DNA of 64,000 nt from NCBI RefSeq assembly GCF_001984155.1, contig NZ_MTQO01000041.1, forward strand, positions 1 through 64,000, given 5' to 3'. Both the position numbers and the translations under genes were made by a program. The notes below the pieces were generated by a model, which searched no databases, had not been told where the DNA came from, and was given only the letters and a program-made list of their open reading frames with translations. Below, one piece after another: positions 1-64,000 of the stretch. This DNA is from Actinosynnema sp. ALI-1.44 (GTDB taxonomy: Bacteria > Actinomycetota > Actinomycetes > Mycobacteriales > Pseudonocardiaceae). Numbering within the stretch: the first letter of the stretch is position 1; each line of letters opens with the position of its first letter.

Positions 1-108
1 CTGCGTCCGGCTGGAGGATTACGCCAGCCGCAAGATCGAGTACCAACTCGGTCAGATCCCCGCGCTGCTGCATACCGAGGCCTATGCGCGCACGACCATC
101 GCGCAGCA
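1..108 (+). repeat. Direct repeat, copy 1 of 2
   Basis: Bases 1-99 are identical to 2443-2541, and 1-108 match 2443-2550 with one mismatch (base 100). Identity breaks down right after. The copy may extend to the left beyond the window. Confidence 0.95.
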
Positions 109-170
109 ACGCCCATCGCCCTGCTGCGCCCCAGCCGCTATCGCGACTGATGGCTGGAGTATCAGCTGCT
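1..170 (+). pseudogene. Truncated Scr1-family (DUF5753) regulator fragment
   Basis: The frame starting at base 2 reads CVRLEDYASRKIEYQLG and continues to HTEAYARTTIAQQ, the same residues as the middle of the regulator remnant at 2153-2959. After about base 108 the similarity stops and the frame ends at a TGA at 168-170. The segment enters from the left window edge, so its 5' part is not visible. Scr1-type proteins are XRE DNA-binding regulators with a C-terminal DUF5753 domain; this piece holds only the start of that domain. It looks like the product of a local duplication fused to unrelated sequence, not a working gene. Confidence 0.7.
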
Positions 171-324
171 GACGATGTCCGCCGGGCTGCTCGACGTGCG
201 TGTCATGCCATCCGACAACGCCCGAGTATTCGGCGAACTGCATGAAGCACAGCGAGCCTTGTCGAACACAGCCTGCCCACCGTCACACGCCCGACGTTCC
301 TTTGCCGTCGCCAAGCTACCCTGA
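115..324 (+). pseudogene. Decayed unidentified ORF with internal stop
   Basis: One frame reads IALLRPSRYRD, a TGA stop at 148-150, then WLEYQLLTMSAGLLDVRVMP and on through SDNARVFGELHEAQRAL to a stop at 322-324. Codon use is typical of the coding sequence around it, so this looks like a real gene tail broken by a nonsense codon and lacking its 5' end. I do not recognise the family. It sits directly after the duplicated Scr1 segment, which suggests the two were joined by a rearrangement. Confidence 0.4.
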
Positions 325-393
325 AAGCAGCACTACCCGAGACGTGAGCCGTGTCTGGGGGTAGCACGCCAGACCTACGAAGATGGGCAGGTC

Positions 394-1587
394 GTGATGA
401 GCGATCAGACGGGCATTGGCGCGAACATCAAGCGGCTGCGCGGCAAGCTGTTCACCCAGCGGGAGCTTGCCGACAAGGCCGCTGTCAGCGTGGATCTCAT
501 CAGGAAGCTGGAGCAGGGCCAGCGCCACACGGCTCGCATCTCCAACCTGCACAAGATCGCGCGGGCCTTGGACGTGCCGCTCGTGCGTCTGCTCGGCAAG
601 CACAGCGCCCTGCCAGGCAGCGATGGCGGCGTGATGGCCATACGTCGCACCATCACCCCGGTTGACGATCTGCTCGACCCGAACGACCTCGACGACGAAC
701 CACTGTCACTCGCCGAGGCCGAGCGCGAGGTGGACTATCTCTGGGGTCAGTACTGGACCGGCAAGTACGAAGAACTCGGCAGCCTCATCCCTCTCACGCT
801 CCCACGCGTCCGGGCAACCCATCGGGCGGTGGCGGCCAACGAAAGGGCCCGCGCGGCCCAGGCGCTTGCTCGGGTGTACCAAGTCGCGGGCGACACCCTG
901 GTCCACTTCGGACAGCAAGACGGGGCCTTCCTGGCGATCCGCGAAGCCCTTACGGCGGCGAACAACGGAGAAGACGAACTACTTGCCTCAGCCATGTGCG
1001 TTTCGGTGGCGTGGCAACTGTTGGTGCAGGGCCGCTCCGCGGAGTCTGAAGGTGTGGCCCGCAGAGCCGCCGGACAGATTGAGCCGGGCGGGACGGTGCA
1101 CGACTCGCAGCTCGCGGTGTACGGCCTCCTGACGGTCACTGCCGCCACCGCAGCAGCTCGCAACCAGAAGCGCGACAGCGCCAACGAACTGCTGGACGTC
1201 GCAGGTGAGGTAGCACACCGGCTTGGCTACGAGCGTACGGACCACCAAACCACGTTCGGCCCAGCCAAGGTGTCCATGCTCGCCGTGGATGTTCACGTCG
1301 TACAGGACAACTTCGTGGAAGCACTGAGCGCTGCGAAGTCTCTGCCCCGTGACGCGGCCCTCCCGCTCGCGTCCCGTGCCCGCCACCTGGCCGACGTGGC
1401 GCTGTCGCATCTTCGGCTCGGCCACCGCCAGCGCGCGACAGACGCGATCTTCGCCATGGAATCCCTCGCCCCGGAGTGGAGCAAGTACCAGTCGCTGCCG
1501 AAGCAGATAGTAAACGAACTGCTGGAACACGAGCGTCCCAGCCGCCTGCGGGAGTTGGCGGGCCGAATGGGCGCAGGCGTGGACTAG
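394..1587 (+). CDS. XRE-family HTH regulator with TPR-like C-terminal region
   Basis: Predicted cytoplasmic DNA-binding regulator of 397 aa. Residues about 8-65 form an XRE helix-turn-helix (TQRELADKAAVSVDLIRKLE, then ISNLHKIARALDVPLVRLLG). A long alanine-rich helical region follows, of the TPR type common in actinomycete XRE regulators of about 400 aa, so the length is normal. Two start codons are adjacent: GTG at 394 and ATG at 397; I keep the longer frame. The gene stands alone between two pieces of a broken Scr1-type regulator. Right after its stop codon comes a strong hairpin (1587-1632). The ligand and target genes cannot be told from the sequence. Confidence 0.85.
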   Translation: MMSDQTGIGANIKRLRGKLFTQRELADKAAVSVDLIRKLEQGQRHTARISNLHKIARALDVPLVRLLGKHSALPGSDGGVMAIRRTITPVDDLLDPNDLDDEPLSLAEAEREVDYLWGQYWTGKYEELGSLIPLTLPRVRATHRAVAANERARAAQALARVYQVAGDTLVHFGQQDGAFLAIREALTAANNGEDELLASAMCVSVAWQLLVQGRSAESEGVARRAAGQIEPGGTVHDSQLAVYGLLTVTAATAAARNQKRDSANELLDVAGEVAHRLGYERTDHQTTFGPAKVSMLAVDVHVVQDNFVEALSAAKSLPRDAALPLASRARHLADVALSHLRLGHRQRATDAIFAMESLAPEWSKYQSLPKQIVNELLEHERPSRLRELAGRMGAGVD

Positions 1588-1632
1588 GACACTGTGTCCT
1601 ACTGCCTGATCGGGTAGTAGGACACAGTGTCC
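1587..1632 (+). terminator. Hairpin of two self-palindromic arms
   Basis: The arms GGACACTGTGTCCTACT (1587-1603) and AGTAGGACACAGTGTCC (1616-1632) are perfectly complementary over 17 bp with a 12-nt loop. The hairpin begins at the last base of the XRE stop codon. Each arm also contains a 13-bp palindrome of its own (GGACAC-T/A-GTGTCC), so as duplex DNA it offers two operator-like sites 29 bp apart. There is no U-run after the stem, so both a terminator and a protein-binding site are possible. Confidence 0.6.
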
Positions 1633-1757
1633 GAGCCAGACGTCCACGGGCCTTCATATCGTCACCGTCAAGATGCGGAAGGTGACGACTTTGAGCACAC
1701 GAATCGGCAGTTCACAAACGGCGGGCGTTGCCGAACGCGGGCCAATCGGGTGATCGT

Positions 1758-2054
1758 GTGGAGACACCTGACGCCGTCGTCTGGGGAACCAACCCCTCTG
1801 GCAGTAAGTACTACGCCGGTCGCGTGCACATAGTGTCGTTCAACGACGACGTGCCAATCGCGGTGTGCGGACTCCCCGTCGAACACGTGTGGGAGCACCG
1901 TCCCCGTACTCCTGACTGGTTGTGTCCGGAATGCTGTCAGATCGCGATCGCCTTGCTATATCCCGCTACGACACAGCAACGCCTGCGGCACGACACTACC
2001 GGCCAAGGCGACTCGTTCCACGGGCAGCAACGAGTGTTGCTGCCGTCCACATAA
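1758..2054 (+). CDS. Small Cys-containing hypothetical protein
   Basis: A 98-aa frame from GTG 1758 (reading VETPDAVVWG). It contains paired cysteines, AVCGLP and a later LCPECC, that look like a small zinc-binding knuckle; the residues between are rich in H, W and R. Short proteins of this general look accompany XRE/Scr regulators in actinomycetes, which fits the position here. The start is uncertain: the same frame also opens at TTG 1728, and neither has a clear ribosome binding site. The last 30 residues are compositionally odd (many Q, R, T), so the true end of the conserved part may be near residue 70. Function unknown. Confidence 0.45.
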   Translation: METPDAVVWGTNPSGSKYYAGRVHIVSFNDDVPIAVCGLPVEHVWEHRPRTPDWLCPECCQIAIALLYPATTQQRLRHDTTGQGDSFHGQQRVLLPST

Positions 2055-2061
2055 ATGGGTG

Positions 2062-2092
2062 TTGACCCGGTATACCTAGTCCACAGTAGATA
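2062..2092 (+). promoter_or_regulatory. Possible promoter of the broken Scr1-type gene
   Basis: TTGACC at 2062-2067 and TAGATA at 2087-2092, spacing 19 bp, lie about 60 bp upstream of ATG 2153, which is itself preceded by GGAGGA. The spacing is slightly long for a vegetative promoter. Confidence 0.35.
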
Positions 2093-2152
2093 CAACGCGA
2101 CATCGTGCCACCCATGACACGCCGTGGTCGCGGTATCGCTGGAGGAACAAGC

Positions 2153-2959
2153 ATGGCAGGGTCGATCCCACCCCTGAACTACCACGGCCGCAAGCTCGTG
2201 CGGGTGTTGAAGAAGCTTCGTGAACAGGGCAGGTGGACCCAGGAGTAGGCGGGTGAGCGTGCTCGCATCGAGCCGAAGAAACTCGGTAGGCTCGAACGTC
2301 ACCAATTGCCGACGTACCACGAACTGGTCATCCTGTTGGACGCCTACGGTGTTCTCAGCTGTGACTACACGCCGTACGCCGAACTGTGGGAGCTGGCCAA
2401 GCAACGGCCGTGGTGGCAGGAGTTCGACCTCGACGACGTCCGCTGCGTCCGGCTGGAGGATTACGCCAGCCGCAAGATCGAGTACCAACTCGGTCAGATC
2501 CCCGCGCTGCTGCATACCGAGGCCTATGCGCGCACGACCATTGCGCAGCAGTGCCCGTCCTTGGTCGCCAAGCGGGTCGCGTTCCTGACGCGGCAACAGG
2601 AGCGTCTGACCACGCAACCGTTGCTGGAGTTCCACGCGTTGATTCATGAGTCCGTGTTGGGGCATGGGGTGGATCGCGCTCAACTGGCCAAGCTGGTCGA
2701 GTGCGCGCAGTTGCCGAACGTGACGATCCAGATCGTGTCGGAGCGACCTGTGAGCGTCGGGCTCACCAGTTCCGTGTGCGTGTTGTCCTTCGACGACCAC
2801 GACGAGCCCGACTGCGTGTTCACCGAGTCGGTGATCGGCCTGCAGGAAAGCCATGTCCCCGGCCAAACCCGCAAGATCAAGCACCTGCTCGGGAACGTCG
2901 CCCGACGTGCGACGAACCCAGAACAGTCACTCGCGATGATCCGCGCCATGCTGACGTGA
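2153..2959 (+). pseudogene. Scr1-family XRE/DUF5753 regulator broken by an amber codon
   Basis: From ATG 2153 (SD GGAGGA about 6 nt upstream) the frame gives MAGSIPPLNYHGRK and KKLREQGRWTQE, then TAG at 2246-2248. The same frame continues uninterrupted for 236 more codons (AGERARIEPKKLGRLERHQL, later IQIVSERPVSVGLTSSVCVL) to a stop at 2957-2959. The full frame of 268 codons matches the usual length and order of Scr1 regulators: XRE HTH, then DUF5753. The TAG falls inside the HTH, in the position of a conserved Glu/Gln after WTQE, so one point mutation is enough to explain it. No DUF397 partner gene, the usual neighbour of this family, is seen nearby. A downstream TTG at 2306 could restart without the HTH, which would leave no DNA binding. 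Confidence 0.85.
2443..2550 (+). repeat. Direct repeat, copy 2 of 2
   Basis: Matches bases 1-108 with one mismatch; the first 99 bases are identical. This copy lies inside the DUF5753 part of the regulator remnant. Confidence 0.95.
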
Positions 2960-2971
2960 GCGCACGTGGAA

Positions 2972-3004
2972 GTGGGGCTCAGGCACGACGCACCTGAGCC
3001 CCAC
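2972..3004. terminator. Bidirectional terminator hairpin
   Basis: A perfect 12-bp stem, GTGGGGCTCAGG (2972-2983) with CCTGAGCCCCAC (2993-3004), and a 9-nt loop. It lies between the convergent ends of the Scr1-type remnant and the fibronectin-III gene. On the plus strand it is followed by AGTCTTTG. Confidence 0.85.
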
Positions 3005-3018
3005 AGTCTTTGTGCGAG

Positions 3019-4734
3019 TTACTTCTTCGGGGTGAGGGTCAGGTCGATCGTGTTGCCCGGTCCCGAGGTGAAGACGCTGATGAAGTCGTTGAGGCCGCCG
3101 CAGCCCTGCAACTTCGCCAGCGTGTACTCACCGGTCAGCTTGCCGCCCGCCAGCGGGTCGAAGTTCGGGCCGGACTTCAGGTTGATGTCCGACGGCGAAA
3201 CCGTCTGGCAGTCAGGTGAGTTGCTGATCGGGAAGCCGAACACGCTCACCTGCGGCAGCTTCACCTGCACCTTCGAGCTGGAGGTCAGCACGCCACCGGT
3301 CAGGCTGCCGGTGGTCTTCGCCGCCTGCTCGAACGCCACCTTCGCCGTCACCGGCAGGAAACCCAGCACCTTGAAGTCACCGGTGGTGGGGTCCAGGGTC
3401 AGGTCGGCGGTGTACTTCGCGGTCGCCAGGTCCAGTTCGGCGTCGATGCCACCGGAGAGCTTCGTCGTCCCGTTGGGGGCCTTGATGAACGACGAACCGG
3501 CGAGCGTGTAGCCGTACTTGACCGTGTTGCCGCCGCCCGGCTGCGTCTTCGCCGTCACCGGGGCGCTGGCCGCGGACGCGTTGTTGGCGGCGTCCTTGGC
3601 CTTGACCGTGAAGGTGTAGCTGGTGTCGGCGGCAAGGCCACCCACCGTCGCCGACGTTCCGGTGACGCTGGTGGCGAGGGTGCTTCCGTTGTAGACGTCG
3701 TAGCCGGTGACGGCGACGTTGTCCTTGGAGGCGTCCCATGCCAGTGACACGCTGTTGTTGGTGGTACCCGACGCACGCACGTTGGCCGGAGCGGACGGTG
3801 CCTCAGTGTCCGCGCCACCGCCGCCCTGCGTCTTCGCCGTCACCGAAGCACTGGCGGGCGAAGCGTTCCCGGCCGCGTCCTTCGCCTTCACCGTGAACGT
3901 GTAGCTGGTGTTCGCGGCGAGGTTGCCGATCGTGGCCGTGGTTCCGGTGACGCTGGTGGCGAGGGTGCTTCCGTTGTAGACGTCGTAGCCGGTGACGGCG
4001 ACGTTGTCCTTGGAGGCGTCCCATGCCAGCGACACGCTGTTGGCGGTGGTGCCGGTCGAACGCGGGTTGGCCGGTGCGGACGGCGCCTCGGTGTCGCCAC
4101 CGCCGCCACCCGTGATCTCGGCTGTGGCCAACTCGTTGTTCTGGCCGGGATCCTGGGTGCACTGCGAGTCGAACTCGCCGAGCCCGGTCAGCGACCCGTC
4201 CGCCTTGCGGGGCACCAGGTGCAGCAGCAGGTCGCCGACGGTGATCTTCACCGTTCCCGGCTTGGTGAACGACAGCGACGGCGTCTTGCCGTCCGCCCCG
4301 ATCTGGAACTCGCCCGACGCGGGGATGTCGACCTTCTGCAGGGTGACGGGCACCTTGACCGGCAGGGTTCCCTCAGGTGCCGCGACAGCCGCGTCGGCGA
4401 GCGCGGTCCCTTCGAGTGTCTTGGCCTGAACCAGGTTCAAGCCCTGTGTCGCAGTGGCTCCGACGGTCGAGATGGTCTTGATGTCCAACTCGGGGGTCGG
4501 CGTGTTGACCGGGATGGTCTTCGGGAAGTCCGCGTCGATCTTCACCGAGATCGGCTGGACACCGATCAGGGGGAAGGGGCACTTGTAGGTCAGGGTCAGC
4601 GAAACGGGATCGGCCGCCGCGCTGCCAGCACCCAGCAGTACTGTGCCCGCCACTGTTCCCATCACCGTGGCCGCCGCGACGAGTGCCGTGCCGATCTTGG
4701 GCCCGAGCCGCCTCGACCCTCTTCGATTGTTCAC
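3019..4734 (-). CDS. Secreted protein with two fibronectin type III modules
   Basis: Predicted exported protein of 571 aa. I chose GTG 4734 because a GGAGGA ribosome site lies 5-7 nt upstream and the protein then opens with a Sec signal peptide: basic VNNRRGSRRLGPK, hydrophobic core, and cleavage near SAAA-DP. A longer frame to 4839 lacks these features. After the signal is a domain of about 170 aa (LTLTYKCPFPLIGVQPISV) resembling actinomycete DUF6801. Two fibronectin-III modules follow at about 210-303 and 304-398, each opening with EAPSAPAN and containing SLAWDASKDNVAVTGYDVYN. The last 170 aa (AGSSFIKAPNGTTKLSGGID to TSGPGNTIDLTL) resemble the first protein of the divergent Mce operon. Likely an envelope or extracellular binding protein; ligand unknown. 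Confidence 0.8.
   Translation of the reverse strand: MNNRRGSRRLGPKIGTALVAAATVMGTVAGTVLLGAGSAAADPVSLTLTYKCPFPLIGVQPISVKIDADFPKTIPVNTPTPELDIKTISTVGATATQGLNLVQAKTLEGTALADAAVAAPEGTLPVKVPVTLQKVDIPASGEFQIGADGKTPSLSFTKPGTVKITVGDLLLHLVPRKADGSLTGLGEFDSQCTQDPGQNNELATAEITGGGGGDTEAPSAPANPRSTGTTANSVSLAWDASKDNVAVTGYDVYNGSTLATSVTGTTATIGNLAANTSYTFTVKAKDAAGNASPASASVTAKTQGGGGADTEAPSAPANVRASGTTNNSVSLAWDASKDNVAVTGYDVYNGSTLATSVTGTSATVGGLAADTSYTFTVKAKDAANNASAASAPVTAKTQPGGGNTVKYGYTLAGSSFIKAPNGTTKLSGGIDAELDLATAKYTADLTLDPTTGDFKVLGFLPVTAKVAFEQAAKTTGSLTGGVLTSSSKVQVKLPQVSVFGFPISNSPDCQTVSPSDINLKSGPNFDPLAGGKLTGEYTLAKLQGCGGLNDFISVFTSGPGNTIDLTLTPKK
3656..4029. repeat. Near-identical DNA repeat of the two Fn3 modules
   Basis: The Fn3 modules repeat with a 285-bp (95-aa) period. 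An 89-bp stretch, 3656-3744, is identical at the DNA level to 3941-4029, including third codon positions, so the duplication is recent or kept uniform by gene conversion. Confidence 0.9.
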
Positions 4735-4840
4735 AATCTTCCTCCGTGTATCAACGATGATACGAAAACCGCGGTCGAATACCCCGCGGTCCGGCAGGGG
4801 CTGTTCAATCGCCGATTTGCCGGATGGGGAAGTAGCCACC

Positions 4841-4877
4841 CGAACGTTAGGCTACTGGCCAGTAAGGTAACCGTTCG
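4841..4877. promoter_or_regulatory. Nested palindromic operator candidate
   Basis: TACTGGCCAGTA (4853-4864) is a perfect 12-bp palindrome. Around the same centre TTA (4847-4849) mirrors TAA (4868-4870), and CGAACG (4841-4846) mirrors CGTTCG (4872-4877) with one extra base on one side. This symmetry is typical of a TetR- or GntR-type dimer site. It lies about 107 bp upstream of the Fn3 gene start and some 270 bp upstream of the Mce operon. Confidence 0.55.
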
Positions 4878-5065
4878 GCCGATCTGTCGCAAGCGTTCCT
4901 ACTCTTTCCGCCCTGGGCGTCCCCGAATTTGTCGGAGCATGACATGTGCGGCTCGTCGCGTTGGCGAAACGGCATAGTTTCGCAGGTGGGGCCCTGGTCG
5001 TGCGCACTGTGCGACAAGTGTGCGCCGCCGGGTTCCTAATCTGCTGACAAAAACGTTCGACATGA

Positions 5066-5094
5066 TTGTCGGAGCCGTCATTCGCCGGTAGCGT
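5066..5094 (+). promoter_or_regulatory. Candidate promoter of the Mce operon
   Basis: TTGTCG (5066-5071) and TAGCGT (5089-5094), spacing 17 bp. Transcription would begin near 5101, about 30 nt before the first gene. Confidence 0.4.
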
Positions 5095-5132
5095 ACCGCC
5101 GAGTAAGTTCCGATTTCCCGAAGTGGGTGGCG

Positions 5133-5810
5133 ATGGCGCTCCGGAATGCGTTCTGCGGTGTGGCAGTGGCGTTCTCGCTGCTGTCGGCCCTCCCGGGATC
5201 GGCTGCGCCCGCCCCGGCGGCCCAGCCGGTCGCCCAGCCGGGCGCACCGGATTCGGCCGCCGCGAAACTCAAGGTCTCGTTCTACGTCAGCGGCCACTCG
5301 ACGATCGCGAAACTCGGTTCCGACATCGTGCTGAAAGAAGGCACATTCGACGCCGAGATCGACATCGCCGACAACTCGATCGAAGGCACGCTGGCATTGC
5401 CGCCGTCGCCCGGTTACTTCGTGGTGTTCCGGTTCATGCCGGTCACCAACACCACGGACTTCGTCCAGGACGGCCTGGCGACGGGCAAAGTAGTGGTGAC
5501 ATTGCCGGACGCGCAGGCCGACATCACCCTCAAGTTGTACATAGCGCTTCGTGACGTGCGCCAGGACGGCGTCCCGCTCAACGTCGGCGCCCATTGCCGG
5601 ACCGCGACACCGGCCGTGATCCGCATCAACGGCCCGATCAAACTCCTGCCGGAGGGGTCGGTCAGCGAGATCACGTCGAAGTACGACATCCCGCCGTTCA
5701 GCGGCTGCGGGGTGACCGAGGACCTCGATCCGCTGCTCACCGGCCTGGTGTCCGGACCGGGCAACACCCTCGTCACCAAACTGCGTGTGCGCTGCATCGG
5801 GTGCCCGTGA
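5133..5810 (+). CDS. Secreted first protein of the Mce operon
   Basis: A 225-aa protein with a Sec signal peptide (MALRNAFCGVAVAFSLLSAL, cleavage near GSA-AP). The mature part (VSFYVSGHSTIAKLGSDIVL, GTFDAEIDIADNSIEGTLAL, ending VSGPGNTLVTKLRV) has the same order of motifs as the C-terminal domain of the Fn3 protein on the other side of the intergenic region. It contains a few cysteines that could pair outside the membrane (AHC, SGCGV, RCIGC). The start may be ATG 5133 or GTG 5127; neither has a strong ribosome site. Its stop overlaps the ATG of the first YrbE gene, so it is translated with the Mce transporter and may be an envelope accessory or substrate-delivery factor. I know no fixed name for it. 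Confidence 0.75.
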   Translation: MALRNAFCGVAVAFSLLSALPGSAAPAPAAQPVAQPGAPDSAAAKLKVSFYVSGHSTIAKLGSDIVLKEGTFDAEIDIADNSIEGTLALPPSPGYFVVFRFMPVTNTTDFVQDGLATGKVVVTLPDAQADITLKLYIALRDVRQDGVPLNVGAHCRTATPAVIRINGPIKLLPEGSVSEITSKYDIPPFSGCGVTEDLDPLLTGLVSGPGNTLVTKLRVRCIGCP

Positions 5811-6589
5811 TGGTCGCGATGTCGATGATTGCCGCATCCCTGCGCGCGTTCGGGCGCTTGTTCGTGATGGGCCTCGAAGTGATCGCGGGCATGTTCCGGC
5901 TTCCTTTCCAGGGCAAGGAGTTCGCGCACCAGTTCTGGTTCGTCGCCAGCGTGTCCATCCTGCCCGCGGCGCTGGTGTCGATCCCGCTCGGCGCGGTGAT
6001 CACGTTGCAGCTCGGGTCGCTGACCGCGCAGATCGGCGCGGATTCCTTCAACGGCGCGGCGAGCGTGCTCGCGATCATCCAGCAGGCCAGCCCGATCGTG
6101 ACCGCGTTGATCGTGGCGGGCGCGGGCGGTTCGGCGATCTGCGCCGACCTGGGCGCCCGCACCATCCGCGAGGAGATCGACGCGATGCAGGTGCTCGGCG
6201 TGTCGCCGATCCACCGGCTGGTCGTGCCGAGGGTGCTGGCGTCCATGCTGGTCGCGGTGCTGCTCAACGGGATGGTCAGCGTGGTCGGCGTGGCGGGCGG
6301 CTACTTCTTCAACGTCATCGTGCAGGACGGCACCCCCGGCGCGTTCCTGGCGAGTTTCGCCGCGCTGGCGCAGTTGCCGGACCTGTGGGTGGGCGAGCTG
6401 AAGGCGTTGATCTTCGGGTTCCTCGCCGGGCTGGTCGCGTCCTACCGCGGCCTGAACCCCAAGGGCGGGCCCAAGGGCGTCGGCGACGTGGTCAACCAGT
6501 CCGTGGTGATCACGTTCCTGCTGCTGTTCTTCGTGAACTTCGTGATCAGCGTGCTGTACCTGGAACTCGTCCCGGCGAAGGGAGCATAG
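5810..6589 (+). CDS. yrbEA: Mce-associated ABC permease YrbEA (MlaE family)
   Basis: Integral membrane permease of 259 aa, MlaE/YrbE family, one of the two permease subunits of an Mce lipid importer. Visible features are the usual N-terminal amphipathic helix (FGRLFVMGLEVIAGMFRLPF), five or so hydrophobic segments, and the conserved loop DLGARTIREEIDAMQVLGVS, which in MlaE-family proteins contacts the ATPase. ATG 5810 overlaps the preceding TGA; ATG 5819 is an alternative. The ATPase (MceG/Mkl type) is not encoded in the window and would have to come from elsewhere, as is usual in actinomycetes. Family assignment is firm; the lipid carried is unknown. Confidence 0.95.
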   Translation: MVAMSMIAASLRAFGRLFVMGLEVIAGMFRLPFQGKEFAHQFWFVASVSILPAALVSIPLGAVITLQLGSLTAQIGADSFNGAASVLAIIQQASPIVTALIVAGAGGSAICADLGARTIREEIDAMQVLGVSPIHRLVVPRVLASMLVAVLLNGMVSVVGVAGGYFFNVIVQDGTPGAFLASFAALAQLPDLWVGELKALIFGFLAGLVASYRGLNPKGGPKGVGDVVNQSVVITFLLLFFVNFVISVLYLELVPAKGA

Positions 6590-6592
6590 GGC

Positions 6593-7387
6593 GTGAACTC
6601 GCTGGAACGGCTGGGCGACCAGCTCGGGTTCTTCGCCAGGTCACTGGCGTGGGCGCCGCTGACGGTCACGCGGTACTACCGCGAGGTCGTCCGGCTGCTG
6701 GCCGAGGTCAGCTTCGGCAGCGGTGCGCTCGCGGTGATCGGCGGCACCATCGGCGTGATGGTCGGCATGTCCGTGTTCACCGGCACGGTCGTCGGCCTGC
6801 AGGGCTTCTCCGCGCTCAACCAGATCGGCACGTCGGCGTTCGCCGGGTTCCTCTCGGCCTACTTCAACACACGCGAGATCGCGCCGCTGGTCGCCGGGCT
6901 CGCGCTGTCGGCGACCGTGGGATCCGGGTTCACCGCGCAGCTGGGCGCGATGCGGATCTCCGAGGAGATCGACGCACTCGAAGTGATGGCCGTGCGCAGC
7001 CTGCCGTACCTGGTCACCGCCCGGATGATCGCCGGGTTCATCGCCATCGTCCCGTTGTACGTCCTGGGCCTGCTGACCTCGTACCTGGCGGCGCGCACGA
7101 TCACCGTGGAGGTCTACGGGCAGTCCGCGGGCACCTACGACCACTACTTCAACCTGTTCCTGCCGCCGGAGGACGTGCTCTGGTCCTTCGTGAAGGTCCT
7201 GGTTTTCAGCGTCGGCATCATCCTGACGCACTGCTACTACGGATTCCGCGCGGCGGGCGGGCCCGCGGGCGTCGGTGTCGCGGTCGGCCGCTCGGTGCGC
7301 ACGTCGATCGTGATGGTGAGCATCCTGGACTTCTTCCTCAGCCTCGCGATCTGGGGCGCGACCACGACTGTGCGGGTGGCCGGATGA
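6593..7387 (+). CDS. yrbEB: Mce-associated ABC permease YrbEB (MlaE family)
   Basis: Second permease subunit, 264 aa, starting at GTG 6593, three bases after the yrbEA stop and behind a GGGAG ribosome site. The MlaE signature loop is FTAQLGAMRISEEIDALEVM. Several membrane segments and a conserved C-terminal part (HCYYGFRAAGGPAGVGVAVG) match YrbE-B proteins. Its stop overlaps the mceA start (ATGA), so the genes are translationally coupled. With YrbEA it should form the membrane channel that passes lipid brought by the MceA-F ring or tube. Confidence 0.95.
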   Translation: MNSLERLGDQLGFFARSLAWAPLTVTRYYREVVRLLAEVSFGSGALAVIGGTIGVMVGMSVFTGTVVGLQGFSALNQIGTSAFAGFLSAYFNTREIAPLVAGLALSATVGSGFTAQLGAMRISEEIDALEVMAVRSLPYLVTARMIAGFIAIVPLYVLGLLTSYLAARTITVEVYGQSAGTYDHYFNLFLPPEDVLWSFVKVLVFSVGIILTHCYYGFRAAGGPAGVGVAVGRSVRTSIVMVSILDFFLSLAIWGATTTVRVAG

Positions 7388-8589
7388 GCCGCAGGCGCAA
7401 CATCCGTGTCCGCAACCACATCCTCGGCATCGCGTTCCTGCTTGTCCTGGTTTTCCTGGCCTGGCTGGCGATCGCTGTGTACGACAAGCGCTTCACCACC
7501 ACCGCGGCGATCACGCTGCGCGCCGACCGGGTCGGCAACCAGCTCAAACCCCACGCCGACGTGAAGGTCCGCGGCATGGTCGTCGGCTCCGTGCGCGCGG
7601 TCCGGGTGACCGACGCCGGTGTCGACGTCGAGATGGCGTTGCAACCGGACAAGCTGGACCGGGTGCCGCGCAACGTTTCCGCCCGGTTGCTGCCCAAGAC
7701 CCTGTTCGGCCAGCGGTACGTCAGCCTGATCATCCCCGACGCGCCGGACCGGCACCGGCTGGCCGACGGGGACGTGGTCGACCAGGACCGCACGCCGCAC
7801 GCGATCGAACTGGAGAAGGCACTGCGCGACCTGATGCCCGTACTGCAGGCGGTTCAGCCGCAGAAGCTCGCGGACACGCTCGGCGCGATCTCGCAGGCGC
7901 TGGACGGCCGTGGCAAGCAGATCGGTACGACGATCACCGACCTGAACGCGTACTTCGCCCAGCTGAACCCGAAGATGCCCGAGCTGCAGGCCGACATCAC
8001 CAAGTTCGCCGACACGCTGGCGGGCTACGAGAAAGCCGGTCCGGACATCGTCGAGGCGTTGTCGGAGATGACCACGACCAGCAGGACCATCGCCGAGCAA
8101 CGGCAGTCGGTCGCCGAACTGCTGACCGCGATGACGTCCGCGTCGGACGACCTGACCGGGTTCGTCAAGTCCAACAAGGACACCCTGATCCGCCTGTCGG
8201 ACACCAGCAGGCCGACGCTGGAGCTGCTGGCGCGGTACTCGCCGGAGTTCCCGTGCCTGCTCGAATCGGTGAACAAGCTCAAGCCGTCGGTGGAGAAGGT
8301 GCTCGGCGCGGGCACCAACGAGCCGGGCCTGCACGTCAACCTCCTGGTCAAACCGTCGCGCGGCCCGTACGTGCCGGGCAAGGACAAACCGGTGTTCACC
8401 GCGACCGGCGGCCCGAAGTGCTACGGCGCGAACGGAACCGCCACCCAGGTGGCGAACTCGCCGGAGGAGAACCGCTTCATCGCCGAACTGTTGGCGCCGG
8501 TCCACGGCACCACCCCGGCCGAGATGCCCCAGTGGGGCAGCCTCCTGGTCGGTCCCCTGCTGCGCGGAGCCGAGGTGACGATCCGATGA
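7384..8589 (+). CDS. mceA: MceA, MlaD-domain lipid-transfer protein
   Basis: A 401-aa protein with one N-terminal membrane anchor (residues about 12-33, GIAFLLVLVFLAWLAIAVYD), an MlaD/MCE domain at about 40-125 (VGNQLKPHADVKVRGMVVGS, LFGQRYVSLIIPD), then a long helical region and a Cys-containing tail (EFPCLLESV, GGPKCYGANG) seen in first-position Mce proteins. Position and tail identify it as the A member. It starts inside the ATGA overlap with yrbEB. It would sit in the periplasm-like space and form one wall of the substrate tunnel. Confidence 0.95.
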   Translation: MSRRRNIRVRNHILGIAFLLVLVFLAWLAIAVYDKRFTTTAAITLRADRVGNQLKPHADVKVRGMVVGSVRAVRVTDAGVDVEMALQPDKLDRVPRNVSARLLPKTLFGQRYVSLIIPDAPDRHRLADGDVVDQDRTPHAIELEKALRDLMPVLQAVQPQKLADTLGAISQALDGRGKQIGTTITDLNAYFAQLNPKMPELQADITKFADTLAGYEKAGPDIVEALSEMTTTSRTIAEQRQSVAELLTAMTSASDDLTGFVKSNKDTLIRLSDTSRPTLELLARYSPEFPCLLESVNKLKPSVEKVLGAGTNEPGLHVNLLVKPSRGPYVPGKDKPVFTATGGPKCYGANGTATQVANSPEENRFIAELLAPVHGTTPAEMPQWGSLLVGPLLRGAEVTIR

Positions 8590-9590
8590 AATGGGCCATC
8601 GTGAAAGGCGCGGTCTTCGTCGTGCTGACGCTGGCGGCGACCGCGCTGCTCGGGATCACGATCGCCAACCAGGGCGGCGGGGACACAGTGTCCTACCGCG
8701 CCCGGTTCACCGACGTGACCTCGGTGAACCCCGGCGACGACATCCGGATCTCCGGTGTTCGCGTCGGCCAGGTCGACGAGGTGCGCGTGGTCGAGCAACG
8801 CGTCGGCGAGGTGGAGTTCTCCGTGTCCAGCGACCGCTCGCTCACCACCACGACCACCGCCACCATCAAGTTCCGCAACCTGATCGGCCAGCGGTACGTC
8901 TCGCTCGAACTGGGAACGGGCAACGACGTGCTGGCGCCCGATTCGCAGATCCCGCTCGAGCGCACGAAACCCGCGCTCGACCTGACCGCGATGCTCAACG
9001 GGTTCCGCCCGCTGTTCCAGGCGTTGTCGCCGCAGGACGTCAACCAGCTGTCGATGGAGATCATCCAGGTCCTGCAAGGCGAAGGCGGCACGGTGGACAG
9101 CCTGCTCGGGCACACGGCGTCGCTGACCAAGGCGCTGGCCGACAAGGACCGCGTGATCGGCGAGGTGGTCACCAACCTGAACACGGTGCTCGACCAGGTC
9201 AACGGGCGCGGCGACAAGCTGTCCGCGTTGATCACCACGACCCAGGACCTGGTCTCCGGCCTGGCCAGCGACGCCAAACCGGTCGGCGACGCGGTCGACG
9301 GACTGGCCGCGCTGACCACGGCCACCGGCGACCTGCTGCGCGACGGCCGGGAACCGCTGCGCAAGGACATCGCCCAACTGGGGCGCCTGTCGCAGGTCCT
9401 CGCCGACAACTCGCCGGTGTTCGAGGCGTTCGTGGCGAACCTGCCGACCAAGTACGAGGCGATCGGCCGGACCGCTTCCTACGGGTCGTGGCTGAACTTC
9501 TTCCTGTGCTCCGCGGTTTCCGACGCGCCGCGGGCGCCGGGCGGCCCGCCGGTCGGCGTGCCGAACACCGAGGCGAGGTGCAAGGGATGA
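8586..9590 (+). CDS. mceB: MceB
   Basis: A 334-aa Mce-family protein: N-terminal anchor (AVFVVLTLAATALLGITIAN), MlaD domain (PGDDIRISGVRVGQVDEVRV, NLIGQRYVSLELGTG), helical stem and C-terminal end WLNFFLCSAVSD, which is typical of the B position. The start ATG 8586 overlaps the mceA stop. The DNA at 8681-8693 carries the 13-bp palindrome GGACACAGTGTCC also seen in the hairpin at 1616-1632. Confidence 0.95.
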   Translation: MKWAIVKGAVFVVLTLAATALLGITIANQGGGDTVSYRARFTDVTSVNPGDDIRISGVRVGQVDEVRVVEQRVGEVEFSVSSDRSLTTTTTATIKFRNLIGQRYVSLELGTGNDVLAPDSQIPLERTKPALDLTAMLNGFRPLFQALSPQDVNQLSMEIIQVLQGEGGTVDSLLGHTASLTKALADKDRVIGEVVTNLNTVLDQVNGRGDKLSALITTTQDLVSGLASDAKPVGDAVDGLAALTTATGDLLRDGREPLRKDIAQLGRLSQVLADNSPVFEAFVANLPTKYEAIGRTASYGSWLNFFLCSAVSDAPRAPGGPPVGVPNTEARCKG

Positions 9591-10570
9591 CATCGCTGCG
9601 CAACCGCAACCCCGTGACCGTCGGCCTGATCGGCGCCGCGGCGATGCTCATGGTCGGCCTGCTCACGTTCTTCTGGTCGGACCTGCCGTTCGTCAGCGGG
9701 ACCGAGTACACCGCCGAGTTCGGTGAGGCGGCCGGGATCAAACCGAACGACGAGGTCCGCGTCGCCGGGGTGAAGGTCGGCGAGGTCACGGACGTCGAAC
9801 TGGACGGCGACCACGTGAAGGTCACCTTCCGCGCCCAAGGCGTGTGGCTCGGCGACCAGACCGTGGCCGTGATCCGGATCAAGACGTTGCTGGGACAGAA
9901 GAACCTGGCGCTGGATCCGCTGGGGACACAGCCGCTCGACCCGGACGTGCCCATCCCGCGCTCCCGGACCGTGACGCCCTACGACGTGAACGACGCCTTC
10001 GGCGACCTGGCCAAGACCACGGGCGCCATCGACACCGCGCAGCTCGCGACGAGCTTCCGGACCCTGTCGGAGACGTTCTCGAAGACCTCGCCAGAACAGG
10101 TCCGCGCCGCGTTCGACGGGCTGTCCAGACTGTCCACCACGATCTCCTCGCGTGACCAGGAACTGCGCAAGCTGCTGGGCAACACCAGTTCGCTCGGCAG
10201 GACCGTCGCCGACCGCAACGCCCAGTTCGAGTCGTTGATCTCCGACGGCGGGGTGCTGCTGGCCGAGTTCGCCAAGCGCCGCGAGGCGATCGCGTCGTTG
10301 CTGGCCGGGACACGGGAACTGGCCAAGCAACTGGGCGGTGTGGTGGCCGACAACCAGGCCCAGCTCGGGCCGGCGCTCGCCCAGCTGGAACGCGTCACCA
10401 CTGTGCTGCAACGCAACCAGGACAACCTCGACCGCGGCCTGCGGCTGGCCGGGCCGTTCTACCGGCTGATCGGCAACGCCGTCGGCAACGGCCGGTGGAT
10501 CGACACGTACGTCTGCGGGCTCGTGCCCAGCCCGAACGGGTGCGTACCGCCGAAGGGAGCGGGTCGCTGA
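9587..10570 (+). CDS. mceC: MceC
   Basis: A 327-aa Mce-family protein with a membrane anchor at residues about 10-30, an MlaD domain (AAGIKPNDEVRVAGVKVGEV, LLGQKNLALDPLG) and a helical region, ending with a cysteine pair (YVCGLVPSPNGCVPP) characteristic of the C position. Start overlaps the mceB stop (ATGA). Its tail is much shorter than the Pro-rich tails of mycobacterial MceC. Confidence 0.93.
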   Translation: MTSLRNRNPVTVGLIGAAAMLMVGLLTFFWSDLPFVSGTEYTAEFGEAAGIKPNDEVRVAGVKVGEVTDVELDGDHVKVTFRAQGVWLGDQTVAVIRIKTLLGQKNLALDPLGTQPLDPDVPIPRSRTVTPYDVNDAFGDLAKTTGAIDTAQLATSFRTLSETFSKTSPEQVRAAFDGLSRLSTTISSRDQELRKLLGNTSSLGRTVADRNAQFESLISDGGVLLAEFAKRREAIASLLAGTRELAKQLGGVVADNQAQLGPALAQLERVTTVLQRNQDNLDRGLRLAGPFYRLIGNAVGNGRWIDTYVCGLVPSPNGCVPPKGAGR

Positions 10571-11556
10571 TGCGCCGCAAGTACCTCAAGATCGGCGCGC
10601 TGGTGGCGGTTGTCGCCGTGCTGGCCGTGACGGTCGCCATGGTGACCGGGCGGGACGCCAAACTCGTCTACGCGTACTTCACCTCGGCGGTCGGCGTCTA
10701 CCCCGGCTCGGACGTGCGCGTGCTGGGAGTGGCGATCGGCCGGATCGACGCGGTCGAACCGATGGGGGAGCAGGTCAGGGTCACGATGGCACTGGATCGC
10801 GGCGCCGCCGTCCCAGCCGGGGCCAACGCCCTCGTGGTGACGCCCAGCCTGGTCAGCGACCGGTACGTCCAGCTCGCGCCCGTCTACCAGGGCGGCGAGC
10901 AGATCGCCGACGGTGCTGTCATCCCGGTGCCGAAAACCGTGGTGCCGGTGGAGTTGGACGAACTGTTCGGCAGCCTCGACAAGTTGACCACCGCACTGGG
11001 GCCGCAGGGCGCCAACTCCGACGGCGCGTTGAGCGAGTTCATCGAGGCGGGCGCGAAGAACCTGGACGGCAACGGCACGCAGCTCAACCAGACCATCCGG
11101 GAACTGGGCAAGGCCAGCCGGACGCTGAGCGGTTCCCAGGAGGACCTGTTCGGCACGATCGACAGCGTGCAGAAGTTCACCACGATGCTCGCCGCCAACG
11201 ACACCCAGGTCCGTACGTTCAACAACCAGCTGGCCCAGGTCTCCGGGATCCTGGCCGACGAACGGGACGCCTTCGGTGCCGCGCTGCGGGAACTGGCCGG
11301 GGTGGTCGACCAGGTGCGCGCGTTCGTCGAGGACAACCGGGGCCGCGTCAAGTCCAATGTGGACAAACTGACCGGTGTGACGAAGGTGCTGGCCGACCAG
11401 AAGGCGTCGCTGTCCGAGGCGTTGGACACCGCGCCGCTCGCGCTGGGCAACCTGCTCAAGGCCTACGACCCGGCCGCGAAGACCATCGACGGCCGCGCCA
11501 ACATCCTGGAGTTCTCCGGAGCGCCCCTCCCGGTCCCGATGGTCGGTGGCCGGTGA
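10570..11556 (+). CDS. mceD: MceD
   Basis: A 328-aa Mce-family protein: anchor segment at 8-27 (IGALVAVVAVLAVTVAMVTG), MlaD domain (VYPGSDVRVLGVAIGRIDAV, LVSDRYVQLAPVY), then helical repeats rich in LNQTIRELGKAS-type heptads. TGATG overlap with mceC. The C-terminus (FSGAPLPVPMVGGR) is short and lacks the long Pro-rich extension of mycobacterial MceD. Confidence 0.93.
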   Translation: MRRKYLKIGALVAVVAVLAVTVAMVTGRDAKLVYAYFTSAVGVYPGSDVRVLGVAIGRIDAVEPMGEQVRVTMALDRGAAVPAGANALVVTPSLVSDRYVQLAPVYQGGEQIADGAVIPVPKTVVPVELDELFGSLDKLTTALGPQGANSDGALSEFIEAGAKNLDGNGTQLNQTIRELGKASRTLSGSQEDLFGTIDSVQKFTTMLAANDTQVRTFNNQLAQVSGILADERDAFGAALRELAGVVDQVRAFVEDNRGRVKSNVDKLTGVTKVLADQKASLSEALDTAPLALGNLLKAYDPAAKTIDGRANILEFSGAPLPVPMVGGR

Positions 11557-12563
11557 TGCGCCGGGGTGTTTCGGTCGTTGCCGTCTGCCTCATGGTGGCC
11601 GGGTGCAGCTCCACCGCCGGGCTGTACGACGTGCCGCTGCCCGGCGGCGCGGACATCGGCGACCACCCGTACCGCGTGACGGTCGGCTTCCGCGACGTTC
11701 TCGACCTGGTCCCGCAGTCCGGTGTGAAGGTCAACGACGTCCCGGTCGGCCGCGTCGAACGCATCACACTGGCCGCCGACGGCCGGACCGCCGAGGTCAC
11801 CCTGGCCGTCAACGGCACGGTTCGACTGCCGGGCAACGCGATTGCCCGGCTGCGGCAGTCCAGTGTGCTCGGTGAGAAGTTCGTCGAACTGGCCGCGCCG
11901 TCCGGTACGGCGGAGGGTGTGCTCGGGGACGGCGCGGTGATCCCGGTCGAGCGGACCAACCGCAACCCGGAGATCGAAGAGGTGTTCGGCGCGTTGTCCA
12001 TGCTGCTCAACGGCGGTGGCGTCGGCCAGATCCAGCAGATCACCCAGGAGCTGAACCTCGCGCTGGGCGGCAACGAGACCGCGATCCGGTCCTTCCTGAC
12101 CAATGTGGACACGTTCGTCGCCGGGCTCGACGCCCGCAAGGGCGACATCACCAGGGCGATCGACGGGATGAACAAGCTGGCGGGCGAGTTCGGCGCGCGC
12201 AAGGACAAGATCGCCGACCTGCTGGACAACCTGGGGCCCGGGATCGAAGTGCTGGCCAAGCAGCGCGGCTCGATCGTCGGGATGCTCAAGTCGCTCGACG
12301 CGTTGTCCTCGGCGGCGGTCGGCACGATCAAGCAGTCCAAGGACGACCTGATCGCCGACCTCAAGGCGTTGGAACCCACGCTGCGCCACCTGGCCGACGC
12401 GGGACAGAACCTGCCGCAGGCCATGGAGATGCTGCTGACGTTCCCCTTCCCCGACTCGGTGCTCAAGGCGTTGCAGGGCGACTACCTCAACGTGCACTTG
12501 AAGCTGGACAGCAAAGGCGGGCCCGCGTTGCCCCTGCCGCCGGTCGACCAGGGAGGGCGCTGA
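11556..12563 (+). CDS. mceE: MceE, lipoprotein member of the Mce complex
   Basis: A 335-aa protein. Unlike the other Mce subunits it begins with a lipoprotein signal: MRRGVSVVAVCLMVAGCSS, lipobox VAGC with Cys17, the hallmark of the E subunit (LprK/LprN type). MlaD domain at about 40-130 (VPQSGVKVNDVPVGRVERI, SVLGEKFVELAAPSG), then a helical region ending PLPPVDQGGR. GTG 11553 is a possible alternative start three bases upstream. Lipid anchoring would tether the Mce assembly to the membrane. Confidence 0.95.
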   Translation: MRRGVSVVAVCLMVAGCSSTAGLYDVPLPGGADIGDHPYRVTVGFRDVLDLVPQSGVKVNDVPVGRVERITLAADGRTAEVTLAVNGTVRLPGNAIARLRQSSVLGEKFVELAAPSGTAEGVLGDGAVIPVERTNRNPEIEEVFGALSMLLNGGGVGQIQQITQELNLALGGNETAIRSFLTNVDTFVAGLDARKGDITRAIDGMNKLAGEFGARKDKIADLLDNLGPGIEVLAKQRGSIVGMLKSLDALSSAAVGTIKQSKDDLIADLKALEPTLRHLADAGQNLPQAMEMLLTFPFPDSVLKALQGDYLNVHLKLDSKGGPALPLPPVDQGGR

Positions 12564-13657
12564 TGTTGAGCAGGACGGTCCGCATCCAGGTGATCGTCTT
12601 CGTGATCATCGCGATGCTGGGTGTCGGCTACGTCGGCGCGCGGTACGTGGGCGTGTTCGGCGGATCCGGCTACGTGGTCAAGCTCCGGCTCGCCGACTCC
12701 GGCGGGATCTTCACCAACGCCGAGGTCACCTACCGGGGGGTGGCGATCGGGCGGGTGGGCCAGCTGCACCTCGCCGACCAGGGCATCGAGGTGGACCTGC
12801 GGATCGAGGACGGCGCGCCGCCGGTGCCGGTCGACGTGGAAGCCGTCGTCACCAACCGGTCGGCGGTCGGTGAGCAGTACGTCGACCTGCGACCGCGCCG
12901 CGACGCCCAGCCGTATCTCGCCGACGGCTCGGTGATCGAGATCAAGCAGACCAAGCTGCCGCTGCCGACCGAGACAGTGCTGCTCAACCTGGATCGGCTC
13001 GTCGAATCCGTCCCGACGGACGCGTTGCGCACGGTCGTCGACGAACTGCACGAGGCCACCAGGGGAGCGGGCCCGGACCTGCAGGCGCTGCTGGACTCGA
13101 CGACGAGCTTCACCAAGCTGGCCACCACGCACCTGCCGCAGACCACCCAGCTGATCACCGACGGCGGCACGGTGCTGACCACACAGGTGCAGACGTCGGA
13201 GGCGATCAAGTCGTTCGGCACCAACGCGAAGCTCATCGCCGAACGGCTCAGGGCGTCCGACGGCGACATCCGCGGCCTGCTCAAGTCCGTTCCCGCGGTG
13301 GCCGGGCAGGTGAGCGGGCTCGTGCGGGAGACCGGGCCGAACCTCGGTGTCGTGCTGGCGAACCTGCTGACCACGTCGAACGTCGTGGTCACCCGCCAGC
13401 GCGGCCTGGAGGAGCTGCTGGTGGTCACCCCGGCGGCGGTGTCCGCCGCGTCCCAGGTCATCCGGCCCGACGGTGCGAACTTCGGTCTCGCGGTCACGTA
13501 CTTCGAGCCGCTGCCGTGCACGACGGGCTACGGCGGCACGCCGTACCGCAACGGCCGTGACACCGCGCCCGCGCCGCTGAACACGGCCGCTCGGTGCGCG
13601 CTCCCACCCGGTAGTCCGACCGGGGTCCGTGGCTCGCAGAACTCGCCAGGAGGCTGA
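12563..13657 (+). CDS. mceF: MceF
   Basis: A 364-aa Mce-family protein: anchor at 8-28, MlaD domain (SGGIFTNAEVTYRGVAIGRV, SAVGEQYVDLRPR), helical stem, and a C-terminal tail with the F-type YFEPLPCTTGYGGTPYRNG motif. ATG overlaps the mceE TGA. It closes the six-gene set, so the operon has a full mceA-F complement in canonical order. Confidence 0.95.
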   Translation: MLSRTVRIQVIVFVIIAMLGVGYVGARYVGVFGGSGYVVKLRLADSGGIFTNAEVTYRGVAIGRVGQLHLADQGIEVDLRIEDGAPPVPVDVEAVVTNRSAVGEQYVDLRPRRDAQPYLADGSVIEIKQTKLPLPTETVLLNLDRLVESVPTDALRTVVDELHEATRGAGPDLQALLDSTTSFTKLATTHLPQTTQLITDGGTVLTTQVQTSEAIKSFGTNAKLIAERLRASDGDIRGLLKSVPAVAGQVSGLVRETGPNLGVVLANLLTTSNVVVTRQRGLEELLVVTPAAVSAASQVIRPDGANFGLAVTYFEPLPCTTGYGGTPYRNGRDTAPAPLNTAARCALPPGSPTGVRGSQNSPGG

Positions 13658-13658
13658 C

Positions 13659-14132
13659 GTGCTCAGGACGATCTGCGTCGCGGCGGTGGTGGTGGCCGCG
13701 GGGTTCGCGGGGTGGAGCGGCTGGACGTGGTTCACCGCCGACCAGACGGCCGATCGCGAGGTCGCCCTCGACAGCGGCCGACGGGCGATCGCCACGTTCA
13801 ACACCCTGGACTACCGCAGGATCGACGAAGGACTGGAGCGGTGGCAGCGCGTGTCCACCGGCGCGTTGACCGACGAACTGCGGCAGACCGAGGAAGGCAG
13901 CCGCAAACAGATCGAGCAGGCGAGGACGGTGACCGAAGGCCGGGTGCTGGACGCGGCGATCACCGAGTTCGACCCGTCGAGGGCGGTCGTGATCGCCGCG
14001 GTGGAGATCGTGGTCACGCCGGACGGCGGGCAGCCGGTGACCAAACGCAGCCGGATGCGCGCCGAGCTGGTGCGCACCGACGCGGGCTGGAAAGTCGGCG
14101 CACTGGGCCAGATCCCGGCTGGAGCTGTCTGA
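13659..14132 (+). CDS. Mce-associated membrane protein 1
   Basis: A 157-aa protein from GTG 13659, chosen because AGGAGG lies 5 nt upstream; the longer frame to 13629 runs inside mceF. One N-terminal membrane segment (VAAVVVAAGFAGWSGWTWFT), then a domain of the NTF2-like Mas type (RRAIATFNTLDYRRIDEGLE, later RMRAELVRTDAGWKVGALGQ). Mas proteins follow mce genes in most actinomycetes and are thought to stabilise the transporter. Stop overlaps the next start. Confidence 0.88.
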   Translation: MLRTICVAAVVVAAGFAGWSGWTWFTADQTADREVALDSGRRAIATFNTLDYRRIDEGLERWQRVSTGALTDELRQTEEGSRKQIEQARTVTEGRVLDAAITEFDPSRAVVIAAVEIVVTPDGGQPVTKRSRMRAELVRTDAGWKVGALGQIPAGAV

Positions 14133-14758
14133 TGAGGACACTGCGCAGGGCACCGAAGCCGCAGAAGCCGCAGTCCCCGCCCCGCCGCCGGGCCGTCGTC
14201 GCCGGGACCAGGCGCCGCCCCGAACCCGGCCCCGAACCTGGCCCCGAACCTGGCACCGAGCCGCAAGTCGAAGTGCCGCAAGAGGCCGCGGCTGAGCCAG
14301 TCACCCGGCGGTTTCCCTATGTGCTGCTGGCGATCGCGGTCGCACTGACCAGCGTGGGACTGTGGCTGCGGACCGATCGTCCCCACGACGACCTCGCGGC
14401 GGTGACCGCGCAGGTGCGCGACTCGCTCGAGCAGGTGTTCTCGTACCACTACGACGACACCACGACCACCGAGCGCGCCGCGCGGGAAACGTTGACCGGC
14501 GAGGCACAGGGCCAGTACGCCAAGCTGTTCGAGCAGATCAAGGCGCACGCCGGGGAACAACGCATCACCGTGACGTCCAAAGTGGTCAGTGTCGGCGTCG
14601 TTTCGCTCGACGGCGACCAAGCGCGGCTGCTCGCGTTCGTCGACCAGTCCGCGACACGAGGCGACACCCACACGACAAGTGCGGGCGCCGCCCAGCTCTC
14701 GATCTCGGCCCGCCGGATCGACGGCCGATGGCGAATCAGCGAACTCATCCCCCGTTAG
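14132..14758 (+). CDS. Mce-associated membrane protein 2 with Pro/Glu-rich linker
   Basis: A 208-aa protein, last gene of the operon. The first 60 residues are cytoplasmic, basic then Pro-rich, with a repeated GPEPGPEPGTEP run. A single membrane segment follows (YVLLAIAVALTSVGLWL) and then a Mas-type outer domain (LAAVTAQVRDSLEQVFSYHY, ending SARRIDGRWRISELIPR). The start overlaps the preceding stop. The Pro/Glu linker is low complexity and may vary between strains. A weak hairpin (ACCTG/CAGGT, 14779-14794) lies after the stop, facing the convergent LLM gene. Confidence 0.85.
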   Translation: MRTLRRAPKPQKPQSPPRRRAVVAGTRRRPEPGPEPGPEPGTEPQVEVPQEAAAEPVTRRFPYVLLAIAVALTSVGLWLRTDRPHDDLAAVTAQVRDSLEQVFSYHYDDTTTTERAARETLTGEAQGQYAKLFEQIKAHAGEQRITVTSKVVSVGVVSLDGDQARLLAFVDQSATRGDTHTTSAGAAQLSISARRIDGRWRISELIPR

Positions 14759-14802
14759 CTGTGGCCTGAAGGCACCGGACCTGCTCTGTCAGGTTCTCTG
14801 CC

Positions 14803-15714
14803 TCAGAGTCCGGCCAGCTTGGCCAGTCGTCGCATCAGGTCCAGTTCGGTGTCCAGGTCGACTGAGACGTTGTTGGCGAACAGCACCTGGTCGACGCGGT
14901 GGCCGTCCAGGGTCGCCAGGTCCTCCACGATCTGCTCGGGCGAACCGGCGAGGAACGGCCGTTCGCCGTCGATCGGCTTGTCGGTGATGTCCACGTTCGC
15001 GCGGCCGATCACCGTCAGCTCGTCCGGGTCGCGGCCGAACTCCTTGGCGGCGTTCAGGAACGACGACGAGACCTGCAACAGCTGGTCGCGGGAGAACACG
15101 ACCGGGTTGACACCGTCGGCGATCCGCGCGGCCCGTTCGATGCCCTTCGGCGTCACCGCGCCGACCACCACCGGGATCCGGTCCTGGACCGGCTTGGGGT
15201 TGATCTCCGACGGCGCGATCTTGTAGAACCGGCCGTCGAACGACACCGGGTCCGGCCCCCACGCCGCGCGCACCGCGGCGACCACCTCGTCGAATCCCGC
15301 GCCCTTGCGGCTGGTGGGCACGTTCGCGGTCTCGAACTCCTCCTTCATCCAGCCCTGGCCGAGCCCGGCGATCACCCGGCCGCCGCTGAACTGGTCCAGC
15401 GTGGCGAACCGCCGCGCCAGCAGCACCGGCGGGTGCAGCAACGCGTCGATCACGCTGGTGCCCAGCTTGACCCGGCTGGTCGACGCGGCCACGTGGCTGA
15501 GCGTGACCAGCGGCTCGTAGACGTTCCGGTAGCTCTCCGGCAGCTCCTGCGGCTCGTCCATGCCGAGCATGGCGACCTTGCCGACCGGCCGCAGCAGCCG
15601 CTCGAAGGTCCACACCGCCGCGTATCCCAGTTCCTCCGCCGCCTGGGCGACCTTCACGATCGCCTCCGGTGACGCGATCGCGCCCGCCGTCGGAAGCCCG
15701 ACCCCAAGTTCCAC
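14803..15714 (-). CDS. LLM-class flavin-dependent oxidoreductase
   Basis: A 303-aa luciferase-like (bacterial luciferase/F420 TIM barrel) oxidoreductase. GTG 15714 is chosen because GGGAGG lies just upstream and the family N-terminus VELGVGLPTAG starts there; the open frame runs on into the MarR gene. Motifs: AEELGYAAVWTFERLL, RFATLDQFSGGRVIAGLGQG (family signature), VVVGAVTPKGIERAARIADG. The cofactor may be FMN or F420; the sequence alone does not decide. It follows the MarR gene by 16 nt and is probably its target. Substrate unknown. Confidence 0.88.
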   Translation of the reverse strand: MELGVGLPTAGAIASPEAIVKVAQAAEELGYAAVWTFERLLRPVGKVAMLGMDEPQELPESYRNVYEPLVTLSHVAASTSRVKLGTSVIDALLHPPVLLARRFATLDQFSGGRVIAGLGQGWMKEEFETANVPTSRKGAGFDEVVAAVRAAWGPDPVSFDGRFYKIAPSEINPKPVQDRIPVVVGAVTPKGIERAARIADGVNPVVFSRDQLLQVSSSFLNAAKEFGRDPDELTVIGRANVDITDKPIDGERPFLAGSPEQIVEDLATLDGHRVDQVLFANNVSVDLDTELDLMRRLAKLAGL

Positions 15715-15730
15715 GATTGCCCTCCCAGTG

Positions 15731-16183
15731 TCAGTCCTCGGCGCAGTCCGCCGAGTCGTGCGGCGCGGCGAGCCTGCGCAGCAGGTCGTCCAGCCGGGCC
15801 AGTTCGGCCGGGTCGAAGTCGGCGAACACCGCGCGTTCGACCTCGTCGACGGCCGCTTTGATCCGGCCGACCACCTCGCGGCCGTGCTCGGTGAGCACGA
15901 CGACGTGTCGGCGCCGGTCGGACGGTTCACGTTGCCGCGTGGCCAGATCACGCTGTTCCAGTTCGTTGAGGATCGACACGAGCACGCTCGGGTCGACCTC
16001 GAGTGCCTGTGCCAGGGCGAGTTGGCTCATCCGCCCGTCCTCGGCGAGCACCATCAGCGTGAGGCACTGCCGGGGCTTGAGCCCGGTGACCGTCATCGCC
16101 GACCGCAGCCGCGCGTTCACCGCCAAACCGACCCGCGCCAACCGGAAGCAGGGCCGCTCCGCCGCAGGCTCGTCAGACGCCAT
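15731..16183 (-). CDS. MarR-family regulator
   Basis: A 150-aa winged-helix regulator: TGLKPRQCLTLMVLAEDGRM, then MSQLALAQALEVDPSVLVSI as the HTH and wing REPSDRRRHVVVLTEHG. It is the first gene of a two-gene unit with the LLM oxidoreductase and likely represses it in the absence of a small phenolic or lipophilic ligand, as MarR proteins usually do. A TAACGT box lies 6 nt before the ATG (16190-16195), so the mRNA is probably leaderless. Confidence 0.9.
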   Translation of the reverse strand: MASDEPAAERPCFRLARVGLAVNARLRSAMTVTGLKPRQCLTLMVLAEDGRMSQLALAQALEVDPSVLVSILNELEQRDLATRQREPSDRRRHVVVLTEHGREVVGRIKAAVDEVERAVFADFDPAELARLDDLLRRLAAPHDSADCAED

Positions 16184-16204
16184 GCGACAACGTTAACGGG
16201 CCTC

Positions 16205-16248
16205 AGTGATTGACGCCAGTAATTAATTGAAGGACATCAATGATTGAC
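16205..16248. promoter_or_regulatory. Putative MarR operator region
   Basis: Between the MarR start and the next gene end lie an AT-rich palindrome AATTAATT (16221-16228), strongly out of composition here, and two direct copies of TGATTGAC (16207-16214 and 16241-16248). This is just upstream of the MarR -10 box, so self-repression is likely. Confidence 0.5.
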
Positions 16249-16251
16249 TGG

Positions 16252-17145
16252 CTACCACTCCAGCACCCGGTCGAGCGCGGCGTAGCCCGCCGGTTCCCAC
16301 GTCGGCTTGCCCCCGGGGAGACCGAGCCTGCCGTTGCGCCCGATCCCGATCAGCCCGAGGGCGCGCAGAACAGCCCAGCCACGGGCCCGGGTGACGGTCG
16401 CTTCGTCGGCCTGGCCGTACGCGTCGAAGAACCGCGCCGCCGCGCCGTCGGGCAGCAGGATCCAGGCGGCTGACAGGTCGGTCGCGGGATCGCCCGCGCA
16501 CATCTCGCCGAAGTCGATCACCCCGGCGAGCGTGCCGTCCCGGACGACGACGTTCGCCGGGTGCAAGTCGCCGTGCAGCCAGCGCGGAGTGCCACGCCAG
16601 TCCGGCGCCGCCAGGGCTTTCTCCCAGACTTCCCGCGCGCCGTCCGCGTTCGCGTGTCCGGCGATGAGGTCGAACCACGTGTCGGTCCCGTCCCGCATTC
16701 CGGCAAGGGGAATGCCTCGCGTGGGGTTGACCGGTGCGTCGGCTGGTGCCTGCTTGTGCAGCGCGGCAAGGAACTCCGCCAGAACCTCGGCTGCTCCGAC
16801 TCGGGTGACCGGCGCGCGATCGGCCGGGTCGCCGTCGACCCAGCGCACGATCGTCCAGGTGTGCTCGAACAGGCTCGACGGTTGTCCGACACGCACCGGC
16901 GTGGGCGTCGGCAACGGCAGACGTTCGGCCAACACCGGCAGCCACTTCTGCTCGGTGCGCAGCAGCCCGGGCGCGCGCTGCGTGCGTGGCAGGCGCACAG
17001 CCAGTTCGGCGCCGAGCCGGAACTGCTGGTTGTCCCAGCCGCCCTCGACGTCCTGGAGTTCGAGGTCCGCGAGATCCGGGTGTTGGTCCCGCAGCAGCGA
17101 CCGCACCAGGTCCGGCCCGAAGGTGATCTTGTCCGTCACCCGCAC
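16252..17145 (-). CDS. Aminoglycoside-phosphotransferase-family kinase
   Basis: A 297-aa protein of the APH/choline-kinase fold. Key motifs: Brenner-like catalytic loop WLHGDLHPANVVV (Asp as base, Asn for metal) and VIDFGEMCAGDPATDLSAAW (the DFG-equivalent metal site). The N-lobe has VEGGWDNQQFRLG, typical of this family. Phosphorylates a small hydroxylated compound with ATP; antibiotic, sugar or amino-alcohol substrates are all possible. It starts 6 nt after the PucR gene on the same strand, so the two may be co-transcribed. Confidence 0.88.
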   Translation of the reverse strand: MRVTDKITFGPDLVRSLLRDQHPDLADLELQDVEGGWDNQQFRLGAELAVRLPRTQRAPGLLRTEQKWLPVLAERLPLPTPTPVRVGQPSSLFEHTWTIVRWVDGDPADRAPVTRVGAAEVLAEFLAALHKQAPADAPVNPTRGIPLAGMRDGTDTWFDLIAGHANADGAREVWEKALAAPDWRGTPRWLHGDLHPANVVVRDGTLAGVIDFGEMCAGDPATDLSAAWILLPDGAAARFFDAYGQADEATVTRARGWAVLRALGLIGIGRNGRLGLPGGKPTWEPAGYAALDRVLEW

Positions 17146-17151
17146 ATCGTG

Positions 17152-18396
17152 TCAGTCGTCGAACCGGGCGCGTTCGGCCCGCAGCGCGACCTCGATCTCG
17201 AACCGCATGTCGGCGTCCTCCAGGCTGTCGCCGAACAGGCGCTTGAGCTGACGCATCCGGTAGCGCACGGTCTGCGGGTGCACGTTGAGCATCTGCGCGA
17301 TCTCCACCGCCGTGCGCCTGGTTTCCAGCCAGATCAACAGGGTGTCGCCCAGCGTCGTGCGTTGGGTCGGGGTCAGGCCGTCCAGCGGCGCCAGCACACG
17401 CGCGGCGATCTGCTGGACCATGAACCGGTCGTTGAGCAGCCACAACGTCGACAGCTGCTCGTCGAACCACGTCACCGGCGCGTCCGGCAACGAACCGCAC
17501 TGCACCAGTTGCGTGATCCGGCGGGCCCACCGCAACGACTTGCGTGCGTCACCCAGCTCGGTCGCCGGGCCGACCGCGGCGCGCCACCCGGGCATGATCA
17601 TCGGCAGGGTGTCCACCAGCTCGCTGTGCTCCTCCGCGACCAGCAGGCACGGCGCCGACCCCTCCAGGTCGACCAGGATCCGGCTGTCCAGCGCGGGTTC
17701 CTCCGGGTCCGGCCACGCGTCACGCACGTCGAGCGACACCGCCAGCACGCGTTCGGGCAACGGCCAGTGCGCCGCCTCCGACAGCCGTGCCAACGCCTCG
17801 TGCGTCGCCCCGCCCAGCAGCAGTTCGAGCAGTTGCCTGCGCCTGCGCTCCAGCGCACCGGCTTCGCGGATCCTCCTCGACACGCTGCCTTCGACCGACA
17901 ACGCGGACAACTCGTCGATGTACACGAAGATGGTCTCGGCGAGCAGGCACAGCGTGTCGGTCGGGACACCGATCTTGGTGCCCTCGTCGGCCACACGCCG
18001 CCACGCGACCCTGGCGCCGACCCGGTACGCGCTCTGCAGGATGTCGAGTATCGGGCTGCCCTGAATGTCGTCGTGCAGCGCCAGTTGGCGGAATCGTTCG
18101 GCCGCGTAATCACGGGGACCGGTCGGGTCGGCCAGTCGGTCGACGAATTGCGTGACCGCCTGCTGGATATAGCCGGTGACTTTTCTCGTGCAGGCGTCGC
18201 CCATCTGGCCGAACGCGGGCACGGTGCGCCGCAGCTCGTCGGCTATCTCACCGGCCAGTTCGGGGATCCGCGGCCGGTACAGCACCGCGAGCTCGGCGGG
18301 CAGGCGGAACCACAGCGTGGCCGACGATCCGTCACCGGACGCCGACAACAGGGAATCGAACGCGATCCGCTGCGCGGGATCGGGGGTTCCAGTCAC
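17152..18396 (-). CDS. PucR/CdaR-family transcriptional regulator
   Basis: A 414-aa regulator. The N-terminal half is helical (a RsbR/GGDEF-like sensory part, IPELAGEIADELRRTVPAFG). The C-terminal end holds the PucR HTH_30 domain: LLIWLETRRTAVEIAQMLNV and HPQTVRYRMRQLKRLFG. Such proteins control purine, sugar-acid or amino-acid catabolism and, in actinomycetes, many unrelated pathways. Possible target here: the phosphotransferase immediately downstream. Confidence 0.9.
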   Translation of the reverse strand: MTGTPDPAQRIAFDSLLSASGDGSSATLWFRLPAELAVLYRPRIPELAGEIADELRRTVPAFGQMGDACTRKVTGYIQQAVTQFVDRLADPTGPRDYAAERFRQLALHDDIQGSPILDILQSAYRVGARVAWRRVADEGTKIGVPTDTLCLLAETIFVYIDELSALSVEGSVSRRIREAGALERRRRQLLELLLGGATHEALARLSEAAHWPLPERVLAVSLDVRDAWPDPEEPALDSRILVDLEGSAPCLLVAEEHSELVDTLPMIMPGWRAAVGPATELGDARKSLRWARRITQLVQCGSLPDAPVTWFDEQLSTLWLLNDRFMVQQIAARVLAPLDGLTPTQRTTLGDTLLIWLETRRTAVEIAQMLNVHPQTVRYRMRQLKRLFGDSLEDADMRFEIEVALRAERARFDD

Positions 18397-18522
18397 CGTG
18401 GGCCTTTCCCGCCGAATGGATTTCCCTGAACCTATGATTGTGCGGCCGGATATGTCAATTATCGATATCTGCGGATCGGGCCCGGCGGTTTTGTGTGTTA
18501 TCGATGGTTTTCGGTTCCGTCA

Positions 18523-18552
18523 TTGTCCGGTGGTGTGCCGCGTCTCTAGTGT
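18523..18552 (+). promoter_or_regulatory. Promoter of the lipoprotein gene (leaderless type)
   Basis: TTGTCC (18523-18528) and TAGTGT (18547-18552), spacing 18 bp. The -10 ends 7 nt before ATG 18560, and no ribosome site is present, so transcription should begin at the start codon. Confidence 0.6.
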
Positions 18553-18559
18553 CGTTTTC

Positions 18560-19096
18560 ATGAATCGTCTCGCGGTGCTCGCCGTCGCTGTCGTGCTGGC
18601 CGCCGGGTGCTCATCGGGTGATGACGGGCTCAACCGCCCGGCCATCGCGTGGGCGGACCAGGTCTGCCAGACCGTCCAGGACGGCGGTGCGAAACTGTCC
18701 CAGTTGCCGCGGATCGACGCGGCCGACCCGCGGCAGGCCAAAGCCAGCCTGCTCGCGTACCTCGGGTCGATCGGCGCCGCGATCGACTCGGTGTCCGCTC
18801 GGCTCAGACAGTCGGGACCGCCGCCCGTCGCCGAGGGCCAGGCCGCGGTCGACAAGGCGATGGCGACCCTGGACTCCGCTCGCGGCACGCTCGACTCCGC
18901 CCGCGGCAGACTCGAGCAGGCGCAGGCGAACGACCCGGTGTCCTTCCAGAAAGCCGTCGAGTCCGTCGGCTCGGGCCTGGAACCGCTGAGCGGCGCGGTC
19001 GGCCCGACCAAGGACCTGCGGGCGAACAAGGAGTTGGACGCGGCCTTCTCACACGCCCCCGCCTGCCAGCGCCTGGACGGCCAGAAAACCGGGTGA
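18560..19096 (+). CDS. Small secreted lipoprotein
   Basis: A 178-aa protein with a clear lipoprotein signal, MNRLAVLAVAVVLAAGCSS (lipobox AAGC, Cys17). The mature part is helical and coiled-coil-like, with a repeated TLDSARGTLDSARGRLEQAQ stretch, and has two more cysteines (QVCQT, PACQR) that may form a disulfide. Membrane-anchored on the outer face. No known function. The longer frame starting at 18176 runs through the divergent promoter and is rejected. Its stop codon overlaps the promoter of the ABC-F leader. Confidence 0.85.
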   Translation: MNRLAVLAVAVVLAAGCSSGDDGLNRPAIAWADQVCQTVQDGGAKLSQLPRIDAADPRQAKASLLAYLGSIGAAIDSVSARLRQSGPPPVAEGQAAVDKAMATLDSARGTLDSARGRLEQAQANDPVSFQKAVESVGSGLEPLSGAVGPTKDLRANKELDAAFSHAPACQRLDGQKTG

Positions 19097-19122
19097 CCCG
19101 GCAGCGGGGGATGATCTAACCT
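19093..19122 (+). promoter_or_regulatory. Promoter of the ABC-F leader
   Basis: GTGACC (19093-19098) and TAACCT (19117-19122), spacing 18 bp, overlapping the end of the lipoprotein gene. Transcription would begin about 19130, at or next to the leader-peptide start. Confidence 0.55.
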
Positions 19123-19132
19123 GCTGGACGTG

Positions 19133-19156
19133 ATGCAAACACCTATGTACCTCTGA
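19133..19156 (+). CDS. Leader peptide (uORF) of the ABC-F gene
   Basis: A seven-codon frame, MQTPMYL then TGA, beginning at ATG 19133 (GTG 19130 in frame adds one residue). It lies 7-10 nt after the -10 box, so it is probably translated from a leaderless mRNA. Short leader peptides that stall a drug-bound ribosome control many ABC-F and Erm resistance genes; this frame is in the right place and is followed by alternative RNA structures. Stalling by an antibiotic is inferred, not shown. Confidence 0.6.
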   Translation: MQTPMYL

Positions 19157-19252
19157 GCGACGACGCCTCCACCGGTGCCGCGGACCGAGAACGGGTCCTG
19201 CGGTGCCGTCCTCGTCCTGCTCACGCATCACCTCTAGCTGGAGGCATTTCCC
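19157..19252 (+). promoter_or_regulatory. Attenuator-like leader of the ABC-F gene
   Basis: Two exclusive pairings are visible. (i) CCTC (19231-19234) can pair with GAGG (19241-19244), hiding the Shine-Dalgarno of the ABC-F gene in a small hairpin. (ii) CCTCC (19166-19170), just after the leader-peptide stop, can pair with the same GGAGG (19240-19244). Between them is a longer hairpin built on GGACC (19182-19186) and GGTCC with G-C/G-U extension. A ribosome stalled on the uORF would cover 19166-19170 and change the balance. No U-run is seen, so translational control is more likely than termination. Confidence 0.5.
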
Positions 19253-20854
<1,602 letters not shown>

Positions 20855-20863
20855 CCCGGTGCT

Positions 20864-20894
20864 GGCGGACGCCGGACAACCCCCGGCGTTCGCC
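20864..20894. terminator. Bidirectional terminator hairpin
   Basis: GGCGGACGCCGG (20864-20875) pairs with CCGGCGTTCGCC (20883-20894) over 12 bp with one G-U, loop of 7 nt, between the convergent ABC-F and SARP genes. Confidence 0.75.
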
Positions 20895-20899
20895 ACCGA

Positions 20900-23800
20900 C
20901 TACGACTGTCCTTTGTCGAGCGTGGCCAGCTGGGCCAGGATGGTCGCGGTGGTGATGTCGGGTTCTTCTGTGTACGTGAGGTTGACGTTCGCGAGGATGG
21001 CCAGCGCGGCGTTCCAGTGCTCGCGGCTTCGGTCGGTGTCACCCAGGGAGCTGAGGGCATGGGCGATACCGTTGTGGGCACGCGCTTGCACACTGGGTTG
21101 GCCGAGTTCGTCCGCCAGTTCGAGCGCTGTTCGATGGTGGCTGAGGGCGTCGCAGTGGCGTCCGTCGGCTTGATGGACCCGGCCGATGCCTTGGTGTGCC
21201 TCGGCTTGGAACATCGGGTCGCCGGTTTTCATGGCGATGGTCAGTGCTTCCTGGTAGTAGTCGACGGCCTTCCGGTACTGCGCCAGTTGCCGGTGGACGT
21301 TGCCGAGGGCGCGGAGCGTGAGCTGTTCGCTGATGGGGCTGCCGGAGGCCCTGGCCATGGCCAGAATCTCGTGGTAGGTGTCCACGACTGATCCCGGTTC
21401 GCCTTGCAGCCATTGGAGGTTGGCGATGCAGCGCATCGCGTGTTGCACAGCGCGGTAGTGTCCGATGCCGCGGCTCACGGTGAGTGCGCGCTGGTACCAG
21501 GCGGCAGCCTTGTCGTAGTCGCGCAGCGACTGGTGGGCGCCACCCAGGCTGAGCGTCGTGCCCAGTTCGGCGACGCGGTTGCCGGTTTCCACCGCGATGT
21601 CCAGCGCCCGCTCGAGGTAGTCGGTGGCGGAAGTGAACTGGTTGCGCTGCATGTGGACCTCGGCGATGCCGTGCAGTGCGTCCTGTTCGCCCGCGCGGTT
21701 GCCCGCCGCGCGGGCCAGGACCAACGCCTGCCGGGCCTGGTCGGCGGAAAGGTCGTACCGGCCGTACCACAGATGAACGGCGCTCAGGCAGGCCAGGGCG
21801 TTGTGGATGGCGACGTGATCGCCCCCAGCGCGGGCGTGGTGGAGCGCGAGGTCGTTGATGGCCAGGGCGTCGGTGTAGAGGCTTCGGATGCGCAGGTAGC
21901 GGTGCAGGATGGTGGCCTGGTGGCTGGTGTGGTCCGGCCGCCCGTGGCCGGGTGCGTGGTGGGCGGTGGCGAGGATGTTGCCTAGTTCGGTGTCCAGCCA
22001 GAGCAGTGCTTGTGCCTCGTCCTCGAGAGGCGGCGTCGGTGTGCCGGGGGCCGGTATGGGCGGGCGTTCATCGATTTCCCACGGGTAGGCGGCGTCCCAC
22101 GGGTAGGCCACCGCCAGGGCGGCCGATGTGGTGTACGCGTAGAAAGCGAAGACGCGATCGAGCGCGGCCCGCTGTTCGGCTTCGGGGGAGCCGCGGGCCA
22201 GTCTGGTGGCGTAGCTGGCCACGAGGTCGTGCAGCGTGTAGCGGTGGTAGTCGGTTTGGATGACCAGGCTGGCCGTGTGCAGGTGCTCCAGCAGTCGCCG
22301 TGCCTCGTTGATCGTCGTGTCGGCCAGTGCGGCGAGGGCGTACGGCTCGATGTCGACGCCGGGGTGCAGGCCGAGTAGCCGGAAGGCGTGCTGCTGGTCC
22401 GGGGCGAGGTGGCGGTAGGACACCCCCAGCGCGGCGCTGACCGCGCGATGCCCGTCGGACAACCAGTCCAGTCCCTGCTCGGTCGTGAGCACGTCGGTCA
22501 ACTCGGCGAGCAGCCGTGCTGGTGTGCCTGCCTGGTTGGCGCGCAGACGGGCGGCGACGATGCGGATCGCCAGGGGGAGATGCCCGCACAGCGCCACGAT
22601 GCCCGCGATGGTGCGTGCGTCCGCTGGGGTTGCCCGGTCGGCGACGAGGGCGCGGAACAACGCCGCTGCCTCGCCTGCGGGAAGAACCGGCAGGTTGAGG
22701 TGGACGGTGTCGTCCAGACCGACCAGGTGCCGCCGGCTGGTGACCAGCACGCCGCACCCGCGCGCCGCGGGCAGCAGCGGTCGGAGCTGGGCTTCGTCGG
22801 CGGCGTTGTCCAGCACGATCAACACTCGCCGCCGGGCGAGGACCGATCGGTAGAGCGCCGATCGCGCGTCTCGGTCCGACGGGATCTGGTTGCCGGACAG
22901 CCCCAGGCCCCGCAGGAGGTACTCCAGTGCGTGTTCCGGGGCGACCGGGTCCACACCGGGAGTGAACCCGTGCAGGTCGATGAACAGCACGCCGTCGCTG
23001 AACCGGTCGGCCAGCCGGTGCGCGGCGTGGACGGCCAAGGTGGTCTTGCCCACCCCCGCCATGCCCTCCACAGCGGAGATCACCACCGTCCCCCGCGCCC
23101 GTCCGTCGCGGTGGACGGGCCAAAGCCGGAGCAACTGACTGACCAGGTCGTCGCGGCCGGTGAAGTGAGCGGTGTCGGCAGGCAGCTGAAACGGCACGGC
23201 CGTGCTGTCGGGCTGCGGTCCCGCCGTGACCGCGACGGGCTGCCGCGCGGGGTCCTCCGCCAGTATCCGCTGGTGGAGCTCCCGCATGCCGGGACTGGGC
23301 CGGACGCCGAGTTCCCTGCCGAGCAGGTGGTGGACCTCCTGGTAGACCGCGAGCGCGTCGGACTGCCTGCCGCTGCGGTAGAGCGCGAGCATCAGGTGTT
23401 CGCGGAGCCGTTCGCGCAGCGGGTGTGCCGTGATCAGCGAGGTGATCCGGGGGATGAGCCCGGCGGACTCGCCGACGGCGAGCTTCAGCTCGATCTGGTG
23501 TTCGGCGGCGGCGAAGTACTCCTCGTCGAGGCCGGCCATGTGCTGTCCGAGCGTGCCGGTCCACTCTTCCCGCGCGCGTGCCCGCCACAGGCCCAGACCC
23601 GCGTCGAGGTTGTCGATGGCCTCGGCGAAGTCGCCGCCTGCCGCGGCGGCCCGGCCGCGCTCCACGTGCGCCCGGAACCGCTCGAGATCCAGCTCACCGG
23701 GCTGGACACGGATCGCGTACCCGTTCGGCTGCGCAACGATCCGTTCCGCCGTGCCGGGCTCGATGTCGGCGAACGCGCGGCGGATGCGGGAGACATAGGT

Positions 23801-23992
23801 GCGCAGCGCCGCGACAGCCGTGTTCGGCAACCGGTCGTCCCACACCGCCTCGATGAGGTGTTCGTGGGACACGCCGCGGTTGGCTTGCAGAAGCAGGGTG
23901 ACCAGCACGGCGGTCGGCTTGCCGGTGAGCCGCATCCGCCCGTGCTCGCCGTGGACCTCCAGCGGCCCCAGAATGTGGAACTGCATCGACAA
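20900..23992 (-). CDS. AfsR/SARP-family regulator with NB-ARC and TPR domains
   Basis: A 1030-aa regulator in AfsR order: OmpR-type winged helix (MSMQFHILGPLEVHGEHGRM, RTYVSRIRRAF), BTAD at about 95-240 (GELDLERFRAHVERGR, LALYRSGRQSDALAVYQEVH), NB-ARC ATPase with Walker A GMAGVGKTT near 310 and VLIVLDNAADE as Walker B, then C-terminal TPR repeats (about 600-1000). Such proteins activate secondary-metabolite or morphogenesis genes by binding 11-bp-spaced direct repeats and contacting sigma factor. ATG 23986 is an alternative start giving MQFHILG. It is one of two AfsR-like genes within 9 kb. Confidence 0.93.
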   Translation of the reverse strand: MSMQFHILGPLEVHGEHGRMRLTGKPTAVLVTLLLQANRGVSHEHLIEAVWDDRLPNTAVAALRTYVSRIRRAFADIEPGTAERIVAQPNGYAIRVQPGELDLERFRAHVERGRAAAAGGDFAEAIDNLDAGLGLWRARAREEWTGTLGQHMAGLDEEYFAAAEHQIELKLAVGESAGLIPRITSLITAHPLRERLREHLMLALYRSGRQSDALAVYQEVHHLLGRELGVRPSPGMRELHQRILAEDPARQPVAVTAGPQPDSTAVPFQLPADTAHFTGRDDLVSQLLRLWPVHRDGRARGTVVISAVEGMAGVGKTTLAVHAAHRLADRFSDGVLFIDLHGFTPGVDPVAPEHALEYLLRGLGLSGNQIPSDRDARSALYRSVLARRRVLIVLDNAADEAQLRPLLPAARGCGVLVTSRRHLVGLDDTVHLNLPVLPAGEAAALFRALVADRATPADARTIAGIVALCGHLPLAIRIVAARLRANQAGTPARLLAELTDVLTTEQGLDWLSDGHRAVSAALGVSYRHLAPDQQHAFRLLGLHPGVDIEPYALAALADTTINEARRLLEHLHTASLVIQTDYHRYTLHDLVASYATRLARGSPEAEQRAALDRVFAFYAYTTSAALAVAYPWDAAYPWEIDERPPIPAPGTPTPPLEDEAQALLWLDTELGNILATAHHAPGHGRPDHTSHQATILHRYLRIRSLYTDALAINDLALHHARAGGDHVAIHNALACLSAVHLWYGRYDLSADQARQALVLARAAGNRAGEQDALHGIAEVHMQRNQFTSATDYLERALDIAVETGNRVAELGTTLSLGGAHQSLRDYDKAAAWYQRALTVSRGIGHYRAVQHAMRCIANLQWLQGEPGSVVDTYHEILAMARASGSPISEQLTLRALGNVHRQLAQYRKAVDYYQEALTIAMKTGDPMFQAEAHQGIGRVHQADGRHCDALSHHRTALELADELGQPSVQARAHNGIAHALSSLGDTDRSREHWNAALAILANVNLTYTEEPDITTATILAQLATLDKGQS

Positions 23993-24112
23993 CTTTCGCC
24001 GGATACGGTGTCTGGTCCCTTATCGAGGGGATCAGCCCATGCCGAACCGGCGAACTGCCCCCCGGCCGGACACAGTATCGCCAACAGCGTTCACGTGCCG
24101 GTGTGTGGACGC

Positions 24113-24143
24113 CCGGTGGGACCACCCCCAGCGGTCCCACCGG
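24113..24143 (-). terminator. Terminator after the DUF885 gene
   Basis: A perfect 11-bp stem, CCGGTGGGACC (24113-24123) with GGTCCCACCGG (24133-24143), loop 9 nt, placed between the DUF885 gene and the next minus-strand gene. The rest of 23993-24219 shows no gene. Confidence 0.7.
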
Positions 24144-24219
24144 ACGTCCTCTCTCGCCGGCGTCGGCTTTGCCCCGCTGTCGTCCCCCGGTCGACTGGCA
24201 GTGCTTCTCATCGTCGTAC

Positions 24220-25917
24220 CTAGTGCGTATTAACCGCGTACTCCGGTAACTCCCGTGCGGACTTCGCCCAGTCGGCCACCACGTCGGCCAGGACCGGCAT
24301 GGGCAGCGTGCCCCCGCTGAGCAGGACGTCGTGGAAGGCGCGGATGTCGAACCGGTCGCCGAGCGCGTCCTGTGCGGCCGTCCTGATCCTGGTGATCTCC
24401 ATCCGGCCGACCATGTACGCCAGCGCCCGACCGGGCAGCGCGACGTACCTGTCGACCTCCGCTCCGACCTCCACCTCCGGGATGGCCGTGTTGGCGCGCA
24501 GGTAGTCGACGGCCCGCGCCCGGCTCCAGCCCTCCGCGTGCAGACCGGTGTCCACGACCAGCCGCACCGCCCGCATCGCGTCGAACACGAGCATCCCGAG
24601 CCTGGACAGCTCGTCGGAGTACAGGCCCATCTCGTCGGCCAGCCGCTCCGCGTAGAGGCCCCAGCCCTCAACGTACGCGGTGCTCAGCGGCAGCCTGCGC
24701 AGCATCGGCAGGTCACGCCGTCCCTGGGCCCTGGTGACCTGGAGGTGGTGACCGGGCACGGCCTCGTGGAACGCCATGGCCTCGGCGGCGTGGCGGTAGC
24801 GCTCGGTGGGGTGGCTGATGTTCGTCGAATAGGTGCCCGGCCGTGTGCCGTCCGGCGAGGGCATCAGGTACATCGCCGACGGGACCGCCGCCTCCTCGGC
24901 CGGGGCGACGGGCTCGACCACGCACCGCTGCTCCGGCACGACCGTGAACCAGTTCGGCGCCTCGGACTCGGCCTTCCGGATCGCCGTACGGGCCGCGTCG
25001 AGCATCTCCTGCCCGTCGCGCCACCGCAGCGTCCGGTCGTCCCGCAGCCTGCGGAAGACCTCGTCGACGCCCCGCGACCCGAACAGCCGCGCACCGCACT
25101 GCTCGATCTCCGCACGCAGGTCGGCCACCAGGCGTTCGCCGGTGCGGTGCAGCACGCGCGCGGCGTGGTCGGTGTCGGTGTGCACCCTGATCAGGCTCGC
25201 GTAGATCGACTCGCCGCCGGTGATCCAGCACAGACCGGGCTTGTCGTCGTCGCGGGCGCTCGGTGCGATCCCGCCGAGCACGGCGCGGTACCTGGCCAGC
25301 GCGGGCCGGATCTCGGTTTCCAGCAGCCGCAGGCCTTCGTCGGCGTACCGTTCCATGCCCTCGTGACGGATCGGGTCGAGCAGCGGGTCGTCCGCGCCGA
25401 GCGCCAGAGCCCGATCCAGTTGGACCGTCGCGGCCCGCGTCAGCCGCCCCACCGGCAGCCGTCCCGCGACTGTCCCGCCGACGTGCCGGTTCGCCGCCGC
25501 GGCCAGGTACCCGCTGAACGCCGACAGCCGCCGCAGGTACGCCTCCGCCTGGTCGCCGTCCGCGATCCGGACACGCGGCAGGTAGTGGAACACGCGCGCG
25601 GCGGGCGCGACGAAATGATGCGTGACCGTGTACTCCACCGCACGGGAGTCGAGCCGGTGCACGACCGCCTCGGCTTGTTGCTGGACAACAGCCCTGGTCA
25701 CGCGGTCGGCCGCGGGCAGCAGGCGGTCGTCGAGTTCGCGTGCGCGGGTCGCGGCGGCGGCGGCTCGGGCCCGCAGCCTGCCCTCGGCCTCCTCGGACAA
25801 GTCGGCCAGCGCGCTGTCGGTGTCCCCGATGCCGTACATCGTCGCCAGGAGCGGATCCTCGTCGGCGATGATCTCGACGAGCTCGTCCGCGAGCGTCTTG
25901 ACCAGTTTCCCGGGCAC
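24220..25917 (-). CDS. DUF885 family putative metallopeptidase
   Basis: A 565-aa protein of the DUF885 family. The zinc-binding helix motif is seen near residue 380 (AMAFHEAVPGHHLQVTRAQG, HExxxGHH) followed by the conserved STAYVEGWGLYAERLADEMG that provides the third ligand and is diagnostic of the family. No signal peptide, so cytoplasmic; length is normal. Start GTG 25917 follows GGTGAGG. These enzymes are proposed carboxypeptidase-type proteases, with few characterised. It diverges from a SARP gene and lies 4.5 kb from a SagB/peptide pair, so a role in peptide maturation is possible but unproven. Confidence 0.85.
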   Translation of the reverse strand: MPGKLVKTLADELVEIIADEDPLLATMYGIGDTDSALADLSEEAEGRLRARAAAAATRARELDDRLLPAADRVTRAVVQQQAEAVVHRLDSRAVEYTVTHHFVAPAARVFHYLPRVRIADGDQAEAYLRRLSAFSGYLAAAANRHVGGTVAGRLPVGRLTRAATVQLDRALALGADDPLLDPIRHEGMERYADEGLRLLETEIRPALARYRAVLGGIAPSARDDDKPGLCWITGGESIYASLIRVHTDTDHAARVLHRTGERLVADLRAEIEQCGARLFGSRGVDEVFRRLRDDRTLRWRDGQEMLDAARTAIRKAESEAPNWFTVVPEQRCVVEPVAPAEEAAVPSAMYLMPSPDGTRPGTYSTNISHPTERYRHAAEAMAFHEAVPGHHLQVTRAQGRRDLPMLRRLPLSTAYVEGWGLYAERLADEMGLYSDELSRLGMLVFDAMRAVRLVVDTGLHAEGWSRARAVDYLRANTAIPEVEVGAEVDRYVALPGRALAYMVGRMEITRIRTAAQDALGDRFDIRAFHDVLLSGGTLPMPVLADVVADWAKSARELPEYAVNTH

Positions 25918-25937
25918 CTCACCACCTCACCCGATGG

Positions 25938-25968
25938 CGCGTACTTCTCGCGTACTCGGGACTAGGAT
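25938..25968 (+). promoter_or_regulatory. SARP-type direct repeat and -10 box before the SARP gene
   Basis: The heptamer CGCGTAC occurs at 25938-25944 and 25949-25955, spacing exactly 11 bp (7 + 4). A TAGGAT -10 box follows at 25963-25968, 7 nt after the second repeat, and no -35 hexamer is seen. This is the geometry of SARP-activated promoters, where repeats with 11-bp period replace the -35. Transcription would start near 25975, and ATG 26012 is preceded by a GGGGGG ribosome site. Confidence 0.65.
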
Positions 25969-26011
25969 CGACAGCACGTCGCTTGACCCGAGACTCCGAC
26001 GGGGGGCGTGA

Positions 26012-29000
26012 ATGGTGGGAGACACCGACTTCCGCCTGTTGGGAACGCTGGACGTGGCGGTGTGGGGCAACGAGGTCACGGTCCCCGCCGGGAAACAGCA
26101 GGTGGTGCTGGCCGGGTTGCTCCTGCGTGGCAACCAGATCGTGCGCGTCAGCGAACTGATCGACTGGTTGTGGGACGACGAGACGCCGGACAACGCCGCG
26201 TCGACCGCGCAGGCCTACGTCCGCCGGTTGCGGCAGACGCTCAAAGCCAGGGACCTGATCACCACGATGCCGCACGGGTACCGGATCAACATCGAGCCGG
26301 ACGAACTCGACCTGTTGCGGTTCCGCGCGCTGGCGGGCAGGGCCGACCTGGCCGACGACCCGGCCGAGCGCTCCGAGCTGATCACCGGCGCTCTCGCGCA
26401 GTGGCGCGGGCCGGCGCTGGCCGACATCCCGGCGTGCTCGTTCCGGGAACGCGAGGTCCAGCGGCTGACCGAGGAGCACCTGCGGGCGACCGAGGTGCGC
26501 ATCGACTGCGACCTCTCACTCGGCAGGCACGCGGAACTCCTGCCGGAACTGCGCACCCTGGCCACCCAGCACCCGTTCCGGGAACGGCTGCGCGGTCAGG
26601 TGATGCTCGCGTTGTACCGGTCAGGCCGCCAGGTCGAGGCGCTGGCCAGCTACCAGGAAGTCCGCGCCACCCTGGCCGACGAGGTCGGCGTCGACCCGGG
26701 TGAGGAGCTGCAACGGCTGCACCAGCGGATCCTCACCAACGACCCGGCGCTGTCGCTGAGACCCACCCCGCCACCGGTGCAGGCACCCCCCGAGGTGATC
26801 CACCAGCCCGCGCCGCGTCCCGTGCCCCGGCAGCTGCCCGCGGGCCTGCGTGACTTCGTCGGGCGTGAAGAGACCTACGAGCAGATCATCGACCTGATGT
26901 CAGGCAACGACGACGACCCCGGCATGGACACCACCGTCGGCGCCGCCGTCGTGGCGATCTCCGGCCAGCCCGGCGTCGGGAAGACCGCGTTGGCCGTGCA
27001 GGCCGCACACCAGTTGCGCGGCCAGTTCCCCGACGGCCAGCTGTTCGTCGACCTGCTCGGCAACGCGCTGGACCGCGAGCTGACCCCGGAGCAGGTGCTC
27101 GGCCGGTTCCTGCAGGCGTTCGGCCTGCGCCCCGACCAGCTGCCCGACGACCACAACGGGCTGGTCGGCGCGTACCGGACCCTGCTGGCCGACCGGCGGG
27201 TCCTGGTGGTGCTGGACAACGCCGTCAGCGCCGGGCAGGTCCGCAGTCTGCTGCCGACCATGCCGGGCTCCGCGGCGCTGGTCACCAGCCGCAAGACGTT
27301 GCGTGGCCTGGCCGCCCTCGGCGGGGCCAGGCTGGTCAACCTGGACGTCCTGCCGCCGCACCAGTCGGTCGAACTGCTCGACACGATCGTCGGGCAGGAC
27401 CTCGAACGACCCGATCCCGGGGCGCTGGACGAGATCGCCCGGCTCTGCGGGCACCTGCCGCTCGCGTTGCGCATCGCGGGCGCGAACCTGCTGCTGCGCG
27501 ACGACGACTCGATGCACGCGTACGTCACCGACCTGCGGCACGGCAACCGGCTGACCGCGCTGGAGATCGAGGACGATCCCGGCGCGGCGGTGCGCGCCGT
27601 GTTCGACCTGTCCTACCTGACGCTGAAACCCGAGGCCGCGCGGCTGTTCCGGCTGCTGGGCCTGGTGCCGGGACCGGACTTCTCCCGGCACGCGGTCGCG
27701 GTGCTCGCCGGCCTGCCGGGCGACCGGACCGACAAGCTGCTGGCCGAACTGGCCACCGCCAGCCTGATCCAGCGGATCGGCTCGCACCGGTTCCGGTTCC
27801 ACGACCTGCTGCGGCTCTACAGCCAGGAACGCTGCCAGATCGAGGAGAACAAGGACGAGTCGGACGCGGCCCGTGCCCGCCTGTTCGCGTTCTACGTGCG
27901 GCGGCTGGACGCGATCGCCGACGTGCTCTACGGGACGTGGGTCCGGCTGCCCCGCACCGAGTTGGAGGAGTCGTTGCCCCGCCCGGTGTTCGCCGACGCC
28001 ACGGCGGCCGTCGAGTGGATGGACCAGGAAGGCCCGAACATCATCGCCGCGATCCTGTACGCGGCGGGAAACGGGCCCGCGTACGCCGCGTGGCACCTGG
28101 TCGAGTCCCTGCGCGCCTACCTGGCGACCCGGGGCCGCTACCGGGCCGAGAGCCTCGTCGCCGCCCGCGCCGCCCTGCACGCCGCGCGCGTCGCGAACGA
28201 GCCCGACGCGGAAGCCGCGATGCACCACGTCATCGGCTCGATGTACCTGCGCGTCCAGGAACTCGGCAAGGCACTCGAGCACCTGGTGGCCGAACTGGAC
28301 GCGTACACCAGGGCCGGTTCGCAGGCGGGCCGCGCGGGGGCGATGATCAGCATCGGCACGATCCACCAGGCGGACGGCAAGCTCAGGGCGGCGGCCGAGG
28401 AGGTCGAGCGCGGCGTCCGGCTGGCCGAGGAACACGGCTTCGACAGCATCCGGCTCTTCGGCCTGATCAACCTCACCATCATCGAGGAGCAGCGCGGACG
28501 CCTAGACCGGGCCGAGCGGTACGCGCACGACGCGCTCGCGCTGCTGCCGTCGAGTCCGAGCCCGTCGGTGGAGGGCACCACCCGGGCCAGCCTCGGCCAC
28601 ATCATGGTCCGGCAGGGCCGGTACGACGAGGCGGTCGTCCAGTACGACAAGGCTTTGGTGTGCTACCGGGAAACCGGGACCCAGCACTACGAAGCCGAGA
28701 CACTGCGCGGCCTCGCCGATGCCAACCGGCTGGCCGGTGACCACGCCGCGTCACTCGTGCACGCCCGTGCCTCGGTGGCGCTGGCCGCGCAATCCGGGGT
28801 GGAACAGGACCAGGTCGACGCCATGGTCACGCTTTCCGCGACACACCAGGGAATGGGGGACGTCGACGACGCGGCTGCCTGTGCGCGCAAGGCGCTCGAG
28901 CTGGCTCGTCGGCTGTCCTATCTGCCCGGTGAGATCTCCGCGTTGCTGCGGATGGCGTCGCAGAGTCGTGAGCGGGGAAACCTGACCACGGCGAGGGAAC

Positions 29001-29323
29001 ACGCCACCAACGCGGTGGAGTTGAGCCGTGACGCCGAGTTGCTGGGGTTCGAGGGCCGCAGCGAGAAGCTCCTCGCCTGGCTGGCGTACGACGCCGGCGA
29101 CCTGGCCGCCGCGCGTGACCACGCCGAGAAGGCGTTGGCCGTCAACCGAAGCGCCGGTGCCCAGTTCGGCCAGGCGCAGGCTCTGCACGTGTTGGGGCTG
29201 GCGTGGGACGCGGACGGCGACCGCGCCACGGCACGGGCCTGCTGGGAGGAAGCCCTGGTCTGCATCGGCGGGCTGGAGATCCCCAACGCGGACGAGTTGC
29301 GGCGCCTGCTGGCCAGGCCCTGA
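26012..29323 (+). CDS. AfsR/SARP-family regulator with NB-ARC and TPR domains
   Basis: A 1103-aa regulator. Winged helix at 1-95 (DFRLLGTLDVAVWGNEVTVP, STAQAYVRRLRQTLKARDLI), BTAD at about 100-250, Pro-rich linker (PTPPPVQAPPEVIHQPAPRP), NB-ARC with Walker A GQPGVGKTA near 316 and VLVVLDNAVSAGQ, then many TPR-like helices to the end. Similar architecture to the 1030-aa gene 2 kb upstream but only moderately similar in sequence, so the pair is not a recent duplication. Its own promoter carries SARP-type repeats, suggesting autoregulation or control by the neighbouring SARP. Converges with the SagB gene. Confidence 0.93.
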   Translation: MVGDTDFRLLGTLDVAVWGNEVTVPAGKQQVVLAGLLLRGNQIVRVSELIDWLWDDETPDNAASTAQAYVRRLRQTLKARDLITTMPHGYRINIEPDELDLLRFRALAGRADLADDPAERSELITGALAQWRGPALADIPACSFREREVQRLTEEHLRATEVRIDCDLSLGRHAELLPELRTLATQHPFRERLRGQVMLALYRSGRQVEALASYQEVRATLADEVGVDPGEELQRLHQRILTNDPALSLRPTPPPVQAPPEVIHQPAPRPVPRQLPAGLRDFVGREETYEQIIDLMSGNDDDPGMDTTVGAAVVAISGQPGVGKTALAVQAAHQLRGQFPDGQLFVDLLGNALDRELTPEQVLGRFLQAFGLRPDQLPDDHNGLVGAYRTLLADRRVLVVLDNAVSAGQVRSLLPTMPGSAALVTSRKTLRGLAALGGARLVNLDVLPPHQSVELLDTIVGQDLERPDPGALDEIARLCGHLPLALRIAGANLLLRDDDSMHAYVTDLRHGNRLTALEIEDDPGAAVRAVFDLSYLTLKPEAARLFRLLGLVPGPDFSRHAVAVLAGLPGDRTDKLLAELATASLIQRIGSHRFRFHDLLRLYSQERCQIEENKDESDAARARLFAFYVRRLDAIADVLYGTWVRLPRTELEESLPRPVFADATAAVEWMDQEGPNIIAAILYAAGNGPAYAAWHLVESLRAYLATRGRYRAESLVAARAALHAARVANEPDAEAAMHHVIGSMYLRVQELGKALEHLVAELDAYTRAGSQAGRAGAMISIGTIHQADGKLRAAAEEVERGVRLAEEHGFDSIRLFGLINLTIIEEQRGRLDRAERYAHDALALLPSSPSPSVEGTTRASLGHIMVRQGRYDEAVVQYDKALVCYRETGTQHYEAETLRGLADANRLAGDHAASLVHARASVALAAQSGVEQDQVDAMVTLSATHQGMGDVDDAAACARKALELARRLSYLPGEISALLRMASQSRERGNLTTAREHATNAVELSRDAELLGFEGRSEKLLAWLAYDAGDLAAARDHAEKALAVNRSAGAQFGQAQALHVLGLAWDADGDRATARACWEEALVCIGGLEIPNADELRRLLARP

Positions 29324-29336
29324 CGTCAGGGCCTGG
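29313..29336. terminator. 24-bp perfect palindrome spanning both stop codons
   Basis: Bases 29313-29336 form a perfect 24-bp palindrome (half-site CCAGGCCCTGAC) centred between the convergent SARP and SagB genes. It contains both stop codons (29321-29323 plus, 29326-29328 minus), and both proteins end in Arg-Pro as a result. Probable bidirectional terminator. Confidence 0.7.
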
Positions 29337-30405
29337 TGCCGATCGCGGCGCAGCCCATCACCACTTCGTGGCTGGCTCGCACCCCGAGCAGGTCCTCGAC
29401 CAGTTCGTCGCGCATCGCCGATGTGAACGTCACACCCAGCCCGAGCGAGGTCGCCAGCAGGTACACCGTCTGGCTGACATGACCGATGTCCATGTGCAGC
29501 AATCGATACGTGCGCGGGGCGTGGTAGCGCCACATGCTGCGGGCCAGGACGCACGTGAAGAAGACGAGCATCCCGGCTGTGCCGACCCACGGCTGGTCGC
29601 CGACGATCGTGCCGAGTTCGTCGTCGGTGCGCGTCCCGCCGATGCGTTCCAACGTGTGCTTGCCGGGGTTGTAGTGGTACGTCCCGGGTTCGACGCCTTC
29701 GATCGCCCTGGCGTAGACGTAGACCTCGGTCGGGTGCCGCCCTCCGCCGGAGGGTGAGGTTTTGAACACCGTCTGTGTTCTCTCGTCCTTGGCGACAATG
29801 CCCACGGCGATCTGCAGCAATGCCGCGGCCGACGTCAACGGGATCGGTGTCTCGGCGAATTTCCGGTCGCTGCGACGCTGGTAAAGCACTTCGACCAGGT
29901 CGCGTTCCTGCCAGGTCGCCGCCGACCGGTCCGGCAGGTCGACGACATCGGCGTCGGCGAAGGTGTGGTGCGCGCACGGCGCGGGCTGCTTTTCGAGTTT
30001 TCCCTCCAGCAGCACGTGGTACTCGTCGTCCGATTTGAACATGCCGTCGGCGAGCGAGCGGGTGGAGAAGTGGAACGCCGACGCCAGCCGTCCCCACGGC
30101 CGCCATGCCGCGTCCGTCGACTCCTCGAACCGGTGCCGTTCCGAGCCTTCGGCGACGAGGATGTCGTTGTCCAGGAAGATCCTGGCAACCTTGGCGTAGC
30201 GAGCCAGTCGAGCCGGCTCGCCAGCCATGTCCGATATGGACTCCAGTGGCTTCCATTCGCTGAACCAGCGCAGCACCGGTTCGGTCCCCTCGGTCAGCGC
30301 GAACCGGCGATGGCGAACGGTGTCGTCCCAGACGAGTTGCCCGGAGTTCCAGTAGGAAATACCGCACGAGGACACTCGGACTCGTGCGGTACTGTCATTC
30401 CCCAT
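29326..30405 (-). CDS. SagB/ThcOx-family dehydrogenase
   Basis: A 359-aa FMN-dependent oxidoreductase of the nitroreductase fold, SagB/ThcOx branch. The C-terminal two-thirds shows RRSDRKFAETPIPLTSAAAL, the branch motif TSPSGGGRHPTEVYVYARAI, and HMDIGHVSQTVYLLATSLGL. The N-terminal 140 residues (GQLVWDDTVRHRRFALTEG, LRWFSEWKPLESI) look like the winged-helix peptide-binding region found before the catalytic domain in ThcOx-type enzymes. SagB enzymes oxidise azolines to azoles in RiPPs. No YcaO cyclodehydratase is in the window, so another oxidation may be done here. It starts 17 nt after a 34-codon acidic peptide gene. Confidence 0.85.
   Translation of the reverse strand: MGNDSTARVRVSSCGISYWNSGQLVWDDTVRHRRFALTEGTEPVLRWFSEWKPLESISDMAGEPARLARYAKVARIFLDNDILVAEGSERHRFEESTDAAWRPWGRLASAFHFSTRSLADGMFKSDDEYHVLLEGKLEKQPAPCAHHTFADADVVDLPDRSAATWQERDLVEVLYQRRSDRKFAETPIPLTSAAALLQIAVGIVAKDERTQTVFKTSPSGGGRHPTEVYVYARAIEGVEPGTYHYNPGKHTLERIGGTRTDDELGTIVGDQPWVGTAGMLVFFTCVLARSMWRYHAPRTYRLLHMDIGHVSQTVYLLATSLGLGVTFTSAMRDELVEDLLGVRASHEVVMGCAAIGTRP
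30361..30390 (-). repeat. Inverted repeat at the start of the SagB gene
   Basis: ACCGCACGAG (30361-30370) and CTCGTGCGGT (30381-30390) are perfect 10-bp arms with a 10-nt loop, within codons 6-15 of the dehydrogenase. In the mRNA the hairpin would lie shortly after the enzyme's start and could lower its expression relative to the peptide upstream. Confidence 0.65.
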
Positions 30406-30422
30406 TTCGCGTGCGGACTCAC

Positions 30423-30527
30423 TCAGCGTGGCGGCCGCGGAATGGTGGGGACGTGCACTTCATCCACTCCGTAGCTGTTGAGTAACTCCTCGAACGCGAC
30501 CTCGGCGTCCTCATCGTCGTCGTACAT
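30423..30527 (-). CDS. Candidate RiPP precursor peptide
   Basis: A 34-aa frame behind a good ribosome site (GGGGG, 7 nt before ATG 30527). It opens MYDDDEDAEVAFEELL, a strongly acidic helical leader-like part, and ends VPTIPRPPR, a short Pro/Arg-rich core-like tail. It is followed after 17 nt by the SagB-family gene on the same strand. The order acidic leader, basic or Pro-rich tail, and adjacent modifying enzyme fits a RiPP precursor. Cys is absent; only Ser18 and Thr28 could form oxazolines. The same frame extends upstream to 30653 without a ribosome site. Not recognised as any known precursor family. Confidence 0.6.
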   Translation of the reverse strand: MYDDDEDAEVAFEELLNSYGVDEVHVPTIPRPPR

Positions 30528-30694
30528 GTGAAACCCCCAGTTTCGATTCGGGACGCGTCTGCGTGTGCCTGGAATTCGGCTGCGCTCCCGATACTCTCGA
30601 CTGTACCGAAACGGCCGAGCCTGTGGCAGGGATTTTTGCCAGCCGGCAACCAACGTATCTGCCGCTGTCCCGCCGGGCGTGCTTCACTGATCGT

Positions 30695-31717
30695 ATGCTG
30701 CCTTGGGAAGTCGATCTGGCCGGCGAGCTGGACCGGCACACCGTCGACTCGGTGTTGTTGCGGGACAACCACCTCGGCGACCCGCACGAACGGCCACTGT
30801 GGGTGTACACGCCACCCGGCTACGACTCCGGTACGGAGCGTTACCCCGCTGTGTATGTGATCCAGGGTTACTCCGGTCACATCTCCATGTGGGCCAACCG
30901 CACCCCTTTCCGCCAGCCGTTCCTGGAGACCGCCGACGCCGTTTTCGCCAACGGCACACCCGGTTGTGTCGTGGTGTATGTGGACGCGTGGACCAGATAC
31001 GGCGGTTCACAGTTCGTCGACTCGCCCGGCACAGGCCGTTACCACTCGTACCTGTGCGACGAGATCGTTCCGTGGGTGGACGGGCACTACCGCACCATCG
31101 CCCACCGGGACTCCCGGGCGATCACGGGAAAGTCCTCCGGCGGGTTCGGCGCGATGATCACGCCGATGCTGCGCCCGGACCTGTTCGGCGCGCTGGCCAC
31201 GCACGCGGGCGACACCCTGTACGAACTGTCGTACGCCAACGACATCGCTGTTGCCGTGCGCGCGTTGCGCAACTACGACAACGATATCTGGGCGTTCCTG
31301 GCCGACTTCCGCAGCCGCCCGGCGCTCACCAGACAGGACGACATGACGCTGATCGAGATGCTCTGCCTCTCGGCGTGTTTCTCCGCGGGCGACGACGGCA
31401 CACCGGAGTTGCCGTTCGACCAGGAGACCGGTGTGCTCAGGCCGGAACACTGGCAGCGCTGGCTGGACTGGGACCCGGTCCGGATGGTGCCGAGGTACGC
31501 CGACGCGGTCCGGTCGCTCAACGCGGTGTGGATCGACGCGGGCACCAAGGACGAGTGGCATCTCGACGTCGGTGCCGCGGCGTTCCGCGCCGAACTGCTG
31601 AAGGCGGGCGTGCCCGCGGACCGGATCCACTTCGAACTGTTCGACGCCGGTCACGCGGGCATCGACCACCGGTACCCGCTGTCGTTGGCCTGGCTGGCCG
31701 AGCGGCTGGCGCGGTAG
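30695..31717 (+). CDS. Alpha/beta-hydrolase esterase (EstA/D-family like)
   Basis: A 340-aa alpha/beta-hydrolase of the esterase/feruloyl-esterase-like group: RPLWVYTPPGYDSGTERYPA, VYVIQGYSGH (oxyanion region), nucleophile motif AITGKSSGGFGAM (Ser in GxSxG), acid region WIDAGTKDEWHLDVG and catalytic His near FDAGHAGIDHRYP. No signal peptide, so cytoplasmic. I chose ATG 30695 (MLPWEVDLAGE); the frame to 30563 crosses the promoter of the divergent peptide gene. Divergent from the peptide/SagB pair, 167 bp apart, which could mean shared control. Substrate unknown. Confidence 0.82.
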   Translation: MLPWEVDLAGELDRHTVDSVLLRDNHLGDPHERPLWVYTPPGYDSGTERYPAVYVIQGYSGHISMWANRTPFRQPFLETADAVFANGTPGCVVVYVDAWTRYGGSQFVDSPGTGRYHSYLCDEIVPWVDGHYRTIAHRDSRAITGKSSGGFGAMITPMLRPDLFGALATHAGDTLYELSYANDIAVAVRALRNYDNDIWAFLADFRSRPALTRQDDMTLIEMLCLSACFSAGDDGTPELPFDQETGVLRPEHWQRWLDWDPVRMVPRYADAVRSLNAVWIDAGTKDEWHLDVGAAAFRAELLKAGVPADRIHFELFDAGHAGIDHRYPLSLAWLAERLAR

Positions 31718-31725
31718 CGGCCGGG

Positions 31726-32238
31726 ATGCGGTTTACTCCTGCTGTGCCCGAACGTGCCGTGACCCTCACCCCGCTGGACGAGGCGGGTCTTGCCCGGCTG
31801 CTCGACGCGGCGGTGGCCGACTCCGACCCGCTGGAGGTCATGCCGCCGGTCGACGGACCGGACGGCTGGACCTCCCGCCGCAGGGAGGCTTTCCTGGCCT
31901 TCCACCGGAAGCGGACGCTCGACCCGGCGACCGCCGTCGAGCGGACCTGGGTGATCGACGTGGACGGCGTCGCGGCGGGCGCGGCCCGGCTGGAACGGCA
32001 CGGCGACGACGTCGAAGCCGGGATCTGGCTCGGCCGCACCCGCCGCGGCCGGGGAATCGGCAAGCGCGTCATGGACCTGTTGCTCGACGCCGCGAAACAC
32101 AGCGGTGCCAAGCGGTTCGTCGCTTCGACGACGACAGGCAACCACGGCGCACGTGGCCTGCTCACCGGTCTGGGCGCCGCCATGTCCGTCAACCAAGACG
32201 AGGTGCACGCGGCCCTTTCGTTGCTCGAGTCCGGCTGA
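31726..32238 (+). CDS. GNAT-family N-acetyltransferase
   Basis: A 170-aa protein of the GNAT fold. The acetyl-CoA binding motif is IWLGRTRRGRGIGKRVMDLL (R-x-x-G-x-G/A). It starts 8 nt after the esterase stop, at ATG 31726 or GTG 31744, so the two are probably one operon. The last 50 bp overlap the end of the convergent MFS gene. It could N-acetylate an amine or a protein N-terminus; the substrate is unknown. Confidence 0.82.
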   Translation: MRFTPAVPERAVTLTPLDEAGLARLLDAAVADSDPLEVMPPVDGPDGWTSRRREAFLAFHRKRTLDPATAVERTWVIDVDGVAAGAARLERHGDDVEAGIWLGRTRRGRGIGKRVMDLLLDAAKHSGAKRFVASTTTGNHGARGLLTGLGAAMSVNQDEVHAALSLLESG

Positions 32239-33391
32239 TCGCGTACGCCGTCGCGCCGAGCACCAGCGCGGCGGCGACCAGGATCGCGCTGACCACCAGC
32301 GGCGCCCGATTCCCACCGAGGCCGACGGTGAACGCCACGCCGCCGAGCGCGGGACCAGCGGCGGCCCCGACGTTGAACGCGGCGGTGGCGAACCCGCCTG
32401 CCAGGGTGGGCGCGTCCGTCGCCGCGTAGAGCGCCTGGGTGATCAAAGTGGACCCGACGCCGAACGACAACATCCCTTGCACCACCACAAGCACCAGTGC
32501 GGCAACGGGCTGGGCGGCGAGGAGCACGAACGCCAGCCAGCCCACGAGCAGCGCCGACGTGCCGACAGCCAGCAGTGGCATCGGGTGGGCGTCCGCCAGC
32601 CCGCCGACCGTGACCCCGACGAACGAACCGATCCCGAACAACGCCAGCACAGCGGGAACCCAGCCGCTGCCGAGACCGGTCGCGCCCGTGATCACCGGTG
32701 CGAGGTAGGTGAAGGTGCAGAAGGTCGCGCCATTGACCAACGCACCCAGCACAAGGGTGACGATCAACCGTGGCGTGCGCAGCGCGCGCAGTTCATGGCG
32801 TGCGCTGGGAGCGGCAGGGTCTGCCGGGGTCGCGGGGACAGCGCGGAGGATCGCGAACAGAGCGGGCACGGAAACCGCGGCGACGGCCCAGAACGCCGAC
32901 CGCCATCCCCAGAATCCACTCAGGACAGCACCGAGCGGGACACCCGCGATGCAAGCCAGTGTGATACCGCTCAGCAACACCGACGTGGCGCGTCCCTTGC
33001 CCCGCGGGCCCGCCAGACTCGCCGCGGTGGCCAGGCCGACGGCCAGGAAGCCCGCGTTGGCCAGCGCGGCGATGACCCGTGTGGCGAACAGGACCTCGAA
33101 GCTGGTGGTGACGGCACCGATGACGTGCACGGCGAAGAACGTGGCCAGGAAGGCCAGCAGCGCCCCGCGCCGGGGCCACCGCAGGCTCAGCAGCGCGACC
33201 AGCGGCGCGCCGACGATCATCCCGACCGCGAACGCGGGCGTCAGCGACCCCACGGCGGGAATGGAAACACGCAGGTCACCGGCGATGTCGTGGACAAGAC
33301 CGGACAGCATGAACTCGGAAGTCCCCTGGGCGAACACGGCCAGCCCGAGGACATGGACAGCGAAAGGCATGAAGAGGCTCCACAGCGGCAT
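32189..33391 (-). CDS. MFS drug-efflux transporter (DHA1, Cml/CmrA-like)
   Basis: A 400-aa membrane protein with about 12 transmembrane segments. The opening FAVHVLGLAVFAQGTSEFML is typical of the chloramphenicol/AraJ-type DHA1 exporters, and the loop SLRWPRRGALLAFLATFFAV is the motif-A region. The later RVIAALANAGFLAVGLATAA and VLLSGITLACIAGVPLGAVL (motif C area) also fit. Likely exports a hydrophobic drug using the proton gradient. ATG 33370 is an alternative start. The 3' end overlaps that of the GNAT gene by 50 bp on the opposite strand. Confidence 0.88.
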   Translation of the reverse strand: MPLWSLFMPFAVHVLGLAVFAQGTSEFMLSGLVHDIAGDLRVSIPAVGSLTPAFAVGMIVGAPLVALLSLRWPRRGALLAFLATFFAVHVIGAVTTSFEVLFATRVIAALANAGFLAVGLATAASLAGPRGKGRATSVLLSGITLACIAGVPLGAVLSGFWGWRSAFWAVAAVSVPALFAILRAVPATPADPAAPSARHELRALRTPRLIVTLVLGALVNGATFCTFTYLAPVITGATGLGSGWVPAVLALFGIGSFVGVTVGGLADAHPMPLLAVGTSALLVGWLAFVLLAAQPVAALVLVVVQGMLSFGVGSTLITQALYAATDAPTLAGGFATAAFNVGAAAGPALGGVAFTVGLGGNRAPLVVSAILVAAALVLGATAYAISRTRATKGPRAPRLG

Positions 33392-33615
33392 CGCGGATCG
33401 ATGAGAACGCCACAGGAGGAAGAGGAGTGGCGTCGAAGTGGCCTGGAGTGATGTGCCCAGGCGAAAACCCGTGACGACGGTGATCCGGATGGCGATGCGG
33501 AAGGGACGCCACCGGACTACCGGTGGCTAGCCTCTGTCAGCCTCAGGGGTGGACACGCCCCGCAGGGTAGCAATCACGCCAACGGGGTGTCCAACGGCTT
33601 TGCCGTGTAAGCGGC

Positions 33616-34026
33616 ATGGCCGTGGGTACACCGGAATCCATGACTGCCTATCACCGCACACGGACGTTGCACGCCGGTGAGGACCGCGTGTTCGAGTACC
33701 TCGCCGACGTGCACAACCTGCCGAAGTACTTCGACCAGATGACAATGGCCAAGCCGGTCGGCGACGACAAGGTGGACGTCGAGGCCAAGGTGCACGGTAA
33801 GACCGAGCGTGGAAAGGCGTGGTTCCGGGCGGACCGGACGGCGCGGCGGATCCAGTGGGGCTCGGAGACCAGTCCCTACTCCGGGGTACTGGACATCACG
33901 GCGGACCAGGACCGGACCGTTGTGGACATCGAACTGCACACCGAGCACACCACGGACACCGAGATCAACCAGGCGCTGGACGCCACTCTCGACCACATTC
34001 AGGACCAAGTGGAAGGCAAGGCCTAG
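33616..34026 (+). CDS. SRPBCC (START-like) family protein
   Basis: A 136-aa protein with the polyketide-cyclase/START fold: TAYHRTRTLHAGEDRVFEYL, ADVHNLPKYFDQMTMAKPVG, then alternating strands and the terminal helix INQALDATLDHIQDQVEGKA. It would bind a hydrophobic ligand; no catalytic residues can be named. ATG 33640 (MTAYHRT) is an equally good start. The gene ends against the convergent permease gene, with stops overlapping. Confidence 0.78.
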   Translation: MAVGTPESMTAYHRTRTLHAGEDRVFEYLADVHNLPKYFDQMTMAKPVGDDKVDVEAKVHGKTERGKAWFRADRTARRIQWGSETSPYSGVLDITADQDRTVVDIELHTEHTTDTEINQALDATLDHIQDQVEGKA

Positions 34027-35372
34027 AGGTACAACTGGACCGCGGCCACGAACAGCAGCAGCAACGGGCCGCGCAGCAGCTGGCGGACCATGTTGGGCTG
34101 GAACAAGCCGAACGGTGTGTCCACCGCTCCGCCGGAGTAGTCGAACGACGGCTGGGAGGCCCGCCGGTACACGAACGCCACCGCACCGACCGGTACGAGC
34201 GCCGAGGCGAGCGCGAAACCCGAAGCCGGACTCGTGCCGACTGTCCACAACAGCGCCATCACCGTCGGCACCACGAGGTGGGCCAGGCGCAGGCCCGCGT
34301 CGCTGCCGCCGAGGGACCGGCGCATCGCGGCCGAGCGGCAGATGTGACGCAGCCCGGCGGCAAACGGGTTCACCGCCACCGCGCAGGCCACCAACTGCAC
34401 GGTGGGCACGAACGTCTCCGGCAGCAGCCGTTGCGCCGCGTACGGCGCCAGCAACAGGCCTGCCCAGACGTAGAACGCCGCCCGGTTCCGGGACAGCCTG
34501 CGGACGTCGGCGAACACCATCGCCTGGTAGCGCGCCCCGCGCAGGCCACGGCTGCGCACCTTGCCGACCGCGCGCCACTTGCGCGCCGACGCGATCCCGG
34601 TGAACAGGGAGATGTCCATCCAGTTCACCGCGACCCGACTCGCCGCGAGCAGTTCCGCACCACCGGCCAGCGCGGCCCGGTCGAGCGTGCCGAGGGCCCG
34701 GTATGCCAGCACAAGCACCACGATCGGTGCGACGAGGACGACGGCCGCCACCACCGGCAGATCCAGCACCGGGGGAGGGGCGAACACGGCGACCCCGGCC
34801 ACCGACGCGCCCGTCACGACCAGCACAGTGGACAGACGATTGCCGTTGTGTGCCTTCTGTTGCAGCAGAGCACACACCGCCACCGCACCGGCGGCCATCC
34901 CCGCGCAGATGGACGTGCTCAGCAGCTTGCCCACCAGGTCGGCCTTGAGCAGCGCCGACACCGCCAGTCCGGCCACGCCACCGGCGACCGCGCCGATCAC
35001 GGCCAGCCACCAGAACCTGCGACCGAGCAACGACCGGCGGTTCAGTGGCGTCGACAGCAACCAGAACTGGAACGGCCCACTGGCCACCACCGGGCCGAAC
35101 ACCAGCAACGCCCGCACGAGCAGGCCGAGCCCGAGAACCGCGCAGCCGACGAACAGCCACTGCGCGACGGGGAGATTGGGCGGCGCCGGGCCGACCGGCG
35201 GCGCCTCGATCATCCGCCGCACGGCCTGCACGAGGATGCCGCCGTAGACCACGATGCCGAGGATGACCAGGTAGATGGTGTCGTTGCGCTCCCTGCGGGC
35301 CTGCACCGGCCGCGACCGCAGCCGCGCCGCCCTGATCTCCGCCCGGATACCGCGGACTGTGACCGTCGCCAT
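34023..35372 (-). CDS. ABC-transporter permease, DUF6297-like
   Basis: A 449-aa protein with about ten hydrophobic segments and a basic N-terminus (VRGIRAEIRAARLRSRPVQA). The conserved WLLSTPLNRRSLLGRRFWWL and later AMVFADVRRLSRNRAAFYVW fit actinomycete DUF6297 membrane proteins, which pair with a single ATPase. ATG 35372 overlaps the stop of the ATPase gene, so the two are translated together. Likely an exporter or a membrane-maintenance ABC system; cargo unknown. Confidence 0.75.
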   Translation of the reverse strand: MATVTVRGIRAEIRAARLRSRPVQARRERNDTIYLVILGIVVYGGILVQAVRRMIEAPPVGPAPPNLPVAQWLFVGCAVLGLGLLVRALLVFGPVVASGPFQFWLLSTPLNRRSLLGRRFWWLAVIGAVAGGVAGLAVSALLKADLVGKLLSTSICAGMAAGAVAVCALLQQKAHNGNRLSTVLVVTGASVAGVAVFAPPPVLDLPVVAAVVLVAPIVVLVLAYRALGTLDRAALAGGAELLAASRVAVNWMDISLFTGIASARKWRAVGKVRSRGLRGARYQAMVFADVRRLSRNRAAFYVWAGLLLAPYAAQRLLPETFVPTVQLVACAVAVNPFAAGLRHICRSAAMRRSLGGSDAGLRLAHLVVPTVMALLWTVGTSPASGFALASALVPVGAVAFVYRRASQPSFDYSGGAVDTPFGLFQPNMVRQLLRGPLLLLFVAAVQLYL

Positions 35373-35995
35373 CAGCCCAGCTCGATCCGGGCGTCCGCGA
35401 CCGCGTCCACCAGGTGCGGGTCGTGCGACGCCAGCAGGATCGCGCAGCCGTCGGCCTTCTCGTCCTGCAGCTTCTCCGCCAGCCACGCCCGGCCCGCGGC
35501 GTCCAGCCGCTGCTCCGGCTCGTCGAGCACCAGCAGCCTGCGCGGTCGCACCAGACAGGCACCCAGCGTGAACCGCCTGCGCTGGCCACTCGAAAGGGTG
35601 ATCGGCAGCTGGTCGCGCTGCTCGCCGAGATCGAGCTCGGTCAGCACCTCGTCGACCACTCCACCCGGCTCGTCGACGCCGTGCGCCCTGGCCAGCAGTT
35701 CGAGGTGTTCGACCACCGACAGCTCGGGGAAGAAGTCCGCGTCGTCCAGCGCGCACGCCAGGGCGGCCCTGACCTGGGGGTCGCTCTCGACCAGCCGCTC
35801 GCCGTCGAACACGACCTCGCCGTCGTCGGCGATGTCCGCGCCGACGACGCACCGCAACAGGGTGGTTTTGCCGGAGCCGTTCGGGCCGACCAGCGCCGCG
35901 GCACGTCCACTGTGGAGCTCGAACGACACGCCGTCGAGCACCGTGACGTCGTGGAACCGGCGGGTGAGCCCTTGGACTTCGAGCAGAGGTCGCAC
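35372..35995 (-). CDS. ABC-transporter ATP-binding protein
   Basis: A 207-aa ATPase: Walker A GPNGSGKTT (residues about 37-45), signature LSSGQRRR, Walker B RRLLVLDEPEQRLD and H-loop LLASHDPHLVD. The signature has Gln after LSSG, as usual. Slightly short but complete. It is the first gene of a two-gene unit with the DUF6297-type permease. LLRCVVGADIADDGEVVFDG is the typical exporter layout. Confidence 0.9.
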   Translation of the reverse strand: MRPLLEVQGLTRRFHDVTVLDGVSFELHSGRAAALVGPNGSGKTTLLRCVVGADIADDGEVVFDGERLVESDPQVRAALACALDDADFFPELSVVEHLELLARAHGVDEPGGVVDEVLTELDLGEQRDQLPITLSSGQRRRFTLGACLVRPRRLLVLDEPEQRLDAAGRAWLAEKLQDEKADGCAILLASHDPHLVDAVADARIELG

Positions 35996-36042
35996 CCTGC
36001 CAACGGTACCGTTGACAGGGTGCTCACCCGGCGGTGATCGGG

Positions 36043-36375
36043 TCAGTCAGGCGGCTCGGGCGTCCGCTCCTCGGCGGCCATCGACCCGCCCGCCTGATCG
36101 GCGCTCTGCCCGCGGTCGGCGGCCTCCTGTGCGATCTCCTCGTCCAGCGGCGGCAGGTCGCTGACCGACTCCGCCTGGTCCTCTTCCTCCTCGAGCCGCT
36201 CGCCGAACGGCCGGGGGTGGGACTGCTCGTACGGCGTCATGCCGTACTTGTCCACGCCGGACCAGCGCTCCGGCGGATCCATCCCGGCTTCCAGCGGGTC
36301 GGCCTGCAAACGGTCCTCGTCCAGTTCCTCGGAGACGTCCTCCCGCGGAACCGGCGCGTCGTGTTCCGAAGACAC
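36043..36375 (-). CDS. DUF5709-family acidic protein
   Basis: A 110-aa, highly acidic and probably disordered protein. LQADPLEAGMDPPERWSGVD and YGMTPYEQSHPRPFGERLEE match the repeating pattern of actinomycete DUF5709 proteins. GTG 36375 is preceded by GAGAGGAA at proper distance; the frame also opens at ATG 36435 (MVTWRQIGNP) with a weaker site. Cytoplasmic; function unknown. It ends next to a convergent or separate unit and is not obviously tied to either neighbour. Confidence 0.7.
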   Translation of the reverse strand: MSSEHDAPVPREDVSEELDEDRLQADPLEAGMDPPERWSGVDKYGMTPYEQSHPRPFGERLEEEEDQAESVSDLPPLDEEIAQEAADRGQSADQAGGSMAAEERTPEPPD

Positions 36376-36439
36376 CGGTGGTTCCTCTCGGTCGAGTGTC
36401 CCCACCGGGTTCCCGATCTGCCGCCACGTAACCATGTGG

Positions 36440-37411
36440 TCAGTCCGCTGCGACGAACCCCTCACGGGCCAGCCAGTCGCGGGCGACCACGGCGGGATCC
36501 TTGCCGTCCACATCGACCTCGGCGTTGAGCTTGCGCATGGTGTCGTTGTCCAGCCTGGCCACCACCGGCGCCAGCACCTGCGCGACCTGCGGGTGGGCGT
36601 CGGCGAAGTCCTTGCGCAGCACCGGTGCCGCGTTGTACTGCGGGAAGAACTTCTTGTCGTCCTCCAGCACCACCAGGTTCAACGCCAGGATCCGGCCGTC
36701 GGTGGTGAAGACCTCACCGAAGTTGCAGTTGCCGCTGGACGTCGCCGTGTAGATCGTGCCGGTGCCGAAGACCTTCACCTGGACCGCGCGCGCGTCGAAC
36801 CCGTACGCCTTCGCCACGCCCGGGAAACCGTCGCTGCGGCTGACGAACTCGGTCTCCAGGCAGAACACGCCCTTCGCCGGGTCCTGCCGGATCAACTCGA
36901 CCATGTCGCTCGTGGTCTTGAGGTTGTTGGCTCGCGCGAAGTCCTGGGTGACGGCGAAGGCGTACGTGTTGTTCACCTTCGAGTACGGCAGCCAGACCAG
37001 GTTGTTCTTGGCCAGGTCGGCATCACGGACCGCTTCGTACTGCGCCTTCTCCTCCGGGATCGGGTCGGTGTGGCCGAGGTAGGAGATCCAACCCGTCCCG
37101 GTGTAGTCCCACGACACGTCGATGTCGCCGGTCAGCAGTGCCTGCCGGGAACTGTTGGAGCCCTGGATGTTGGTCATGTCACGGATTTCCGCGCCCGCGG
37201 CGGTCAGCGCCACCTCGGTGATGTAGCCGAGGACGATGTTCTCGGTGAAGTCCTTCGACCCGACCGCGATGTCCACACCGGACAGCTCGGCGGCCGGCGT
37301 GATCGAGCCGGGCCCGACCTCGAACGGCAGCGCGTACGTCGTCTCGAGGCCACATCCGGCCAGCAGACCCGCTGTGGCGAGCAACGCCGTCAGGCGTGTG
37401 CGCGTCCTCAC
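36440..37411 (-). CDS. Osmoprotectant ABC transporter substrate-binding lipoprotein
   Basis: A 323-aa lipoprotein: signal MRTRTRLTALLATAGLLAGC with lipobox LAGC. The mature part is an OpuAC/OsmX-type binding protein: GVDIAVGSKDFTENIVLGYI, TGDIDVSWDYTGTGWISYLG, then FETEFVSR-type hinge (CLETEFVSRSDGFPG). Trp and Tyr residues such as WDYTGTGW form the aromatic box for quaternary amines. GTG 37411 overlaps the permease stop (GTGA). Last gene of a four-gene operon. Captures glycine betaine, choline or a related compound outside the cell; the exact ligand is unknown. Confidence 0.9.
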   Translation of the reverse strand: MRTRTRLTALLATAGLLAGCGLETTYALPFEVGPGSITPAAELSGVDIAVGSKDFTENIVLGYITEVALTAAGAEIRDMTNIQGSNSSRQALLTGDIDVSWDYTGTGWISYLGHTDPIPEEKAQYEAVRDADLAKNNLVWLPYSKVNNTYAFAVTQDFARANNLKTTSDMVELIRQDPAKGVFCLETEFVSRSDGFPGVAKAYGFDARAVQVKVFGTGTIYTATSSGNCNFGEVFTTDGRILALNLVVLEDDKKFFPQYNAAPVLRKDFADAHPQVAQVLAPVVARLDNDTMRKLNAEVDVDGKDPAVVARDWLAREGFVAAD

Positions 37412-38193
37412 CTGATTCCCTTCGGTCCGAGGTACTGCTCCGCGACGGTGCCGAGCCAGTCGACCAGCAGCGCCAGCGCGACCGCCAGCACCGAGCCGGT
37501 GATCAGCACGGTGATGCGGGACAGCTTGTACCCGGTGTCGATCAGCAGGCCGAGCCCGCCGCCGTTGACGAACACGGCCATCGTGGCCACGCCGACGGCG
37601 TGCACGAGAGCCGTCCGCAGACCGGCGAGGATCAACGGCACCGCGAGCGGGATCTCGATCCGCCGCAGCACCGCGAACGCGGACATGCCGATCCCGCGGC
37701 CCGCGTCGACCAGTGCGGGATCGACCTGCTGCAGGCCGACCATCGTGTTGCGCAGCACCGGGAGCAGTGTGTAGAACGTGATCGGCAGCGCCGCCGCCCA
37801 CAGCCCTTCCCAGCCGGACACCAGGAAGAACAGCACGAGGATGCCGATCGCCGGCGACGCCTGCCCGATGGTCGCGATCGCGAGGAACACCGGCGCGCTC
37901 GCCCTGGCCCACTGCCTGGTCAGCACGATCCCCAGCGGCACCGCGATGATCAGCACGAGCGCGGTCACCACGAAGCTGATCACCAGGTGGTCCCACACCG
38001 CGTCGAGCAGGACGGGCGCGTTGATGCTCTGCTTCTCGATCGCGTCGAGGTCCCGTGTGAACGCCCACACCAGCACACCGACGACCAGCACGACCACCAC
38101 GATCGGCTGGGCGAACATGCGCAGGCTGGACGCCTTCTTCGTCTCCTCGCGTTCGGTTGCCCCGCGTTCGGTCGCCACCGCGGTGCTGGTCAT
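37408..38193 (-). CDS. Osmoprotectant ABC transporter permease
   Basis: A 261-aa permease of the OpuCB/OpuCD (BPD_transp_1) type. The cytoplasmic EAA-like loop is DAGRGIGMSAFAVLRRIEIP, preceded by LPVLRNTMVGLQQVDPALVD, both typical of quaternary-amine importers. The first 35 residues are hydrophilic and unusually long. About six membrane segments. Its start overlaps the ATPase end by 4 bp. Confidence 0.9.
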   Translation of the reverse strand: MTSTAVATERGATEREETKKASSLRMFAQPIVVVVLVVGVLVWAFTRDLDAIEKQSINAPVLLDAVWDHLVISFVVTALVLIIAVPLGIVLTRQWARASAPVFLAIATIGQASPAIGILVLFFLVSGWEGLWAAALPITFYTLLPVLRNTMVGLQQVDPALVDAGRGIGMSAFAVLRRIEIPLAVPLILAGLRTALVHAVGVATMAVFVNGGGLGLLIDTGYKLSRITVLITGSVLAVALALLVDWLGTVAEQYLGPKGIR

Positions 38194-39287
38194 ACCGTCT
38201 CCCGCAGGTCACGGATCACGGCCATCACGGTGTCGATCTCGACCAGTCCCTTGAACTCGCCACGGGCGCCGGTCACGACCGCGTTGCCGCCTTCGGTGAG
38301 GATGGCCTCCAGCGCGTCCTGGACGGTGGACTCGGCCGCCACCATGTCCCGGATGGGCCGTCGCACCCGCGGTTCCCGCACGTGCACCCACGCCACCGGA
38401 CGACGCCTTGCGTCGAGCATCAACGCGTAGCTCCTGCCCGCGTCGGTCAGCCGCCGCCTGATCTCATCCGGTTCGTCCTGAGTGGACACGATGACTTCCG
38501 GCTGGACCAGTTCGACGTCACGGACCCGCCGCAGGGTCAGCTGTTTGAGCGAGGCGCCCGCGCCGACGAACCCGGCGACCGTGTCGTCCGCCGGGTTGGC
38601 CAGGATCACGTCGGGCGTGTCGTACTGCAGGATCTTGGACTGCTCACCGAGCACGGCGATCCGGTCGCCGAGCTTGACGGCCTCGTCGAAGTCGTGCGTG
38701 ACGAACACGATCGTCTTGCGCAGTTCCCCCTGCAGCCGCATCAGCTCGTCCTGGAGGTTGCCCCTGGTGATCGGGTCGACCGCACCGAACGGCTCGTCCA
38801 TCAGCAGGACGGGCGGGTCCGCGGCGAGTGCCCGTGCCACCCCGACGCGCTGCTGCTGCCCGCCGGACAGCTGGCGCGGGAACCGGTCGTGGAACTCCGC
38901 CGCGTCGAGGCCGACGGTGTCGAGCATCTCCTCGACGCGGTCGGCGATCTTCTTGCGGTCCCAGCCGAGCAGGCCCGGCACCACGCCGATGTTCTGCGCC
39001 ACAGTCATGTGCGGGAACAGACCGGCCTGCTGGATGGCGTACCCGATGGTGCGCCGCAGCTTGTCGGGATCGAGGGTGGACGTGTCCTCGCCGCCGATGG
39101 TGATCGTGCCGGACGTCGGCTCGATCAGCCGGTTGATCATCCGCATCGTGGTGGTCTTGCCGCACCCGGACGGCCCGACGAACACGACGATCTCGCCAGC
39201 GGGGATGGTCATGCTGAAGTTGTCGACGGCGGGCTTGCGGCGGCCGTAGCGCTTGGTCACGTCGGTCAACTGGATCTCACTGGCCAC
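38190..39287 (-). CDS. Osmoprotectant ABC transporter ATPase with CBS domains
   Basis: A 365-aa ATPase of the OpuCA/ProV type. Walker A GPSGCGKTT, signature QLSGGQQQRVGVARALAADP, Walker B VLLMDEPFGAVDP, H-loop FVTHDFDEAV. From about residue 245 to the end lie CBS-type modules (MVAAESTVQDALEAILTEGG, FKGLVEIDTVMAVI) that in OpuA-like transporters sense ionic strength or cyclic dinucleotides. The CBS pair is complete enough to regulate uptake by osmotic state. Overlaps both neighbouring genes. Confidence 0.92.
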   Translation of the reverse strand: MASEIQLTDVTKRYGRRKPAVDNFSMTIPAGEIVVFVGPSGCGKTTTMRMINRLIEPTSGTITIGGEDTSTLDPDKLRRTIGYAIQQAGLFPHMTVAQNIGVVPGLLGWDRKKIADRVEEMLDTVGLDAAEFHDRFPRQLSGGQQQRVGVARALAADPPVLLMDEPFGAVDPITRGNLQDELMRLQGELRKTIVFVTHDFDEAVKLGDRIAVLGEQSKILQYDTPDVILANPADDTVAGFVGAGASLKQLTLRRVRDVELVQPEVIVSTQDEPDEIRRRLTDAGRSYALMLDARRRPVAWVHVREPRVRRPIRDMVAAESTVQDALEAILTEGGNAVVTGARGEFKGLVEIDTVMAVIRDLRETV

Positions 39288-39927
39288 GGATGCCCCTCGA
39301 AGTCGTGTAACGGCCGATCAGCACGAAGATGCCGTCGAGCACCAGTGCGAGCACCACGATGCCCACTGTGCCCGCGATCGCCTGGTTGGTGGCGTTGGCG
39401 CTGCCCGCCCTGACAAGTCCCGCGAAGATCTCCACGCCGAGGCCGGGGCCGCGGGCGTACGCGGCGATGGCGGCGATGCCCATCAGCATCTGCGTGGACA
39501 CGCGCATCCCGGCGAGGATCGCCGGCCACGCCAGCCGCAGCTCGACCCTGGTCAGCACACCGAACCTGTTCATCCCGATGCCGCGCGCGGCATCGGTGAT
39601 CGCACCGTCCACACCGGCGAGGCCGACGATGGTGTTGCGCACGATCGGCAACAGTCCATAGAGGACAAGAGCGGCGACCGTCGGCGGCGCGCCCAGCCCG
39701 AGAACCGGGATCAGCAGACCCAGCAGGGCGAACGACGGGATGGTCAGGATGGCGCTCGTCAACGCGGTCGCGACGGCCGAGCCGAACGGGCTGCGGTACA
39801 CCGCGACCCCGACGGTGACGCCGAGCAGCGCGGCGATGATCGTGCACTGGACCACGGCGCTGACGTGCAGCAACGACTCGCTGAGCAGTCTGCTCCAGCG
39901 GTCGTCGACGAAATCCCAGAAGCTCAC
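39277..39927 (-). CDS. Osmoprotectant ABC transporter permease
   Basis: A 216-aa permease, first gene of the operon, OpuCB/OpuCD type. EAA-like loop DAARGIGMNRFGVLTRVELR and LLPIVRNTIVGLAGVDGAIT parallel those of the other permease, so the transporter has two different but related membrane subunits. About five or six membrane segments. Overlaps the ATPase start by 11 bp. Confidence 0.9.
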   Translation of the reverse strand: MSFWDFVDDRWSRLLSESLLHVSAVVQCTIIAALLGVTVGVAVYRSPFGSAVATALTSAILTIPSFALLGLLIPVLGLGAPPTVAALVLYGLLPIVRNTIVGLAGVDGAITDAARGIGMNRFGVLTRVELRLAWPAILAGMRVSTQMLMGIAAIAAYARGPGLGVEIFAGLVRAGSANATNQAIAGTVGIVVLALVLDGIFVLIGRYTTSRGIRGQ

Positions 39928-40273
39928 GGCCCTCCCCGGGTCACTTGAAAGACGGGAGAAGGTGCCCAGTAAGCGTCCACTTCAAACACCTTGTCCACCT
40001 GGTGCGGGAAACTACCGCACCACGCAGGAAAGTGTCACGGAAAGTCGTCGTCAGCTGACGGAGCGGTACCGTTCTGATTCGGTGTTGCCCGCTTCCATGA
40101 ACTCGGCGTAACCGCGTCCCGCGATCGGCGTCCCCGAACGGGTGCCCTGATAGTGGGGACCGCCGAAATAGCCGCGACCGGGGTCGAGTACGCGGTGAAC
40201 GACTGGTGTGTGCTCGCCGCCGTGCCCAGTGCGACAGTCGCTGTCCTTCGTGGACTGTCCGTTCCTCCTCCGG
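39928..40273. other. Intergenic region with a gene remnant
   Basis: About 346 bp between the osmoprotectant operon start and the end of the Old Yellow Enzyme gene. The part next to the operon (39928-40050) holds its promoter region; I see no clear hexamers there. The rest holds the remnant at 40051-40240. Confidence 0.6.
40051..40240 (-). pseudogene. C-terminal remnant of a lipocalin/AttH-like protein
   Basis: The minus-strand frame ending at the TGA at 40051-40053 reads HRVLDPGRGYFGGPHYQGTR, then SGTPIAGRGYAEFMEAGN. The pattern (Y-x-G-P-x-Y-x-G... G-x-G-Y-x-E) resembles the last strand pair of AttH/CrtC-type lipocalin-like hydratases. There is no start codon in frame and no N-terminal part, so only a tail remains. 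Confidence 0.35.
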
Positions 40274-41566
<1,293 letters not shown>

Positions 41567-41590
41567 GGTGCTCCCTTGCTCCAAGATCGA

Positions 41591-41641
41591 CTATGACACT
41601 CGTAATAGAAGGCTCATGCTGTAATATGACGAGTGACATAG
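41591..41641. promoter_or_regulatory. TetR operator candidate between OYE and TetR genes
   Basis: CTATGACACTCGT (41591-41603) and ACGAGTGACATAG (41629-41641) are inverted repeats matching at 12 of 13 positions with a 25-bp spacer. The site covers the divergent promoter region of both genes. Confidence 0.6.
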
Positions 41642-41675
41642 CAAGGGTGTATCACCCGGGTGGAGGACAAAACCG

Positions 41676-42257
41676 GTGGCAGGCGACAGCAGGGCACGGA
41701 TGATCCACAGCGCCGTGCGGCTCCTGCGCGAGCGCGGCTACAGCGGCATGGGCTTCCGTGAGGTCGTCAAGCACAGCGGCGCCCCGCGCGGCTCGATCTA
41801 CCACCACTTCCCCGGCGGAAAGGCCCAGCTCGGCGTGGAGGCGATCGGCGAGTTCGGCACGTTCGTGCGCGACGTGATCGTGGCCGTCGCCGCCGCGAAC
41901 CCGGGCGACCCGGTCGGCGCGCTGCACGCGTTCATCGAGGCGTGGCGGCAGATCGTGAAAGCCGAGGACTACCGCGCCGGGTGCCCGGTCGTCGCCGTCG
42001 GCATCGAGGAACACGAGGACGCGCCCCAGCTGATGGAAGCGGTCGTGACCGCGTTCGACCAGTGGCAGACGGCACTGGCCGAACTGCTGGCCGCCGCGGG
42101 CGTGCCGGCGAGCCGGTCGGGAACCATGGCCACGACGGCGATCGCGGCGGTCGAGGGCGCGGTGATCATGAGCAGGGCCCGCCGGGACACGAAGCCGCTG
42201 GAGGAAGTGGCCGTCGAACTCGAACTGGGGCTGCGTTCCGCGCTGAACCCGACCTGA
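41676..42257 (+). CDS. TetR/AcrR-family regulator (LmrA/YxaF type)
   Basis: A 193-aa regulator. N-terminal HTH: RARMIHSAVRLLRERGYSGM, then FREVVKHSGAPRGSIYHHFP. The C-terminal part (KAEDYRAGCPVVAVGIEEHE) is of the LmrA/YxaF type, known for drug- or flavonoid-responsive repressors. GTG 41676 follows GGAGGA at 9 nt. Most likely target: the divergent OYE gene. Confidence 0.9.
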   Translation: MAGDSRARMIHSAVRLLRERGYSGMGFREVVKHSGAPRGSIYHHFPGGKAQLGVEAIGEFGTFVRDVIVAVAAANPGDPVGALHAFIEAWRQIVKAEDYRAGCPVVAVGIEEHEDAPQLMEAVVTAFDQWQTALAELLAAAGVPASRSGTMATTAIAAVEGAVIMSRARRDTKPLEEVAVELELGLRSALNPT

Positions 42258-42268
42258 CACCGCCCGGC

Positions 42269-42694
42269 TTGCGTACGCTGTGGCAGCCGTCCTTCGACGA
42301 CGCGCTCACCGAACTCGGCGGCACGTCCGAGTTCGGGATCTTCGCGGTCCTCTCCGGGATACCCGCGTTCTTCCTGGCACTGACCTACGGCATCGGCGGC
42401 GCGACGAGGGTCGGCCGGGCGGTGGCGCAGTCCGGCGAAGCGGCGGTGGTCCTCGCCAGGACCATCTTCGGCCTCGGCGGGTTCGCCCTCGGCGCGATCG
42501 TGTTCTACTGCACCGTCCGGGGCGGCGCGAACCTGCTGCTGGGCACGTCGGATCCCTATCCGGAGGGGGGTGGGCTGGAGCCGATGTCCCCGGGCGTCGC
42601 TGTCTGGGTCGCCCTCGGCGCCGTGGTCGTCGTCCAGGTCACCGCCCAGATCTGGCTGTCGGCGAAGCCGCCCAAGCAGGCGGCGACTGCCTAG
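42269..42694 (+). CDS. Small membrane protein of unknown function
   Basis: A frame of 141 aa from TTG 42269, 11 nt after the TetR stop. It has three membrane segments (FAVLSGIPAFFLALTYGIGG, TIFGLGGFALGAIVFYCTVR, SPGVAVWVALGAVVVVQVTA). No catalytic motif is seen. The start is uncertain: no ATG or GTG begins the conserved part. It may be co-transcribed with the TetR gene. Its end overlaps the convergent gene by 4 bp. Confidence 0.55.
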   Translation: MRTLWQPSFDDALTELGGTSEFGIFAVLSGIPAFFLALTYGIGGATRVGRAVAQSGEAAVVLARTIFGLGGFALGAIVFYCTVRGGANLLLGTSDPYPEGGGLEPMSPGVAVWVALGAVVVVQVTAQIWLSAKPPKQAATA

Positions 42695-43836
42695 TCCGCC
42701 ACCAGCTCCCACGGCTTGCCGCCGTCGTTGTCGATCGCGATCACCAACCGCCCGGAGATGTGCGCCGACAGGCCGGTGCCGTCGGAGCGGTTGGCCGGAC
42801 GCAGCCGGGTGTTGATCTGGGTCGTGACGTCCGAAGGCAGTGGTCGCTCCAGCACCCCGACCAGGAACGACCCGGACGGCGAACCGAGCAGGTCCAACGG
42901 CGCCCAGTCGCCGTGCACCGGCACGTCGCCGATCTTGACCGCCGGATCGGGGGCGGTTCCGTACAGCTGGTCGGCGATGTCGTCGACGCGCTGGCTGATC
43001 CTGGTGGTGAGTTCACGCGGCGAGCCACGGTCGAAATCCCTGCCCGCGCCCTTGCGGGCAGGGGGCGGCGGAGTGTCGGCGGCCTTGCCGGGGGAGTCGA
43101 GCGCGTCCTGGTCGAACAGGTCGGTCTGGGTCGCGGCGGGCGACGGCAGCGGCTGGCCGATCGGCCCGGTCATCCCCGGCAGCCGCCCGGATCGGGTGAA
43201 CAGGTCGACCGTCGTGCCGAGACCGGTGGCGTACGCCCACGTCGTCGCCACCGGGTGCGTGCCATGGTGATGTGACCACGGCAGCATGTTGTTGAGCCGT
43301 TCGCGTTGCTGCGTGGTCACACGCGTCGGCGGCGCCTCGGACCGTCCGCGTGCCTCCCCGGCGAGCGTGAGACCGGGCATGTCGAACAGCAGGTCCGGTC
43401 GTGTCTTGGTGGCGCTGAGGTGACCGGCCAACGCGGTGGGCAACGCACCGAGCTGCGCGATGGTCCCCGAAGCCGCCCGCCACTGGTACGCGGCCTGCAC
43501 GGCGGCGACGAGCATGCCGATGCCGATCGACTCGCTGACGAACCGCCGGATGTGCGCGGCACTGGCCCGGAACACCTCGTCACGCAACCGGATGGGATAG
43601 CCGGGGTCGTTGTCGAGGTAGCACAGCATCAGCCGCAGCTCGTGCTGCCGCGTCTCGTACCGGACCATCCCGCTCGCGGGCGCCGCGAGGGCGTTCACGC
43701 CGACGGCGTAGCTCAGGTCGACCGGCAGCTTGCGGTCCGCCGCGACCCGGTGCACACCGTCGACCTCCGGGTGCGGATCGGCGAACCCGGGCCGCTCGGT
43801 CCAGGCGAACTGCCGCAAGGTGATCCAGCCCATCAC
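42691..43836 (-). CDS. Unrecognised 381-aa protein
   Basis: I do not recognise this protein. Residues 1-160 are mostly helical (RHELRLML-type, FVSESIGIGMLVAAVQAAYQ). At about 150-165 is RPDLLFDMPGLTLAGEARGR, an Asp then Glu-x-Arg spaced like the PD-(D/E)XK nuclease core but with Arg instead of Lys. A Pro-rich low-complexity linker follows (about 260-280) and the tail (VHGDWAPLDLLGSPSGSFLV, ISGRLVIAIDNDGG) looks like a separate small domain. It lies 27 nt after the FAD-monooxygenase gene on the same strand, so co-transcription is possible. No signal peptide. Confidence 0.65.
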   Translation of the reverse strand: MMGWITLRQFAWTERPGFADPHPEVDGVHRVAADRKLPVDLSYAVGVNALAAPASGMVRYETRQHELRLMLCYLDNDPGYPIRLRDEVFRASAAHIRRFVSESIGIGMLVAAVQAAYQWRAASGTIAQLGALPTALAGHLSATKTRPDLLFDMPGLTLAGEARGRSEAPPTRVTTQQRERLNNMLPWSHHHGTHPVATTWAYATGLGTTVDLFTRSGRLPGMTGPIGQPLPSPAATQTDLFDQDALDSPGKAADTPPPPARKGAGRDFDRGSPRELTTRISQRVDDIADQLYGTAPDPAVKIGDVPVHGDWAPLDLLGSPSGSFLVGVLERPLPSDVTTQINTRLRPANRSDGTGLSAHISGRLVIAIDNDGGKPWELVAD

Positions 43837-43863
43837 CGAAGGCTAATCGGTCGGCCCCCGTGC

Positions 43864-45195
43864 TCACTGCCGAAGTTCACTGCCGAACCAGCGGCGCAGC
43901 GCCGAGTCCAGGCCCGGCCCGCCCTGCCACACCACGTAGCCGTCGGGACGGACCAGCTCCGGCCTTGTCCCGTCACGACTCTCGACCCGGTCGGTCCAGC
44001 CGCTGGGCGCCGACGCGCCGACGAGCACGGCGCGGCCGTCGGGCGCGACCGGGACGTCGGTGGCACGACCGGTGGTCCCGGGGTAGGTGATCCCAATGCC
44101 GGAGATCTCCAACGCGACCGCGTGACGTGCTTCGGGAACGGCGAGCAGGCCGGTGACGATCTCCCGGACGGCACCGACGTCAGGCGCCCCGAGCAGTCCC
44201 TGCGCACGCGTGCTCACCAGCGCCCGTGCCGCGACCGGGTGGCGTTCGTCGTGGTAGCTGTCGAGCAGGCCGTCGGGAGCGTGTCCGCGGATCCGCGCGG
44301 CGAGCTTCCAGCCGAGGTTCACCGCGTCCTGCAGGCCCAGGTTGAGTCCCTGGCCGCCGACCGGGAGGTGGATGTGCGCGGCGTCGCCCGCGAAGAGCAC
44401 GCGGCCGTGCCGGTACTGCTCCACCTGCCGCGCGGCGTCGCCGAACCGGGAGGCCCAGAGCACTTGGCCCACCTCGATTTCCGGGCCGTGTGCGGCGGTC
44501 AGCGCCCGTTGCAGCTCCCCGGCCGTGACGGGCGCGTCGCGGCCGTACCGTTGCTGCTCCTCGCCGACCACGACTGTGCGGTACCGCCCGCCGGAGAGCG
44601 GCAGGAGAAATCCCGGGGTGTTCGAAGGCAGCTGCCAGTCATCGCCGACCCCGTGGGGTTTGCGCGTGAGCGTGACGTCGGCGACGACCAACGAGATCCG
44701 CGCCGAGGTGCCGGGAAACGCGGCTCCCAGCAGCTTCCGCACAGTGCTGTGGCCGCCGTCGGCCGCGACGAGCCACGTCGCCCGGTGATCCCGACCGCCT
44801 GCCGTGACGGTCACGCCTTCGCTGTCCTGCGTCACCGCGGTGACGGCCGCGTCACGCAGCACCGGTGTACGCAACCGCGCTTCGATGGCCGCGGCGACGT
44901 GGACCTGCTCGACGCCGAGTTGGTACGGGAAGTTCGTCGGCAGGTCGGTGTAGTCGATCCGGATGCCCGAGAAGTGCCCGGCAGGCAGCCGCGCGTCGGC
45001 GTGCGGCTCGATCGCGGCGAGCAGGCCGCGGTCGGCCAGCACCTCGACCGACTGGGGCTGGAGGCCGAGCGCCTTCGACTGCGTGGTGGGCCGCGCATCG
45101 CGTTCCAGCACGAGCACGTCGATCCCGGCGCGCTCCAGTTCGAACGCGACCAGCAGACCGGTCGGCCCCGCACCGGCAACCAGGACGTCAGGCAT
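43864..45195 (-). CDS. Class-A FAD-dependent aromatic monooxygenase
   Basis: A 443-aa flavoprotein monooxygenase of the PHBH fold. FAD motifs: VLVAGAGPTGLLVAFELERA (GxGxxG), then the DG motif LVAADGGHSTVRKLLGA, and GD motif RVLFAGDAAHIHLPVGGQGL. The short C-terminal domain (VRPDGYVVWQGGPGLDSALR) is the thioredoxin-like end of the polyketide-hydroxylase and rifampicin-monooxygenase subgroup. It hydroxylates an aromatic or polyketide with NAD(P)H and O2. Overlaps the upstream membrane-protein gene by 8 bp, in a TetR-controlled operon. A drug-inactivating role is possible. Confidence 0.9.
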   Translation of the reverse strand: MPDVLVAGAGPTGLLVAFELERAGIDVLVLERDARPTTQSKALGLQPQSVEVLADRGLLAAIEPHADARLPAGHFSGIRIDYTDLPTNFPYQLGVEQVHVAAAIEARLRTPVLRDAAVTAVTQDSEGVTVTAGGRDHRATWLVAADGGHSTVRKLLGAAFPGTSARISLVVADVTLTRKPHGVGDDWQLPSNTPGFLLPLSGGRYRTVVVGEEQQRYGRDAPVTAGELQRALTAAHGPEIEVGQVLWASRFGDAARQVEQYRHGRVLFAGDAAHIHLPVGGQGLNLGLQDAVNLGWKLAARIRGHAPDGLLDSYHDERHPVAARALVSTRAQGLLGAPDVGAVREIVTGLLAVPEARHAVALEISGIGITYPGTTGRATDVPVAPDGRAVLVGASAPSGWTDRVESRDGTRPELVRPDGYVVWQGGPGLDSALRRWFGSELRQ

Positions 45196-45850
45196 CGAGG
45201 TTCTCCTTGCGCAGGTACCAGACGTGCCACGCGATCAGGCACGCCAGCGTGCCGAACCACACCACGTTGGTGACCAAGGAGATGAGGTCGATCGGCAGCG
45301 TGTAGACGAGCACGACGTGCAGCACCGCGCTGGCCGCGAGCACCACACCCCACGCGGCTGTGTTGATCCGCAGACCGCGCCGGAACCGGGCGTCGTGGTC
45401 CCAGCGGGCCGCCCACGCGGCCGCTCCCTCGGCGCCGCGCTTGACCTCTGCGATCGTGCGGCCCAACGTCAGCTGGGCGGGCCTGCCGACGAAAACCGTG
45501 ACCACCATCCACAGTCCGAACAGGCCGCCGATCGCGGCGACCCAGCCCTCCCGGATCGCGAGGGTGCGCGGGTTGTCCGACAGCAGGCCCAGCACGACGG
45601 ACAGCATCAGGACGCTGATCGTGACCATGGCGATGATGTCGATCCGGCGGTTGCGCACGATGGTCCACACCACGTACGGCGCGGCCACCAGAACACCGGC
45701 CATCAGCGCCCACCACTGGCTGACGCCTGCGGCGCGCAGGCCGTAGAACAGCGCCATCGGCACGACCACCTCGAACACGACGGTGAGCACGTTGGCACGG
45801 ATCAGCCGACGCAGTCCGGCGTCGGGCGCGGTCTTCTCCTCGACCATCAT
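45188..45850 (-). CDS. VC0807-type integral membrane protein
   Basis: A 220-aa protein with about six membrane segments (VVFEVVVPMALFYGLRAAGV, GWVAAIGGLFGLWMVVTVFV). It resembles the VC0807/intracellular-septation-related membrane family: RPAQLTLGRTIAEVKR is a conserved cytoplasmic loop. Middle gene of a TetR-led operon, overlapping both neighbours. It may be a transporter or permeability factor linked to the monooxygenase; function unknown. Confidence 0.75.
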   Translation of the reverse strand: MMVEEKTAPDAGLRRLIRANVLTVVFEVVVPMALFYGLRAAGVSQWWALMAGVLVAAPYVVWTIVRNRRIDIIAMVTISVLMLSVVLGLLSDNPRTLAIREGWVAAIGGLFGLWMVVTVFVGRPAQLTLGRTIAEVKRGAEGAAAWAARWDHDARFRRGLRINTAAWGVVLAASAVLHVVLVYTLPIDLISLVTNVVWFGTLACLIAWHVWYLRKENLDA

Positions 45851-46449
45851 GCTTGTCCCCCCAAGGGATCGGGCGCGGTCGCCCGCACGTACAGATCGGC
45901 GAGCTCGCGGCCGAGACGGGTGAGCTCATCGGGTTCGGGTAGATCGGCGGCCGCGGTGACGACGACCGCGTCCAGGCCGCTGGCGAAGACGAGCGCGACT
46001 GTCCGCGTGTCGAACGGGCGGAAGACGCCCGCCTCCTGCCCGGTGCGGAAGTGCTCCTCGAACAGGTCGAGCCGCGCGTTGACGGACGCGCTTTGCGTGC
46101 CCGCGTTGCGCACCAGGTCGATCAACGCCTTCACCTCGGCGGGGTGCACACCGACCATCGCGACGTTCGACTCGACGTAGGCCCGCAGTTGGGCGACGTG
46201 TCCGACGGCGGCCTCGATGCGCGGCTCCATGTAGGCCCGCAAGACAGTGTCGATCTCGGCAACACATGCCGCGACCAGGTCTTCCTTGCCCGCGAAGTGG
46301 TAACTGATCATGCCGGTGCTCGACAGGCCCGCGTGTTTGGCGATCCGGCTGAACGACGCCTTGGCGTAGCCGACGTCGGCGATCACCTCGATCGCCGACG
46401 TGACGATCTGGGCACGCCGGGCCGACTCGGTGAAGGTTCTTGCTCGCAT
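45847..46449 (-). CDS. TetR-family regulator, leads the monooxygenase operon
   Basis: A 200-aa regulator: HTH FTESARRAQIVTSAIEVIAD and SFSRIAKHAGLSSTGMISYH. I take ATG 46449 (MRARTF); ATG 46467 is six codons further out. A TATTGT box (46456-46461) lies 6 nt before ATG 46449, supporting a leaderless start there. Two palindromic sites flank this -10 box, so the protein very probably represses its own operon, including the membrane protein and monooxygenase genes. Confidence 0.9.
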   Translation of the reverse strand: MRARTFTESARRAQIVTSAIEVIADVGYAKASFSRIAKHAGLSSTGMISYHFAGKEDLVAACVAEIDTVLRAYMEPRIEAAVGHVAQLRAYVESNVAMVGVHPAEVKALIDLVRNAGTQSASVNARLDLFEEHFRTGQEAGVFRPFDTRTVALVFASGLDAVVVTAAADLPEPDELTRLGRELADLYVRATAPDPLGGQA

Positions 46450-46476
46450 GAGCAAACAATAGCTCATTCGAGCAAG
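46439..46476. promoter_or_regulatory. Tandem TetR operators around the -10 box
   Basis: CTTGCTCGCATGAGC (46439-46453) and GCTCATTCGAGCAAG (46462-46476) mirror each other at 14 of 15 positions. Each arm is itself palindromic (GCTCnnnnGAGC; centres 46447.5 and 46467.5, 20 bp apart). The 8-nt gap holds the TATTGT -10 of the TetR gene and one arm covers its ATG. Confidence 0.65.
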
Positions 46477-46865
46477 ACCGCGTGCAGGACCCGGGAGAAG
46501 ATCGCAGGACGAGCCGTTGGGGCTGGTGGGGTACGCCGAGCTTGGTCACGGGCTTAGGCGGCCCGGCGGGGCCGTACCCGAACCGGTTCCTGAGCCTCTT
46601 CGCCCTCAAGGTGTGCGACAGGCCCGACTCGAACGCCACAGCTCAGCTTCCGCCCGGCTACGAGGGCGAACGGAAACGCGTGACCGTGTCGGGTGCGTTG
46701 ACGGTGAACTATGTCGGCAGCTCCGCCACGATGGCTGCGACGCCGCACAAGCGCGGTTAGGTCGTTGCCTGGCTGTCCTTCGCGGCAAGGTTGACCATGC
46801 CGAAGATCGCCTCGGCTATCTGTCGTTCCTCGGAGGGCAGCAGCAAAGGCAAACAGCGAGCGGCT
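46477..46865. other. Intergenic region without a supported gene
   Basis: About 390 bp. A plus-strand frame to 46760 (KVCDRPDSNATAQLPPGYEG) lacks a ribosome site or family motif. On the minus strand 46757-46865 reads LPSEERQIAEAIFGMVNLAA with natural-looking composition but without a start, perhaps the tail of a lost gene. Confidence 0.5.
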
Positions 46866-47441
46866 TCACCCGTTCGGGGAGATTCCCATTCGGTGCGCGA
46901 GTCCGCGGAGCTCACGTCCACCGGCGTCGCGGCGAGCGCGGAGCAATTCTCCCGATACCGCCTCTCGCACGAAGACGTCACCTCGAATGTGTTGAGGCGC
47001 GAGTTTCTCGGCCTTGAGCAATGTGGCGAGGCCCTTGTCACGCGTGCGTTTCTCGCTGAGCAGGGCGCGGCCGACGTTCGCATGGAACACAGCCTGCCGG
47101 GCCGGGCTGGGAATGGCGTCGATGTGGACATCGCGCGCGATCTCGGCGACCTGGGCGCCGTCACCCAGCTCCACGCCGATCCCGAGCTGGCTCACATCCT
47201 CATGGCCTTTCGACCTGGCAACCGGGTGTGGTGATCCGGTCAGCTCAACCGGGGACACTCGCAGCGCGTGTGCCAGCGACTCAAGGGTTTTCCGCTTCGT
47301 AACGGGACGTTCACCGGTCTCGATGCGGGACAGATGCCCAACCGACATGCCGGAGAGCTCGGCCAGTGCCGTCAGGCTCAGGCCACGCCAGCCGCGGAGC
47401 TCCCGCACCCTGCGCCCGATGTGGGTCTCTTCGATGTCCAC
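46866..47441 (-). CDS. XRE-family regulator with internal deletion
   Basis: A 191-aa protein. Residues 1-65 form a complete XRE HTH: VDIEETHIGRRVRELRGWRG, then LSLTALAELSGMSVGHLSRI and GERPVTKRKTLESLAHALRV. Immediately after comes a segment normally found at the very end of the family's 390-400-aa proteins (VHIDAIPSPARQAVFHANVG, RGDVFVREAVSGELLRARRD, LRGLAHRMGI). The middle TPR region is missing while the frame is kept. GTG 47441 is chosen for its GAGG site 6 nt upstream and the family-typical N-terminus. It may still bind DNA without its usual peptide- or ligand-sensing part. Divergent from the 74-aa gene at 47571. Confidence 0.75.
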   Translation of the reverse strand: MDIEETHIGRRVRELRGWRGLSLTALAELSGMSVGHLSRIETGERPVTKRKTLESLAHALRVSPVELTGSPHPVARSKGHEDVSQLGIGVELGDGAQVAEIARDVHIDAIPSPARQAVFHANVGRALLSEKRTRDKGLATLLKAEKLAPQHIRGDVFVREAVSGELLRARRDAGGRELRGLAHRMGISPNG

Positions 47442-47570
47442 GTCGCACCTCACAGTGAGAGCCCTCGTGGTCACTCATCGTACGCGGGCATGGCGGACGA
47501 CTGGCCTTGCCTGTCGCTAAGGTTTCCTCGTTCGACTCGAGCAGTCCCCACCCATGAATGGAGCATGACT

Positions 47571-47795
47571 GTGGCTGTTTCCGCAGATCTGGCGAAGCAA
47601 CTCGACAAGGCATACGAGGAGAAGACCGTTGCCGAGCTGCTTGACGCGCCAGTCGCCGCGCTGGCGGGTGTCAGCGAGGGCGACGCGGAGAAGCTGGACG
47701 CCGCCTTCGGCATCAAGACCGTTCGTGACCTCGGCACCAACAAGTACTTCCGGCTTGCCGCGGCACTGAACGACCTGGACGCCGCCACGAAGTAG
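47571..47795 (+). CDS. Small helical protein (HhH-like)
   Basis: A 74-aa protein from GTG 47571, with GGAG 7 nt upstream (ATG 47565 is too close to that site). Sequence VAVSADLAKQLDKAYEEKTV, then AALAGVSEGDAEKLDAAFGI and KTVRDLGTNKYF. The pattern L-x-G-V-s... A-F-G-I-k-T-v-x-D-L resembles a helix-hairpin-helix element as found in DNA- or protein-binding small domains. Known in actinomycetes as a hypothetical protein; function unknown. Divergent from the shortened XRE gene and followed by a strong terminator, so it is a single-gene unit. Confidence 0.75.
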   Translation: MAVSADLAKQLDKAYEEKTVAELLDAPVAALAGVSEGDAEKLDAAFGIKTVRDLGTNKYFRLAAALNDLDAATK

Positions 47796-47809
47796 CCGAG
47801 CGAGGTCGA

Positions 47810-47849
47810 ACCTGTGCCCCGGCGGGTGGTGCCCCGCCGGGGCACAGGT
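47810..47849 (+). terminator. Strong hairpin terminator
   Basis: ACCTGTGCCCCGGCGGG (47810-47826) pairs perfectly over 17 bp with CCCGCCGGGGCACAGGT (47833-47849); loop 6 nt. It lies 14 nt after the small-protein stop and before the next promoter. Confidence 0.85.
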
Positions 47850-47904
47850 GTGTCTGAGGCGTGGGTCACTGTGGTGACCAGCGGGAATCAACCGCGGCCC
47901 CGAG

Positions 47905-47933
47905 TGGTTCAACTGCATGCAAATGCATATACT
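47905..47933 (+). promoter_or_regulatory. Promoter and palindrome before the LLM operon
   Basis: A near-consensus -10 TATACT (47928-47933) with weak -35 TGGTTC (47905-47910, 17-bp spacer). Around it is the AT-rich, repeated TGCATGCAAATGCA (47914-47927), likely the site of the MarR protein encoded next in the operon. RNA would start about 47940, with GGAGGAG before ATG 47957. Confidence 0.55.
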
Positions 47934-47956
47934 TTGCCTGACGGCGAGGAGGAGCC

Positions 47957-49144
47957 ATGCAGTTCGGAGTGTTCTCGGTCAGCGACATCACTCGCGACCC
48001 GGTGTCCGGCGAGACCCCGAGCGAGGCGCAGCGGATCGACGCGATCGTCCAGATCGCCAGGAAGACCGAGGAAGTCGGCCTCGACGTGTTCGCCATCGGT
48101 GAGCACCACAACCCACCGTTCTTCTCGTCCTCGCCGACCACGCTGCTGTCGCACATCGCGGCCTTGACCGAGCGGTTGATCGTGACCACGGCGACCACGC
48201 TCATCACCACCAACGACCCGGTGCGCATCGCCGAGGAGTACGCGATGCTGCAACACCTGTCCAAGGGGCGCATGGATCTGATGCTCGGCCGCGGCAACAC
48301 CGCGCCGGTGTACCCGTGGTTCGGCCAGGACATCCGGCAGGGACTGCCGTTGGCGTTGGAGAACTACAACCTGCTGCACAGGTTGTGGCGCGAGGACGTC
48401 GTGGACTGGGAGGGCAAGTTCCGCACGCCGTTGCAGGGCTTCACATCCGTGCCCCGTCCGCTGGACGACGTGCCGCCGTTCGTGTGGCACGGCTCCATCC
48501 GCACCCCGGAGATCGCCGAGCAGGCCGCGTTCTACGGCAACGGGTACTTCGCCAACAACATCTTCTGGCCGAAGGAGCACTACATCCGGCTGATCGAGTT
48601 CTACCGGCAGCGCTACGCCCACTACGGGCACGGCACCGCCAAGCAGGCGATCGTCGGCCTCGGCGGGCACGTCTACCTCGCCAGGAACTCCCAGGACGCC
48701 AAGAAGGAGTTCCGGCCGTACTTCAACGCGGCACCGGTCTACGGCAACGGTCCGTCCATGGAGGACTTCATGGAGATGACGCCGTTGTCGGTCGGCAGCC
48801 CGCAGGAGGTCATCGACAAGACGCTGACCTTCCGCGAGTACTTCGGCGACTACCAGCGGCAGCTGTTCCTGCTCGACCACGCCGGTCTCCCGCTCAAGAC
48901 CGTGCTCAACCAGCTCGACCTGCTCGGCGAGGAAGTCGTTCCGGTGCTGCGCAAGGAACTCGCGGCCAAGCGCGACCCGGAGGTGGCGGACGCGCCGACG
49001 CACGCCAGCCTGGTGAAGGCCAAGTACGGTGACAAGGCGCCGCGTCAGCCGCGCCCGAACGCCAACCGGGGCGACAACGTCACGGGTGCCTCGCCGTACC
49101 AGGACAGCGCGCCGGAGCTCGAAGCCAGCTACCCGGCGCTGTGA
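47957..49144 (+). CDS. LLM-class flavin-dependent monooxygenase
   Basis: A 395-aa luciferase-like oxidoreductase. MQFGVFSVSDITRDPVSGET, EVGLDVFAIGEHHNPPFFSS and EEYAMLQHLSKGRMDLMLGR are the family signatures. The C-terminal 60 residues are extended and charged, longer than in most members. GAGGAGG ribosome site. The gene is overlapped by a MarR gene and followed by an FMN reductase, so it is a two-component FMNH2-dependent monooxygenase. Substrate may be an alkane, sulfonate, or phenolic. Confidence 0.92.
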   Translation: MQFGVFSVSDITRDPVSGETPSEAQRIDAIVQIARKTEEVGLDVFAIGEHHNPPFFSSSPTTLLSHIAALTERLIVTTATTLITTNDPVRIAEEYAMLQHLSKGRMDLMLGRGNTAPVYPWFGQDIRQGLPLALENYNLLHRLWREDVVDWEGKFRTPLQGFTSVPRPLDDVPPFVWHGSIRTPEIAEQAAFYGNGYFANNIFWPKEHYIRLIEFYRQRYAHYGHGTAKQAIVGLGGHVYLARNSQDAKKEFRPYFNAAPVYGNGPSMEDFMEMTPLSVGSPQEVIDKTLTFREYFGDYQRQLFLLDHAGLPLKTVLNQLDLLGEEVVPVLRKELAAKRDPEVADAPTHASLVKAKYGDKAPRQPRPNANRGDNVTGASPYQDSAPELEASYPAL

Positions 49145-49587
49145 CCGTGAGCACCAGCAGCACAGCCAACGCCGCGTGGGAGGCATTGATGTCTGCCTAT
49201 GCGGTGTTGATGCGGGAGTTCGCGGCCGAGGACGTATGGCGGGAAGTGTCGATGCGTGAGTACGACGTGCTGTACACCCTGTCGAAATGCCCCGAGCCGC
49301 TGCGGATCGGTGAACTGCACAAGCACCTGCTGCTCAGCCAGCCCGCGTTGTCGCGGATGGTGGACAGGCTCGTGGAACGCGGGCTGGTCGAGCGCACGAC
49401 CGCGCCGGAGGACGGCCGTGGCGTGCGGCTCGCCCTCACCGACACCGGGCGCAAGGTCCAGCAGGACATCGGCCGCCCCCACGCCAGGCACGTCGCCCGC
49501 GCGGTCACCGCGCGGGTCAGTGCCGACGAACTGAGGCAACTGGAAGCCATCTGCCGCAAACTGGCGGCACAGGCGGAGGAATCATGA
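49141..49587 (+). CDS. MarR-family regulator
   Basis: A 148-aa winged-helix regulator: SMREYDVLYTLSKCPEPLRI, GELHKHLLLSQPALSRMVDR, wing ERTTAPEDGRGVRLALTDTG. GTG 49141 overlaps the LLM stop (GTGA), and its own stop overlaps the FMN reductase start. It sits in the middle of the operon it likely controls. The Cys in TLSKCPEP could act as a redox switch, but this is inference. Confidence 0.9.
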   Translation: MTVSTSSTANAAWEALMSAYAVLMREFAAEDVWREVSMREYDVLYTLSKCPEPLRIGELHKHLLLSQPALSRMVDRLVERGLVERTTAPEDGRGVRLALTDTGRKVQQDIGRPHARHVARAVTARVSADELRQLEAICRKLAAQAEES

Positions 49588-50249
49588 GCACGTACAAGCT
49601 GGTCGTCGTCTCCGCGGGGACCAGTGACCCGTCGTCCACCCGGCTGCTGGCCGACCGCGTCGCGCAGCGCGTCGACGCGCTGGCGGGTGCACGCGGCCAC
49701 AGCGTCGCGCTCCGGGTGCTGGACTTGCGTGAGCTGGCAGGCGAGATCACCACCGCGTTGGTGTCGCAGCTGACCGGTCCGAAGCTGGCCGCGGCGGTCG
49801 CCGCGCTCGGCGAGGCCGACGGGATCGTGGTGAGCACGCCCGTCTACAAGGCGGGTGCCAGCGGTCTGCTGACGTCGTTCTTCCAGGTCCTGGACAACGA
49901 CCTGCTGATCGCCAAACCGGTCGTGCTGGCCGCGACCGCGGGCACGGCACGACACGCGTTGGTCGTGGACGACCAGTTGCGCGGGTTGTTCGCGTACATG
50001 CGGACCACCACCGTGCCGACGTCGTTGTTCGCCTCCACCGAGGACTGGAACGACCCCGCGCTGCCCAAGCGGATCGACCGCGCGGCGTTCGAACTGGTGC
50101 TGCTGATGGAGAGCGGCTTCGCCCAGCGGATCAGGGACGAGTCGTGGAACGCCTACCAGCACGAGTTCGGCAGCGCGGGCGGCACCGAGGTCGGCATCGA
50201 CCTGGACTCCGACATGATGCGCCTGGCCACCGGCGGCTCCGCGACCTGA
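49584..50249 (+). CDS. NAD(P)H:FMN reductase, CE1759 type
   Basis: A 221-aa flavodoxin-fold reductase. P-loop-like FMN site VVSAGTSDPSSTRLLADRVA, then IVVSTPVYKAGASGLLTSFF for the flavin ring and VLAATAGTARHALVVDDQLR. This matches the actinobacterial CE1759/SsuE-like reductases that always pair with LLM monooxygenases. It supplies reduced FMN to the LLM enzyme encoded two genes upstream. Translationally coupled to the MarR gene. Confidence 0.92.
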   Translation: MSTYKLVVVSAGTSDPSSTRLLADRVAQRVDALAGARGHSVALRVLDLRELAGEITTALVSQLTGPKLAAAVAALGEADGIVVSTPVYKAGASGLLTSFFQVLDNDLLIAKPVVLAATAGTARHALVVDDQLRGLFAYMRTTTVPTSLFASTEDWNDPALPKRIDRAAFELVLLMESGFAQRIRDESWNAYQHEFGSAGGTEVGIDLDSDMMRLATGGSAT

Positions 50250-50302
50250 TTACGTAGGTATCACCGACGCGAGCACCCCCTCGCCGCTGCGAGTCTTCAG
50301 GC

Positions 50303-50728
50303 ATGATCTTCCACGGAAACCGTTTCACCATCAGGCCGGAAGCCACGCCGGAGCAGCTGGAGGAGGCACTGGAGAGCCTGCGCAACCAGGGCCGCTCGAT
50401 CCCGTCGGTGAAGTCCTTCGTCGTCGGCCGCGACTACGGCGGCGAGTACGAGTGGGGCGCCACCTTCGTGATCGAGGACCTGGAGGGGTACTGGGAGTAC
50501 CTCGTCCACCCGGCACACCTCAACACCGACCGGGTCGGGCTGCCGCTGGTGGACAAGTTCGTGTCCTTCGACATCACCGACGACCCAGACCCCGAGATCG
50601 GCGAGAAGATCGCCGCACTGCACAAGAAGCGCTACGACACCATGTCCGACATCCGGGACCTGGTCGCCGGTCTCGGCGAGTACAGCGGCGCCGCCGCGCC
50701 GACTCCGCTTGACGAGAAGGCGGAATGA
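50303..50728 (+). CDS. Dabb-domain (stress-response A/B barrel) protein
   Basis: A 141-aa protein with a dimeric alpha/beta-barrel domain: MIFHGNRFTIRPEATPEQLE, SVKSFVVGRDYGGEYEWGAT, WEYLVHPAHLNTDRVGLPLV. Such proteins bind or cyclise small aromatic or polyketide-like compounds. It overlaps the SnoaL-like gene by 4 bp, so the two are one unit, 53 nt after the FMN reductase. No strong promoter is seen in the gap, so it may continue the LLM operon. Confidence 0.82.
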   Translation: MIFHGNRFTIRPEATPEQLEEALESLRNQGRSIPSVKSFVVGRDYGGEYEWGATFVIEDLEGYWEYLVHPAHLNTDRVGLPLVDKFVSFDITDDPDPEIGEKIAALHKKRYDTMSDIRDLVAGLGEYSGAAAPTPLDEKAE

Positions 50729-51144
50729 CCATGACCGTGAGCGATCACCACGAGCTCACCCGGATGTGGGTCGACATCTGGAACGGTGACCTCTCACTGA
50801 TCGACATCGCGGTGCACGAGGACTTCGTGTCGCACACCGCGCCGCTGGCGGGCGGACCGGTCGCGGACTCCCACGGCCGGTTGAGCCTGAGCGGCTGGAT
50901 CAGCGCGAGCCACACCCTGCTCGAGGACCTGACGTTCACGGTCGAGGTCGGGCCGCTGGTCGACGAGCCGCACATCGCCCTGCGCTGGTACGCCACGGGA
51001 ACCCACGACGGACGGTCCGTCGGGTTCCACGGCACCGACCTGCTGCGCGTGGCCGACGGCCTGATCGTGGAGTACTGGCTCAGCGCGGACAGCGTCTGGT
51101 TCTCCCAGCAACTGGGAGTCCGGGAGCTGGCCCCGCTCGACTGA
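50725..51144 (+). CDS. SnoaL-like/NTF2-fold protein
   Basis: A 139-aa protein with the SnoaL-like polyketide-cyclase fold: THELTRMWVDIWNGDLSLID-like opening (ELTRMWVDIWNGDLSLIDIA), EDFVSHTAPLAGG, GWISASHTLLEDLTFTVEVG, and GFHGTDLLRVADGLIVEYWL. ATG 50725 or 50731. It may catalyse cyclisation or hydrolysis, or only bind a small ligand. It ends 5 nt before the convergent LuxR gene. Confidence 0.85.
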   Translation: MTMTVSDHHELTRMWVDIWNGDLSLIDIAVHEDFVSHTAPLAGGPVADSHGRLSLSGWISASHTLLEDLTFTVEVGPLVDEPHIALRWYATGTHDGRSVGFHGTDLLRVADGLIVEYWLSADSVWFSQQLGVRELAPLD

Positions 51145-51149
51145 GGCGC

Positions 51150-53780
51150 TCAGCTGATGTCCGGCAGGTCCCTGAGCTGCCTGCGGGAGCTGATGCCGAG
51201 CTTGCGGAAGATGTTGCGCAGGTGGGCGTCGATCGTGCGGGGGCTCAGGAACAGCCGGGCGGCGACCTCCTTGGAGGTCGCCCCGGTGGCCACGAGCCGG
51301 GCGATGTGCTGCTCCTGCATCGTGAGCTGGTCGTAGGTGGGCGAGGTGCGGCTGCGCGCCTGCTCACCCGTGGCGCGCAGTTCGTCGGCGGCGCGGGTGG
51401 CGAACGCCTCCATGCCGATGGTGGACAACTGCTCGTGTGCGGTGCGCAGGTGTTCGCGGGCGTCGGTCCGCCGGTTCTGCCTGCGCAGCCATTCCCCGTA
51501 CAGCAGATGGGCCCTGGCAAAGGCCGGGGCCGCGGTGCCGGTGTCGAGGTAGTCGATCGCGGCGCGGTAGTCGTCCTCGTCGCCGGTCACGAGGGCACGG
51601 GCGTACGCCGCGACACCCAGGCCCCGCGGTGAACCGCTGGCCTGTGTCCGCTCGGTCAGCGACTCCAGTTCGGCCGCTGCGATGTCGTTCTCCCCGCACC
51701 GCACGGCCGCTTCGATCAGCTCGGGCTGGCTGATCCCGGCGACGTACAGGTCACCGGCCGCGGTGGCCTTGCGCGCCGCCGCCATCGCCGTCGGGTATTC
51801 GGCGAGGCCGTTGTGCACCACGGCAGTCGCCCAGTCCACGTTGGCCGCCAGCTGGCCGATTCCCAGCGCTGTCGCCACCGCCGACGTGGCCCCGAACAGC
51901 TCGGCGGCCTCCTGGCGCCTGCCGCGCATCGCCACGAGGTGGATCCGGGCGTACACCATCGGCGGCTCGCCCATCGCGTCGGCGATGGCTTCCTCCTCGG
52001 CGATCGCGTCGATCGCCCGGGACAGCTCGCCGCGCAGCGTCGCCGAGACCGCGGTCTGGGCGAGGCCGAGGCGCAGCACCATCGGCGAGCCCGAGGTCCG
52101 GCCGGTCTTCACCAGCCAGTCGACGACGGCGGCGTGCATGTCGTAGTCCCACAGTTCGCCCGCGACCATGGTCGCCAGCGCCGGTCTGCGCGTCCACACC
52201 GCTCTTTCGTCCGCGAAAACCTGTCGCAGCAACGGAACCGCGGTCTTGTGCCCCTCACTCGCGAGTGCCATCAAGGCGTCGAGGAGGTCGACGGTGCCCG
52301 GCTCGGACCGGACCGTGTCGCGTGCCGTCTCGAGGACCGTGTCCAGGATCCCGCTGGAACGGCCGACGAGCATGGCCATCTCCACCGCGTCGAGGAAGCA
52401 CTCCCGCGCCCACGCCGGATCCACGTCGGCGAGCCGTTTCGCCGCGCGCATCATGAACTCCGGCCCGCTGTCGTCGGTGTGCCGGGTGAACGCGATCTTG
52501 CCGCGCAGCAGGTCCGCCTTCGCCTGGCCACGCGTGTCAAGCGGGCTGAGTTCTACTGTGGACAGGAGGTCCGCCGCGGTCTCGGCCCCGCCCGCGTCCA
52601 GTTTGGCCTCCACCGCCGCGAACGTCCGGTCAAGGCGTTTGTCGCTGTCGGCGGACAACGCCGCCGCCCGTTCCAGGAACGCGGCGGCGGCCGCCACCCC
52701 GCCGCGTGACCTCGCCCGGTCCGCGGAGCGCTCCAGTTCGCTCGCCACGGTCTCGTCCGGTCCCGTGCCGGACTGCGCCCGGTGCCACGCCCGGCGGTCC
52801 GGGTCGGTCTGCGGGTCCGTCGCATCCGCCAACGCGCCGTGCGCGGTGTGCCGTTGACCCGCGTCGGCCGCCCGGTACACCGCCGACCGCGCGAGCGGAT
52901 GGCAGAACCGCACGCGTGTGCCGAACTCGACCAGCTCGGACGCCTCGGCGGCGCCGCCCGCGGCCGGGGCGATCCCGAGCTGCCGGGCGGCGGCCCACAC
53001 CAGACCGGGGTCACCGGTCGGGTCCGCGCTGGCGAGGGTCAGCAGCAGGCGCACGTCGCCGGGCAGCCCGGCCAGCCTGGCCTGGAAGCTGCGCTCGATC
53101 CGGCTGGCCGTCGACGAGGCGTCCGGCATGGCGAACCCACCGGCTTTGGGCAGTTCGAGCAACGCCAGCGGGTTGCCCCGTGCCTCGGCGACGATCCGGT
53201 CCCGCACCTGCTCGTCCAGCGTGCTCGCGTGCAGCAGCGCCCGGGCGTCCGTGTCCGTCAGACGACCGAGCGTCACACCGGGCAGGCCATCCAGCGACGT
53301 CGGCTCGTCCTGCCCGTCTCGGGCGGCGAACACCATGGCGATCGGCTCGGAGCCGATCCGCCGCGCCAGGAACGTGAGCACTTTCGCGGACGCGTCGTCG
53401 AGCCATTGCGCGTCGTCGATGAGGCACAGCACCGGCTGCTGCTGCGCCACCCGGCCGAGCACGTCCAGGGCCGCCAGGCCGATCGCGAACATCTCCGGTG
53501 TGCCGGTGGCCAAGCCGAACGCGATCCGCAGCGGCTCGGGCAGGTCGTCCTGGTGCCCGAGCACCTGGTGCAGCACGGCGAACGGCAGCTCCGACTCGAA
53601 CTGCGAGCCGGACGCCTCGATCACCGTGAAATCCGCCGCCGACTGGCGGACCCGCTCGAGCAACGCGCTCTTGCCGATACCGGGCTCCCCACGCACCACC
53701 AGCGCCCCGCCGGAGGCCTGGCGCGCGGCCCCGATCAGGTCGTCAAGGCGTCGGATCTCGTCGTTGCGGCCGATCAGCAT
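51150..53780 (-). CDS. LAL-type LuxR-family ATPase regulator
   Basis: An 876-aa regulator. N-terminal AAA/NACHT-like ATPase: Walker A RGEPGIGKSALLERV (residues 30-44), Walker B QQPVLCLIDDAQWLDDASAK. A long TPR-like helical middle follows. C-terminal LuxR HTH: LTMQEQHIARLVATGATSKE, VAARLFLSPRTIDAHLRNIF. The size and order are those of LAL (MalT-like) activators, common in polyketide clusters. It probably controls nearby oxidoreductase or ketosynthase genes; this is inferred from position only. Confidence 0.93.
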   Translation of the reverse strand: MLIGRNDEIRRLDDLIGAARQASGGALVVRGEPGIGKSALLERVRQSAADFTVIEASGSQFESELPFAVLHQVLGHQDDLPEPLRIAFGLATGTPEMFAIGLAALDVLGRVAQQQPVLCLIDDAQWLDDASAKVLTFLARRIGSEPIAMVFAARDGQDEPTSLDGLPGVTLGRLTDTDARALLHASTLDEQVRDRIVAEARGNPLALLELPKAGGFAMPDASSTASRIERSFQARLAGLPGDVRLLLTLASADPTGDPGLVWAAARQLGIAPAAGGAAEASELVEFGTRVRFCHPLARSAVYRAADAGQRHTAHGALADATDPQTDPDRRAWHRAQSGTGPDETVASELERSADRARSRGGVAAAAAFLERAAALSADSDKRLDRTFAAVEAKLDAGGAETAADLLSTVELSPLDTRGQAKADLLRGKIAFTRHTDDSGPEFMMRAAKRLADVDPAWARECFLDAVEMAMLVGRSSGILDTVLETARDTVRSEPGTVDLLDALMALASEGHKTAVPLLRQVFADERAVWTRRPALATMVAGELWDYDMHAAVVDWLVKTGRTSGSPMVLRLGLAQTAVSATLRGELSRAIDAIAEEEAIADAMGEPPMVYARIHLVAMRGRRQEAAELFGATSAVATALGIGQLAANVDWATAVVHNGLAEYPTAMAAARKATAAGDLYVAGISQPELIEAAVRCGENDIAAAELESLTERTQASGSPRGLGVAAYARALVTGDEDDYRAAIDYLDTGTAAPAFARAHLLYGEWLRRQNRRTDAREHLRTAHEQLSTIGMEAFATRAADELRATGEQARSRTSPTYDQLTMQEQHIARLVATGATSKEVAARLFLSPRTIDAHLRNIFRKLGISSRRQLRDLPDIS

Positions 53781-53802
53781 GGCATGAACAGTACCCAGCG
53801 GC

Positions 53803-54150
53803 CTAGCCGGGCACCTTGTCCAGGAAGCCGTGCACGTGCTTGATCCGGCCGTCCGCCAGCACGATCACGTCGAAGCCGACCACCACCGCGTCGTCGCCGA
53901 GTTCCCAGGTGAACCGGGCGACGTCGTGGTGGCCGTCGACCGGGCCGAGCCGGAAAGCCATGCCGGCGAACTGGTTCTGCACGGCCGCGAGCATCTGGTC
54001 GATGGCCTCGTGCCCGGTGACCGACGCCAACGGGTCGGTGTAGGTGGCGTCCGGTGTGAACACCTCTTCGACGATCAGCCTGCGCTTGGCCGGGTCGGTC
54101 TCGTTCCAGCTGTCGATGTACCGCTGTGCGATGGTCTCGTGTTCGCTCAT
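53803..54150 (-). CDS. SnoaL-like (NTF2 fold) protein
   Basis: A 115-aa protein: SEHETIAQRYIDSWNETDPA, RRLIVEEVFTPDATYTDPLA, GHEAIDQMLAAVQNQFAGMA, then the sheet ending VLADGRIKHVHGFLDKVPG. Nuclear-transport-factor-2 / SnoaL-like fold. ATG 54150. It is 22 bp from the LuxR gene start on the same strand, so may lead that unit. Function unknown. Confidence 0.85.
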   Translation of the reverse strand: MSEHETIAQRYIDSWNETDPAKRRLIVEEVFTPDATYTDPLASVTGHEAIDQMLAAVQNQFAGMAFRLGPVDGHHDVARFTWELGDDAVVVGFDVIVLADGRIKHVHGFLDKVPG

Positions 54151-54257
54151 GGCACAAGCATGTCCAGTCCGGTGCCCCTGGTCGATTACGTCCGAGGTCA
54201 CCGAGCCGACTACCGTGTGACCCCTCACCGGCCCCGATTGTCCACAGTGGAGTTGCC

Positions 54258-54737
54258 ATGCCCGAGTTGCGGCGAGTGTTCGCCAAGGTCGGATCGACAA
54301 AAGCGTACGCGTCGGTCGGGCGGCTGTTCGCCCCGCTCGACCGCTGGATGATGCGCGTCACAGGCAGCAAGTTCGGCCTCGGGTCGGTGTTCGGCCTGCG
54401 GACCCTGCTGCTCACCACGGTCGGCCGGACCAGCGGCCAGACGCGCCAGGTGCCGCTGCTCTACATCGAACGCGACGGCGGCTACGTCGTCATCGGCTCG
54501 AACTGGGGCGGCGAACGGCACCCGGGCTGGTCGTCGAACCTGCTGGCCGAGCCGCGCGCGCTGGCGACCGTGCGTGGCAAGCAGATCACGGTACGCGGCA
54601 GGCTGTTGACCGGCGCCGAGCGGCAGCAGACGTGGGACGCCGTGGCCGCCTACTGGCCCGCCTACACCAAATACGCCGAGCGCGCCGAGCGTCGGGAGAT
54701 CCGGGTTTTCCTGCTGGAACCCGTCGTGGAGGACTGA
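54258..54737 (+). CDS. F420-type (DDN family) nitroreductase-like oxidoreductase
   Basis: A 159-aa deazaflavin-dependent oxidoreductase of the DDN/FDOR-B-like group: LGSVFGLRTLLLTTVGRTSG, RQVPLLYIERDGGYVVIGSN, GGERHPGWSSNLLAEPRALA are signatures. The N-terminus is amphipathic. ATG 54258 has GGAG 5 nt upstream. It would reduce a lipophilic substrate (quinone, nitroaromatic) with F420H2. Single-gene unit before the ketosynthase. Confidence 0.9.
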   Translation: MPELRRVFAKVGSTKAYASVGRLFAPLDRWMMRVTGSKFGLGSVFGLRTLLLTTVGRTSGQTRQVPLLYIERDGGYVVIGSNWGGERHPGWSSNLLAEPRALATVRGKQITVRGRLLTGAERQQTWDAVAAYWPAYTKYAERAERREIRVFLLEPVVED

Positions 54738-54743
54738 GCCGAG

Positions 54744-54773
54744 TTGCCAACCAACTAGTTGGTTGGATACCGT
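54744..54773 (+). promoter_or_regulatory. Leaderless promoter with a palindrome in the spacer
   Basis: TTGCCA (54744-54749) and TACCGT (54768-54773), spacer 18 bp, 6 nt before ATG 54780. The perfect 20-bp palindrome CCAACCAACTAGTTGGTTGG (54747-54766) fills the spacer, so a bound dimer would block RNA polymerase. The TetR protein encoded at 56155-56715 is the nearest candidate. Confidence 0.7.
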
Positions 54774-54779
54774 GCGGCC

Positions 54780-55991
54780 ATGCGGACAGACGTGTGGGCG
54801 ACGGGCCTCGGCGCCATGACACCGCTCGGCGGCGACGTCGGCACCACCTGGGCCGCCATGCTGGCCGGGGCCAACGGCATCCAGTCGTTGACCGAGCCAT
54901 GGGCTCGTGACCTGCCTGTACGGATGGCGGCGCGCTTGACCGACGACCCGGCGGACGCGTTGCCCCGTGCCTTCGCGCGCCGTCTCGACCGTGGCGAGCA
55001 ACTCGCGATCGTGACCGCGCGCCAGGCGTGGGTGGACGCGGCCAGTCCCGAGGTCGATCCGGACCGGCTCGCCGTGGTCATCGGCACCGGCGTCGGCGGC
55101 GTGCTGTCCACGCTCGGCCAGAACCACGTCCTGGAAACCCTCGGGCCGCGCAAGGTCTCGCCCAACACCGTGCCGATGCTGATGCCCAACGGGCCCGCGG
55201 CCTGGGTGAGCATGGACCTCAACGCCCAGGGCGGGGCGCACACGCCGGTCAGCGCGTGCGCCTCCGGTGCCGAGGCGATCGCGGTCGGCCTCGACCTGAT
55301 CCGGGCCGGTCGCGCCGACGTCGTGGTCGCGGGTGGCACCGAGGCGTGCCTGCATCCGTTGCCGCTGACCAGTTTCGCGCAGATGCGTGCCCTGTCGGCC
55401 GACGACGGCGAATCAGACCGCGCCTGCCGCCCGTTCGACGTGGCACGCAACGGGTTCGTCCTCGGTGAAGGTGCCGCGATCGTGGTGCTCGAACGCGCGG
55501 GCCACGCCAAGGCGCGCGGAGCCAAGGCGCACGGCGTGGTGCTGGGCGCTGGAATCAGTTCCAGCGCAGTGCACATCACCGCGTCGGACACACACGGCCA
55601 GATCCGGGCGATCACCAAGGCACTGCGGGATTCCGGCGTCGACCCCGGCGACGTGGGGCACGTCCACGCGCACGCGACGTCCACACCGCAAGGAGATCTC
55701 GCCGAGGCGCAGGCGATCGCGAAGGCTGTCGGCGTTCATCCCGTTGTCACCGCGACGAAATCCATGACCGGGCACCTGCTCGGCGCTTCCGGTGCGCTGG
55801 GTGCCATCGCCGCGATCCTGGCGTTGCGAGACGGGAAAGTCCCGCCGACCCGCAACCTGGACACGCTCGACCCGGAGATCGACCTCGACGTGGTGACCGC
55901 AACCGCGCGGCACGGGCGGTGGACGACCGCGCTGGCGAACTCGTTCGGGTTCGGCGGCCACAACGTCTCACTGGTGCTGGGCCCACCCTGA
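54780..55991 (+). CDS. Beta-ketoacyl-ACP synthase (KAS II/FabF type)
   Basis: A 403-aa condensing enzyme. Catalytic triad Cys-His-His: Cys160 in TPVSACASGAEAIAVG, His298 in HVHAHATSTPQGD, His332 in TKSMTGHLLGASGA with Lys327. The His298 motif reads AHATSTP where FabF normally has AHGTSTP. Length is normal for FabF. No ACP, malonyl-CoA transferase or chain-length factor is near, so it is not part of a PKS cluster and probably acts in fatty-acid or lipid synthesis under its own regulation. ATG 54780 fits the leaderless promoter; the frame extends to GTG 54759. Confidence 0.92.
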   Translation: MRTDVWATGLGAMTPLGGDVGTTWAAMLAGANGIQSLTEPWARDLPVRMAARLTDDPADALPRAFARRLDRGEQLAIVTARQAWVDAASPEVDPDRLAVVIGTGVGGVLSTLGQNHVLETLGPRKVSPNTVPMLMPNGPAAWVSMDLNAQGGAHTPVSACASGAEAIAVGLDLIRAGRADVVVAGGTEACLHPLPLTSFAQMRALSADDGESDRACRPFDVARNGFVLGEGAAIVVLERAGHAKARGAKAHGVVLGAGISSSAVHITASDTHGQIRAITKALRDSGVDPGDVGHVHAHATSTPQGDLAEAQAIAKAVGVHPVVTATKSMTGHLLGASGALGAIAAILALRDGKVPPTRNLDTLDPEIDLDVVTATARHGRWTTALANSFGFGGHNVSLVLGPP

Positions 55992-55999
55992 CACCCCGT

Positions 56000-56142
56000 G
56001 CAACCAATGTGGCCTTCGTTGCACTGGGTGGAACCAATGTGGCATTGGTTGCACTGGGTGGAACCAATGTGGCATTGGTTGCGCGGGGTGGAACCAATGT
56101 GGCATTGGTTGCGCGGGGTGGAACCAATGTGGCATTGGTTGC
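56000..56142. repeat. Five 30-bp tandem repeats, each with an 8-3-8 palindrome
   Basis: The unit contains AACCAATGTGGCATTGGTT (arms AACCAATG and CATTGGTT around TGG) plus an 11-bp linker (GCACTGGGTGG or GCGCGGGGTGG). Copies of the palindrome start at 56002, 56032, 56062, 56092 and 56122, exactly 30 bp apart; the first has two changes in its right arm. It lies between the convergent ketosynthase and TetR genes. Confidence 0.95.
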
Positions 56143-56154
56143 GTCCGCCGACCG

Positions 56155-56715
56155 CTATTCGGGGCGGAGCATCCGGCGGGCCAGGTCGATCACCTGCGCC
56201 CGAACCTGCGTCATGTCGGCCGACTCGGGCAGTACGGTCCTGGTGAGCTGCGGCACAGCTGACGGCCACGCGGCGAGACCGATCAGGAACAACATCGTCA
56301 CCGCGGCGCGGGTGCCCGGCTCGGTGCCGAGCGTCGACGCGAGCGTCTCGACCTTGTCCGCGTAGTGCCCCGCCCTGGTCTGCTCGTCGGGCAACTCGCC
56401 GTCACCGTAGTGCAGCGCTTCCCACAGCATCAGCCGCAGCACTTGCGGGTTGTCGCGGTGGAAGTCGAAGAGCCTGCCGACGTACTCGAGCAGATCGCCG
56501 GACGGCTGGCCGACGGCCTCGGTGTGCTCGGCGAGCGCCTGGCTCACCACCGCCTCGAACAGCTTCTCCTTGCTGCCGAAGTTGCCGTAGAGCCGTTCCT
56601 TGTTGACACCCGCCTGCTTGGCGATGCGTTCCACGCGTGCGCCCGCGATGCCGTACGCGGCGAACTCGTCCCGCGCGGCGGCGAGCAGCTTCTCGCGTGT
56701 GGACAGTGCGGTCAC
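56155..56715 (-). CDS. TetR-family regulator
   Basis: A 186-aa regulator: STREKLLAAARDEFAAYGIA, GARVERIAKQAGVNKERLYG, then NFGSKEKLFEAVVSQ. GTG 56715 is chosen because a TAGAAT box (56723-56728) lies 7 nt upstream, giving a leaderless mRNA; ATG 56724 overlaps that box and is unlikely. Candidate targets are the ketosynthase promoter palindrome and the divergent cobalamin operon. Confidence 0.88.
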   Translation of the reverse strand: MTALSTREKLLAAARDEFAAYGIAGARVERIAKQAGVNKERLYGNFGSKEKLFEAVVSQALAEHTEAVGQPSGDLLEYVGRLFDFHRDNPQVLRLMLWEALHYGDGELPDEQTRAGHYADKVETLASTLGTEPGTRAAVTMLFLIGLAAWPSAVPQLTRTVLPESADMTQVRAQVIDLARRMLRPE

Positions 56716-56775
56716 CCCGAACATTCTAGGACCGTTCGGCCGTCCACAGACCCGGCACGCCTCGGGTAGGGTGAG

Positions 56776-56898
56776 TTCGCCGGGCCGCACGGACCGGTTC
56801 CGTCCAGGCAACCAGGAAGCCGGTGTGACTCCGGCACGGTCCCGCCACTGTGACCAGGCCACGGTCTGGGAGTCAGGAACTGCCCTGAACGGATGGCC
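56776..56898 (+). ncRNA. Cobalamin riboswitch
   Basis: The conserved core is readable: GAAGCCGGTGTGACTCCGGC (56815-56834 region), then ACGGTCCCGCCACTGTGACC and later GGGAGTCAGGAACTGCC. These are the AdoCbl riboswitch B12-box elements in order. A TAGGGT -10 (56767-56772) precedes it. It ends about 40 nt before ATG 56936, so folding likely controls access to the ribosome site. High cobalamin should switch the following operon off. Confidence 0.9.
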
Positions 56899-56935
56899 CA
56901 GCTGGGACGAGGACATCCCGGACGGAGTGGTGACC

Positions 56936-57895
56936 ATGCGTTTACGGGCGTTGGCCCTTGCTGTTTGCCTGGTGTCGGCGGGGTGCGCGAGCCAGCCCGC
57001 AGCGGCACCGCAGACAGCTCAGTCGGCGGTGACGGTCGACAACTGCGGCAAGCAGATCGCGTTCGACCGCGTGCCCCAGCGGGTTGTCGGGTACTACCAG
57101 CACCCCACCGAGATCATGATCGCGCTGGGACTGCGGGACAAGCTCATCGGCATGGCGTACCCGGACAACGACCCGCTGCCCCGGTACGCGGCCGACTACC
57201 GGTCAGTCCCGCGGATCTCGGACAAGGACGCCTCGTTCGAACAGGTCCTCGCCAAATCGCCGGACCTGGTCTACGGCGGCTACGACAGCGCTTTCGAGGA
57301 CAAGTCCGGCCGCTCACGGGACACGTTCGCGGGCGCGGGCATCAAGACGTACCTCAGCCGTGAGGCGTGTCTCGACCGCGCGGTCACCATGGACGACGTC
57401 TACGAGGAACTCCGCACGGTCGGCGGCATCTTCCAGGTCCCGGACCGCGCGGACGCGCTGATCGCGGACATGAAGGCGAGCATCACCAGGACGACACAAC
57501 GCCTGACCGGCGCCGAACCGCTGAAGGTCTTCGTCTACGACAGCGGCGAGGCGACGGCGTACACCGCGGCGGGAACGGGAATCGGCACCGAGATCATCAA
57601 GCTGGCCGGTGGTCGCAACGTGTTCGCCGACGTCCAGAAGGACTGGGCGGACGTGTCGTGGGAGCAGGTGCTGCAACGGTCGCCGGACTTGATCGTGGTC
57701 TACGACTACTTCGGCACACCCGCGCCGGACAAGAAGATCGAGCTGTTGCTGAGCAAGCCGGAACTGGCGAACGTCCCGGCGATCAGGAACCGCCGGTTCG
57801 CCCGGCTGACCCTGCAGGACACCGTGCTGGGTGTGCGGGCGCCGTACGCGGTCGAAACCCTGGCAGCCCAGGTGCACCCAGACCGGACCCCATGA
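56936..57895 (+). CDS. ABC transporter substrate-binding lipoprotein, corrinoid/siderophore type
   Basis: A 319-aa lipoprotein: MRLRALALAVCLVSAGCAS with lipobox SAGC (Cys17). The mature part is a FecB/BtuF-type binding protein: DRVPQRVVGYYQHPTEIMIA, SFEQVLAKSPDLVYGGYDSA, WADVSWEQVLQRSPDLIVVY. GGAG ribosome site 9 nt before ATG. It is the first gene after a cobalamin riboswitch, so a corrinoid or cobinamide cargo is more likely than iron-siderophore. Stop overlaps the next gene. Confidence 0.88.
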   Translation: MRLRALALAVCLVSAGCASQPAAAPQTAQSAVTVDNCGKQIAFDRVPQRVVGYYQHPTEIMIALGLRDKLIGMAYPDNDPLPRYAADYRSVPRISDKDASFEQVLAKSPDLVYGGYDSAFEDKSGRSRDTFAGAGIKTYLSREACLDRAVTMDDVYEELRTVGGIFQVPDRADALIADMKASITRTTQRLTGAEPLKVFVYDSGEATAYTAAGTGIGTEIIKLAGGRNVFADVQKDWADVSWEQVLQRSPDLIVVYDYFGTPAPDKKIELLLSKPELANVPAIRNRRFARLTLQDTVLGVRAPYAVETLAAQVHPDRTP

Positions 57896-58599
57896 ACCCC
57901 GTCACCGACAACGAGGTCACGCGGGCACTCGCGCATGTGACGACCCTCGGCGGCATGTTCACGATCCAGCCGGAGCACCAAACGGGCGGCGGACTCCTCG
58001 GCGCGGAATGCGCCGACCACGCGGCCATCGGTGCTCGCCTGGCGGCCGTCGGAGCGTCGTACGGCACGGACGAAGTACGGGTCGCCGCGTCCATGCTCCA
58101 GTACGAGTTGTCCGCGCGGCTGCTGGCCGTGCTGGTGGGTACGTGGAGCCACCACCGCATCGTGGTGGACCCGGCCGGATTCACCGTCGGCGCGGACCGT
58201 GGCGCGTGGCAGCTCGCCGCGGCGCGACATCGAGCGTGGCGCGCGACTGACGTACCGGCGAGCCGGATAGTGCACCTGGTCGCGGGGCGCCTGGAAGTAC
58301 TGCACCGGACGATTCGATCCCACACGCGGATCGCCGACGGACTGCTGTGGGGCAACGTCGCCTCGACGGCGACAGTGGTCCTGCACGGTATCGAGGAACC
58401 CGGCCCGCTGGCTCGTGCCCGCGCGCTGGTCTCCACCGCGCTCGAGGTGGACCCGTTGCGGCACCGGCTGGACGGGACCGTCGGCGGGAAGATCACCCGC
58501 AGGAGCTGCTGTCTGTACTACCGCACGAACGATCCACGGCCGTGCGAGGACTGCCCGCTGACCGGCGCCACGGTCACCCGGCTCAGGAGGTCCGGGTGA
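57892..58599 (+). CDS. FhuF-like [2Fe-2S] reductase in a B12-riboswitch operon
   Basis: A 235-aa protein. The C-terminal motif RRSCCLYYRTNDPRPCEDCP (Cys-Cys-x10-Cys-x2-Cys) is the [2Fe-2S] binding site of the FhuF ferric-siderophore reductase family. The N-terminal part (AALHVTTLGG-type, ALAHVTTLGGMFTIQPEHQT) fits the same group. It lies between the binding protein and the permease and overlaps both. FhuF normally reduces Fe(III) to release it from siderophores; with a cobalamin riboswitch upstream a role in reducing an imported corrinoid is possible. This is inference. Confidence 0.82.
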   Translation: MNPVTDNEVTRALAHVTTLGGMFTIQPEHQTGGGLLGAECADHAAIGARLAAVGASYGTDEVRVAASMLQYELSARLLAVLVGTWSHHRIVVDPAGFTVGADRGAWQLAAARHRAWRATDVPASRIVHLVAGRLEVLHRTIRSHTRIADGLLWGNVASTATVVLHGIEEPGPLARARALVSTALEVDPLRHRLDGTVGGKITRRSCCLYYRTNDPRPCEDCPLTGATVTRLRRSG

Positions 58600-59633
58600 C
58601 CCGTGCGAGGTATCCCGTGGTCCTGGTCGTCCTGGCGGCGTTCCTCGGTGTGTCGATGGTCGCCGGGATCGCGATCGGGTCGGTCGCCGTGGCACCGCTG
58701 GACGTCGTCACCGCTGTGCTGCACCGGATCGTGCCGGATCTCGTGGCTTCGACCGGGCCGGAGTACGTCGACGCCCTGATCGCCACGACCCGTGGACCGA
58801 GGGTCGTCGTCGGCGCGGTGGTCGGCGCCGGGCTGGCGACAGTCGGGATGGTTCTCCAGGCGCTGGTGCGCAATCCACTCGCGGACCCGTACCTGCTGGG
58901 TGTCTCCTCGGGTGCGTCGGTCGGTGCGGTGATGGCGATTCTGTCCGGTGCCATGGTGTTCGGGGTGGCGACGACGTCGATCGCCGCCTTCCTGGGGGCC
59001 TTGGTCGCCTTGCTGGTGGTGTACTTCGTGGCACGGGCCGGTGGGCGCATCACGACCATCGGCCTTGTCCTTGCCGGAGTCGCCGTCGCCTACGTGCTGT
59101 CCGCGTTGACCAGCCTGATGTTGTTGCTCGCGGACAGTGCCCAGCACGCGCGTCAGGTGCTGACGTGGTTGCTCGGTGGGCTCGGCGGGTCCACCTGGGC
59201 GTCGATGTGGCTGCCGTTGACGGCGGTGTGCGTCGGGCTTGTGCTGCTGATGGCTCGTGCCCGCGCCTTGAACCTGCTCTACGCGGGGGAGGACGCGGCC
59301 GTCGCGATGGGCTTGGACGTGAGCCGGTTCCGGGCGTGGATGTTCGTGCTCACCTCTGTGCTGACCGGACTGCTCGTCGCGGTCAGCGGGCCGATCGGCT
59401 TCGTGGGGCTGATCCTGCCGCACGCGGTGCGGTTGGTCGTCGGCAGCGATCACCGGCGCGCGCTGCCCGCGGCGGCGCTGGCCGGGGCGTCGTTCCTCGT
59501 CCTCGCCGACATCGTGGCGCGGACTGTTGCCTCGCCGCAGGAAATCCCGGTCGGCGTGTTCACGGCGCTGTGCGGTGGCCCGTTCTTCCTGTGGCTGGTC
59601 CGACGGCAGGCGCGCAGGGGAGCGGCGGCATGA
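58596..59633 (+). CDS. FecCD-family ABC permease
   Basis: A 345-aa permease of the BtuC/FecCD family with about ten membrane segments: RGPRVVVGAVVGAGLATVGM, QALVRNPLADPYLLGVSSGA (family signature), GFVGLILPHAVRLVVGSDHR. GTG 58596 overlaps the FhuF-like stop. Length is normal. Forms the channel for the cargo brought by the binding lipoprotein. Confidence 0.93.
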   Translation: MTRARYPVVLVVLAAFLGVSMVAGIAIGSVAVAPLDVVTAVLHRIVPDLVASTGPEYVDALIATTRGPRVVVGAVVGAGLATVGMVLQALVRNPLADPYLLGVSSGASVGAVMAILSGAMVFGVATTSIAAFLGALVALLVVYFVARAGGRITTIGLVLAGVAVAYVLSALTSLMLLLADSAQHARQVLTWLLGGLGGSTWASMWLPLTAVCVGLVLLMARARALNLLYAGEDAAVAMGLDVSRFRAWMFVLTSVLTGLLVAVSGPIGFVGLILPHAVRLVVGSDHRRALPAAALAGASFLVLADIVARTVASPQEIPVGVFTALCGGPFFLWLVRRQARRGAAA

Positions 59634-60418
59634 CAGCACGTGTCGAAGTCGAACACGTCAGCGTCGACCTGAGCGGCAAGCGGGTCGTGCACGACGTGTC
59701 GTTCGCGGTGCAGCCCGGCACTGTGGTCGGTGTCGTCGGCCCCAACGGGTCGGGGAAGTCCACTTTGCTGCGTGCGGTGATCGGCATCCTCACCCCGGCA
59801 ACGGGTTCGGTGCGCATCGACGGGCGTGACGTCGCCAAGACCAGACCACGCGACCGCGCGAGTGTCCTCGCCGCTGTCCTCCAGGACACCACGGGTGACT
59901 TCGACCTCACCGTCGACGACGTCGTGATGATGGGACGTGCCTGCTACAAAAGGCCGTTCGAGGGCGACGACACTCGCGACCGGACAATCGTGGCCGACGC
60001 GCTCGCCGCCGTCGGCGCCGCGGGCCTGGCGGACAGGCGGTTCGCGTTCCTGTCCGGCGGGGAACGCCAGCGTGTCCTGATCGCTCGGGCGATCGCGCAA
60101 CAACCCCGGGTGCTCGTGATGGACGAGCCGACCAACCACCTGGACCTCAGACACCAGTTCGACGTGCTGGCGTTGCCGCGCGAATTGGGCATCACGGCCG
60201 TGATCGCACTGCACGACCTGAACCTGGCCGCACACTACTGCGACGAGATCCACGTGCTGCACCACGGCAGGCAAACCCGATCCGGCACGCCAGAGCACGT
60301 CCTCGACCCCGCTACACTGGCGGAGGTGTACGGAGTGACTGCCGCTGTCGCGCCGCACCCGGCCACCGGGCGGCCGCACATCACCATCGACCCGACCAAG
60401 AGCGTCCGCCATGGATGA
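59630..60418 (+). CDS. FecE/BtuD-type ABC ATPase
   Basis: A 262-aa ATPase: Walker A GPNGSGKSTLLRAVIG, signature FLSGGERQRVLIARAIAQQP, Walker [21 protein letters not shown]-loop IALHDLNLAAHYCDEI. Typical of corrinoid/siderophore importers. ATG overlaps the permease stop. Its last 8 bp overlap the Nudix gene. Confidence 0.93.
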   Translation: MTARVEVEHVSVDLSGKRVVHDVSFAVQPGTVVGVVGPNGSGKSTLLRAVIGILTPATGSVRIDGRDVAKTRPRDRASVLAAVLQDTTGDFDLTVDDVVMMGRACYKRPFEGDDTRDRTIVADALAAVGAAGLADRRFAFLSGGERQRVLIARAIAQQPRVLVMDEPTNHLDLRHQFDVLALPRELGITAVIALHDLNLAAHYCDEIHVLHHGRQTRSGTPEHVLDPATLAEVYGVTAAVAPHPATGRPHITIDPTKSVRHG

Positions 60419-60818
60419 GAACCTGATCGAGACCGTCGGGCTCGTGCACATCCGCGACCGGCGCATGCTGCTGGTCCGTGGGCACGGCAAGCACGCCTTC
60501 TACCTGCCGGGCGGGAAGATCGACCCGGGTGAGGACGACGAGACCGCGCTCACCAGGGAAATCATGGAGGAACTGGGCTGCGCGGTGGTCGGTCTGCGCG
60601 GGTACCGAACGGTGGCGGAACGCGCCTACGGTCAGCCGGACGGCACGATGGTCGCGATCTCCTGCTATTTCGGCGAACTGGACGGCGACCCGGCCCCGAT
60701 GGCCGAGATCGCGCAGATCGGCTGGTTCACCCACGGCCAGTACGCCCGGCAACCGGAAACCGCCCCAGCCGCGCTGCGGATCATGGACGAGCTGCGGGAC
60801 CTCGATCTGATCGCGTGA
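60411..60818 (+). CDS. Nudix hydrolase
   Basis: A 135-aa enzyme with the Nudix box GGKIDPGEDDETALTREIME followed by ELG, matching Gx5Ex7REUxEExGU. Hydrolyses a nucleoside diphosphate linked to another group. It overlaps the ATPase gene by 8 bp, so it is co-transcribed with the riboswitch operon, but a link to cobalamin is not evident; it could trim a corrinoid nucleotide precursor or simply share the promoter. Confidence 0.85.
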   Translation: MDENLIETVGLVHIRDRRMLLVRGHGKHAFYLPGGKIDPGEDDETALTREIMEELGCAVVGLRGYRTVAERAYGQPDGTMVAISCYFGELDGDPAPMAEIAQIGWFTHGQYARQPETAPAALRIMDELRDLDLIA

Positions 60819-60821
60819 GAA

Positions 60822-60851
60822 CGGGCCGGTCCCCGGGTGGGAACCGGCCCG
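60822..60851. terminator. Bidirectional terminator hairpin
   Basis: CGGGCCGGT (60822-60830) and ACCGGCCCG (60843-60851), 9 bp, with inner CCC/GGG pairing. It lies between the convergent Nudix and chitosanase genes. Confidence 0.7.
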
Positions 60852-60866
60852 CTTCGCCGCGCGGGT

Positions 60867-61694
60867 TTACTTGATGGAGAACGAGTCGCCGTAGACCTTC
60901 CACGACAGCGGGGTGTTGAGGTCGAAGTTCTTGTTCTTCAGGAACACGCGCTGTGCGGTGTCGACCCTGCTGGTGTCGGAGTGCGCCTCTTCCTGCTTCA
61001 TCGCCCACACGCGGGCGTCGAGGAACGCGTTGAGGTACGCGGTCTCGTCGCCGCCCTGTGCTGGTGGTTTCGCCTTGGCCAGCGCGCGCTTGCGGATGCT
61101 GCTGAAACTGGTCGCGTCGCCGCCGTCGCCGTGCATGACGATGGCGTCGTAGTAGGCGAACTGGCCGAGGGTGCGCAGGCCGTCCTGCTTGGCGCGGTTC
61201 ACCGCCGGGTTGAAGTACACGCGGTCACGCTCGAACTCCTGGGCGTCCTGGAAGACCTTGTCCTTGGCCGCGGTCTTCCAGTCCTTGGTGTAGTTGGGGT
61301 CCAGGCCTTCGTGCGAGTCGCTGCCGTCCACGCGTTCCAGCGCGGGCAGGTACTTGGCCAGGACGTTGCCCGGTTTGCGCTTGGTGTACTCCCGTACGAG
61401 TTCCAGCATGTCGTGCGTGCCGGAGCAGAACCCGATGATGCCGCCGGTGTAGCCGCGGCCGTCGTCGATGTCCTCGATGTACTTGAACTGCGCGCGCCAG
61501 TCCAGTGAGGAGTTCTCCGCACTGGACACGATCTTCATCGCGATCTCCTTCTTCGCGGGGTCGTCCAGCCCGACCGCCGCGACCGCCGCCGACTGCTGCG
61601 GCGTGTCCGGCATGCTCGCCTGCGCGGTCACGCCCGCGGCCGGCATGAGCAGGCACGCGGTGCAGACCGCGGCGAGCGTACGGGTCATCTTCAC
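60867..61694 (-). CDS. csn: Secreted GH46 chitosanase
   Basis: A 275-aa exported glycoside hydrolase of family 46. Sec signal at 1-26 (cleavage near AQA-SM). Catalytic Glu60 in KIVSSAENSSLDWRAQ and Asp78 in YIEDIDDGRGYTGG, matching Glu22 and Asp40 of the Streptomyces N174 enzyme by spacing. Further conserved: GFCSGTHDMLELVREYTKRK, DAIVMHGDGGDATSF. It cuts beta-1,4 bonds in chitosan outside the cell. Start GTG 61694 or ATG 61688, with GGAGA upstream. A palindromic box upstream suggests induction by chitosan oligosaccharides. Confidence 0.95.
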   Translation of the reverse strand: MKMTRTLAAVCTACLLMPAAGVTAQASMPDTPQQSAAVAAVGLDDPAKKEIAMKIVSSAENSSLDWRAQFKYIEDIDDGRGYTGGIIGFCSGTHDMLELVREYTKRKPGNVLAKYLPALERVDGSDSHEGLDPNYTKDWKTAAKDKVFQDAQEFERDRVYFNPAVNRAKQDGLRTLGQFAYYDAIVMHGDGGDATSFSSIRKRALAKAKPPAQGGDETAYLNAFLDARVWAMKQEEAHSDTSRVDTAQRVFLKNKNFDLNTPLSWKVYGDSFSIK

Positions 61695-61793
61695 AGGGTT
61701 TCTCCTCGCTCAAGTCTCACAACTGTGTGGGTTCAACTCTGTGGCGGCGAGTGCCAGTGAGCGTGACACGCGTGCGGAACCCCGGTCAACACT

Positions 61794-61812
61794 GTTAGGA
61801 AAGTTTCCTAAC
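61794..61812. promoter_or_regulatory. Palindromic operator of the chitosanase gene (CsnR-box like)
   Basis: GTTAGGAAAGTTTCCTAAC is a perfect 19-nt palindrome about 100 bp upstream of the chitosanase start, just upstream of a TTGACC -35 element (minus strand, 61784-61789). It resembles the conserved palindrome reported before actinomycete chitosanase genes and bound by the ROK-type repressor CsnR. Confidence 0.7.
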
Positions 61813-61933
61813 TAACATCGGCGTGCGACGCCCGAATTGTTCAGTTCTCCGATCCGGAAAGCGGAATGAGCCGGATGAACGGGACGAACGGGATTTGGGA
61901 CCCCTCCCATGCGGATGGTCCTACCGTGCCGAC

Positions 61934-62851
61934 ATGACGGACGCGATGATGCGTGACGGGCGACAAACGCGACCGGGCCCAGTACAGGTCGCTGTTGCCC
62001 TTTGGTGGCTCGCTGCCTTGCTGACGGCGCTCATCGCGTTCGTCACCTTCGCCACGGTGGCCGACAAGATCCGCTGGGACGACATGCCGAGGGTGTTCGC
62101 GAACGCCGCGTTCATGATCGTCGTCGCGATAGTGACGATCACGCATTTCGGCCGCGGCAAGCCGGTGGCGCGCGTCGCGCTGACGGGGATGGCGGTCTAC
62201 TACGTGTGGACCCTGGTCATCGGTGTGACAGTGCTGGTCGCGGGCGAGTCGGAGGCGAACGCGGTCATGGTCCTCATCGAGGTGACACGCACGCTCTTCG
62301 TGGTCGCCGCGGCGATCCTGTCGTTCACCCCGAGCGCGCACACCTACTTCCGCTCTTACAACCTGTATGCGACACGCGTCAAAGCCACGGTCATCGCGGG
62401 CTTGGCCTGGTTGGTCGCGGTCGCGGCGATGGCCGTGATCGTCGCGGTGTCGTTCATCGACAGCCTCCCCAGCCACGGTCGCAGTTGGATCGACTGGGCC
62501 ACGGGCACGAACGCGATCGCTTCGGCTCTGGTGACCAGTATGGTGCTCTGCCTGCTGCCGACGTACGTGGCGATAGTCCGGCAGTTCGAGTACGGCAGGC
62601 AATGGGCGCGGGTGACGTTGTGCGTGCTCGGCGTCGCATTGAGCCTCCTCGCGGTGGTCCAGGCCCTCGACGTGTTCGACGACAGGCGTCCGGAGACGCT
62701 GGAGACGGTCGGCGCGGTGCTGTGCCTCGTCTTCGTCGCAGCGGTCGGTGTGGGCTTCGTGCTGTCCTACCTGCCCGCGGTCAACGCGCACTTCCGGCAA
62801 TCCCCGCGGCCGGGGGACGGCCTGGGACCGCGCGGCTACCACTTCAGCTGA
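61934..62851 (+). CDS. Integral membrane protein of unknown function
   Basis: A 305-aa protein with about eight membrane segments (VAVALWWLAALLTALIAFVT, FMIVVAIVTITHFGRGKPVA, AVGVGFVLSYLPAVNAHF). I do not recognise the family; no pore or active-site motif is seen. ATG 61934 is chosen because a TACCGT -10 (61922-61927) lies 6 nt upstream, a leaderless arrangement; the frame to 61823 has no ribosome site. Single gene. The short stretch 62852-63001 after it shows only a small hairpin (TTCAGC/GCTGAA). Confidence 0.7.
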   Translation: MTDAMMRDGRQTRPGPVQVAVALWWLAALLTALIAFVTFATVADKIRWDDMPRVFANAAFMIVVAIVTITHFGRGKPVARVALTGMAVYYVWTLVIGVTVLVAGESEANAVMVLIEVTRTLFVVAAAILSFTPSAHTYFRSYNLYATRVKATVIAGLAWLVAVAAMAVIVAVSFIDSLPSHGRSWIDWATGTNAIASALVTSMVLCLLPTYVAIVRQFEYGRQWARVTLCVLGVALSLLAVVQALDVFDDRRPETLETVGAVLCLVFVAAVGVGFVLSYLPAVNAHFRQSPRPGDGLGPRGYHFS

Positions 62852-63001
62852 CTGTTCCATAACGCGTCTTGGGCGGTTTCGGCTTCTCGTCACCTGGATT
62901 CAGCCCTCGCTGAAACGCCTTGTCTTGTTAATTTCCAACCGTCAGCCTGGGTATCAGGTTGGCGCCGCCGTTTCATTCCCTGCCAGTGAAGGAACCGGCG
63001 T

Positions 63002-63685
63002 ATGAGACTCTCGACATCGCTCCTGGCCGTCGTGACCGCGGCGGGCTTGGTCTGCGCGCCCGTCGTGGCCACGGCGGGCACTGACGGCAACGGCATTCTC
63101 GCGACGGACGTCGCACCGGCTCCGGCGTGGGTGCGGGCCATGCCCGCGCCCGCCAAGGTCCACGGCGTCCAGGCCGCGAAGGTGCTCACCATCCAGTACC
63201 AGATCCAGCAGACCGGTTACTGGTGCGGACCGGCCGCGACGCGGATCGCCCTCTCGGCCAAGACCGGGAACCTCCCGAGTCAGCAGCAGCTCGCCAACGA
63301 GCTGCCGACCACCACCAACGGCACGGACTGGATCGGCCAGGTCACGCGCGTGCTCAACAACAGGCTGGGCACGAGCTACTACGAGACCAAGGAAATGCCC
63401 AACGATCCGCCGACGCAGGCGCAGCGCGACCTGTTGTGGCGCGACGTCGTGTACGACATCGACCGGGGATGGGCGATTGTCGCCAACATCGTCGCACCGG
63501 CCAACAACCACCCGCCTGGTTACCCGAACTACACCGTGTGGCACTACTTCACGGTCATCGGGTACGACAGCTCGAACTCCAGTGTCAAGATCGCCGACCC
63601 GGCGAACTTCGGCGGCTACCAGCAATACTGGATCTCGTTCAACCAGTTGGCGACGTTGATTCCCCCGAAGGGCTACTCGGCCTGA
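63002..63685 (+). CDS. Secreted C39-like cysteine peptidase
   Basis: A 227-aa protein with a Sec signal (MRLSTSLLAVVTAAGLVCAP, cleavage near ATA-GT). Catalytic Cys75 in QTGYWCGPAATRIALS, His181 in YTVWHYFTVIGYD, Asp199 in KIADPANFGG: the Cys-His-Asp arrangement of the C39/papain-like fold. GAAGGA ribosome site. It lacks transporter and ATPase domains, so it is a free secreted peptidase, not a bacteriocin-exporter. Substrate unknown. It overlaps the convergent regulator end by 13 bp. Confidence 0.85.
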   Translation: MRLSTSLLAVVTAAGLVCAPVVATAGTDGNGILATDVAPAPAWVRAMPAPAKVHGVQAAKVLTIQYQIQQTGYWCGPAATRIALSAKTGNLPSQQQLANELPTTTNGTDWIGQVTRVLNNRLGTSYYETKEMPNDPPTQAQRDLLWRDVVYDIDRGWAIVANIVAPANNHPPGYPNYTVWHYFTVIGYDSSNSSVKIADPANFGGYQQYWISFNQLATLIPPKGYSA

Positions 63686-64000
63686 TTCCCGCCGCCGTCC
63701 GGCTCTCCTCCGCCCTGCCGGGGAGCCGGACGGTCCAGTAGTGCCACCCCTCGTCCGGACAGGGTGTGCACGGCCGATCCGTTGCGTCGCTGGGTGATCA
63801 CCAGGCCCGCGGCGCGCAGGACCGCGGCGTGCTGCGAGGCGCCGGACGGTGTCGTGCCGGTCGCGCGAGCCAGTTGCGTGGTGTTCAGGCTCGGGCGGTC
63901 CGCGATGGTCCGCAGCACCGTCGCCCTGGTCCGGCCGAGCAACGCCACCAGCGTGTCCTGGGTCGGCGGCCGGCCGGGCCCGCCCGACGTCGCCCAGCCG
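63673..64000 (-). CDS. ArsR-like winged-helix regulator (5' end beyond window)
   Basis: The frame is open from 63673 to the right edge, giving 109 C-terminal residues. Winged helix: LLGRTRATVLRTIADRPSLN, TTQLARATGTTPSGASQHAA, VLRAAGLVITQRRNGSAVHT. The acidic/Gly-rich tail (RQGGGEPDGGGNQAE) is low complexity. Typical of actinomycete ArsR-family regulators with a longer N-terminal domain, which is outside the window. Confidence 0.8.
   Translation of the reverse strand, partial: GWATSGGPGRPPTQDTLVALLGRTRATVLRTIADRPSLNTTQLARATGTTPSGASQHAAVLRAAGLVITQRRNGSAVHTLSGRGVALLDRPAPRQGGGEPDGGGNQAE

Follow-up and report, generated by a model that had tools for sequence, protein, structure and literature searches.

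In the available text of PMC12636437, nitroreductases encoded in YcaO-free RiPP loci are described as rare and functionally uncharacterised. A precedent for such an activity is reported there as well: the nitroreductase domain of PflD, an MNIO-nitroreductase fusion from the pfl RiPP cluster that is paired with a HEXXH enzyme, makes Z-dehydroPhe (-2 Da) in a ribosomal precursor without a YcaO protein. In the azole-forming dehydrogenases of LAP/TOMM pathways (SagB, McbC, and ThcOx/CyaGox), a Lys-Tyr motif matters, and the cyclodipeptide oxidase AlbA/AlbB, an α,β-dehydrogenating enzyme of nitroreductase-like fold, appears to use a Tyr base, as far as the accessible part of PMC11055893 describes these enzymes. 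Additionally, ATP-grasp branch 6 loci with a SagB-like nitroreductase have been reported (accessible part of PMC8939145), and NCBIfam family TIGR04511 (SagB_rel_DH_2) comprises putative peptide maturation dehydrogenases. While these related pieces (PflD, ATP-grasp with SagB, and TIGR04511) are known already, we found no description of the pairing of a peptide gene with a stand-alone SagB gene among the listed matches from the open-access literature, a search outside which most subscription papers lie.

Such a pair is present in a 64,000-nucleotide stretch of Actinosynnema sp. ALI-1.44 (contig NZ_MTQO01000041.1), referred to here, at its full length, as the window. Like PflD, it has a YcaO-free nitroreductase domain; here, however, that domain sits in a stand-alone, apparently RRE-like/nitroreductase protein next to a 34-aa precursor. 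The features of the locus are as follows.

20900..23992, minus strand: second SARP/NB-ARC/TPR regulator, on the far side of the DUF885 gene (domain matches)
24220..25917, minus strand: DUF885 protein, a neighbour whose link to the pair is uncertain (domain match)
26012..29323, plus strand: SARP (BTAD)/NB-ARC/TPR regulator, convergent with sagB, with 2 nt between the stops (domain matches)
29324..29325, no strand: point at which B-lineage relatives have an MFS exporter gene separating sagB from SARP; the window and genome G002 lack it (neighbour comparison and tree)
29326..30405, minus strand: SagB-type FMN dehydrogenase, 359 aa (TIGR03605 and PF00881 matches)
29338..29883, minus strand: nitroreductase domain, residues 175-356 (PF00881; profile alignment to McbC and CyaGox)
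29524..29532, minus strand: W292-R293-Y294, at the place of the azoline-dehydrogenase Lys-Tyr motif (profile alignment)
30160..30384, minus strand: N-terminal PqqD-like (RRE-like) domain, residues ~8-82 (via remote relatives)
30423..30527, minus strand: precursor-like 34-aa peptide MYDDDEDAEVAFEELLNSYGVDEVHVPTIPRPPR, stop included (ORF reading; same-length G002 orthologue)
30426..30470, minus strand: C-terminal variable tail GVDEVHVPTIPRPPR, the proposed core, with one Thr, no Ser, and no Cys (translation and alignment)
30471..30497, minus strand: A11-Y19, a hydrophobic-x6-Tyr segment, the proposed recognition and/or target segment (alignment; p = 0.46 in the window, not significant)
30534..30538, minus strand: GGGGG, a likely ribosome site, 6 nt ahead of the peptide's ATG (read from the sequence)
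32189..33391, minus strand: MFS gene of a different cluster, shared with G002, 1.8 kb upstream beyond an esterase gene (PF07690)

The pair formed by the 34-codon ORF and the SagB-type dehydrogenase gene was confirmed as real. Only 17 nt separate the ORF (30527..30423) from the sagB ATG at 30405, and the 359-aa protein matches both TIGR03605 (122.9 bits; cut-off, 78.4) and PF00881 (81.3 bits; cut-off, 23.5), in agreement with the original prediction, which had been made from the letters of the window and had also seen a good ribosome site before the peptide, namely, the GGGGG listed above. The whole window precursor contains no Cys, one Ser, and one Thr. It matched no known precursor family in Pfam or NCBIfam, and neither did the peptides of its relatives (10 searched in NCBIfam and 9 in Pfam); the few matches, at E values of 0.015 to 0.19, were all below cut-off.

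SagB matches of some kind were found in 54 of the 100 genomes searched, the strain's own genome included. In each of the seven other genomes of this genus, a close SagB relative was present (46 to 79% identity), with a 34-aa ORF immediately ahead of it. A scan of genome contigs yielded 73 loci, 42 of which (L059 to L098, L111, and L129) align with the window protein along almost all of its length, at listed identities of at least 35%. With the window and G002 added, the peptide was present at 44/44 near-full-length relatives and at 4/4 further ATP-grasp loci (L044 to L047), that is, at 48/48 loci in all, spanning 16 named genera at the same listed identity of at least 35%. This count leaves out L101, where the enzyme is partial and the peptide is there; L099 (a full-length match with a listed identity of 34%) and L100 (a partial match), where the upstream short ORF is longer, dissimilar, and devoid of the motif discussed below; and the weaker partial hits L102 to L110, L112 to L128, L130, and L131. 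A second, frameshifted sagB copy in G002 (L051, G002:C1:7248141-7249201) had no matching peptide within 3 kb.

In most loci, sagB immediately follows the peptide gene. The ATP-grasp subgroups have the peptide gene upstream of the ATP-grasp gene, which itself precedes sagB; in Microbispora, it is upstream of a TPR gene; and in Dactylosporangium, it is ahead of that same TPR gene, on the opposite strand. Since no gene cluster besides that of sagB exceeds 22 of the 47 loci compared, we regard peptide and sagB as the constant pair. The original prediction had staked itself on two points, that the 34-codon frame be conserved in relatives and that homologous SagB genes not always occur without it, and on both the comparison came out in its favour. 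A conserved, genetically encoded precursor accompanied by a modifying enzyme, as the general definition of a RiPP asks for, is what these loci contain.

The peptide frames evolve as coding sequence, with measured purifying selection in five clades: pairwise dN/dS within clades was 0.29 in clade B (4 rows), 0.58 in C (6 rows), 0.17 in E (10 rows), 0.54 in F (2 rows, hence one pair), and 0.14 in G (6 rows), with L071 and L081 excluded for length. The peptide ORF was also less divergent than the preceding 105 nt, in an ungapped comparison that exaggerates the contrast, and the G002 orthologue, equal in length to the window peptide, shares 16/34 residues (manual count) and 62% of bases with it. 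In Microbispora sp. H13382, the precursor has one unit, readable as a 34-aa frame, and those of M. amethystogenes and M. triticiradicis have three units each, which makes them resemble multi-core precursors. These data bear on the suggestion that the short ORF has a regulatory role, as an upstream ORF, with SagB acting on a small molecule, as has been proposed for the SagB-type enzyme of the nocobactin locus, which acts outside RiPPs (accessible part of PMC7413640). While the short gap in the window would permit translational coupling, the low dN/dS across the peptide, its retention in the ATP-grasp and TPR layouts, where it does not adjoin sagB, and the unit repeats of Microbispora lead us to consider this explanation very unlikely.

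When 32 peptide units were aligned on the Tyr, that residue was present in 30; the two exceptions come from Actinocrispum (Asn) and Nonomuraea deserti (His). Position -7 was F, L, V, or I in 32/32 units, a count that is built in for 15 rows, in which the script demanded the -7 residue, the anchor having been set by hand in the other 17; position -4 was L, Y, or H in 27/32 units, and position -1 was D or E in 22/32. Most clades have this hydrophobic-x6-Tyr segment in common, followed by a variable tail, and no tail residue was common to all clades in this alignment. With the tested clade left out of its training, a profile scored against 5000 shuffles gave p < 0.05 in 7 of the 11 representatives, i.e., G002 (0.020), Microbispora (0.001), and clades B (0.019), F (0.047), G (0.015), H (0.0004), and I (0.014); clades C (0.058) and D (0.087) were marginal, and clade E (Amycolatopsis) reached 0.70. 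The window peptide did not rise above its own shuffles on this cross-clade profile (p = 0.46), and its best placement fell on Tyr2, not Tyr19. Since the motif alone is insufficient here, we assign the window peptide to the group by its position and its G002 orthologue. A motif-bearing short ORF preceded 30/33 sagB genes of the adjacent layout versus 3/324 control genes in the same loci, a comparison that is partly circular, because the motif was derived from those same peptides; the three misses were L067 and L068, in which N and H, respectively, replace the Y, and L070, with a C preceding the Y.

A near-invariant Tyr might also be expected if the peptide were not a substrate at all but a small subunit or activator of an oxidase with a small-molecule substrate, in the way AlbB serves AlbA, and cyclodipeptide oxidases do pair a nitroreductase-like subunit with a catalytic-Tyr partner (accessible part of PMC11055893). 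The likeness to AlbA/AlbB is drawn from the description of that enzyme, and the two systems differ in that the AlbA/AlbB substrate is a cyclic dipeptide and its partner protein a catalytic subunit. In our peptides, by comparison, the tails are diverse, containing Cys in Rhodococcus and Nocardia, and three tandem units occur in Microbispora; with the MFS exporters and the RRE-like domain of the enzyme also counting against it, we think such a subunit role improbable.

The enzyme itself contained PF00881 as its sole Pfam domain at E values up to 0.1, and no MNIO domain. TIGR04511 was the best NCBIfam match of the window protein (158.8 bits) and of 7/7 relatives scanned (3 of them remote), with all eight proteins scoring 128 to 167 bits, under the cut-off of 240. 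The nitroreductase domain aligns with those of CyaGox/ThcOx (5lq4) and McbC (6gos) and shares the K/R-Y motif region with the LAP/TOMM azoline dehydrogenases. Among 33 sequences, position 293 was K in 24 and R in 9, and position 294 was Y in 28, F in 4, and H in 1; the window enzyme has Arg at the place of the catalytic Lys.

Compared directly with 25 PqqD domains, the N-terminal domain of the close group (~100 residues) scored 0.8%, no improvement on the controls (0.3% for the reversed sequence and up to 1.1% for 20 column shuffles). The same region of 10 remote relatives (L048 to L050 and L052 to L058), however, matched the PqqD domains at 73% in hhalign (E 3e-5; 40 column shuffles, at most 1.1%) and the close group at 98% (E 3e-13), and the close group and remote relatives combined matched PqqD at 29% (E 6e-4; shuffles, at most 0.9%). 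Searched against the PDB with hmmsearch, the N-terminal domain gave two matches, with E values of 1.5 and 2.6. The N terminus of the enzyme looks PqqD-like (RRE), a resemblance detected only through the remote relatives. The ThcOx-like, peptide-binding N-terminal region claimed originally is thus upheld in part: a PqqD-like domain seems to be there, but the sequence showed no ThcOx-like clamp, and ThcOx has two clamp domains (accessible part of PMC5108345), whereas the window enzyme has one short N-terminal domain.

As to the usual ring-forming partners, searches of the strain's own genome turned up no YcaO (PF02624), radical SAM, or LanC-like protein on the contig of the window, in line with the earlier claim that none is nearby, and tblastn with five YcaO proteins found none in the window; a LanB query matched none of its controls and was uninformative for that reason. 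YcaO genes do occur in the genome, five in number, and three of them adjoin their own SagB. Besides the window's, the genome has three SagB-like hits (C15, C28, and C49), and each of these lies within ~6 kb of a YcaO gene; the window's is the exception. Across the group, 45/48 loci had no YcaO hit (6 to 10 kb searched on each side as a rule), the hits being confined to L081, L082, and L089 (Nonomuraea), with TfuA as well in L082. Of what defines a LAP/TOMM system, the window has the SagB/McbC-type FMN dehydrogenase; it lacks a YcaO cyclodehydratase alongside the precursor, and the Cys, Ser, or Thr expected in the core is reduced to one unconserved Thr.

Azole formation is unlikely, because the window tail contains a single Thr and neither Cys nor Ser and because no tail residue is common to all clades; the tail of K. 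persicum, EEPIDKIFGFVQRAEG, has no Cys, Ser, or Thr whatsoever. This bears out the earlier judgement that normal azole formation is hardly possible. One could still suppose that a YcaO protein encoded elsewhere acts in trans to give LAP/TOMM-type azoles, a proposal for which the five YcaO genes, the Thr in the window tail, and the YcaO and TfuA neighbours in Nonomuraea might be cited. Given the K. persicum tail, the scarcity of YcaO hits across the loci, and the prior attachment of three of the five YcaO genes to their own SagB, we deem it very unlikely.

An ATP-grasp gene cluster was found in 11/48 loci (L084, L086, L087, L088, L090, L091, L129, and L044 to L047). In subgroups H and I, the ATP-grasp gene precedes sagB, matches TIGR04187 under the cut-off, and has a short precursor at the head, a gene layout like that of the ATP-grasp branch 6 loci (accessible part of PMC8939145). 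The window differs from them in that no gene of this cluster was called within ~10 kb of its pair, which leaves it without the enzyme that a graspetide assignment calls for.

Regarding the neighbouring genes, the SARP/NB-ARC/TPR cluster, present in 22/47 loci compared, was the commonest companion alongside the MFS exporter. The best NCBIfam match of the window regulator was AfsR, and its match to the RiPP-linked HaaT was far below the cut-off (271 of 1125). One MFS cluster, a member of which has PF07690, was found in 10/47 loci. The B lineage has the gene order sagB-MFS-><-SARP, as against sagB-><-SARP in the window and G002. In the tree, the window and G002 group together (99/99) and are then joined by B (100/99); since the MFS-bearing clade C falls outside them (99/95), the MFS gene between sagB and SARP was probably lost in the window lineage. 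With the second MFS gene 1.8 kb away, the window lineage may still export its product. In Hoyosella/Lolliginicoccus, no SARP, MFS, or ATP-grasp cluster gene was called (L094 being mostly without gene calls), and the subgroups have their upstream neighbours in common and differ in their downstream ones. The pair had originally been termed minimal, which holds for the window and G002, Amycolatopsis, Kutzneria, and Hoyosella/Lolliginicoccus, all without further cluster enzymes or exporters; other members add MFS, ATP-grasp, or YcaO-TfuA.

The DUF885 and SARP genes reported earlier are indeed both alongside. The idea of DUF885 as a dedicated leader protease, however, was weakened: the genome has seven DUF885 matches in all (six over the cut-off), and with DUF885 near 8/28 loci compared, it is not a consistent partner. 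Farther away, a cobalamin riboswitch aptamer (RF00174, 46.3 bits) was found at window positions 56762-56902 on the plus strand.

The reading that we favour, and to which we give somewhat better than even chances, is that of a RiPP-like cassette made up of one precursor and one RRE-nitroreductase that oxidises it, with Cα-Cβ desaturation as the most plausible reaction. Probably, this is a peptide-modification system of very small size, which in most cases lacks the usual ring-forming enzyme. The SagB protein would use its PqqD-like N-terminal domain to dock the acidic, Tyr-containing part of the peptide, after which the FMN domain would carry out a two-electron oxidation of the peptide. A residue would most plausibly be desaturated at its Cα-Cβ bond (-2 Da), the target being either the near-invariant Tyr or a tail residue. 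The SARP/NB-ARC/TPR protein might control the peptide-sagB pair, and in relatives the product might be exported by the MFS protein, for which the window lineage may use another exporter. We base the desaturation proposal on the precedent of the PflD nitroreductase domain (dehydroPhe, YcaO-free) and on the cyclodipeptide oxidases.

Several observations speak against this favoured reading: the Tyr is replaced by Asn or His in two systems, no one tail residue is kept throughout the clades, the window and Amycolatopsis peptides fail the motif test and clades C and D are marginal in it, the RRE is undetected in the close group alone, the catalytic Lys is Arg in the window, the regulator matches AfsR best and the RiPP-linked HaaT far below cut-off, and the cassette has no assigned leader protease. 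The peptide might instead be the substrate of some other two-electron oxidation, at the Tyr side chain (or as a crosslink), at the C terminus, or at a group installed by an enzyme encoded elsewhere. That Tyr is the most conserved residue would be explained by a side-chain reaction, and the ATP-grasp or YcaO-TfuA partners of other clades, as well as the JmjC protein of a remote relative, also speak for such a reaction. However, the two systems with Asn or His seem intact, and nitroreductase-fold enzymes acting on RiPPs or dipeptides make azoles or dehydroamino acids (accessible parts of PMC12636437 and PMC11055893), so that we regard another oxidation as rather unlikely.

Going beyond the desaturation proposal, we tentatively put forward, while thinking it doubtful, that these loci represent a distinct, widespread RiPP type, whose sole dedicated enzyme would be a leader-binding (RRE) nitroreductase that desaturates one residue of a 34-residue precursor (if it is the conserved Tyr, as it might be, to dehydrotyrosine), with ATP-grasp or YcaO-TfuA having been added in other clades. 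The clade offers dozens of natural pairs of a tiny precursor and a single enzyme, varying in tail, unit number, and partner enzymes, which make the function of YcaO-free nitroreductases directly testable in E. coli; if the desaturation reading is true, they would also provide a small tool for backbone desaturation.

Other SagB arrangements were seen alongside the group. In L099, in which the upstream short ORF ends in YRYRGDTCCA, and in L100, an ORF of 76 to 98 aa lies ahead of SagB and is common to a Cellulomonas MAG and Nonomuraea typhae. For remote SagB relatives (~28 to 31% identity) at which no YcaO was hit, a very short, basic peptide with a strong ribosome site is encoded within ~300 nt before sagB, in L048, L049, L052, and L055 and in L050, L053, L054, and L056. 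These peptides are of two types, MR..I.ARPV..R...FFWVWQHS-like and KVRRKKTR..LSNHPA-like, and the loci look like further stand-alone SagB peptide systems. Finally, in L057 and L058, a MFEIEIVEDEMTLLNHPTL-like peptide is followed by SagB and then by a JmjC_2/cupin protein (PF08007 in L057; the same cluster in L058), and in L057, an MFS gene (cluster c7) comes next.
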